This document shows, one piece after another, positions 1-32,275 of a stretch of 32,275 nt of DNA. The stretch is from Bacteroidales bacterium (GTDB lineage Bacteria > Bacteroidota > Bacteroidia > Bacteroidales > JAHJDW01). The DNA is taken from contig JAQUPB010000017.1 of NCBI GenBank assembly GCA_029004185.1, forward strand, positions 1 to 32,275, given 5' to 3'. The translations under genes were made by a program, and so were the position numbers. The stretch's first letter is position 1; every line of letters starts with the position of its first letter. The notes under the pieces were generated by a model. The model was not told the origin of the DNA. It saw only the letters and a program-made list of their open reading frames with translations, and did not search any database.

Positions 1-650
1 CGAAAATGTGTTACCCGTTCTTCTTTGGGTGGATAATAAGCATTAATGGGAATTGATATTATTTTTGCATTTTTCCATGCGCTTCTCACTAAAATTTCAA
101 GTTCGAATTCGTATTTGTTTGTTAATAAATTCAGATTTTTTACTACTTCCAGAGGGTAAAGTCTGAAGCCCGATTGAGTATCTTCGAGTTTAATATCAGT
201 AAAAAAATAAAAACAGAAATTAGACAATTTGTTTGCAAAACCGCTTTTTTGCGACATGTTATTTTGATTCAGATTTCTGACTCCTATTAAAAATGAACCC
301 GGTTCTTTTTCGATTTCATTCAAAAACAAAGGAATCTCATCGGGGTTATGTTGTCCGTCCGAATCAATTGTAATTGCATATTTAAATCCTTTTTCAACAG
401 CTTTATCAAAACCTTTTTTTAAGGCAAATCCCTTACCGGCATTTTTTTTATAACTTATGATTTCAAGATTATTGAATTTGCTTAATACAGCCAATGTGTT
501 ATCAGTAGAGCCATCATTAATAATAATAATTCTGCCTGTATATTTCAGAATTCCTTTAATGACATTTTCGAGAGAATGACAATTGTTATAAGTAGGAATT
601 ATTACACAGCATTTTAAGTTATCAAATTTATCATTAATGAAAGTGCACAT
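1..650 (-). CDS. Family 2 glycosyltransferase, 3' end cut by window edge
   Basis: The open frame starts at an ATG at 650 and runs off the left edge, so 216 codons are visible. The protein opens with a GT-A nucleotide-sugar fold: VIIPTYNN at about residues 16-23, INDGSTDNT at 44-52, and the metal-binding DSDGQ at 96-100. This arrangement is typical of the dolichol-phosphate-mannose-synthase-like branch of GT2, which transfers a sugar from a nucleotide donor to a lipid or similar acceptor at the inner membrane. Glycosyltransferases of this kind are recurrent members of aryl-polyene and flexirubin clusters. The next genes to the right belong to such a cluster, so modification of the pigment or its lipid anchor is a reasonable inference. 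The acceptor cannot be read from the sequence. A fused C-terminal domain could lie outside the window. Confidence 0.85.
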   Translation of the reverse strand, partial: MCTFINDKFDNLKCCVIIPTYNNCHSLENVIKGILKYTGRIIIINDGSTDNTLAVLSKFNNLEIISYKKNAGKGFALKKGFDKAVEKGFKYAITIDSDGQHNPDEIPLFLNEIEKEPGSFLIGVRNLNQNNMSQKSGFANKLSNFCFYFFTDIKLEDTQSGFRLYPLEVVKNLNLLTNKYEFELEILVRSAWKNAKIISIPINAYYPPKEERVTHF

Positions 651-689
651 AATATAATTCAATTCATGTGTTTAAATTTTTTTGAGTTT

Positions 690-1445
690 TCAATGATGAA
701 ATGAAAAATCAATTCCTGCCTGCAATCCGGAAAAACACAGTTCTAAAACACTTCTTGTGTATTTTTTCTTATCATCTACGCCTCTTACGGAAAGATATGA
801 AATATTAGGTTTGAAATTAAACGTTCCGAATTTGAAATTGAATCCTGCCTGAAACTTTAATCCTAAAGTGTTGGCATAATATTTTCTGCACGGAGTACTT
901 GTTATTGTATAATCTACAAATTTTAAAGAGCTGAATGTAAGTCCGGCGCCCATGAATAAAAAATGGCGTCCTTTTTTGTTCATTTTAATATTATAGTTGG
1001 TCATTAAGCCGGGAGAAAAGCAATCGAGATGATAATACAAGCTTGCGCCATTATCAAGCATTATTACTTTTGGCGACCAGAAATATTCAAATTGACCTAT
1101 GAAATCCCACCTGAAGAATTTATATACAACATTAAAATGACCGCTATAAAAAGAAAATAACTCAGAAGCTCCGCTTGTGATAACAATTCCATCATTGTGC
1201 ATTCTGTTTGTTATGTATGTGTTGACATCACTTGGATTAAAAATACCCAAACTGAAACCGAAACTTGGATATACAACTTCATCTAAAACTGTACGTTTGT
1301 TTATGCTTTGCGCATTTGTTTCAGCAATAATAAGAGTTGACAAAAGAAAAAATACAAATAACTTTTTCGAAATGTTCAGGCAATTAATTCTTGAGATACC
1401 ATTCTTGACTCTTACCATTATTTTAAATTGTTTTAAAATAAACAT
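690..1445 (-). CDS. Putative outer-membrane beta-barrel protein, function unknown
   Basis: A 251-residue frame. A hydrophobic stretch (KKLFVFFLLSTLIIAE) followed by TNAQ looks like a signal peptide cut near residue 46. That is late, so the true start may be the ATG at 1418 (residue 10). The mature part has many alternating aromatic and polar stretches (for example YKFFRWDFIGQFEYFW) and ends in two histidines after a last amphipathic strand (LQAGIDFSF). This suggests a small outer-membrane barrel. I do not recognise a named family. It lies between the glycosyltransferase on the same strand and the divergent lyase operon. A link to pigment assembly or export is only positional. Confidence 0.6.
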   Translation of the reverse strand: MFILKQFKIMVRVKNGISRINCLNISKKLFVFFLLSTLIIAETNAQSINKRTVLDEVVYPSFGFSLGIFNPSDVNTYITNRMHNDGIVITSGASELFSFYSGHFNVVYKFFRWDFIGQFEYFWSPKVIMLDNGASLYYHLDCFSPGLMTNYNIKMNKKGRHFLFMGAGLTFSSLKFVDYTITSTPCRKYYANTLGLKFQAGFNFKFGTFNFKPNISYLSVRGVDDKKKYTRSVLELCFSGLQAGIDFSFHH

Positions 1446-1498
1446 AATAAATTTTGCATAAAATTAATTATTAGTTTTCACAAATTAATTCTTTTTCC

Positions 1499-1506
1499 TA
1501 ATATTG
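1499..1506 (+). promoter_or_regulatory. Candidate -7 element for the lyase operon
   Basis: TAATATTG is one base off the Bacteroidota -7 consensus TAnnTTTG, about 40 bases upstream of the lyase ATG at 1548. A TTTC rather than TTTG lies about 19 bases further upstream. This is weak and offered only because the gene is the first of a plus-strand series. Confidence 0.25.
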
Positions 1507-1547
1507 CATAAATTAAAACTTTAGAAAAAACAAAAATAAGAAAGAAT

Positions 1548-3098
1548 ATGATAATTATTGGCAGGCAGCAGGTTACTTTGGAAGATTATTATAACATACT
1601 ATATAATGATGTAAAAATTGATATCTCAGCTGAAGCAGTAAAAAGGGTTAACGATTGTTATAATTTTCTTAATGATTTTCATAAGAACAAGGTTATATAC
1701 GGAATAAACACCGGTTTGGGTCCCATGGCGCAATACCAGATCAGCACAGAGGATAGAATAAACCTGCAATATAATGCAATAAGAAGTCATTGCTCGGGAC
1801 AAGGCGAAAATATTCCCGATATGTATGTTAAGGCAGCAATGATATCAAGTCTTAGCAGTTATTTAAGAGGATATTCGGGAATTCATTCTGAAGTTGTTTT
1901 GTTGCTTAAAGAGCTTATTAACAGGTCTATTTATCCATTGGTTCCGGAACATGGCGGCGTAGGTGCAAGCGGTGATTTAGTTCAATTAGCTCATATTGCA
2001 CTTGCTCTTATTGGTGAAGGCGAGGTTTCGTACAAGGGAAATATTTTACCGACAAAAACCGTTTTTGAAGAAAACAACCTGAAACCAATTACCGCACACA
2101 TCAGAGAAGGTTTGTCTTTAATTAATGGTACTTATGTTATGACAGGGATAGGTGTTGTAAATCTTATTAATGCCAAAAATCTTCTCGATTGGACTGTTGT
2201 CGCTTCTTCAATAATAAATGAAATAGTTGGTTCGTACAATGATTATTTTTCTGTTGAACTCAATGATATCAAGTGTCACAATGGTCAGAGTAAAATTGCC
2301 GAAAAAATCAGGGTTATTCTTAAAGACAGCAAATTGATAAGAAACAGGGAAGAACATTTGTTTAACAAAAAATTTGAAGAAGTATTGTTTAAAGATAAAG
2401 TTCAGGAATATTATTCGCTTCGCTGTGTTCCGCAAATTTTAGGTGCTGTTTATGACACTTATGACTATACGGAAAAAGTAGTTTTGGAAGAAGCAAATTC
2501 ATCATGCGATAATCCTGTTATTGACTATAAAAATGAAAATATCTTTCATGGTGGAAATTTCCATGGCGATTATGTTTCATTTGAAATGGATAAAATAAAA
2601 ATTGCTACAGCAAAACTATCCATGCTTGTTGAGAGACAAATTAATTTTTTAATGAATAACAAACTTAATGGCAAACTTCCACCGTTTGTAAATCTTGGCA
2701 AATTAGGCGTGAACTTTGGAATGCAGGGAGTTCAATTTACGGCAACATCAACAGTTGCTGAAAATCAAACATTGTCGTTCCCAATGTATGTTCACAGCAT
2801 TCCAAATAATAACGACAATCAGGATATCGTCAGCATGGGAACAAATTCCGCATTACTTGCAAAAAAAGTTATTGAGAATTCCTTTCAGGTCGTATCAATT
2901 GAGTTGATTTCATTGATTCAGGCAATAGATTATCTGGAATGTCAAAACTCACTTTCGTCATATACAAAAAGCATTTATGATGAATTGAGAAAAATTGTTC
3001 CCAAATTTGTTGATGATACAACAAAACATAAAGATGTCTTAAACATAAAGAATTATATCCAATCCAAAAGATTAAATATAATTTCACCTTTAAAGTAA
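1548..3098 (+). CDS. Aromatic amino acid ammonia-lyase, probable tyrosine ammonia-lyase of the pigment pathway
   Basis: The 516 residues have the full lyase layout. YGINTGLGPM at 51-60 carries the catalytic Tyr51. GGVGASGDL at 136-144 contains the Ala140-Ser141-Gly142 triad that cyclises into the MIO cofactor. INGT is at 192-195, YSLRCVPQ follows near 289, and GGNFHG lies beyond. As I remember it, this is close along its whole length to the Flavobacterium johnsoniae flexirubin-cluster tyrosine ammonia-lyase, including the GMQGVQFTATST and HSIPNNNDNQD blocks. It would deaminate tyrosine to 4-coumarate, the aryl starter. It starts the plus-strand series, with the ketoreductase 8 bases downstream. 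The substrate-selectivity pair is Ser80-His81, which resembles histidine ammonia-lyase, so histidine remains an alternative. Context and overall likeness favour tyrosine. Confidence 0.9.
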   Translation: MIIIGRQQVTLEDYYNILYNDVKIDISAEAVKRVNDCYNFLNDFHKNKVIYGINTGLGPMAQYQISTEDRINLQYNAIRSHCSGQGENIPDMYVKAAMISSLSSYLRGYSGIHSEVVLLLKELINRSIYPLVPEHGGVGASGDLVQLAHIALALIGEGEVSYKGNILPTKTVFEENNLKPITAHIREGLSLINGTYVMTGIGVVNLINAKNLLDWTVVASSIINEIVGSYNDYFSVELNDIKCHNGQSKIAEKIRVILKDSKLIRNREEHLFNKKFEEVLFKDKVQEYYSLRCVPQILGAVYDTYDYTEKVVLEEANSSCDNPVIDYKNENIFHGGNFHGDYVSFEMDKIKIATAKLSMLVERQINFLMNNKLNGKLPPFVNLGKLGVNFGMQGVQFTATSTVAENQTLSFPMYVHSIPNNNDNQDIVSMGTNSALLAKKVIENSFQVVSIELISLIQAIDYLECQNSLSSYTKSIYDELRKIVPKFVDDTTKHKDVLNIKNYIQSKRLNIISPLK

Positions 3099-3106
3099 AA
3101 TAAAAT

Positions 3107-3835
3107 ATGAAATACGCATTAGTTACAGGAGGTTCGAGAGGAATTGGGCGGGCTATATGTGTTAAATTAGCCGAAATGGGCTATCACGTTTTAATTAATT
3201 ATAAATCGAATATTGATGAAGCTAGAAAAACCCTTGATTTAGTTGCAGGAAAAGGAAGCACAGGCGAATTAATTAAATTTGATGTGACAAACAATGAAGA
3301 AATTGAAGTTACCCTGAACAAATGGATGGAAAATAACAAGGATAAATACATCGAAGTATTGGTAAATAATGCCGGTATCAGAAAAGATGTTTTGCTGATA
3401 TGGATGGAAAATGAACATTGGCATGATGTAATTAATACCAATCTTAACGGTGTGTTTTATATAACAAGAAAACTTTTAAAAGACATGTTGGTGAATAAAT
3501 ACGGAAGAATAGTTAATGTTGTTTCATTGTCCGGAATCAAAGGATTGCCAGGACAAGTCAATTATTCTGCCGCAAAAGGAGGTGTTATTGCTGCAACAAA
3601 AGCATTGGCACAGGAGATAGGAAAGAAAAAAGTAACCGTAAATGCGGTTGCGCCGGGATTTATAAAAACTGATATGACCTCCGACTTAAACGAAAGTGAA
3701 TTAAAAAATATGATTCCGTTAAACAGATTTGGATTACCTGAAGAAGTTGCCGAAGTTGTTGGTTTTCTTGCTTCAGAAAAATCATCATATGTCACAGGAG
3801 AAGTTATTTCTGTTAATGGGGGACTTTACACATAA
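3107..3835 (+). CDS. 3-oxoacyl-ACP reductase (FabG-type short-chain dehydrogenase)
   Basis: This 242-residue SDR reduces the beta-keto group after each condensation, using NAD(P)H. It has the Rossmann glycine motif TGGSRGIG (7-14), NNAG at 87-90, and catalytic Ser140, Tyr153 and Lys157 in the YSAAK context. The ending VTGEVISVNGG is the usual C-terminal signature of FabG enzymes. Length is normal. It lies 8 bases after the lyase and about 60 bases before a ketosynthase, so it is very likely the dedicated reductase of the polyene synthase and not the housekeeping FabG. Confidence 0.92.
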   Translation: MKYALVTGGSRGIGRAICVKLAEMGYHVLINYKSNIDEARKTLDLVAGKGSTGELIKFDVTNNEEIEVTLNKWMENNKDKYIEVLVNNAGIRKDVLLIWMENEHWHDVINTNLNGVFYITRKLLKDMLVNKYGRIVNVVSLSGIKGLPGQVNYSAAKGGVIAATKALAQEIGKKKVTVNAVAPGFIKTDMTSDLNESELKNMIPLNRFGLPEEVAEVVGFLASEKSSYVTGEVISVNGGLYT

Positions 3836-3838
3836 CAA

Positions 3839-3877
3839 TCGAACATTCGAACAAACGAACATTTGAATAATCGAATT
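3839..3877. repeat. Short imperfect tandem repeat in an operon gap
   Basis: The gap between the reductase and the ketosynthase holds units such as TCGAACAT, TCGAACAA, ACGAACAT, TTGAATAA and TCGAATT. These are near-copies of an 8-base unit. It is within the presumed operon and codes for nothing. Confidence 0.5.
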
Positions 3878-3896
3878 ATGAAAAACAAGTAAGAAA

Positions 3897-5117
3897 ATGA
3901 ACAGAGTAGTAATAACGGGAATTGGAATCTATTCTACAATTGGCAAAAATATTGCTGAGGTTAAAGATTCGTTATATAATGGAAAATCGGGAATAGTACT
4001 TGATGCCGAAAGAAAAAAATTCGGATATCAATCAGGATTAACGGGAAAAATTGAAAGACCCCAGCTAAAAGGAGTTTTGGAAAGAAGATCAAGAATAAGC
4101 ATGCCAGAACATGCTGAATATGCGTATATGTCAACAGTTGAAGCTTTAAAAGCCGCAAACATGAGTCAGGAATATTTAGATAATAATATTGTAGGAATAA
4201 TTTTCGGAAATGACAGTTCTACTCCTCCGGTTATTGAGGCAGTTGACATAATAAGAGAAAAAAAGAACACTTTTTCTGTTGGTTCTGCATCCGTATTCAA
4301 GTCAATGAATTCTTCCGTAACAATGAATTTATCCGTAGTCTTTAAATTAAAAGGAATTAATTTTACATTAAGCGGTGCATGTGCGAGCGGTTCACACTCA
4401 ATAGGAATGGGATATTTTTTAATAAAACATGGTTATCAGGATTGCATTATTTGCGGGGGATCTCAGGAAATAAATTTGTTTTGCGTAGGAAGTTTTGATG
4501 CATTGGGAGCTTTTTCCAACAGGGAATCTGAACCTCAAAAAGCATCGCGGCCATTTGATAAAAACAGGGATGGCTTGGTGCCAAGTGGAGGTGCGGCAAC
4601 AGTTATTCTCGAAAGCTATGAATCTGCTGTTAAAAGAGGAGCGCCTATATTAGCCGAGGTAGCCGGATATGGTTTTTCATCAGACGGTAAACATCTTTCG
4701 GTTCCTGATATTGATGGTCCTGTTAGAGCTATTAATATGTCAGTGAAAGAAGCCGGCATAAATCCAAATCAAATTGATTATATTAACGCACATGCCACTT
4801 CAACACCTTTGGGCGATGCAAATGAAGCGCAGGCCTTAGATTCGGTTTTTGGCGCATACAAACCCCTTGTTAGCTCTACAAAGTCAATGACCGGTCATGA
4901 GATGTGGATGGCAGGAGCAAGCGAAATAGTTTATTCTGTTATTATGATGCAAAATTCATTTGTGGCACAAAATATCAATTTTGAAGAACCCGATGAAGTT
5001 ACTTCAAAATTAAATATAGCAAACAAGCGTATTGATAAAGAAATCAATATGTTTTTATCAAATTCTTTCGGTTTTGGCGGTACAAATTCTTCTTTGATAA
5101 TTAAGAAATTCAAATAA
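3897..5117 (+). CDS. Beta-ketoacyl-ACP synthase (FabF-like) of the polyene cluster
   Basis: This 406-residue type II ketosynthase has the complete Cys-His-His triad: Cys162 in LSGACASGS, His299 in YINAHATSTP, and His334 in STKSMTGHEMW. The N-terminus VVITGIGIYSTIG and C-terminus NSFGFGGTNSS are typical of KAS I/II. The usual GHTLGAAG loop reads GHEMWMAGAS, so it belongs to a divergent clade. It would perform decarboxylative condensation of malonyl-ACP onto the aryl starter or growing chain. It is the only ketosynthase in the plus-strand half. Three more ketosynthase-fold proteins with conserved or degenerate active sites, plus one half-size one, lie in the minus-strand half. Confidence 0.92.
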   Translation: MNRVVITGIGIYSTIGKNIAEVKDSLYNGKSGIVLDAERKKFGYQSGLTGKIERPQLKGVLERRSRISMPEHAEYAYMSTVEALKAANMSQEYLDNNIVGIIFGNDSSTPPVIEAVDIIREKKNTFSVGSASVFKSMNSSVTMNLSVVFKLKGINFTLSGACASGSHSIGMGYFLIKHGYQDCIICGGSQEINLFCVGSFDALGAFSNRESEPQKASRPFDKNRDGLVPSGGAATVILESYESAVKRGAPILAEVAGYGFSSDGKHLSVPDIDGPVRAINMSVKEAGINPNQIDYINAHATSTPLGDANEAQALDSVFGAYKPLVSSTKSMTGHEMWMAGASEIVYSVIMMQNSFVAQNINFEEPDEVTSKLNIANKRIDKEINMFLSNSFGFGGTNSSLIIKKFK

Positions 5118-5124
5118 ATTTTTG

Positions 5125-5132
5125 TAGATTTG
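5125..5132 (+). promoter_or_regulatory. Possible internal -7 element before the ACP gene
   Basis: TAGATTTG matches TAnnTTTG exactly and lies 19 bases before the ACP ATG at 5151. I find no TTTG at a suitable distance upstream. ACPs often need higher expression than their enzymes, so an internal promoter would make sense, but the evidence is one half-site. Confidence 0.35.
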
Positions 5133-5150
5133 CAAAAATTTAATTAAGAC

Positions 5151-5402
5151 ATGAAGCAAAAAGAAGAAATAGTTAAAATAATAAATAATTTTCTTGTTGA
5201 AGAGTTTGAAATAGAAGAAAACAAGCTGAAACCCGATGCTTTGCTTCAAAACGATTTGGGACTTGAGAGCCTTGATTTTGTTGACATTGCTGTTATTGTC
5301 GAAAAAGAGTTCGGTCTTAAATTCAAAGGCGAGGAAATGACAAATGTCAAAACTCTTGATGATTTGTGCAACTACATTTATAATTATTTAAAACAACAAT
5401 AG
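5151..5402 (+). CDS. Acyl carrier protein
   Basis: This 83-residue acidic helical protein has the phosphopantetheine attachment site at Ser40 in LGLESLDFVD, with Glu in place of the usual Asp of the DSL motif. It would carry the growing polyene as a thioester. Its stop codon shares a base with the GTG start of the following acyltransferase, so the two are translationally coupled. A second ACP with the standard DSI motif lies at 16642-16896. Two carriers suggest separate roles, for example starter loading versus extension, but this is inference. Confidence 0.93.
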   Translation: MKQKEEIVKIINNFLVEEFEIEENKLKPDALLQNDLGLESLDFVDIAVIVEKEFGLKFKGEEMTNVKTLDDLCNYIYNYLKQQ

Positions 5403-6304
5403 TGTCCTTATGGAAAGGTAAAACCCGTGGATCTGTTTTGGGTTATAAGATATTTGTTGCAATTTTAAAATATCTGGGATTACCTTTTGCTTACTTCTTA
5501 TTAAGATTTGTTGTTATATATTACCTTCTTTTCTCGCCAAAATCTATTCGCGCATTGTTTTTTTATTTCCGAAGTGTTTTAAGACTAAGCATTATCGGTT
5601 CATTCGTAAATATTTGCAGAAATTATTATTTGTTCGGGCAAATATTACTCGATAAAGTAGCTATGATGGCTGAGTTTAAAACAAATTTCACTTTCGACTT
5701 TGACGGAGAAGAACATTTAAGAAAAATGGTTGAAAACAATACGGGCGGAATACTCATCAGCGCTCATATCGGTAATTTTGAGATTGCCGGACATTTGTTG
5801 AATCGTTTAAATACAAAAATTAATATTGTAATGCTTGATGCAGAGCACAAAAAAATAAAAGAATATCTTTCGGGTTATTTTAAAAGAAACAATGTAAACA
5901 TTATTGCCATAAAAGATGATTTTTCCCATATTTACGAAATTAACAAAGCAATAGAAAATAAGGAAATCATTTGCATGCATGGGGACAGATTTGTCAGCGG
6001 TTCAAAGAATTTAACAGCGGTTTTCTTTGAAAAAGAAGCTGGTTTTCCTAATGGGCCGTTTTATCTGGCGGTAAGATACAATGTGCCGGTTTCATTTGTA
6101 TTTGCAATGAAGGAAAATAAAAACCATTATCATTTCTATGCTTCATCATTAAAATATTACGGCGCACAAAATATGAATCGTAAAAACAGAGATGAACATA
6201 TTAAAACAATAATCAGCGAATACATATCCGAATTAGAAAAAATAATCAGGAAATATCCGACTCAGTGGTTTAATTATTATAATTTCTGGGAGGAGGAACT
6301 ATGA
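5402..6304 (+). CDS. LpxL/HtrB-like lysophospholipid or lipid acyltransferase
   Basis: A 300-residue inner-membrane acyltransferase. The GTG start at 5402 overlaps the ACP stop by one base, and the N-terminus it gives (SLWKGKTRGSVLGYKIF) fits this subfamily. Hydrophobic helices fill about residues 15-45. The catalytic HX4E motif is His122 to Glu127 in AHIGNFE. A second conserved block is MHGDRF near residue 193. This family moves acyl chains from ACP or CoA to lipid acceptors. In this cluster the likely job is to transfer the finished polyene from ACP to a membrane lipid anchor. The acceptor is unknown. Its 3' end overlaps the radical SAM gene by 4 bases. Confidence 0.87.
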   Translation: MSLWKGKTRGSVLGYKIFVAILKYLGLPFAYFLLRFVVIYYLLFSPKSIRALFFYFRSVLRLSIIGSFVNICRNYYLFGQILLDKVAMMAEFKTNFTFDFDGEEHLRKMVENNTGGILISAHIGNFEIAGHLLNRLNTKINIVMLDAEHKKIKEYLSGYFKRNNVNIIAIKDDFSHIYEINKAIENKEIICMHGDRFVSGSKNLTAVFFEKEAGFPNGPFYLAVRYNVPVSFVFAMKENKNHYHFYASSLKYYGAQNMNRKNRDEHIKTIISEYISELEKIIRKYPTQWFNYYNFWEEEL

Positions 6305-7653
6305 AAAGAATATTACTCGTTTCGGCAAACCAGCTCTCGGTTCCTTATCCGGTTTACCCTGTCGGCATATCATATTTAAAAACATATTTAAAAAGTAAAT
6401 TAACAAATTATGATATTTCTTTATTTGATTTTATTAACAGGAATTATGATGATTTAAATAAAATTATAAATGATTTGAAGCCTGAATATATCGGCATTTC
6501 TCTCAGAAATATTGATGATGCCAATATTTTTAAAAAAGAAAGCTATATTGACCATTACAAAACCATAATTCAATTCATAAGAAAAACAAGTAACTGTAAA
6601 ATAATTATCGGCGGCGCCGGTTTTTCGATATTTCCCGAAATACTTTATGAGCATCTTGAACCTGATTTCGGAATACAGGGTGAAGGCGAAGACAGCTTTT
6701 ATAAATTAATACTTGCATTAGATAATAATTCCGGTTATTCACAAATAGAAAGTCTGGTATATAAAGTAAATAATAAAATCATTGTAAATAAAAAAGAAAA
6801 ATTTATTGAGAAATTGGATTTAAATCTCGAAGAAAATCTCCTTGATTTTTATTGGCGGCAAAGCGGAATGCTTAACATTCAGACAAAACGCGGATGTCCG
6901 TACAATTGCATTTATTGTACCTACCCATTGATTGAAGGCAGAAATGTGAGGACCCTGGATGCCGGTAAAATTGTAGAAACATTATCCGATCTTTATTACA
7001 ATAAAAAAATAGATTATTTCTTTTTTACAGATTCTGTATTTAATATCAGCAATAATTTTAATTATGAACTTGCAGAAAGAATAATAAGCAAAAACCTTGA
7101 TATTAAATGGGGTGCTTATTTTAATTTTTGTAATCTTGATGAAAAATTATTGGGTTTATTAAAAAAAGCGGGACTTAAACATATTGAGTTTGGAACCGAA
7201 TCTTTATCGGATACTGTTTTAAAATCCTACAATAAACCTTTCAAAGTATCTGATATATTTGAAATATCCGGAATTTGCAATAAACTTGAAATTGATTTTG
7301 CCCATTTCCTTATTCTTGGAGGATATGGGGAAACCGAAGATACAATAAACGAAACATTAAGTAATTCAATGAAAATTGATAAAACGGTATTCTTTCCGTT
7401 TATCGGAATGAGAATTTATCCGAATACAAAACTTCACGAAATAGCAATTAAAGAAAATAAAATTGAAAAGAATTGTAATTTGCTCGAACCTGTATATTAT
7501 ATTTCAGATAAAATTAATTTATCTTCGCTTAAAGAAAATGCAAATAAAACAGGCAAAAGATGGGTGTTTCCCGATGAGGATTTAACCGATGTTATGAATA
7601 AAATGAGATTGAAAAATAAAAAAGGTCCGCTTTGGGAATACCTGATTAAATAA
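6301..7653 (+). CDS. B12-binding radical SAM protein
   Basis: A 450-residue class B-type radical SAM protein. The N-terminal half has the B12-binding fold ending in IIGGAGFS (102-109) and IQGEGEDS (125-132). The radical SAM domain starts with KRGCPYNCIYC, giving Cys199, Cys203 and Cys206 for the 4Fe-4S cluster. HIEFGTES and FLILGGYGETED further on are usual for the family. The base-off DxHxxG motif is absent, as in many members. Its ATG overlaps the acyltransferase stop (ATGA), so it is co-translated with pigment genes. Members are often C-methyltransferases. C-methylation of the aryl head or polyene chain is a plausible inference, but the substrate cannot be deduced. Relatives are annotated as lipid-biosynthesis radical SAM proteins, to my memory. 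Confidence 0.85.
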   Translation: MKRILLVSANQLSVPYPVYPVGISYLKTYLKSKLTNYDISLFDFINRNYDDLNKIINDLKPEYIGISLRNIDDANIFKKESYIDHYKTIIQFIRKTSNCKIIIGGAGFSIFPEILYEHLEPDFGIQGEGEDSFYKLILALDNNSGYSQIESLVYKVNNKIIVNKKEKFIEKLDLNLEENLLDFYWRQSGMLNIQTKRGCPYNCIYCTYPLIEGRNVRTLDAGKIVETLSDLYYNKKIDYFFFTDSVFNISNNFNYELAERIISKNLDIKWGAYFNFCNLDEKLLGLLKKAGLKHIEFGTESLSDTVLKSYNKPFKVSDIFEISGICNKLEIDFAHFLILGGYGETEDTINETLSNSMKIDKTVFFPFIGMRIYPNTKLHEIAIKENKIEKNCNLLEPVYYISDKINLSSLKENANKTGKRWVFPDEDLTDVMNKMRLKNKKGPLWEYLIK

Positions 7654-7701
7654 TTTGCGGTTAAAAAAGTTTTTTATGTATTAAAAATAGTTATTTAAAA
7701 C

Positions 7702-7790
7702 CAGGACTAAAGTCCAAAAAGTGTTTGTGTAAGTGACCCCGCACTTAAGTGCGGGGTTATGAAGCTCAGAACAAACGTGCTTTAGCCCTG
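7702..7790. repeat. Palindromic REP-like element, copy 1
   Basis: A perfect 20-base palindrome centred on CGCACTTAAGTGCG spans 7737-7756. Outer arms pair around it: CAGGACTAAAG at 7702-7712 with CTTTAGCCCTG at 7780-7790, and GTGTTTGT at 7721-7728 with ACAAACG at 7771-7777. The sequence recurs at 12646-12729. It fills the gap between the radical SAM gene and the dehydratase. No transposase gene is nearby. Confidence 0.8.
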
Positions 7791-7823
7791 ATATAATATT
7801 TTACACATAATCTTGTTTTTTCA

Positions 7824-8246
7824 ATGGTAATAGTTGATAAAAGTAAAATAACGGAATACATACCGCAACGACCTCCAATGGTCATGGTGGATAATATTAT
7901 TTTCTGCGATGAAAAGAAAATAATAACAACTTTATTCATTGATGAAAATAATATTTTTTGCAGAGATGGTTTTTTCAGGGAACCCGGTTTAATTGAAAAC
8001 ATTGCTCAAACGGCAGCCGCCAAAATAGGATATTTAAGTAAAATTAAAGGAAAGGAAGTTTTAATCGGATATATCGGTTCGATAAAAGATTTGATAATAC
8101 ACTTTCTTCCCGCTGTTAACACCGAAGTTACAACCGAAGTATCTGTTGAAAATGAAGTGATGGGATTTACTATCATACACGGAAAAGTAATGTCATCTGA
8201 TAAAATTGCTGCTGAATGCGAGATGCGGATTTTTCTTAAAGAATAA
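7824..8246 (+). CDS. Hotdog-fold 3-hydroxyacyl-ACP dehydratase-like protein
   Basis: A 140-residue single hotdog domain. The N-terminal block YIPQRPPMVMVD (12-23) corresponds to the PHR-P-LLVD block of FabZ and ApeP proteins. The helix sequence PGLIENIAQTAA puts Glu58 at the catalytic acid position. The HFPG histidine of classical FabZ is missing: the stretch before the helix reads CRDGFFREPG, and the PHR histidine is a glutamine. It would remove water from 3-hydroxyacyl-ACP to extend the conjugated chain. A second hotdog protein at 11249-11629 shows the opposite pattern (histidine present, glutamate replaced). It is the last clear pigment gene of the plus-strand series. Confidence 0.82.
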   Translation: MVIVDKSKITEYIPQRPPMVMVDNIIFCDEKKIITTLFIDENNIFCRDGFFREPGLIENIAQTAAAKIGYLSKIKGKEVLIGYIGSIKDLIIHFLPAVNTEVTTEVSVENEVMGFTIIHGKVMSSDKIAAECEMRIFLKE

Positions 8247-8296
8247 TTTATAAAAGTCAGCAAGAGGCAATTGTCAGAAGCTTTTGTGGAAACATA

Positions 8297-8327
8297 AAAT
8301 ATTGAATTTCGAACAATATTTTTTTTA
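8297..8327 (+). terminator. Weak AT-rich terminator after the plus-strand pigment genes
   Basis: AAATATTG at 8297-8304 pairs with CAATATTT at 8314-8321, and the T run continues to 8326. It lies about 50 bases after the dehydratase stop. The stem is almost all A-T, so strength is uncertain. Confidence 0.4.
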
Positions 8328-8390
8328 AATATTTTAGAATATATTGAATGATTCTATTTTCAATAAATTGCCATACATGTCGCCCCTACG

Positions 8391-8410
8391 CCTGCCTGCC
8401 GGTAGGCAGG
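8391..8410. repeat. GC-rich hairpin repeat
   Basis: CCTGCCTGCC followed by GGTAGGCAGG forms a near-perfect palindrome with one G-T pair, in otherwise AT-rich DNA. It has the look of a short dispersed repeat. It is part of the 333-base gap 8247-8579, which has no credible coding sequence. Confidence 0.65.
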
Positions 8411-8434
8411 GGGCTTCCTCTTGTGATTTGTTTT

Positions 8435-8538
8435 TTCTACCATAATGCCGCCTCTAACGAGGCTGAAAAAAAGTACCGTAGGTACGGAATTATGGTAGAA
8501 TAATCAATTACGGGAATTATTAAAGTGCCGTAGGTACG
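8435..8538. repeat. Three-stem palindromic element with a partial second copy
   Basis: Outer arms TTCTACCATAATGCCG (8435-8450) and CGGAATTATGGTAGAA (8485-8500) pair at 15 of 16 positions. Between them are two small hairpins, CCTC-TAAC-GAGG (8451-8462) and GTACC-GTA-GGTAC (8473-8485), giving a cloverleaf-like fold. A partial copy of the second hairpin, GTGCCGTAGGTACG, follows at 8525-8538. The element lies just upstream of the DUF5686 gene. Confidence 0.7.
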
Positions 8539-8579
8539 AAATTAAAATTTGACCGGATAATATTGAATAAAAATATTAA

Positions 8580-11072
8580 ATGAAACGGGTTTTTGTTATT
8601 ACAATATTATTTTTTTTAATCAGTTGTGAATTGTTTTCACAGCAAACAATAATAAATGGAAAAATTACCGATTCAAAAACAAATGAGCCAATAGCATTTG
8701 TGGATGTGTATTTTAAGAATACATATACCGGAGTCAGAACCGACTTTGAGGGTAACTATGAAATTAAAACCAATAATGTTTCGGATTCTGTAACAGCTAG
8801 TTTTTTGGGTTATATCTCCATTTCAAAACCGGTAAAAAAAGGTGAAACACAAACAATAAATTTTCAACTCGAACCATCTTCATTTAATTTGAATGAAGTA
8901 GTTATTAAACCGGGCGAAAATCCTGCAATTACAATTCTAAAAAAAGTATGGGACAAAAAAGATTCTCACAATATAGATAAACTTGATGCATACCAGTTCG
9001 AAAGTTATTCTAAAGTTCAGGTGTATTTAAGAAGGTTTTCCAATAAGGAACGAGAAAAAAAAGAAAACAGCATTATTGATAATTTCTCCATCGAAACCGG
9101 TCAGAAAAACAAGCCGGCATTACCGGTATACATGACAGAAGCTTTAACTTATCTGTATTATATTAATTTCCCGCAGAGAGAAAAGGTGATTGTAATAAAA
9201 ACAAATACAACAAGCATTTTAAATATTGAGACTAATCTCGTAATGCAACTTACCGAAAAGAATAACAAGTACAATTTTAATAATAATTTCGTAAAAATTC
9301 TTGATAAAAATTTTATTTCTCCAATATCAAGCAGCGGCCAGTTCTATTATAAATATTACCTTACAGACAGCTTGTTTATTGATGGAAAGTATTGCTATGA
9401 AATAAAGGTTGTGCCAAAGAGAAAAGAAGACCTTGCATTTGCCGGCACAATATGGATTAACGATTCCACATATGCTCTTAAACGAATATCAGTGGAAGTC
9501 GGAAAAGATGCAAACCTGAATTTTGTTAAGAGAATTAAAATACAACAAGACCTCAACCCTCTCGAAACAGGAGTATGGATGCCGTACAAAACAAGAATTC
9601 TTGCAGATGCAGTTAATATTTTTATCAGCGCATATTCGGTAAATGATAATATTATTGTTAACCAACCGAAGCCGCTTTCATTTTACGATAAAGAAATAGA
9701 AATAGAAGACACTGCATATAATAAAAGTGAAGAGTTATTAAATAAAAAAAGACCGGAAATACCGGAAGAAATTGATAAAAAAACAATAAGCAATATTGAT
9801 TCACTGAGTAAAATTCCAAGAGTGAAATTTCTGGCAAATCTGGTTAATGCATCAATTAAAGGATTTTATAATCTCGGAAAAATTGAGATAGGTCCGGTTT
9901 ATACTTTGTACAGCAATAATAAATTAGAAGGTAACAGGTTTCGTCTGGGCTTCAGAACTAATTCGGAATTCAGCAAAAGATGGATATTTAAAGGTTTTCT
10001 TGCATACGGAACGAAAGACGAAAAATTTAAATATAACGGACAAACAGAAATGTTTCTTTCGAGAAAAAGCTGGACAAAGATTGGCTTGCAGTATTCGGAA
10101 GATGTTGAACATTTGGGTGCGGTTGACGAATTTTATTCAAACAATTCATTTTTCAGTTTTGCTTCTTCATTTGGCGGTTCTGATAAAATGAACAGTATAA
10201 AAATAGCAAGATTGTGGTTCGAATCCGACCTGTTCAGGGGCTTTACACAGAAAATAATTTTCTTGAATAAATTCTATTCGCCTGTCAGCAAAGATTATTT
10301 TTTCGAATATTATACCGATAATGAACGAACTAAAACCGCTTCCGATATCACGGTCTCGGAACTGACTTTTTTAAGCATTTATCAGCCAAAAGCCACATTT
10401 ATTATTGATAAAAACGAACGTTTCCCCGTAGCAATAAAAAAAGCGCCGGTTATAACATTTAATTATACTGTTGGTTTAAATAATATAATGAGCAGTGATT
10501 TTGAATACCATAAGGCATCACTCGAAATTAGGCACAAAATGCATCTTGCCGACTTCGGCAGTTTTCTTTACGACATTAAAGCATCAAAAATTTTTACACA
10601 ATTGCCTTATCCTTTGCTTATAACTTTTGCAGGCAACCAATCAATTTTTCGTTTTGACAAAGCATTCAACCTGATGAACTATGGCGAGTTCATAGCTGAT
10701 CAATCACTTGAAATGTTCTTCTCTTATCACAACGAAGGATTAATATTCGACAGATTTCCGTTAATTAAAAAACTCGGTTTGCGCGCAGTTGCAACCGCTC
10801 ATATTGCTTATGGTTCATTCGATAAAAATAAAAACGGCACCTACAATTCAACTTCAAATCCCACTGGCATATTGCCTGAAACTGATAAATACGGAAATGA
10901 ACTGACCGGCTTTTACACTTTGAACAGCACAAAACCTTACGTTGAAGTTTCTTATGGTATTGAGAATATTTTCAGAGTATTCCGGGTTGATTTCATTCAC
11001 CGGTTATCTTATCTGAGCAACAAAGACGTTACTAAATTCGGTATCAAGATTAGCGCTAATTTTAAGTTTTAA
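8580..11072 (+). CDS. DUF5686 family outer-membrane protein with carboxypeptidase-regulatory-like domain
   Basis: 830 residues. A signal peptide covers about 1-21 (hydrophobic core VFVITILFFLIS). It is followed by a CarboxypepD-regulatory-like beta-sandwich (IINGKITDSKTNEPIAFVDV to about residue 95), as found at the N-terminus of TonB-dependent proteins. The rest matches the Bacteroidota DUF5686 family: LNEVVIKPGENPAITILKK near 104-122, then a long series of amphipathic strands ending in FGIKISANFKF with a terminal phenylalanine, as in outer-membrane barrels. There is no TonB plug domain that I can recognise. Function is unknown. It faces the second hotdog gene across a convergent gap. A role in placing the pigment in the outer membrane is conceivable but rests on location only. 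Confidence 0.83.
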   Translation: MKRVFVITILFFLISCELFSQQTIINGKITDSKTNEPIAFVDVYFKNTYTGVRTDFEGNYEIKTNNVSDSVTASFLGYISISKPVKKGETQTINFQLEPSSFNLNEVVIKPGENPAITILKKVWDKKDSHNIDKLDAYQFESYSKVQVYLRRFSNKEREKKENSIIDNFSIETGQKNKPALPVYMTEALTYLYYINFPQREKVIVIKTNTTSILNIETNLVMQLTEKNNKYNFNNNFVKILDKNFISPISSSGQFYYKYYLTDSLFIDGKYCYEIKVVPKRKEDLAFAGTIWINDSTYALKRISVEVGKDANLNFVKRIKIQQDLNPLETGVWMPYKTRILADAVNIFISAYSVNDNIIVNQPKPLSFYDKEIEIEDTAYNKSEELLNKKRPEIPEEIDKKTISNIDSLSKIPRVKFLANLVNASIKGFYNLGKIEIGPVYTLYSNNKLEGNRFRLGFRTNSEFSKRWIFKGFLAYGTKDEKFKYNGQTEMFLSRKSWTKIGLQYSEDVEHLGAVDEFYSNNSFFSFASSFGGSDKMNSIKIARLWFESDLFRGFTQKIIFLNKFYSPVSKDYFFEYYTDNERTKTASDITVSELTFLSIYQPKATFIIDKNERFPVAIKKAPVITFNYTVGLNNIMSSDFEYHKASLEIRHKMHLADFGSFLYDIKASKIFTQLPYPLLITFAGNQSIFRFDKAFNLMNYGEFIADQSLEMFFSYHNEGLIFDRFPLIKKLGLRAVATAHIAYGSFDKNKNGTYNSTSNPTGILPETDKYGNELTGFYTLNSTKPYVEVSYGIENIFRVFRVDFIHRLSYLSNKDVTKFGIKISANFKF

Positions 11073-11124
11073 AAGTTATTTAAAATTCATATTTTAATTT
11101 TCGAATATGAATAAAGTAATTATA

Positions 11125-11211
11125 AAAATCAATTTGTTTACCCCTAACCCTAAAGGGAGCAAATTGATTTTCAACACACCCTTTAGGGACGGGGTAATGT
11201 TGAAAATCAAT
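11125..11211. repeat. Compound palindromic element between convergent genes
   Basis: Three dyads overlap. AAAATCAATTTG (11125-11136) pairs with CAAATTGATTTT (11160-11171). ATTGATTTTCAAC (11163-11175) pairs with GTTGAAAATCAAT (11199-11211). TACCCC-taa-CCCTAAAGGG (11139-11157) pairs with CCCTTTAGGG-ac-GGGGTA (11179-11196). The pairings are mutually exclusive, so the RNA could switch between folds. The gap separates genes that converge, so it may also act as a two-way terminator. Confidence 0.75.
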
Positions 11212-11248
11212 ACCCTATAAAATTTTGTTTTCGAATTTAAACAACCTC

Positions 11249-11629
11249 TTAACCCGCAACTTTTACAAAAGTTGCTTTAACCCCGCAGAAATTATTATTT
11301 CCGGAAGATATATTCGAATTAACGATGAAAGTATTTTCTTCTTCGCTTTTAATTTTAAAATCAATGTTGAAAATCTGGTTTTGTGAAGGTACTATTATGT
11401 TAAAGAATTTGATATTGTTTCCTTTTACCAGCATTAAATCGGCATTCACGACTTTCGATAAAGTTTCTTTTATCATTTGCACAATGCATACTCCGGGAAC
11501 AATAGGTGCATTCGGGAAATGCCCATTAAATATTTTATGGTAGGGATTAATTTTTATCTGAGCATTTGCTGTGTTTTTATCCGGCGATACTTCAAGATTT
11601 ATTATTTCGAAAAAATCGTTTAAAAGCAT
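11249..11629 (-). CDS. Hotdog-fold dehydratase-like protein (FabZ/ApeI type)
   Basis: 126 residues. FNGHFPNAPIVPGVCIVQMIKE (34-55) is the FabZ active-site region with catalytic His37 kept. The residue 14 positions later, Glu in FabZ, is Gln51 here. The rest of the hotdog sheet is present and length is normal for a single domain. In an aryl-polyene synthase, hotdog dehydratases act after each ketoreduction. The altered acid may mean low activity alone, or pairing with the hotdog protein at 7824-8246, which keeps Glu but lacks His. It starts at the ATG at 11629 and is separated by about 240 bases from its upstream neighbour, so it may have its own promoter. Confidence 0.8.
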   Translation of the reverse strand: MLLNDFFEIINLEVSPDKNTANAQIKINPYHKIFNGHFPNAPIVPGVCIVQMIKETLSKVVNADLMLVKGNNIKFFNIIVPSQNQIFNIDFKIKSEEENTFIVNSNISSGNNNFCGVKATFVKVAG

Positions 11630-11704
11630 ACTCTATTTCGTTTTGGCTTTTTTTGTCTGTTATAATAAACTAATGTATCAGCAAATTAATTCTGAAAAAC
11701 TATT

Positions 11705-11812
11705 CGGTTATCAGTAATCGGTAATCAGTAGCAAAAAGTTTCTGAGATTCTAATCATTGAGTTCACTATTTTTAATATTATTCATTTTACCGATTACCGT
11801 TAACCGATTACT
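11705..11812. repeat. Imperfect inverted repeat of CGATTAC-type units
   Basis: CGGTTATCAGTAATCGGTAA (from 11705) and CGATTACCGTTAACCGATTA (11791-11810) are imperfect inverted copies built from GTAATC/GATTAC units. They occupy the gap 11630-11873, in which I see no gene. Confidence 0.5.
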
Positions 11813-11873
11813 GTTTACCCCTTACATTAATGATTACCATTGCAAAACTAAATCGTTCCAGACTGATTATCTA

Positions 11874-12539
11874 TTATTTATTGCCACAAGCCTCTTTTTC
11901 CCAATTCGGATAATCTCTTTCACATAATTTCAAAGCATTATAAATTGCCCCTGCCCAAAAATTCCTGAAACCAACCCCGGCAGCCTTCCCGCTTATTTTC
12001 TGTGTAAACAAAACTGATTTGGTAGCTAAATCAAAGAAAACTATATGAAAATAACCGGTTTTATCAATGTTGTTAAAACTCTCAACTACAAGCAACATGC
12101 CCACTCCCTCTTTGTTCTTAATGTCGTATTCTTTTATTATGTCTTTTAGCTCTGTTTCTTTTATTACAGCATCGCCCGAATTGTAGGTGGTCAACTTGCT
12201 TATGTTTACCTTGCTGTTTCTGCTTATTACAGGTTCTATATTAAAAGGAACATTTCCTTTTCTGAAAAATTTCCGCAAATCAAATTTCTTAAACTCTTTT
12301 AAAATTAAGTCATTCCATGATTTGAAAAATTGGTCCCTGATTGCCTGAGGGTCATTAAAATCAGGTCCGACCATTTTGGCACGTGTAAAGTCAATGCCAT
12401 ACCATGTAGCTTCATTGGCTTTAAAAGCAGCACAATTATTCTGCCCGTAACTTTGATTTGCAAATAAAATTATTGCAAAAAAGCATATACTTAAAACAAG
12501 TATTGTAAAACGGGTGATGTTTGATTGAATGGTTTTCAT
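11874..12539 (-). CDS. Secreted protein of unknown function
   Basis: 221 residues. A signal peptide is clear: positive N-terminus, hydrophobic core TILVLSICFFAIILFA, and a probable cut after SYGQ near residue 33. The mature protein has a few cysteines (NNCAAF near the start, LCERD and EACGNK at the end) that could form disulfides. It is predicted soluble with mixed helix and strand, so it is likely periplasmic or surface-attached. I recognise no catalytic motif or named family. It sits between the second hotdog gene and the LolA-like gene. A perfect TATTTTTG -7 element just upstream suggests independent transcription, so membership of the pigment pathway is uncertain. Confidence 0.7.
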   Translation of the reverse strand: MKTIQSNITRFTILVLSICFFAIILFANQSYGQNNCAAFKANEATWYGIDFTRAKMVGPDFNDPQAIRDQFFKSWNDLILKEFKKFDLRKFFRKGNVPFNIEPVISRNSKVNISKLTTYNSGDAVIKETELKDIIKEYDIKNKEGVGMLLVVESFNNIDKTGYFHIVFFDLATKSVLFTQKISGKAAGVGFRNFWAGAIYNALKLCERDYPNWEKEACGNK

Positions 12540-12564
12540 AGCTTTTTATTTTAAAATTTTAATA

Positions 12565-12572
12565 CAAAAATA
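12565..12572 (-). promoter_or_regulatory. -7 element for the secreted protein gene
   Basis: Read on the minus strand this is TATTTTTG, a perfect TAnnTTTG, about 25 bases before the ATG at 12539. The upstream region has TTTTAG, about 15 bases away, as a poor match to the -33 element. Confidence 0.45.
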
Positions 12573-12645
12573 ATAATAATTGTCCGACTAAAATATGTAA
12601 TAAAAAAGAATTAAAAAAATAGTTAAAAATAGTCGATTGGAATTT

Positions 12646-12729
12646 GGACTAAAGTCCAAAAGTGCGTTTTGTATTTGTAACCCCGCACTTAAGTGCGGAG
12701 TTATTAAACCCGGAAGAAACGGGCTTTAC
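12646..12729. repeat. Palindromic REP-like element, copy 2
   Basis: It matches the element at 7702-7790 in the same orientation: GGACTAAAGTCC at 12646-12657, the central palindrome CCGCACTTAAGTGCGG at 12683-12698, and the right arm GAAACGGGCTTTAC at 12716-12729. The central stem is one base pair less perfect than in copy 1. It lies in the 428-base gap 12540-12967, which has no gene. Confidence 0.8.
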
Positions 12730-12791
12730 AAGATACAATGTTTTTTATTAATGTGAATCAAGAGTTGAATTTTCTAACTGTTTTAAAAATA

Positions 12792-12887
12792 GCCACAAAG
12801 ACACAAGGACTCAAAGTTTCACAAAGAGAAACAAAATAAACAGCTAATACAACTTAGTGAACCTTTGAGTCCTTGTGCCTTTGTGGC
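12792..12887. repeat. Long inverted repeat downstream of lolA
   Basis: Two 31-base arms, 12792-12822 (starting GCCACAAAGACACAAGGACT) and 12857-12887 (ending TCCTTGTGCCTTTGTGGC), match at about 29 positions with a 34-base loop. The arm pattern resembles the ACCGCAAAG-type arms near the mut and aro genes. As RNA it would be a very stable hairpin after the LolA stop codon, so it could end transcription or protect the transcript. Confidence 0.75.
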
Positions 12888-12967
12888 AACAATATTTTTA
12901 ATTCTTGATTCGCATTATTAATTAAAGAACAGAAAACAAAAAACCAACATAAAACACAATGCTCAAA

Positions 12968-13606
12968 CTACTTTATCCTGAATTTTTCATCAGGAATATT
13001 CATATTTATTTTTTTATTGATAAAATCAATACAGGTATAATCACCTCCGGTTTCGAGCATTTTTATTCTGGAAACCGTAAGGTCTTTTTTATCAAAATAT
13101 AAATCAACCTGCGATAGCATTTTCTTCACTTTCTCTGACTTCGGTATCATTTTCATATAATAACTATGCTCGTTTTCCATACATGTAATCGTGTAATCTT
13201 TTTCACAGGCATCAATATTTCCCTGAATAAAGTTGAACATCATTAAAATAAATTCCTTAAACATTGCATTTGACCGGGAATCGTATTGCTTTTTACTTTT
13301 GTCGTCCTTTACCGATATTTTATTATTAACTATAACAACAAGATATTTATACGGTTCAAAGTATTCCCACCTGATGTTATTTTCTTTCTTAAAACAAAAA
13401 TAACCTTTTGATATAATCTTTTTTGTCAGCACACTGAGGCTTTTTTCCTGAACAAAGTTGCATTCAATCGACCTTGTTGTTTTCGACATTTCTTTTATTT
13501 TATTCTTAAATGAAGCAACGTCTTTCAGTGGTTTAAAATCTGATTGAGCAAAAACCGAAGTATTAATAAAAAAAACAATAACTATAAATTTTAATATTTT
13601 ATGCAT
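12968..13606 (-). CDS. LolA-like outer-membrane lipoprotein carrier
   Basis: 212 residues with a signal peptide (KILKFIVIVFFINTSVFAQ). The fold signatures of LolA are visible: SIECNFVQEKSLSVL near 46-60, SKGYFCFKKENNIRWEY near 66-82, and the late block VSRIKMLETGGDYTCIDF. LolA chaperones lipoproteins through the periplasm. In aryl-polyene and flexirubin clusters a LolA homologue is a regular member and is thought to carry the lipidated pigment to the outer membrane. This is probably that dedicated carrier and not the housekeeping LolA. Its start overlaps the deacetylase end by 8 bases, showing it is the last gene of the minus-strand operon. Confidence 0.87.
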   Translation of the reverse strand: MHKILKFIVIVFFINTSVFAQSDFKPLKDVASFKNKIKEMSKTTRSIECNFVQEKSLSVLTKKIISKGYFCFKKENNIRWEYFEPYKYLVVIVNNKISVKDDKSKKQYDSRSNAMFKEFILMMFNFIQGNIDACEKDYTITCMENEHSYYMKMIPKSEKVKKMLSQVDLYFDKKDLTVSRIKMLETGGDYTCIDFINKKINMNIPDEKFRIK

Positions 13607-14366
13607 ATGCTTTAACGTTTAGTAATTCATCCAATCTGATTATTTTGTAATTATTTTCAATTGTATAACCGATAAACTCTTTCAACACAGAAATAATTTC
13701 ATTGTTCGTATCATGCATTAGAAAAACAGCACCCGGTTTCAGTTCTTTTTTTATATGTTTTAATATTTTCATGCCGTTTTTAATTGTATCATGCGATTTG
13801 ACCGACCATCCTATTGAAGTATAATTCTTGTTTGCAATTGCTTTTTTTATGTTTGGATTTGTAACTCCGTACGGAGGTCTGAACAATTTAACTTTTTTGT
13901 TAATTACTTCAAAAATTTTGCTTTCGGTATTTTCAAGTTCGTCAGTAATTTTTTTACCTGAAAATAAATCAAGCCAGAAGTGATGAGTATAACTGTGATT
14001 GCCCATTATATGTCCTTCAGCATCCATACGTTTAAGAATATTTTCATTCCCGTCAATTTTATTTCCTATGCAAAAAAAAGCTGCTTTAACCTGATATTCA
14101 TTCAATATATCAAGTATTTGCGGGGTGTATTCTGAAGGACCGTCATCAAATGTTAAAGCAATCACCTTTTCATCGGTTATTTTTGAACACTCCGATTTTA
14201 AATAAAAATTTAATCTGATATATATTGAACCAACTGCAATTATTGCGATGTAAATCAAAAATAAAGCCAAATAGAACAAAATACTAATAAATAAAAAAAG
14301 TTTTGCAATAATCAATACTGCAAGAAGAATGAAAAAGAAAATATTTGTATTTCTGTAATTAAGCAT
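13599..14366 (-). CDS. Polysaccharide deacetylase (NodB domain), membrane-anchored
   Basis: 255 residues. Two hydrophobic helices cover about residues 8-50 and anchor the protein in the inner membrane. The NodB domain follows: LTFDDGPS with Asp74-Asp75, NHSYTH with metal ligands His124 and His128, FRPPYG at 162-167, and LMHD near the end. All metal-dependent deacetylase motifs are present. The family removes acetyl groups from N-acetyl sugars. Its overlaps with the chain-length-factor-like gene (8 bases) and lolA (8 bases) place it firmly in the pigment operon. It may act on a sugar on the pigment anchor, perhaps the product of the glycosyltransferase at 1-650. That substrate is inference. 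Confidence 0.88.
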   Translation of the reverse strand: MLNYRNTNIFFFILLAVLIIAKLFLFISILFYLALFLIYIAIIAVGSIYIRLNFYLKSECSKITDEKVIALTFDDGPSEYTPQILDILNEYQVKAAFFCIGNKIDGNENILKRMDAEGHIMGNHSYTHHFWLDLFSGKKITDELENTESKIFEVINKKVKLFRPPYGVTNPNIKKAIANKNYTSIGWSVKSHDTIKNGMKILKHIKKELKPGAVFLMHDTNNEIISVLKEFIGYTIENNYKIIRLDELLNVKAYA

Positions 14367-15429
14367 TTTGTAAAAGTAATAGTGAATGATTTATATTACG
14401 ATAATGATTATAAATTAGAATATTTTTATACTGTCGCTGGGGTTTATTATTAAATTTAATTACGTCGGGAACAAACTGGTTTTTCAATATGTTGGCTGCC
14501 GTATACATTGCAAAAGATGAAGCCGTGTGGTATTCTCCGCATAAATGTTTAAAATAAGCACAGACAGTATTTTTAAAAATTTCTTCTGTTAATTTATAAT
14601 ATATCTCATCAAAATTTTTATCGCCGTTTAATCCAAGAATGGCAACGTCAATATCTTCAACTCTCAAATTATTTTTACTTAAAAAAGATATTATTTCGTT
14701 TTTAATTATGCCTGAATTTTCCGGCTTATAAAAAGCATGAACAGAAGATATTTTTGCATAATTCGCTTTATCGGGTTGATTGGTCAATAAGAAAAATGCA
14801 GAACCTTCACCGGCAATACTTCCTTTTGTTTTGTATTCAAGAAGCTTCAAATGATTTATATTTTCTCTTTTCCAATGACCAAGCCGCTTTGTTATCTGAT
14901 AAGTATTTTCTGTAATTTCATCAACACCCCCAAGTAATATTGTATTTGCGGATTTTTCGTTAAACATTAAAATGCTATCCAGCAAAGCACTTTCAAAAGA
15001 AAAACCTCTGTGTGCATAAGTATAATTATAACCATGGCATTTCAAAAACAATGAAATCTGAGCGCTTATTGTATTATGAGTTGATTGGATAAACGGAGTT
15101 GGATTTAATAATTTTTCTTCGTTTTGAATGATTGAAGTTAAAAACTTTTCAGTGTCTTCAACACAACCAAGACCGGTACCGGTAATTATTGCATCTGGTT
15201 TTTCAATATCGGCTTCATCCAAACACGTTTTTGCAGAATACAAACCCATTTTAACCACACGGCTCATTCTTCGTGAAGCCATAGGCTCAATGTACTTTTT
15301 GTAAACCGGCTCAATGCATTTCAGATATTCAGCATCAGGATATTCCATAACTTCATCGGGAAAACCACTGTTGTCAATAGTTTTCTGAGGGGAAATGTTA
15401 CCGATGCCTTTTATGTAAATATCAGTCAT
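14359..15429 (-). CDS. Ketosynthase-like protein lacking the active cysteine (chain-length-factor type)
   Basis: The ATG at 15429 gives 356 residues. The longer frame (start 15507) would run into the upstream ketosynthase gene. The N-terminus IYIKGIGNISP and the block FIQSTHNTISAQIS belong to the ketosynthase fold. At the expected nucleophile the sequence reads YAHRGFSFESALL (138-150), with Gly142 where the cysteine should be. The two histidine motifs are also degraded (ILGLNGDKN; HLCGEYHTAS). Such proteins pair with an active ketosynthase as chain-length factors. Here it directly follows the ketosynthase at 15431-16636 with a one-base gap, so a heterodimer is the natural reading. Confidence 0.82.
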   Translation of the reverse strand: MTDIYIKGIGNISPQKTIDNSGFPDEVMEYPDAEYLKCIEPVYKKYIEPMASRRMSRVVKMGLYSAKTCLDEADIEKPDAIITGTGLGCVEDTEKFLTSIIQNEEKLLNPTPFIQSTHNTISAQISLFLKCHGYNYTYAHRGFSFESALLDSILMFNEKSANTILLGGVDEITENTYQITKRLGHWKRENINHLKLLEYKTKGSIAGEGSAFFLLTNQPDKANYAKISSVHAFYKPENSGIIKNEIISFLSKNNLRVEDIDVAILGLNGDKNFDEIYYKLTEEIFKNTVCAYFKHLCGEYHTASSFAMYTAANILKNQFVPDVIKFNNKPQRQYKNILIYNHYRNINHSLLLLQNA

Positions 15430-15430
15430 G

Positions 15431-16636
15431 CTAAATTTTCGAAAAAATAAGTGTAGTATTATTACCGCCAAATCCGAATGAATTTGATAATACATTTTTA
15501 ACTTCAATGTTTTTTATCAATTCTTTTACGGGTGTTATTTTTAAATCTTTCATTTGATTTTCAAAATTCAGATTCGGAAATATTAAATTATTTTTTATTG
15601 CCAGAACACTCAATACTGCTTCTATTCCACCTGAAGCTCCCAACGTATGTCCTGTATATGCTTTTGTCGAACTGAAATATGGAATTTTAGATTCGAAAAC
15701 ATTTTCTATCGCCTTGCCTTCTGATAAATCGTTGTTTGGCGTTCCTGTTCCATGTGCATTTATATAATCTATTTCTTCGGGTTTAAGATTTGCAGCTTCC
15801 AGAGCTTTCCTCATTGCAATACAAGCACCAAAGCCATCGGGTGAAGATGCCGTTTGATGATATGCATCACTTGCATTTCCATAACCTTTGAGTTCACAGA
15901 GTATTTCTTTTTTATTTTTATTAATTATTCTTTCCGATTCCAATACTATAAATCCGGCACCTTCGCCGAGATTCAAGCCGTTTCTTTTTTCATCAAAAGG
16001 ACGGCAATTTTGCCTGTCGAGAATCATCAATGTATTAAATCCGTTTAAAGTGAATTTTGTAATTGAGTCAACCCCGCCGGCAATTACCCTGTCGAGCATG
16101 TTATTTTTTATCAATCTTGCGCCGAACATTATCGCGTTGGCAGACGAAGAACAAGCCGTACTTATAGTGGTTATAAAATCTTTTATACCCAGCATATCAG
16201 CTATCTTCTCTGTGCTGTCGCCGCAATCGTGGCCGATAATATTTCTTAATCTGCCCTTTTTATTGTCGGCAATAAATTCTTCATAAAATATTTCGCTTCT
16301 GTCCATTCCTCCGACTGAGGTTGCAGAAATGAGCCCTGTTCTTGCTTCAGAAATGTTTTTTATTTGTGCGTGATTTATGGCTTCTTTTGCGGCGAGCATC
16401 CCAAGAAGAGCGGTACGTGTAATTATTTGACCGGAATTTATTTTTAATTTTTCTGATAATTCCTTATTTGAAAATTTTACTTCACCAAAAGGAATTTCGT
16501 TTTTGTAAACTGTATCTAAATATGAAGATAATTTAATTCCTGATTTTTTCAGGTTAATGGAATTCAGCACCTCATCGCTACTATTGCCAATAGCAGATAT
16601 TATCCCAATACCTGTAACAAAAACCCTGTCAGACAC
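15431..16636 (-). CDS. Beta-ketoacyl-ACP synthase, active partner of the chain-length-factor-like protein
   Basis: 401 residues with all ketosynthase features: VFVTGIGIISAIG at the start, Cys162 in ISTACSSSAN, His295 in YINAHGTGTP, His330 in STKAYTGHTLGASG, and NSFGFGGNNT at the end. It is closer to canonical FabF than the ketosynthase at 3897-5117. It sits 5 bases after the ACP gene and 1 base before the cysteine-less homologue, the usual arrangement of a KS-CLF pair in a type II polyketide synthase. It probably does the repeated elongations of the polyene. Confidence 0.93.
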   Translation of the reverse strand: MSDRVFVTGIGIISAIGNSSDEVLNSINLKKSGIKLSSYLDTVYKNEIPFGEVKFSNKELSEKLKINSGQIITRTALLGMLAAKEAINHAQIKNISEARTGLISATSVGGMDRSEIFYEEFIADNKKGRLRNIIGHDCGDSTEKIADMLGIKDFITTISTACSSSANAIMFGARLIKNNMLDRVIAGGVDSITKFTLNGFNTLMILDRQNCRPFDEKRNGLNLGEGAGFIVLESERIINKNKKEILCELKGYGNASDAYHQTASSPDGFGACIAMRKALEAANLKPEEIDYINAHGTGTPNNDLSEGKAIENVFESKIPYFSSTKAYTGHTLGASGGIEAVLSVLAIKNNLIFPNLNFENQMKDLKITPVKELIKNIEVKNVLSNSFGFGGNNTTLIFSKI

Positions 16637-16641
16637 TGATG

Positions 16642-16896
16642 TTACTTTTTATTTTGAGAAATATATTCAGCCATGGACTTAACGGAATATAATATTTTCT
16701 TGCCTTCATCAGCTGTCTGAATTTTCAAGGCGTATTTTTTTTCAAGCAAAACAGTTAGTTCCAGGGCATCTATGGAATCCAGGCCAAGTCCTTCTATGAA
16801 AAGCGGAGCTTCACTGTCAATATCATCAACGCTCATTTCTTCAAGGTTTAAAGCTTCTATAATTTCTGATTTCAGTTTTAGAATTAACTCTTCCAT
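16642..16896 (-). CDS. Acyl carrier protein
   Basis: 84 residues with the phosphopantetheine site at Ser41 in GLGLDSIDALEL. It is acidic and helical, of normal ACP length. It lies 5 bases before the ketosynthase gene and 7 bases after the half-size ketosynthase-like gene. This is the second ACP of the cluster. It differs from the one at 5151-5402 in having the standard Asp before the serine. Confidence 0.94.
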   Translation of the reverse strand: MEELILKLKSEIIEALNLEEMSVDDIDSEAPLFIEGLGLDSIDALELTVLLEKKYALKIQTADEGKKILYSVKSMAEYISQNKK

Positions 16897-16903
16897 TTTA
16901 GTT

Positions 16904-17548
16904 TTAGCTTATATATAATTTCTTAATATTTTCCGGTTCAAATATAACACTTTCATTTGTATTAATGCAATCTTTGGCTTTTTTAACCAGATAAAGAACT
17001 GACTCATATTTTTCGCCCATTAATTCTACCCGGCCAAAAATGCAACATTGTGTTTTATTAGTTTCGAATATGTTTGAAACATATTTATAAAGAAAGTCAA
17101 TGTCAAACTTTTCGGAAATAAAGAATGTATTTTCTCCGTTTATCTTATTTTTTATGCATATTTCCCCAATCATAATGTTCGGCAATGTGTAAACAAAAAC
17201 AGAAGGACTGGGAAAGTAGTTATCTGCATCATTTATTGTTTTGCTGTATTCAATATCAGTATCAAGTGAAGAAGATGAGTTTGTAATAATTATGCTTACA
17301 TCTTCATTTTTGAAATTACCAACCGGATTTTCTTTTTTGATAATCATTTCAGCGGTAAGAAATCCGAGTTTGCTTAAACTGTCCATCTTAAAGAACTTCG
17401 GATAGTTTATCTGAAAGTTCTTATACGCTTCTTTGATGAATTCAGGAAATTTCTTTTCTATATCACATTTGAAAATAAGTTTACCATTAAGGGAAACTGT
17501 ATTATCTGCGATTTTGCAATAATTACTTATTATTAATTGTTCACTCAT
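16904..17548 (-). CDS. Half-size ketosynthase-like protein
   Basis: 214 residues, about half a ketosynthase. The block MDSLSKLGFLTAEMI (55-69) matches the helix that follows the N-terminal strands of ketosynthases. DVSIIITNSSSSLDTD and FPSPSVFVYTLPNIMIGEI match the region up to the nucleophile elbow. No cysteine stands at the elbow: the segment reads INGENTFFIS. There is no C-terminal half with histidine motifs. The start overlaps the upstream ketosynthase stop by 4 bases (ATGA), so it is made together with it. It might be a structural or scaffold subunit. As the reading frame is intact and flanked by tight overlaps, I do not think it is decay. Confidence 0.65.
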   Translation of the reverse strand: MSEQLIISNYCKIADNTVSLNGKLIFKCDIEKKFPEFIKEAYKNFQINYPKFFKMDSLSKLGFLTAEMIIKKENPVGNFKNEDVSIIITNSSSSLDTDIEYSKTINDADNYFPSPSVFVYTLPNIMIGEICIKNKINGENTFFISEKFDIDFLYKYVSNIFETNKTQCCIFGRVELMGEKYESVLYLVKKAKDCINTNESVIFEPENIKKLYIS

Positions 17549-18702
17549 AACTTATGAAAAATAACACCGGCATTACATCCTCCAAAGCCGGAGGCAATTT
17601 TTAAACAATTATTAATTTGTCTTTCCTCGTGTTTGTCAATAACATTTATTTTATTGGTAACGCCAATCTCGCTGAAGCCTGCTGTTTTAAATAAAAAATC
17701 ATTTCTCAAAGAATAAATACCGTCAATTGATTCAATAATTCCGGCAGCGCCGAGAGTGTGCCCCCAGTAGCCTTTGAAGCTGTTAACAGGAACTTCGTTT
17801 AATCCGGCTCTTGTTATGGCAACGGATTCCATTTCGTCATTGTATGGTGTTGCGGTACCATGAGCTGAAATGTAATCAATATTTTTGGAATAATCAGATT
17901 CAGTATCTTCAATTGTTTTATTTATTGCCAGCAATAATCCTTCGCCTGTTCTTGACGGACCAGAGATGTGATTTGCATCATTGCTCGAAAATCCGCCGCC
18001 GACAATTACTTCAGTTTGCCGGCTTAAATAATTTTTATTGGAAGTAAGAATAATAGTGCCGCAACCTTCACCAAGTGACAAGCCATCTCTTGAAACATCG
18101 AAAGGCCGGCATGGTCCACTACTTAATGATTGAAAAGATATAAATCCCGAAACAACAAATTTTGAAACAATATCCGTTCCTGTTATTACAACATTTTCAA
18201 ACTGACCGGAACGAATTAATCTGCTTCCGATAATAATTGCCAGCACTCCGGAAATGCAGGCATTAGAAATAACAACCGGTTGATTTGGACTTCCGAAGTA
18301 TTCATGAATTAATTTTGCGGTATTTGAAAGATATAAACGATTTTCTCCAAATATCATTTTATTTTTTTCTTCCAGTAAATCAATGTTTCCTTTTGTTGTG
18401 GAAAGAATAAAAAGTGTTTTTTTATTTTTAATGTCAACTGTGGTTTTACTTAATGCATCTTTTATTGAAAGTATTGATAATTTTTCGAAACGGGTAAAAT
18501 TATTGCTGCTATTAATGGAATTGAATTTTGAATTAAGTTCATCAGTATTGATAAGGGATGCATGAAATGCAGAAGGAGATAATTCTTTATCTTCAATATT
18601 ATATATTCCGGTTTTGTTATTCTTTATTTTTGTAATATTTTCTTCGGTGGTAAACCCCAATGAAGTGATAATATTATCGGAAGAAATAAAAACATTTTTC
18701 AT
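17545..18702 (-). CDS. Beta-ketoacyl-ACP synthase
   Basis: Starting at the ATG at 18702 (a TTG one codon upstream also lies in frame) the protein has 385 residues. The triad is complete: Cys149 in ISNACISGV, His281 in YISAHGTATP and His315 in FKGYWGHTLGAAG. The N-terminus (NVFISSDNIITSLGF) is diverged, and the usual TGxG is replaced by SSDN. It ends ASGFGGCNAG. It may be the starter or priming condensing enzyme, analogous to the additional ketosynthase that works beside the KS-CLF pair in aryl-polyene systems, but this assignment is inference. It is the second gene of the minus-strand operon, 18 bases after the thioesterase. Confidence 0.9.
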   Translation of the reverse strand: MKNVFISSDNIITSLGFTTEENITKIKNNKTGIYNIEDKELSPSAFHASLINTDELNSKFNSINSSNNFTRFEKLSILSIKDALSKTTVDIKNKKTLFILSTTKGNIDLLEEKNKMIFGENRLYLSNTAKLIHEYFGSPNQPVVISNACISGVLAIIIGSRLIRSGQFENVVITGTDIVSKFVVSGFISFQSLSSGPCRPFDVSRDGLSLGEGCGTIILTSNKNYLSRQTEVIVGGGFSSNDANHISGPSRTGEGLLLAINKTIEDTESDYSKNIDYISAHGTATPYNDEMESVAITRAGLNEVPVNSFKGYWGHTLGAAGIIESIDGIYSLRNDFLFKTAGFSEIGVTNKINVIDKHEERQINNCLKIASGFGGCNAGVIFHKL

Positions 18703-18720
18703 CAAAAAAAATATTAAACT

Positions 18721-19146
18721 TTATTTAATGAAGCCCCATTTTTTTTTCCATTCATAAAAAAAAGGAGGTATTGTAAGAAGAAGTTCGCCCTCGGTATTTA
18801 AAAAAACCTGCATGCTTTTACCCGTTGCAACAACTTCATTGTTACAACTTCGATAAATGGTGTATTCAAATTTTAATTTAGCTGCTTCACAATCTACATA
18901 TTTTGTTTCAACAATTGCTTTTTCCCCGTATCTCAGAAACTTCTTATATTCCATTTCCACGTAAACGATAGGAGCAACAATTTCGTTTTTCATAAAATCA
19001 AGATAGTGCAGACCATATTTTTCTCCAAAAGATTCTCTGCCATCTTCCATGTATTTAACATAATTACCATGCCAAACCACATTCATGGAATCAATCTCAT
19101 TAAATCTGATTTTTATTTCAATTTTATCTTCAAGTATCTTACTCAT
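18721..19146 (-). CDS. 4HBT-type hotdog thioesterase
   Basis: 141 residues. FNEIDSMNVVWHGNYVKYMEDGRE (15-38) is the YbgC/FadM-type signature, with catalytic Asp19 and the conserved His-Gly-Asn-Tyr turn. It hydrolyses acyl-CoA or acyl-ACP thioesters. As first gene of the minus-strand pigment operon it may release or edit chains. A homologue is usual in aryl-polyene clusters. A strong promoter lies just upstream at 19169-19199, overlapping the terminator of the neighbouring barrel gene. Confidence 0.9.
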   Translation of the reverse strand: MSKILEDKIEIKIRFNEIDSMNVVWHGNYVKYMEDGRESFGEKYGLHYLDFMKNEIVAPIVYVEMEYKKFLRYGEKAIVETKYVDCEAAKLKFEYTIYRSCNNEVVATGKSMQVFLNTEGELLLTIPPFFYEWKKKWGFIK

Positions 19147-19168
19147 TTTTATTATTAATATATTTTTA

Positions 19169-19199
19169 CAAAAATAAAAAAAAGCTGTTTCAATTCAAA
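19169..19199 (-). promoter_or_regulatory. Promoter of the minus-strand pigment operon
   Basis: On the minus strand, TTTG (19199-19196), 19 bases, then TATTTTTG (19176-19169) is an ideal Bacteroidota promoter. It would start transcription near 19163, about 17 bases before the thioesterase ATG at 19146. The -33 element sits in the loop of the terminator hairpin of the upstream gene and the -7 begins at its T tract. Confidence 0.7.
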
Positions 19200-19209
19200 T
19201 GAAACAGCC
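19176..19209 (-). terminator. Rho-independent terminator of the small barrel gene
   Basis: Minus-strand reading: GGCTGTTTCA, a 7-base loop TTTGAAT, TGAAACAGC, then eight T. The stem is perfect over 9-10 pairs. It lies about 20 bases after the barrel-protein stop codon at 19230. Confidence 0.88.
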
Positions 19210-19229
19210 TTAATAATGCATAAATTAAA

Positions 19230-19898
19230 TTATATTTTCACACAAAGTCCGCCTGTAAATAAAGCTCCCCCTATGCCAAATTCAAAATTCATTCCGATAT
19301 TTTTAGTGAAAAATACTCTTGTCCCAATAGCAATTCTATATCCTACCGGTACTGTAGAAATACTGTTTTCATCAATGTAATCCGGGTCATTGGTTGTAAG
19401 ATCAAGCGTAAAACTTCTATAACCAACTGCTGCAGAAGTATACAGATCAAATTTTTCTTTTCTTACAAAATGATAATAAAATCTTCCCAAAACACCTAAT
19501 TTAGGGTTAGTTACCTTGTAATCATATTCTGTTGGTACATATAGACCTGTTGCCTGATTGTAAACATCATATGTTTCATGCCACTGAATTTGTGATGTTG
19601 CGTAATTAATGTCAAGTCCAACACCCATTTTTTCACTAAGCATATACTCAACTTTAAATCCAACCGGACCGAAAGTTCCTTTATCATATCCGTCTTCTGA
19701 CCCCTCTAAACCATATCCTATCCTTAGTACAGTTGTTCCTAAATTCGGAAAACCATAATATACGTCAAAAATTATGCTCCCTTTATCATACGTGCTGCTT
19801 CCGCCTCCTTTTTTCAATGAAAAAGGACCTGATCCTGCATTTATGTTTCCAATGCAGAAAAACAATGTAACACATGCTATTAATAATGATTTTTTCAT
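19230..19898 (-). CDS. Small outer-membrane beta-barrel protein
   Basis: 222 residues with a clear signal peptide (KKSLLIACVTLFFCIGNINA, cut near residue 21). The mature part shows alternating strands with glycine and tyrosine pairs (VKVEYMLSEKMGVGLDINYA; LGVLGRFYYHF; AIGTRVFFTKNIGMNFEFGIG), typical of an eight-stranded OmpA/OmpW-like barrel. The last strand ends GGLCVKI. It has its own -7 element (19941-19948) and its own terminator, so it is a single-gene unit at the edge of the pigment cluster. No specific function is visible. Confidence 0.78.
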   Translation of the reverse strand: MKKSLLIACVTLFFCIGNINAGSGPFSLKKGGGSSTYDKGSIIFDVYYGFPNLGTTVLRIGYGLEGSEDGYDKGTFGPVGFKVEYMLSEKMGVGLDINYATSQIQWHETYDVYNQATGLYVPTEYDYKVTNPKLGVLGRFYYHFVRKEKFDLYTSAAVGYRSFTLDLTTNDPDYIDENSISTVPVGYRIAIGTRVFFTKNIGMNFEFGIGGALFTGGLCVKI

Positions 19899-19940
19899 AA
19901 ATACTGATTTTTAGTTAATAATAAAAATTTAATTTCGCTG

Positions 19941-19948
19941 CAAACGTA
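19941..19948 (-). promoter_or_regulatory. -7 element of the small barrel gene
   Basis: TACGTTTG on the minus strand is a perfect TAnnTTTG about 43 bases before the ATG at 19898. I see no good TTTG at the usual distance upstream. Confidence 0.5.
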
Positions 19949-20000
19949 AGGTAATTTTTTGATAATAAGAAATTTATAGAAAATCTTTTAGCAAAGCATT

Positions 20001-20345
20001 TTATTCTTTCTGCAGTTCTTTCCAGTACTCAACTGCTCTGCGTGTATGAGGAATGCAAATGGTTCCGCCGACAATATTCACAATTGCAAAAATTTCAAAC
20101 AATTCTTCGGTGGTAACTTTGTTTTTGTGGCAGTTTTCAAGATGATATTTTATGCAGTCGTCACAGCGAAGTATCATTGATGTTGCAAGTCCGAGCATTT
20201 CTTTAGTCTTGGCAGGTAATGCTCCGTCCATGTATGCATTAGTATCGAGATTATAAAGTCGTTTTATTACTTTATTGTCAACTGCCAGAATTTTTTCATT
20301 CATCTTTTGGCGGTATTCATTGAATTCTTTGACTTTGTCGGACAT
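20001..20345 (-). CDS. Carboxymuconolactone decarboxylase / AhpD-family protein
   Basis: 114 residues, all helical. LGLATSMILRCDDCIKYHLENC (51-72) contains the CxxC pair Cys61/Cys64 with His68, the redox centre of AhpD-like members of the CMD family. Such proteins are usually peroxide-linked disulfide reductases, or of unknown function. The name decarboxylase comes from a minority of the family and need not apply here. It lies downstream of mutB on the same strand, separated by a 150-base inverted-repeat region, so it may be transcribed separately. Confidence 0.87.
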   Translation of the reverse strand: MSDKVKEFNEYRQKMNEKILAVDNKVIKRLYNLDTNAYMDGALPAKTKEMLGLATSMILRCDDCIKYHLENCHKNKVTTEELFEIFAIVNIVGGTICIPHTRRAVEYWKELQKE

Positions 20346-20374
20346 ATTTTATTATTTTTTGTATATAAATTGAG

Positions 20375-20495
20375 AGTTTAGTTCAGAATGTTCGAGTTCG
20401 AGGCTTTCGAAGTTTTATAACTCAGGAGCATACAAAAGTATTCGACTGAGTTATAAAACAAGAGTAACGAAGAAATCGGACATTCTGGATAAACT
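20375..20495. repeat. Nested inverted repeat between mutB and the CMD gene
   Basis: Inner arms GTTTTATAACTCAG (20412-20425) and CTGAGTTATAAAAC (20446-20459) are a perfect 14-base inverted repeat with a 20-base loop. Outer arms AGTTTAGTTCAGAATGTTCG (20375-20394) and CGGACATTCTGGATAAACT (20477-20495) are imperfect inverted copies. The element fills the gap. Confidence 0.75.
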
Positions 20496-20497
20496 AT

Positions 20498-22633
20498 TTA
20501 TTTTCTCGATTCGATTAATATATTTAATATTTTAATTGCTGCTTCCGAAATTATTGTGCCGGGACCGAAGATGCCCACAACTCCTGCCTTATATAAAAAT
20601 TCATAATCCTGCGGAGGAACAACACCGCCGACGATTACAATCAAATCTTCTCTTCCGAGAATTTTTAATTCCGCAATTACTTCAGGAACCAGCGTTTTAT
20701 GTCCTGCGGCCAGACTTGATATTCCGAGAATGTGAACATCATTTTCCACAGCTTGCTTTGCCGCTTCTTTTGGAGTCTGAAATAAAGGACCGATATCAAC
20801 ATCAAATCCCATATCGGCATAAGCAGTTGAAATAACCTTTGCACCACGGTCGTGTCCGTCCTGTCCCATTTTTGCAATCATAATTCTTGGGCGGCGACCT
20901 TCGAGTTTTTCGAATTCGTCAGCAAGATTTCTTGCTTTTGAAAAACCTTCATCATTTGCTATTTCCATAGAATATACTCCCGATATTGAACGTATTGTTG
21001 CTTTATATCTGCCAAAAACTTTTTCGCATGCATCTGAAATTTCGCCCAGTGTTGCCCGTTTGCGCGCCGCTTCAATTGACAAAGCTAATAAATTTTTTTC
21101 ATTTGTGCCGCATGCTTCGGTTATGGTATTTAATATATTTTTTACTTCTTCGTTATTTCTTTCTGCTTTTAAATTTCTCAGTCTTTTTATCTGTGATTCG
21201 CGAACGGCTGTATTGTCAACTTCGAGTGTTTCTATCGGTGCTTCTTTTTCCAGGCGGTATTTATTAACTCCTACAATTATATCTTTTCCCGAATCAATTT
21301 TTGCCTGACGGCGTGCCGAAGCTTCTTCAATTCTCATTTTCGGAATGCCCGTTTCTATTGCCTTTGCCATTCCGCCAAGATGTTCGATTTCCTGAATAAG
21401 TTTCCATGATTTGTGCGCAAGTTCGTGCGTAAGCGACTCAATATAATATGAGCCAGCCCACGGGTCAACAGCTTTGCAGATATTTGTTTCTTCCTGCAGA
21501 TAAATCTGAGTATTTCTTGCTATGCGTGCCGAGAAGTCGGTTGGCAGCGCAATTGCTTCATCAAGAGCATTTGTATGCAGTGATTGCGTGTGTCCAAGAA
21601 CCGCAGCCATCGCCTCAATGCAGGTTCTTGCAACATTGTTGAACGGGTCCTGTTCTGTTAAACTCCAGCCCGAAGTCTGGCAGTGAGTGCGTAATGCAAG
21701 TGATTTTGGATTTTTCGGATTGAATTGTTTTATGATCTTTGCCCACAACATTCTTGCGGCACGCATTTTTGCAATTTCCATAAAGTGATTCATTCCTATT
21801 CCCCAGAAAAATGATAAACGTGGAGCAAATGAATCAATGTCAATTCCTGCATTTATTCCCGCTCTCACATATTCAAGTCCGTCGGCTAAGGTATACGCAA
21901 GTTCAATATCGGCAGTAGCACCGGCTTCCTGTATGTGATAGCCGCTTATGCTTATTGAATTGAACTTCGGCATATTTTGCGAAGTGTATTTGAAAATATC
22001 GGCAATTATCCTCATTGACGGAAGTGGTGGATAAATATATGTATTCCGCACCATGAATTCTTTCAGAATGTCATTCTGAATTGTGCCGTTTAATTTTTCG
22101 GGCGAGATTCCCTGTTCTTCTGCTGCAACAATATAAAAGGCAAGTACAGGAAGTACTGCGCCGTTCATCGTCATCGAAACCGACATTTTATCAAGAGGAA
22201 TCTGGTCGAAAAGAATTTTCATGTCAAGTATAGAATCTATTGCCACGCCTGCTTTTCCGACATCGCCGGTTACGCGTTCATTGTCCGAATCGTAGCCGCG
22301 GTGCGTTGCAAGATCGAATGCAACCGAAAGTCCTTTTTGTCCGGCGGCAAGATTTCTCCTGTAAAAAGCATTCGACTCTTCGGCAGTTGAGAAACCGGCA
22401 TATTGCCGTATGGTCCATGGCTTCAACACATACATCGTGGAATAAGGTCCGTGCAGATAAGGAGGAATTCCTGCAGCATAATTCAAATGCTCCATTCCAA
22501 GCAAATCATCTTCGGTGTAAAACGGCTTAACGGCAATCTGTTCCGAAGTAAGCCAACTTTCTCCAGCAGAAAGTTTATTCACTTCTTTTTTGTTTTCTTT
22601 TCTGAAATCGATTTTTCTAAAATCAACTCTCAT
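20498..22633 (-). CDS. mutB: Methylmalonyl-CoA mutase, large (catalytic) subunit
   Basis: 711 residues, full length. It interconverts L-methylmalonyl-CoA and succinyl-CoA with adenosylcobalamin, used in propionate formation or breakdown. The N-terminal TIM barrel carries family blocks such as [28 protein letters not shown] and [14 protein letters not shown]. The C-terminal B12 domain starts at [13 protein letters not shown]. Asp592-Gly-His594-Asp-Arg-Gly597 is the DxHxxG motif whose histidine is the lower cobalt ligand. SSLAAGH and VVGGVVPP-type blocks follow. It lies 86 bases downstream of mutA, with a palindromic repeat between them. The MeaB-type chaperone is not in the window. Confidence 0.97.
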
Positions 22634-22647
22634 CTTTATATGTTTTT

Positions 22648-22708
22648 CTTTGCGTCTTAGCGTCTTAGCGGTAATTTTTTTTCACCGCAAAGGCGCTAAG
22701 CCGCAAAG
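22648..22708. repeat. ACCGC-type palindrome between mutA and mutB
   Basis: Left arm CTTTGCGTCTTAGCGTCTTA (from 22648) and right arm 22684-22708 (starting ACCGCAAAGGCGCTAAGCCG) pair at 22 of 25 positions with an 11-base T-rich loop. The same arms occur at 24942, 26258-26317 and 26708. Confidence 0.8.
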
Positions 22709-22719
22709 TAATTATGAAA

Positions 22720-24606
22720 TCATTTAATTAATATATTATTATATTTTTTCAATATTTCAATCACGTTTGAGCGCATATGAATAAAATCATCAACTCCTGC
22801 TTCTTTGAGTTGTTCTATTATTTCTGTGGGATTACCTGCAATAATAATTTTTATTTTTGCAGAATTGATTTTAATTCCTTTTGCAATTTCAATTCCGACT
22901 GTTGCATATTCTTCATCAGAACTGCAAATGACAACTATTTCGGGTTCAACTTTTTTTACAACTTCCAATCCTTCTGCTGCTGTTTTAAATCCTGCATTGT
23001 CAATTATTTCATAACCTGCACAACCGAAGAAATTTGTAGTGAATGCAGCTCTTGCCTTTCGCATAGCAGGATTTCCGATTGTAAGTAAAAATACCTTGGG
23101 ATGTTTTCCTGATTTTTCAACTGCGAATCTTATTTCTTCGAATGCTTCAGCGCCCCTGTACATTTTTATCTTTTTGCAAATAGTGTTCTTTTCAAAATTA
23201 TATTCTTTTGATTTCGCTTTTGTGATTTTGTCTAACATTTGTTCCTTCAGATTCGGATATTGATTTGTGCCAAGCAAAATTTGTTTTCGCATTGCAATAT
23301 CCATATTCCTTTGCTGGCATGTCTTTTCGATTTCATCCTGAACAAAATTATTTGAAACCGATTCGATAAATCCTCCCTTTTCTTCAATTTCCTGAAATAA
23401 TTTTAATGAAGCATTTGCAATGGAATCGGTTAAATTTTCAATGTAATATGAGCCTGCAGAAGGGTCAACTGCTTTATCAAAATGCGATTCGGATTTCAAA
23501 ATTGTCTGTATATTCCTTGAAATTCTTGATGAAAACTCATCTGCATCTTTAAATGTATTATCAAATGGCTGAACCGAAATTGAATCACTTCCGCCTATTG
23601 AAGCAGACATAGCTTCGGTTGTTAAGCGGAGAATATTTACATGAGCATCGTAAATGGTTTTATTCAATTTTGATGTTGTTGTATGAATATTTATCTGCAT
23701 CGATTCTTTATTCTTCGGATTATATTGCTCTATAACCTTTGCCCACAAAACTCTTGCTGCACGCAGTTTAGCTATTTCAAGAAAATAATTTGAACCGATT
23801 GCAAAAGAAAATAGAATCCGCGGAGCAATATCATCAATTTCAATTCCTTTGTTTAAAAGCTGAAAAATATATTCATTTGCCGAAGCAATACTGAAGCCAA
23901 GTTCCTGAACAATTGAACATCCTGCATTGTGCAGATAATTTCCATTTATTGTAATTAGCTTGAAATATGGAAGCTTTAATTTTGCCTGATTAATCAAATA
24001 AACGGCTTCAACAAAGTTGTTATCTTTTGTCGTGAAAAAGTTACCCTGCAGCAATAAATAACTCAAGGGGTCGAAACCTAAAGAACCTTTTATTTTTGCG
24101 GGAGTTAAGTTTTGTCTTTCAATTTCTTTTATAAATAAATCAAGTGTTGCAGTAAATGATTTTGAAGAAGTGAAATTAATTGTTGTTTTGTTTAAATCAA
24201 TGCCTTTCAGAAGAGCCTGCATTTCTTCGACTTTACTAATACCTTTTACCCTTAAACCAATTGCATTTGCTCCTTTTGAAACTGCATCCAGGGCAATTCT
24301 GTTTGCTTCCTGAATATTTTCCGTTTCAATATCCTGGCGTATTTCCCAGTCGTTGTTATTTTTTTTGTTTCCTCTTGCAAAAGGAAATTCTCCGGGGAAT
24401 GATTTTAAATATTTTAAATCATCAAGATTTTCGGCGCGATAATAAGGTCGAACACTAAAACCTTCTGTCGTTTTCCAGACAAGTTTTTTCTCGTAGTCGG
24501 CGCCTTTTAAATCTTCTTTGATTTTTTCTTCCCATTCATTTGTATTTACCGGAGGAAATTCGGTAAAAAGTCTTTCTTTTGCTTGATTATCAGTATCGGG
24601 ACACAT
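22720..24606 (-). CDS. mutA: Methylmalonyl-CoA mutase, small subunit
   Basis: 628 residues. It has the same two-domain layout as the large subunit: WKTTEGFSVRPYYRAENL near the start, YLHNAGCSIVQELGFSIA, AVDPSAGSYYIENLTD, then a C-terminal B12-like fold. In that last domain the DxHxxG motif is lost: the segment after FLLTIGN reads PAMRKARAAF. This is normal for the non-catalytic subunit, which supports the heterodimer. It is the upstream gene of the pair and has a possible promoter at 24629-24657. Confidence 0.95.
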   Translation of the reverse strand: MCPDTDNQAKERLFTEFPPVNTNEWEEKIKEDLKGADYEKKLVWKTTEGFSVRPYYRAENLDDLKYLKSFPGEFPFARGNKKNNNDWEIRQDIETENIQEANRIALDAVSKGANAIGLRVKGISKVEEMQALLKGIDLNKTTINFTSSKSFTATLDLFIKEIERQNLTPAKIKGSLGFDPLSYLLLQGNFFTTKDNNFVEAVYLINQAKLKLPYFKLITINGNYLHNAGCSIVQELGFSIASANEYIFQLLNKGIEIDDIAPRILFSFAIGSNYFLEIAKLRAARVLWAKVIEQYNPKNKESMQINIHTTTSKLNKTIYDAHVNILRLTTEAMSASIGGSDSISVQPFDNTFKDADEFSSRISRNIQTILKSESHFDKAVDPSAGSYYIENLTDSIANASLKLFQEIEEKGGFIESVSNNFVQDEIEKTCQQRNMDIAMRKQILLGTNQYPNLKEQMLDKITKAKSKEYNFEKNTICKKIKMYRGAEAFEEIRFAVEKSGKHPKVFLLTIGNPAMRKARAAFTTNFFGCAGYEIIDNAGFKTAAEGLEVVKKVEPEIVVICSSDEEYATVGIEIAKGIKINSAKIKIIIAGNPTEIIEQLKEAGVDDFIHMRSNVIEILKKYNNILIK

Positions 24607-24628
24607 AGCTGTGTTTTTAACTAAAACA

Positions 24629-24657
24629 CGAAATTATGAAAATTATTTATTTTACAA
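24629..24657 (-). promoter_or_regulatory. Candidate promoter of mutAB
   Basis: On the minus strand, TTG (24657-24655), 18 bases, then TAATTTCG (24636-24629). The -7 differs from TAnnTTTG at one base. It is about 23 bases before the mutA ATG. Confidence 0.45.
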
Positions 24658-24690
24658 CTTTTTCCTTATAAAAATGCTTTTTTAAAACTA

Positions 24691-24721
24691 TTGTTTTATT
24701 TAGTAATTTCCTTTATTTTTG
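24691..24721 (+). promoter_or_regulatory. Promoter of the 60-residue membrane protein
   Basis: TTG (24691-24693), 20 bases, then TATTTTTG (24714-24721), a full match to the Bacteroidota promoter. It is 28 bases before the ATG at 24750 and divergent from the mutAB promoter. Confidence 0.6.
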
Positions 24722-24749
24722 AAGAAGAATTTAAAACAAATAAATATTT

Positions 24750-24932
24750 ATGAAAAACGAAATTCACAAAAGCGGTGCTGCGGGAGCAGTATACGGATTA
24801 GGATTTGTCGGAGCGGCAATATATTTTATTTCCCATTCAGCAACATTCTGGGCAGGTGTGTTGGGATTCTTAAAAGCAATAATATGGCCTGCCTTGCTTG
24901 TGTATGCTGCTATGAAAAATTTGGGAATGTAA
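24750..24932 (+). CDS. Small conserved-type membrane protein
   Basis: 60 residues with two hydrophobic segments: AAGAVYGLGFVGAAIYFI (about 10-27) and FWAGVLGFLKAIIWPALLVYAA (about 33-54), joined by a short SHSAT turn. The pattern GAVYGLGFVGA-YF-S-ATFWAGVLGFLKA--WPALLVY is one I associate with a widespread short uncharacterised membrane protein. The start is supported by a good promoter. It is isolated between the mut and aro genes. An antisense frame at 24764-24964 is much less protein-like. Function is unknown. Confidence 0.75.
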   Translation: MKNEIHKSGAAGAVYGLGFVGAAIYFISHSATFWAGVLGFLKAIIWPALLVYAAMKNLGM

Positions 24933-24941
24933 AAAAATCTT

Positions 24942-24966
24942 ACCGCGGAGACGCAAAGACGCAAAG
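24942..24966. repeat. Single ACCGC-type repeat arm between convergent genes
   Basis: One arm, starting ACCGCGGAGACGCAAAGACG, without its partner. It lies between the stops of the small membrane gene and aroA. Confidence 0.7.
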
Positions 24967-24979
24967 AAAAATTATTTTT

Positions 24980-26245
24980 TTAAATTTCTTCTATTTTGAA
25001 ACCCACTGACTTTAAATCATTCCAAAAGTTAGGATATGACTTTGTTACAACATCGGGATTTTCGATTTTTATTTCACCAAGCAAAATTGCAAGCGGAGCA
25101 AATGACATTGCCATGCGGTGATCATTGTATGTTGAAATTGTGAAATTGTGAATTTGAGAATTTGTGAATTGCTCACTTTTACGCTGAACGCTTAACGCTG
25201 AACGCCGAACGGGTTTTGTTTTATATTCGAACTTTTTCAATTCCGTATGCAGTGCATCAAGCCGGCGGGTTTCTTTAATATTAAGGTTTGACAATCCTTT
25301 GAGCGTAGCTTTAATATTTAAGCCGGCGCATGTAACGGCAAGAGTTTGGGCAATATCAGGGCAACCGATAAAATCGTATTCGAACTCATTGATTTTTGGT
25401 TTTTCTTTTAAAAGATGTATTGCATTCTCATCAAGCCATTTTGTTTTTACTCCGAATTTTTCGAATATTTTTGAAACAACAGAATCGCCCTGGAGATTAT
25501 TATTTAAAAGTCCTTCAATTGTTAAATCAACTTCATCGGAAAATGCCGCCATTTCATACCAGTAAGAGACACCGCTCCAGTCGCCGCCTATATCAAATTC
25601 AGAAGATTTATATTCCTGATTTTTTATTTCAATTTTATTTTCTTTCCATGAATATTTTATTCCGAAATGTTTCATGATTTTTAATGTCATTTCGACATAA
25701 GGCTTTGAAACAAGTTCACCTTTAATGGAAATTTCCAGACCGTTTTTTAGTATCGGTGCAATCATCAGAAGTGCGGAAATATACTGACTGCTTATGTTTC
25801 CGTTAATTATAATTTCTGATTTTTTAAAAACGGAACCGGTAATTTTTAGCGGAGGAAATCCTTTTTTACCGGCATATTCAATATTTGCTCCTAAAGTATT
25901 TAATGCATCAACGAGTACACCTATCGGTCGTTTTTTCATTTGTTCCGAACCGGTGAGCAGATATTTTCCTTCTTTTATGGAAAGAAATGCCGTGAGGAAA
26001 CGCATTGCTGTTCCTGCAGCACCGGCATCAACGGTTAAAGCATTTTTGCAATTTTTATTATCAGAAATCTTTTTTAATGCTTTATGCAAAATTATCGTGT
26101 CATCTGAATCGGAGAGATTATTTATTTTAACAGGGTTAGCAGAAAGGGCTTTAATAAGCAAAACCCTGTTGCTTTCGCTTTTCGATTGAGGAATTATTAT
26201 TTTGCCTTTTAGCGTTTTGTTATTTTTTGATATTCTGTATGTCAT
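24980..26245 (-). CDS. aroA: 3-phosphoshikimate 1-carboxyvinyltransferase (EPSP synthase)
   Basis: 421 residues. It joins shikimate-3-phosphate and phosphoenolpyruvate in aromatic amino-acid synthesis. PQSKSESNR (19-27) carries the active-site Lys22 and Arg27. GAAGTAMRFLTA near 80, GGDWSGVSYW and PDIAQTLAV follow. TYNDHRMAMSFAPLA near the C-terminus is the second substrate-binding motif. Residues about 346-371, just before TYNDHRMA, are low-complexity (RRSALSVQRKSEQF, then TNSQIHNFTIS) and are encoded by repeat DNA at 25134-25210. The frame is kept. The enzyme supplies the pathway to tyrosine, the pigment starter, though it is in a separate unit with aroB. Confidence 0.95.
   Translation of the reverse strand: MTYRISKNNKTLKGKIIIPQSKSESNRVLLIKALSANPVKINNLSDSDDTIILHKALKKISDNKNCKNALTVDAGAAGTAMRFLTAFLSIKEGKYLLTGSEQMKKRPIGVLVDALNTLGANIEYAGKKGFPPLKITGSVFKKSEIIINGNISSQYISALLMIAPILKNGLEISIKGELVSKPYVEMTLKIMKHFGIKYSWKENKIEIKNQEYKSSEFDIGGDWSGVSYWYEMAAFSDEVDLTIEGLLNNNLQGDSVVSKIFEKFGVKTKWLDENAIHLLKEKPKINEFEYDFIGCPDIAQTLAVTCAGLNIKATLKGLSNLNIKETRRLDALHTELKKFEYKTKPVRRSALSVQRKSEQFTNSQIHNFTISTYNDHRMAMSFAPLAILLGEIKIENPDVVTKSYPNFWNDLKSVGFKIEEI
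25134..25210. repeat. Repeat DNA inside the aroA coding region
   Basis: Two repeat types lie side by side: units of the form GAAATTGTGAAATTGTGAA, GAATTTGTGAATT at 25134-25170, and units ACGCTGAACGCTTAACGCTG continuing AACGCCGAAC at 25181-25210. Both look like intergenic repeats but lie in frame in aroA, with no stop. Confidence 0.65.
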
Positions 26246-26257
26246 TGTATCTTTTTT

Positions 26258-26317
26258 CTCTGCGTCTTAGCGCCTTTACGGTAAAATTTTTCACCGCTAA
26301 GGCGCGAAGACGCAAAG
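26258..26317. repeat. ACCGC-type palindrome between aroA and the GxxExxY gene
   Basis: Left arm 26258-26282 (starting CTCTGCGTCTTAGCGCCTTT) pairs at about 21 of 25 positions with right arm 26293-26317 (starting ACCGCTAAGGCGCGAAGACG). The right arm ends one base before the stop codon of the GxxExxY gene. Confidence 0.8.
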
Positions 26318-26318
26318 G

Positions 26319-26705
26319 TTAAAAATTATTTACAAATCTTTTAAATCCATCTTTTAATAATGGAACATTAAAATTAACAAGAAAACCCAATTTTTTGTCA
26401 GCAAGTTTTAAATATGAAATTATTTGAGCTTGGTGAACAGGCAATATAATTTCAACCGATTTTACTTCAATTATTATTTCATTTTCAACTAAAATATCAA
26501 TTCTGAAATCTTTGGATAGTTCAATTCCTTTGTATAAAAGCGGAATTGAAACTTCAGTTAAAACATTTAATTTTCTGTTTTTTAGTTCCCTAACAAGACA
26601 AAGAACATAAATTGATTCCAATAATCCCGGACCCATTTCTTTATGAACATGAAAGCAACTATCTAAAATTTCCTGTGATAATTTGTTTAGAAAATCGTTT
26701 TCCAT
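26319..26705 (-). CDS. GxxExxY protein (PD-(D/E)xK-like family)
   Basis: 128 residues, matching the TIGR04256 GxxExxY family at full length. The name-giving motif is Gly-Leu-Leu-Glu-Ser-Ile-Tyr in GPGLLESIY (27-35). The sequence DFRIDILVENEIIIEVKSVE (66-85) holds the Asp...Glu-x-Lys pattern of PD-(D/E)xK nucleases. The conserved QAQIISYLKL and LGFLVNFNVPLLKDG blocks follow. No biochemical role is established to my knowledge. It lies between aroB and aroA on the same strand. The 25-base ACCGC-type arms end 1 base past its stop and 2 bases before its start, in inverted orientation, suggesting that gene and repeats travel as a unit. Confidence 0.88.
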   Translation of the reverse strand: MENDFLNKLSQEILDSCFHVHKEMGPGLLESIYVLCLVRELKNRKLNVLTEVSIPLLYKGIELSKDFRIDILVENEIIIEVKSVEIILPVHQAQIISYLKLADKKLGFLVNFNVPLLKDGFKRFVNNF

Positions 26706-26707
26706 TT

Positions 26708-26732
26708 CTCTGCGTCTTAGCGCCTCTGCGGT
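26708..26732. repeat. ACCGC-type arm spanning the aroB 3' end
   Basis: Starts CTCTGCGTCTTAGCGCCTCT and is an inverted copy of the arm at 26293-26317. It covers the whole 11-base gap and the last codons of aroB, including its stop. Confidence 0.78.
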
Positions 26733-27796
26733 AAATTTTTATAAAAGTTCAATGATTCAGAAATTAAATTTTCTTCAATTTCATTATCAATTTTATATTT
26801 ACCGATTTCAGGTATCAATGTAAAATTTATTTTTTTGTTGACATTCTTTTTATCGAAATGCATGAGTTCAATCAATCTTTTAATTTCGAAATTTTTGTAT
26901 TGCCTGAAGACAGGACTAATAACAGATATTATTTCATTAAGTTCTTTTTCTTTAAGCTTTAAAATTTTAGCTGAAAGATATGCTTCGCAAATCATTCCTG
27001 CGGCAATTGCTTCACCGTGCAACAATGGATTTTTATCATTTTCCAGAGAATAACTTTCAAAAGCATGACCGATAGTGTGTCCGAAATTTAAAGCCTTACG
27101 GATATTATTTTCTTTCGGGTCGAGTTTTACGATTTTGCTTTTTATTTCAACGGATTTTTTAATAATAAAATTCCAATCAGCATCCTTAACGCCCGTACTT
27201 TTCAGTGTTTTCAAATATTCTTTATCGCATATCAAAGCATGCTTAATAATTTCGGCATAACCTGAAATCAATTCTCTTTTATCAAGAGTTATCAGAAAAG
27301 CAGGATTGATAAAAATTGCTTTCGGGTTTCCAAAGATGCCGATTTGATTCTTAATATTATCAAGGTTTACTGCTGTTTTCCCGCCAATAGATGCATCAAC
27401 CATTGAAAGCAGTGTTGTGGGAAGATGAATAAAGCCAATGCCTCTTTTAAAAGTTGATGCAGTGAACCCGCCAAGGTCGGTGATAACGCCGCCGCCGAGA
27501 TTTATCAGCAATGAATTTCTGTCAGCATTTGAAAAAATAAGTTTATCCCATAATGTCTTACAAATTTTGATATTTTTTCTTTTTTCACCGCTTTTAATTT
27601 TTAAGATTTTGGCTGATTTTAAAAATTTTATTCTCGCGATCAACAATGGAAGGCAATGTTTTCCGGTATTCTCATCAACAAGAATGAATATTTTCTTTGA
27701 TGAATATTTTTCTAAGAAATTTTCCAATTCCGGGAAAATATTTTCACCAATAAATATCGGGTAATCCAGAATGTTTGATTTTATTAAACTACTCAT
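26717..27796 (-). CDS. aroB: 3-dehydroquinate synthase
   Basis: 359 residues, usual length. It closes DAHP to 3-dehydroquinate using NAD and zinc. INLGGGVITDLGGF (about 98-111) binds NAD. LPTTLLSMVDASIGGKTAVN is the conserved loop. Metal ligands are Glu in SGYAEIIKHAL and the histidines in NFGHTIGHAFES and LLHGEAIAAGM. The final residues NLPQRR and the stop are encoded by repeat DNA. It is 13 bases downstream of mntP and 11 bases upstream of the GxxExxY gene, so the four genes are probably co-transcribed. Confidence 0.96.
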   Translation of the reverse strand: MSSLIKSNILDYPIFIGENIFPELENFLEKYSSKKIFILVDENTGKHCLPLLIARIKFLKSAKILKIKSGEKRKNIKICKTLWDKLIFSNADRNSLLINLGGGVITDLGGFTASTFKRGIGFIHLPTTLLSMVDASIGGKTAVNLDNIKNQIGIFGNPKAIFINPAFLITLDKRELISGYAEIIKHALICDKEYLKTLKSTGVKDADWNFIIKKSVEIKSKIVKLDPKENNIRKALNFGHTIGHAFESYSLENDKNPLLHGEAIAAGMICEAYLSAKILKLKEKELNEIISVISPVFRQYKNFEIKRLIELMHFDKKNVNKKINFTLIPEIGKYKIDNEIEENLISESLNFYKNLPQRR

Positions 27797-27809
27797 ATTT
27801 TTTTAATGA

Positions 27810-28376
27810 CTAATGACTAAAATACAAATGCTCAATTAAGATTTTCAAACCGATTGCAATTAATACTAAACCGCCTAATAATTCGGCTCTGCTGCCAAGC
27901 ATTTTACTTAATTTATTTCCTAAATGAACACCTGCAAACGATACGACAAAGGTAATTATTCCAATTAACAGTATTGCAACAAAAATATTTATTTCCAATA
28001 CCGCAAAGCTGACACCGGCTGCCAGGGCATCAATGCTTGTTGCAATTGCCAGGGCAAGCAACACGGAAAATTTATCATAATTGATAATGGTTCTATCATC
28101 AGAATCCTTGAATGACTCGTAAATCATTTTGCCGCCTATGAATGCCAATAAAATAAATGCAATCCAGTGGTCTATACCGCTTATAAATTTTTCAAAAATG
28201 CTTCCTATTGACCATCCTATAAGAGGCATCAATGCCTGAAATCCCCCGAACAGAAACCCAAGCTTCAGGGCTGTTAAAAGCTTGTCATTTTTTAATGTTG
28301 CACCACAGCATAGCGACACTGCAAATGCATCCATTGATAAAGCTATTCCTATAACTAATATTGTAATATAGTACAC
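27810..28376 (-). CDS. mntP: Manganese efflux pump MntP family
   Basis: From the GTG at 28376 the protein has 188 residues with six predicted membrane helices in two repeats. The hallmark aspartates are in ALSMDAFAVSLCCG near the N-terminus and in TSIDALAAGVSFAV in the second half. The family exports Mn2+ across the inner membrane. A longer frame begins at TTG 28406, but that codon lies inside a perfect -7 element (28404-28411), so the GTG start is preferred. I see no obvious manganese riboswitch upstream: the gap to the divergent gene is only 97 bases. Confidence 0.88.
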   Translation of the reverse strand: MYYITILVIGIALSMDAFAVSLCCGATLKNDKLLTALKLGFLFGGFQALMPLIGWSIGSIFEKFISGIDHWIAFILLAFIGGKMIYESFKDSDDRTIINYDKFSVLLALAIATSIDALAAGVSFAVLEINIFVAILLIGIITFVVSFAGVHLGNKLSKMLGSRAELLGGLVLIAIGLKILIEHLYFSH

Positions 28377-28403
28377 TATAAATGAGTAAAAAAGTTTAGA
28401 ACT

Positions 28404-28411
28404 CAAAATTA
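28404..28411 (-). promoter_or_regulatory. -7 element of the mntP-aroB-aroA unit
   Basis: TAATTTTG on the minus strand matches TAnnTTTG exactly, 27 bases before the preferred GTG start of mntP. No good -33 element is visible. Confidence 0.45.
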
Positions 28412-28473
28412 CACAAAGTAAGACGAAGAGAAAAATAATTTTTTCTGTTGAGTTAATTTCGTAATTTTACTTT

Positions 28474-29427
28474 ATGCAAAATAAAATATACCAGTGGGGA
28501 CATAATCGCAGGTTTAATGCTTATACAAACTGGTGTGTTAAAAAATTCGGAAGCAGGTTGCAGAAAGTTTCACTCGATGCCGGCTTTACCTGCCCGAACA
28601 GAGACGGAACAATCGGTACAGGAGGATGCATTTATTGCAACAACGAAGGTTTTAATCCTTCTTATTGTAGTCCGAAGAAAACAATTACTCAACAATTAAA
28701 AGAAGGAATAGAATTTTTAGCTGTCCGTTATCCCAGAACAAGCAATTATATAGCATATTTTCAGGCATACTCAAATACATATGCTCCATTGGAAAAATTG
28801 AAAAAACTTTATGAAGAGGCGTTGAGTTGTGAGGGAGTTATGGGTTTGTCAATAGGTACGCGACCTGATTGCATTGATGACAAGAAACTGGATTATCTCC
28901 AGAAACTCAATGAAAAATATTTCATAACTGTTGAATATGGAGTAGAATCGTGTTACAATAAAACACTTGAAAAAATAAACCGCGGGCATAGTTTCGAAAA
29001 ATCTGTCAAGGCAATTGAAAAAACGGCTAAGAGAAAAATAAATACCGGGATACATTTAATATTCGGACTTCCCGCTGAAGACCGCAGTGAAATGCTGAAA
29101 GAAGCGGAAATAATTTCGAAACTCCCCATTCATTCGGTAAAATTTCATCAATTGCAGATATTGAAAAATACCCCGATTGCCGAAGAATATAAAAATCATC
29201 CGGAAAAATTCAGTTTTTTCGGTCTTGATGAATACATAGATTTTATTATTGATTTTACTGAAAAGTTAAATCCCGGAATAACGATTGAAAGATTCACAAG
29301 TGAAGTTCCGCCAAGAATGATTGCGGGACCTAATTTCGGAACGTTGCGAACCGACAGGATTTTACAGTTGATTGAAAAAAGAATGGAAAAAAGAAATACA
29401 TGGCAGGGAAAATTAGTGAATAGTTAA
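28474..29427 (+). CDS. TIGR01212 / YhcC-family radical SAM protein
   Basis: 317 residues. The cluster-binding cysteines are Cys40, Cys52 and Cys55 in GFTCPNRDGTIGTGGCIYC, the wide CX11CX2C spacing that defines this family. TVEYGVES and HLIFGLPAED are usual radical SAM core blocks. PPRMIAGPNFGTLR near the end is a family hallmark. Members are close to the Elp3-like group. The reaction is not known for most of them. It starts on the opposite strand from mntP. Confidence 0.9.
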   Translation: MQNKIYQWGHNRRFNAYTNWCVKKFGSRLQKVSLDAGFTCPNRDGTIGTGGCIYCNNEGFNPSYCSPKKTITQQLKEGIEFLAVRYPRTSNYIAYFQAYSNTYAPLEKLKKLYEEALSCEGVMGLSIGTRPDCIDDKKLDYLQKLNEKYFITVEYGVESCYNKTLEKINRGHSFEKSVKAIEKTAKRKINTGIHLIFGLPAEDRSEMLKEAEIISKLPIHSVKFHQLQILKNTPIAEEYKNHPEKFSFFGLDEYIDFIIDFTEKLNPGITIERFTSEVPPRMIAGPNFGTLRTDRILQLIEKRMEKRNTWQGKLVNS

Positions 29428-29468
29428 TAATGAATAATTAAAAATTATTTCTTGATTTCCAAAAACAG

Positions 29469-29503
29469 TCATCCTTCTCTTTTAGAATAGGGAAAGAGGA
29501 TGA
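29469..29503. repeat. Weak bulged hairpin in the gap before fmt
   Basis: TCATCCTTCTCT (29469-29480) and AAAGAGGATGA (29493-29503) are imperfectly complementary. It could be a transcript end for the preceding gene, but there is no good T tract. Confidence 0.3.
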
Positions 29504-29582
29504 GGTGAATTAAAAAAAAATTAATAATATTGTATGATTATTTTCTGACAACTAACAACCAATAACTGACAACTATTTTAAG

Positions 29583-30548
29583 ATGAAAAGAGATTTGCGC
29601 ATAGTATTTATGGGAACACCGGAATTCGCAGTTCCTTCATTAGATATACTTATTAAAAATAATTATAATATTGTAGGTGTGGTTGCAAGTACAGATAAGG
29701 AATGCGGAAGAGGTCTTCAGGTTGGCATGTGTGAAATCAAAAAATATGCGCTTGAAAAAAATCTGAATCTTCTTCAACCCGAGAATCTGAAAAGCCGCGA
29801 ATTTGTTAAGCAACTTACAGACCTGAAAGTTAATCTACAGGTGGTAGTGGCTTTTCGCATGCTTCCCGAAGCTGTATGGAAACTTCCCGAATACGGAACA
29901 TTCAACCTTCATGCTTCACTTTTGCCTCAGTACCGGGGTGCAGCACCTATCAACCGAGCTATTATGAATGGTGAGAAAAAGACAGGAGTTACTACTTTTT
30001 TTATTAATGAAAATATAGATACGGGAAAGATAATTTTTCAGGAGGAAACCCTGATTGGGGAAAGTGAGACTGCAAGCGAACTTCACGACAGGTTAAAAAT
30101 AACGGGAGCAGAACTTGTTTTAAAAACAGTTCGGGCAATTGAAAATGATAGTTTCGAAACCATCGAACAATCGTGCAAAGCCGGAGAAATGAAAAATCTG
30201 AAGCTTGCACCAAAGATTTTCAAAAAAGACTGTAAAATAAACTGGAATGATTCGGTTGACGCAATACATGATTTTATAAGGGGTTTGAGCTGTTATCCTT
30301 CTGCATGGACGGAATTTGTTTCACCCGACGGACAGAAGTTTTACTTCAGGATACTATCGTCAGTAAAGGAAATCCAAGAACACTCATATAATCCGGGAAA
30401 GATAATTACAGACGGAAGAAATTATCTAAAAATTTCTGTTAATCGGGGATTCATTGATATCAGCAGTATACAACAGGCCTCAAAAAAAATAATGAGCATA
30501 AAAGAATTTTTAAGAGGCTTTTGTGTTAACGAAAAATGGAAAATTTGA
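29583..30548 (+). CDS. fmt: Methionyl-tRNA formyltransferase
   Basis: 321 residues. It formylates initiator Met-tRNA with 10-formyltetrahydrofolate. FMGTPEFAVPSL (9-20) is the family start. Catalytic residues Asn108 and His110 are in FNLHASLLPQYRGAAPI, and Asp146 is in ENIDTG. The usual TPDKPAGRG loop reads STDKECGRG, a mild divergence. The C-terminal tRNA-binding domain is present to the end. The ATG at 29583 places the MGTPEF block at the expected distance. Confidence 0.96.
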   Translation: MKRDLRIVFMGTPEFAVPSLDILIKNNYNIVGVVASTDKECGRGLQVGMCEIKKYALEKNLNLLQPENLKSREFVKQLTDLKVNLQVVVAFRMLPEAVWKLPEYGTFNLHASLLPQYRGAAPINRAIMNGEKKTGVTTFFINENIDTGKIIFQEETLIGESETASELHDRLKITGAELVLKTVRAIENDSFETIEQSCKAGEMKNLKLAPKIFKKDCKINWNDSVDAIHDFIRGLSCYPSAWTEFVSPDGQKFYFRILSSVKEIQEHSYNPGKIITDGRNYLKISVNRGFIDISSIQQASKKIMSIKEFLRGFCVNEKWKI

Positions 30549-30672
30549 GCTTTTTGCATACTACTGTTGTCGCGGAACGTAGAAGCCATCCCATCATATA
30601 ACGATTTGTATATATGATATTCATGCTTTTGGATAAACAAAGGGGTTAATTGGGGTGAGTTTCCAAGGTGAG

Positions 30673-30700
30673 TTATCAACAAAAGGGGCAGTTATCAACA
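30673..30700 (+). other. Two DnaA-box-like direct repeats
   Basis: TTATCAACA occurs at 30673-30681 and 30692-30700, one base off TTATCCACA. They lie in the 250-base gap 30549-30798, which otherwise holds only the HU promoter. Two boxes without a DNA-unwinding element or dnaA gene do not make an origin. Confidence 0.35.
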
Positions 30701-30725
30701 TTTTTGAAAAAAAAACACGAAAAAA

Positions 30726-30756
30726 TTTGCTTTTATCTAAGAATGTAGTAAATTTG
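30726..30756 (+). promoter_or_regulatory. Promoter of the HU gene
   Basis: TTTG (30726-30729), 19 bases, TAAATTTG (30749-30756): a perfect Bacteroidota promoter. It would start about 36 bases before the ATG at 30799. The region is flanked by A-rich tracts, as expected of a highly expressed gene. Confidence 0.75.
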
Positions 30757-30798
30757 CATTGATAATTTATTAATTACTAACTTAAAAAAGTTGAAAAA

Positions 30799-31071
30799 AT
30801 GAACAAAGCTGAATTAATCGACGCAATTAGTGCAACAGCAAAATTAACAAAAGCTGATGCAAGGAAAGCTCTTGATGCTTTCATCACATCTACTTCAAAA
30901 TCTTTAAAAAAAGGTGAAAGAGTAGCTCTAGTAGGATTTGGTTCTTTCTCAGTAGTTAAGAGATCTGCACGAAAAGGCAGAAACCCACAAACTGGTAAAG
31001 TAATCAATATTGCTGCAAAAAAAGTAGCAAAATTCAAAGCTGGTGCTGAACTTGCAAAATCAGTTAAGTAA
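30799..31071 (+). CDS. HU-family DNA-binding protein
   Basis: 90 residues, standard for HU. The N-terminal helices (MNKAELIDAISATAKLTKADARKALDAF) are followed by VALVGFGSFSVVKRSARKGRNPQTGKVINI, the beta arm with the RNPQTG tip that bends DNA in the minor groove. It forms a homodimer or a dimer with a paralogue and compacts the nucleoid. It is a single-gene unit with its own strong promoter and terminator. Confidence 0.97.
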   Translation: MNKAELIDAISATAKLTKADARKALDAFITSTSKSLKKGERVALVGFGSFSVVKRSARKGRNPQTGKVINIAAKKVAKFKAGAELAKSVK

Positions 31072-31090
31072 ATTTAGCTCAAAGTGTTCA

Positions 31091-31122
31091 AAAAAAAGCT
31101 CCTTAGATGGGGCTTTTTTTTT
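31091..31122 (+). terminator. Rho-independent terminator of the HU gene
   Basis: AAAAAAAGCTCC, loop TTAGAT, GGGGCTTTTTTTTT: a short GC stem extended by A-T pairs and a run of T, 20 bases after the stop codon. Confidence 0.9.
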
Positions 31123-31150
31123 GCCCGAAACTTATTACTTTTACAAAAAA

Positions 31151-32206
31151 ATGATGCCCGTAAAAAAATATAACCCCAACGATATTGGAAAAACCAATAA
31201 TAATATTTTCGGATTTCCATTTACCAAAGATAATGCACAAATAATACTTATTCCGGTTCCATGGGATGTAACGGCATCATACAGGGCGGGAGCATCAGAA
31301 GGACCGGATGCTATTCTTAATGCCTCACCTCAACTCGACTTTTACGACCCTTTTTTCAAGAATGCCTGGAAAACGGGCATTTTTATGGAAAAAATTCCGG
31401 AATACTGGAAAAATAAAAATAAGGAATTAAGAAAAAAATCAGAATTATACATTGATAAATTAGCAAATGGCGGCGATTTTAAAAGCAATCCCCAGCTCGT
31501 TAAGATTAAAAATGAAATTAATGATTGGAGCAAAAAGTTAAATGAATGGGTGAAAGAACAATCATTAAAATATCTGGACAAAAATAAACTTGTTGGAATT
31601 GTTGGAGGAGAACACAGTGTTTCACTCGGATTAATCAATGCGCTCTCAAAAAAATATAATTCTTTCGGAATACTGCAGGTTGATGCTCATGCCGATCTGC
31701 GCATTGCATACGAAGGTTTTGAATTTTCACATGCATCATCAATGAATAATGCTTTAAAATGCAAAGAGGTGAAAAAACTTGTTCAGGTTTCAGTGAGGGA
31801 TTATTGCGAAGATGAAGCTGAAACAATTAAAGATTCAAAAGGAAGAATATCATGTTTCACCGATGAGGAAATAAAATCGGAATTATATAAAGGTAAAACA
31901 TGGAACAGCATTTGCGAAAAAATTGTAAGCCGGCTTCCCGAAAATGTTTACCTGAGTTTCGATGTTGATGGTTTAAATCCGTCACTTTGCCCGAACACCG
32001 GAACGCCGGTTCCCGGGGGCATGAAATTTGAACAGGCAATATTTTTGCTTAATAAAATTGTTGAAGCAAATAAAAAAATCATCGGCTTTGATTTATGCGA
32101 AGTCGCCCCCGGAAAGAATAACGACTGGGATGGAAACGTAGGAGCAAGGCTGGTTTTCAGGATTTGCAATTTTATGGCAAAATCAATGAGAAGAAAAATA
32201 AATTAA
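31151..32206 (+). CDS. Arginase / agmatinase / formimidoylglutamase family hydrolase
   Basis: Starting at the ATG at 31151 the protein has 351 residues. The frame is open back to 31043, but that start lies inside the HU gene and before its terminator. All six binuclear-metal ligands are present: His155 in GGEHS, Asp178, His180 and Asp182 in QVDAHADL, and Asp271 and Asp273 in SFDVDGLNPS. SHASSM and TGTPVPGGM are also standard. The enzyme hydrolyses a guanidino or amidino group to release urea or formamide. Residues 82-145 are a charged insertion not found in short agmatinases, so I leave the substrate open. Confidence 0.88.
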   Translation: MMPVKKYNPNDIGKTNNNIFGFPFTKDNAQIILIPVPWDVTASYRAGASEGPDAILNASPQLDFYDPFFKNAWKTGIFMEKIPEYWKNKNKELRKKSELYIDKLANGGDFKSNPQLVKIKNEINDWSKKLNEWVKEQSLKYLDKNKLVGIVGGEHSVSLGLINALSKKYNSFGILQVDAHADLRIAYEGFEFSHASSMNNALKCKEVKKLVQVSVRDYCEDEAETIKDSKGRISCFTDEEIKSELYKGKTWNSICEKIVSRLPENVYLSFDVDGLNPSLCPNTGTPVPGGMKFEQAIFLLNKIVEANKKIIGFDLCEVAPGKNNDWDGNVGARLVFRICNFMAKSMRRKIN

Positions 32207-32275
32207 AAGTTTTCAGTTTCCGGTTTTCAGTTTTTAGTTTCCTGGCGCAAACAACAAAATCCCGAAACCTGCCTG
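32207..32275. other. Window end, no gene visible
   Basis: Contains short near-repeats (TTTTCAGTTTCCGG, TTTTCAGTTTTTAG, TTTC) of the kind seen in other gaps here, and ends in CCTGCCTG, which may start another GC-rich hairpin like the one at 8391. Confidence 0.4.

Follow-up and report, generated by a model that had tools for sequence, protein, structure and literature searches.

The window analysed here, i.e., the whole 32,275-nt stretch of contig JAQUPB010000017.1 (assembly GCA_029004185.1) from a Bacteroidales bacterium, carries on its minus strand a GxxExxY gene (26319..26705) encoding a 128-amino-acid, putatively Cas4/RecB-like PD-(D/E)XK protein in which E30, D70, E80-x-K82, and Q94xxxY98 are intact. 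Annotation and synteny place the gene between aroB (26717..27796, minus strand), its upstream neighbour, and aroA (24980..26245, minus strand), its downstream neighbour. Two inverted arms enclose it: arm B (26290..26317, minus strand), 1 nt beyond the stop codon, and arm C (26708..26735, plus strand), 2 nt ahead of the ATG, which in the direction of the gene runs ACCGCAGAG-G-CGCTAAG-A-CGCAGAG and is followed by AA-ATG. The coordinates confirm the distances given in an earlier note made from the sequence alone, and the agreement between the arms that it had put at about 20 of 25 positions was measured as 21 of 25 (23 of 28 for the 28-nt versions). As the aroB stop codon falls within arm C, the C-terminus of AroB (...NLPQRR*) is encoded by the arm. 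A further outer arm A (26258..26285, plus strand), within the coordinates of the earlier note though missing from its description, repeats arm C in direct orientation (26/28) and, together with arm B, folds into a closed hairpin (z = -6.0 vs shuffles).

The arm recurs elsewhere in the window, as had also been proposed: at no more than 3 mismatches, the 28-nt sequence has five copies, whereas 100 shuffles gave 0. Two neighbouring genes for methylmalonyl-CoA mutase (20498-22633 and 22720-24606) are separated by a gene-less hairpin of this arm family (22648..22708; arms 22648-22675 and 22681-22708; z -7.5), and a single arm (24939..24966, minus strand) was added by a PWM scan. Another gene-less hairpin (12792..12887; 35-nt arms, 91% complementary; z -10.3) is of a related CACAAAG heptamer type. 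Across the 3.24-Mb source genome there are ~40 arm copies, many of them gene-less hairpins. Of the other GxxExxY copies in this genome, one (C14) lies within a pair of arms that are akin to these yet distinct, a decayed one (C42) has CCACAGATTCACAGATT arms on either side, and a paralogue (C1, L003) is without arms, which counts against the cassette reading developed below.

Other repeats were also observed in the window. Two REP-like blocks at 7681-7784 and 12623-12728 (ACCCCGCACTTAAGTGCGGGGTTAT... with GGACTAAAGTCC) are 79-82% alike and possibly of RAYT type, and at 11695-11816, motifs of the TAATCGGTTA type are iterated in the 30-nt arms of a gene-less hairpin whose loop is 62 nt long. Inside aroA (25140-25225), a variable loop consists of in-frame iterated short repeats (CGTTCAGCGTTAAGCGTTCAGCG, ATTCACAAATTCTCAAATTCACAATTTCACAATTTC); an insertion of repeats was considered here and rejected, the loop being just ~4 residues longer than in relatives and hence a replaced one.

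The PD-(D/E)xK-like signature noted earlier in the protein was upheld by profile matches to TIGR04256 GxxExxY (137.7 bits, cut-off 35, E 2e-40) and PF13366 PDDEXK_3 (132.9 bits, cut-off 22, E 9e-39), as well as by the active-site residues listed above, which are conserved in alignments. From an AlphaFold2 model (pLDDT 94), the protein is predicted to adopt a compact Cas4/RecB-like PD-(D/E)XK fold with a QxxxY motif. The best match among PDB structures is SSO0001, a Cas4 (Foldseek E 1e-3; VIA Z 9.7; rmsd 3.3 Å over 100 residues), with other structural matches, at Z ~8 or less, representing generic PD-(D/E)XK background. A sequence search of the PDB gave no match, and Cas4 profiles gave weak hits only. 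With one nearly universal cysteine (C36) in the alignment, the protein has no four-cysteine Fe-S site. Half of the 148 Bacteroidota genomes searched encode GxxExxY proteins, as do members of a dozen further phyla, and multiple copies per genome are common. Five species of a single genus (L140, L142, L143, L147, L149) have the domain at the N-terminus of a RecQ helicase; these fused copies have no visible arms, and in one of them the domain has lost its first half. Long in-frame ORFs in one genus, considered as cassettes lying inside a gene, were rejected as such and are this RecQ fusion. A phage origin was likewise rejected, with 1 match to a single strict peptide pattern in 2.9 million viral contigs. 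In the open-licence literature, we found no paper assigning GxxExxY proteins a function, and searches with the heptamer strings gave nothing relevant; two papers name GxxExxY, one of them in passing, and one contains PF13366.

Arms of this kind accompany GxxExxY genes well beyond the window. In a first set of 30 loci, one per Bacteroidota genome and each the best-scoring of its genome, on which the heptamer motif was defined, the gene is preceded by 2-4 heptamers CRCRRAG, spaced 1-4 nt apart (seen as CGCAAAG, CACAGAG, CACGGAG, or CGCTAAG), and the reverse complements stand directly after the stop codon. Per 160 nt at the Bacteroidota loci, the heptamer CRCDRAG occurs 2.48 times upstream in forward and 2.21 times downstream in reverse orientation; at least two correctly oriented heptamers per side were present in the 160-nt flanks of 20/29 loci vs 0/29 for an aroB control. 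Since the motif had been chosen on these first loci, the count was repeated on 80 named loci of another collection, and in this second set 22/34 loci pass (from Planctomycetota, Chloroflexota, Pseudomonadota, Acidobacteria, and others). Taken over 104 GxxExxY loci from ~13 phyla, iterated CRCRRAG heptamers form inverted arms around the gene, with arms paired at 67 loci, present on at least one side at 32, and regex-negative at 5, most of which display visible variant heptamers; the association that the earlier note had seen once is thus general, and an absence of arms from most homologues, which that note had named as a refutation, is not what the loci show. Heptamer density at these loci is 0.39-0.77 per 20 nt beside the ORF vs 0.015 at 500-1200 nt, and the upstream and downstream arms of one gene are more alike than swapped arms are (median 30 vs 18, p 3e-35).

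Hairpins downstream of genes can serve as terminators, and arms adjoin unrelated genes too; the arms might thus be ordinary terminators or REP-like repeats that happen to lie near the gene. Given a local enrichment of up to ~50-fold in fixed orientation on both sides, the lack of any such pattern at aroB, and identical heptamers in ~13 phyla, we consider such a coincidence extremely improbable.

Controls for inverted bracketing behaved as follows: RAYT genes were positive (41% vs 1.4% swapped) and aroB negative (0%). Genes for four-helix-bundle proteins had been considered as an arm-free control and were rejected in this role, being likewise bracketed, by other motifs (own-arm match 33% vs 1.6% swapped). 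These S23-type (TIGR02436) genes (L096-L125) number up to 16 per Bacteroidota genome and are set (e.g., L106 and L120) in inverted arrays of other iterated motifs such as GTATCAAGAT, CTTAGNAT, or a TAACTGA-like heptamer.

The arm motif changes with the protein rather than with the host. At 28 Bacteroidota loci of a second GxxExxY clade (GNGF-Q), CRCRRAG heptamers are almost absent (0.04 vs 2.46), and the arms typically comprise GTCTGAATC and then iterated RGATTNA. On a tree of 132 proteins, arm class changes twice; among classified loci, the L clade has 89 CRC vs 1 GATT (n = 90) and the Q clade 0 CRC vs 12 GATT (n = 12). Since the two clades coexist in several genomes and each keeps its own arms there, the motif is not determined by the host genome. 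Host phylum, on the same tree, undergoes 22 changes over 76 loci, as expected if the unit passes between phyla. For the earlier suggestion that the protein acts on, or moves with, the repeat, this tracking of protein clade by arm class suggests that the first part may be correct, and the second is well supported by the genome comparisons that follow.

The number of heptamer arrays, counted as AACCRCRRAGN{1,4}CRCRRAG in 148 Bacteroidota genomes, depends on the presence of the gene. In this test, which takes in the genomes used to define the motif as well as the GxxExxY genes' own arms, the 74 genomes with GxxExxY hold 380 arrays (1.34 per Mb) and the 74 without it hold 18 (0.079 per Mb), a 17-fold difference; at least 5 arrays were found in 26 genomes with the gene vs 0 without. 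The reversed pattern gave 7 and 9, respectively, and when gene presence was shuffled within families, the observed excess was reached in 0 of 5000 trials. In the single genome examined for this, all but 2 of the 25 arrays (23) lie away from any GxxExxY copy. Among arm pairs without an annotated gene, one surrounds a decayed GxxExxY. Arms next to unrelated genes, which the earlier note had held to speak against a dedicated unit, do occur, yet as gene-less, REP-like hairpins whose genome-wide density follows the gene.

The same counts bear on whether another enzyme, e.g., a RAYT-type HUH transposase, mobilizes the cassette, with GxxExxY as cargo or helper. Such an arrangement would account for a cassette without a classical transposase and for the mean of 6.0 arrays in genomes with both GxxExxY and RAYT, against 0.75 with GxxExxY alone. 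RAYT alone, however, goes with 0.23 arrays per genome, the same as neither gene (0.27), RAYT genes have their own palindromes and no heptamer arms, and the arm motif tracks the GxxExxY clade; we thus regard a passenger role as unlikely, though RAYT may act as a helper, a point against the cassette reading in its simplest form. In one genome (G055, contig 33, 223092-224367, covered in part by L381), a RAYT gene is located ~580 nt from a GxxExxY gene.

Gain and loss were compared using one genome per species. The empty site that the earlier note had proposed to seek in relatives was found: a genome of the same family has an aroB-aroA gap of 3 nt, most of 11 relatives have one of -19 to +26 nt, none exceeds 78 nt, and GxxExxY lies between the two genes in none of the 11 syntenic relatives. 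Empty sites are also present in a well-sampled genus (g43), where, at a site between two succinate dehydrogenase (sdh) genes named by eye from sequence, 3 of 8 species have the cassette, 4 are empty of gene and arms, and 1 has a scar. The outer arm ends mark the limits of the sdh insert; several flanking bases differ between filled and empty alleles, and no clear target-site duplication was seen at this site. At another g43 site (III), four species carry a hairpin, the gene, and one more arm, and a fifth has a lone hairpin. At yet another site, GxxExxY is decayed in one species and absent from another, in which the flanking genes overlap. By these sites, gene and arms are gained and lost as one block. 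Gene-less hairpins are polymorphic in part, with 2 of 7 sites occupied in all 5 sister species and the others in 2-4; they move slowly, which counts against the cassette reading. Copies of GxxExxY conserved at a site have dN/dS values of 0 to 0.14, i.e., purifying selection, and in-frame stops occur in 5 of 72 database copies. At L361 (G038), an apparent four-helix-bundle gene, read by eye, occupies the place where four sisters (L325, L358-L360) have a CRCRRAG hairpin, suggesting that both types of cassette use one spot.

These sites also speak to the idea that the gene enters pre-existing, unrelated hairpins, as some insertion sequences do with REPs, such that the arms would be its target. 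The many gene-less hairpins fit this idea, as does site III, where the species lacking the gene has the hairpin alone; but the sdh site is free of arms as well as of the gene in 4 species, array density is gene-dependent, the arms of a cassette match each other, and their motif tracks the protein clade within one genome. A mere target preference is therefore, in our judgement, quite improbable.

On balance, we favour a minimal mobile cassette with a nuclease that acts on the arms flanking its gene, a reading that is probable to us, with cleavage and transposition as the presumed activities. Read at the level of genomes, the comparisons show a discrete unit that is tightly bracketed, has clade-specific arms and a gene-dependent number of arrays, is gained and lost at orthologous sites, and is maintained by purifying selection. 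The unit measures ~430-480 bp and has one nuclease gene set between inverted arms, each of which is an irregular array of ~3 heptamers (in this clade, CRCRRAG). The nuclease would recognize heptamer arms that have folded into hairpins or cruciforms and would cut there, most likely on DNA that is single-stranded while being replicated or repaired. Strand transfer or repair would then copy or move both the arm-gene-arm units and the hairpins without a gene, with the host supplying helicase and polymerase functions; the RecQ fusion in one genus fits such a role at unwound DNA structures.

More tentatively, and with somewhat less than even confidence, these cassettes may constitute a pan-bacterial class of mobile DNA, i.e., autonomous ~450-bp units in which a stand-alone Cas4/RecB-like nuclease recognizes heptamer-array arms specific to its clade and spreads hairpins without a gene as well as itself, with S23 genes occupying a parallel set of cassettes. 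If so, a widely annotated domain of unknown function would gain a substrate, namely its own arms, and a common class of intergenic hairpins would gain an origin. Single-gene mobility by a Cas4-like nuclease would moreover be testable with a ~125-residue protein and short oligonucleotides, and the matter bears on the route by which RecB/Cas4-like nucleases entered CRISPR adaptation and repair.

Several known systems share parts of this anatomy. The intervening sequence (IVS) of 23S rRNA shares with the cassette a size of ~430 bp (428 nt in Coxiella), inverted repeats at the termini, a single small ORF, and heptamers just before the start codon (PMC4990558). Together with the S23/four-helix-bundle genes that in these genomes also lie within inverted arrays, this likeness would favour an RNA-level element, whose arms pair in the transcript and whose stem is processed (e.g., by RNase III), leaving the DNA repeat as a by-product. 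An IVS, however, encodes S23 (PF05635/TIGR02436), which is unrelated to GxxExxY and has no match in the cassette, and is inserted in rRNA, whereas cassettes lie between protein genes, aroB and aroA in the window, and gene-less hairpins in intergenic DNA. Arm mismatches, moreover, lack the signature of an RNA strand, with no G-U bias on the sense strand in a wobble test (74 vs 75); arm pairing thus looks to be at the DNA rather than the RNA level, and we judge the RNA-level alternative improbable. Under the more tentative reading of a pan-bacterial class, in which S23 genes occupy parallel heptamer-array cassettes, rRNA intervening sequences would be one special case of a much larger class.

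Direct repeats of the heptamer TAACTGA are known from Beggiatoaceae, Cyanobacteria, and Bacteroidetes, where they precede start codons and for which horizontal transfer has been suggested and a regulatory role proposed (PMC4679880). These resemble the cassette arms in being heptamer arrays just before start codons with a patchy distribution between phyla; they differ in heptamer, in being direct repeats, and in having no linked nuclease, and are closer to the arms of some four-helix-bundle genes. With the Cas4/RecB-family nucleases (SSO0001, lambda exonuclease, AddB), GxxExxY has in common a PD-(D/E)XK core with QxxxY, but it is ~125 amino acids long and without the four-cysteine Fe-S site. 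In contrast to insertion sequences and MITEs, the unit holds GxxExxY alone, with no DDE, HUH, or serine/tyrosine recombinase.

A further parallel, the one drawn in the earlier note, is RAYT/REP, in which a single small nuclease gene lies between inverted repeats, with gene-less repeat copies and clade-tied repeat classes (PMC2817692, PMC3116915, PMC8266576). The parallel holds for anatomy: the GxxExxY gene is flanked by inverted repeats that are also present gene-less in the genome. It fails for the proteins, since RAYT is an HUH Y1 enzyme (PF01797), whereas GxxExxY is of the PD-(D/E)XK type, and the cassette protein matches only PF13366. It fails for the repeats as well: REPs are short palindromes with a GTAG tag, whereas the cassette has irregular heptamer arrays with no GTAG in the window arms, and RAYT genes in the same Bacteroidota have palindromes other than the GxxExxY arms. 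The cassette would thus work in the manner of RAYT-REP and resembles the S23 IVS in appearance, but because both protein family and repeat type fail these tests, it is neither a RAYT-REP system nor an S23 IVS; rather, it is an element of the single-gene, inverted-repeat, REP-like kind, with a real chance of being a class of its own.
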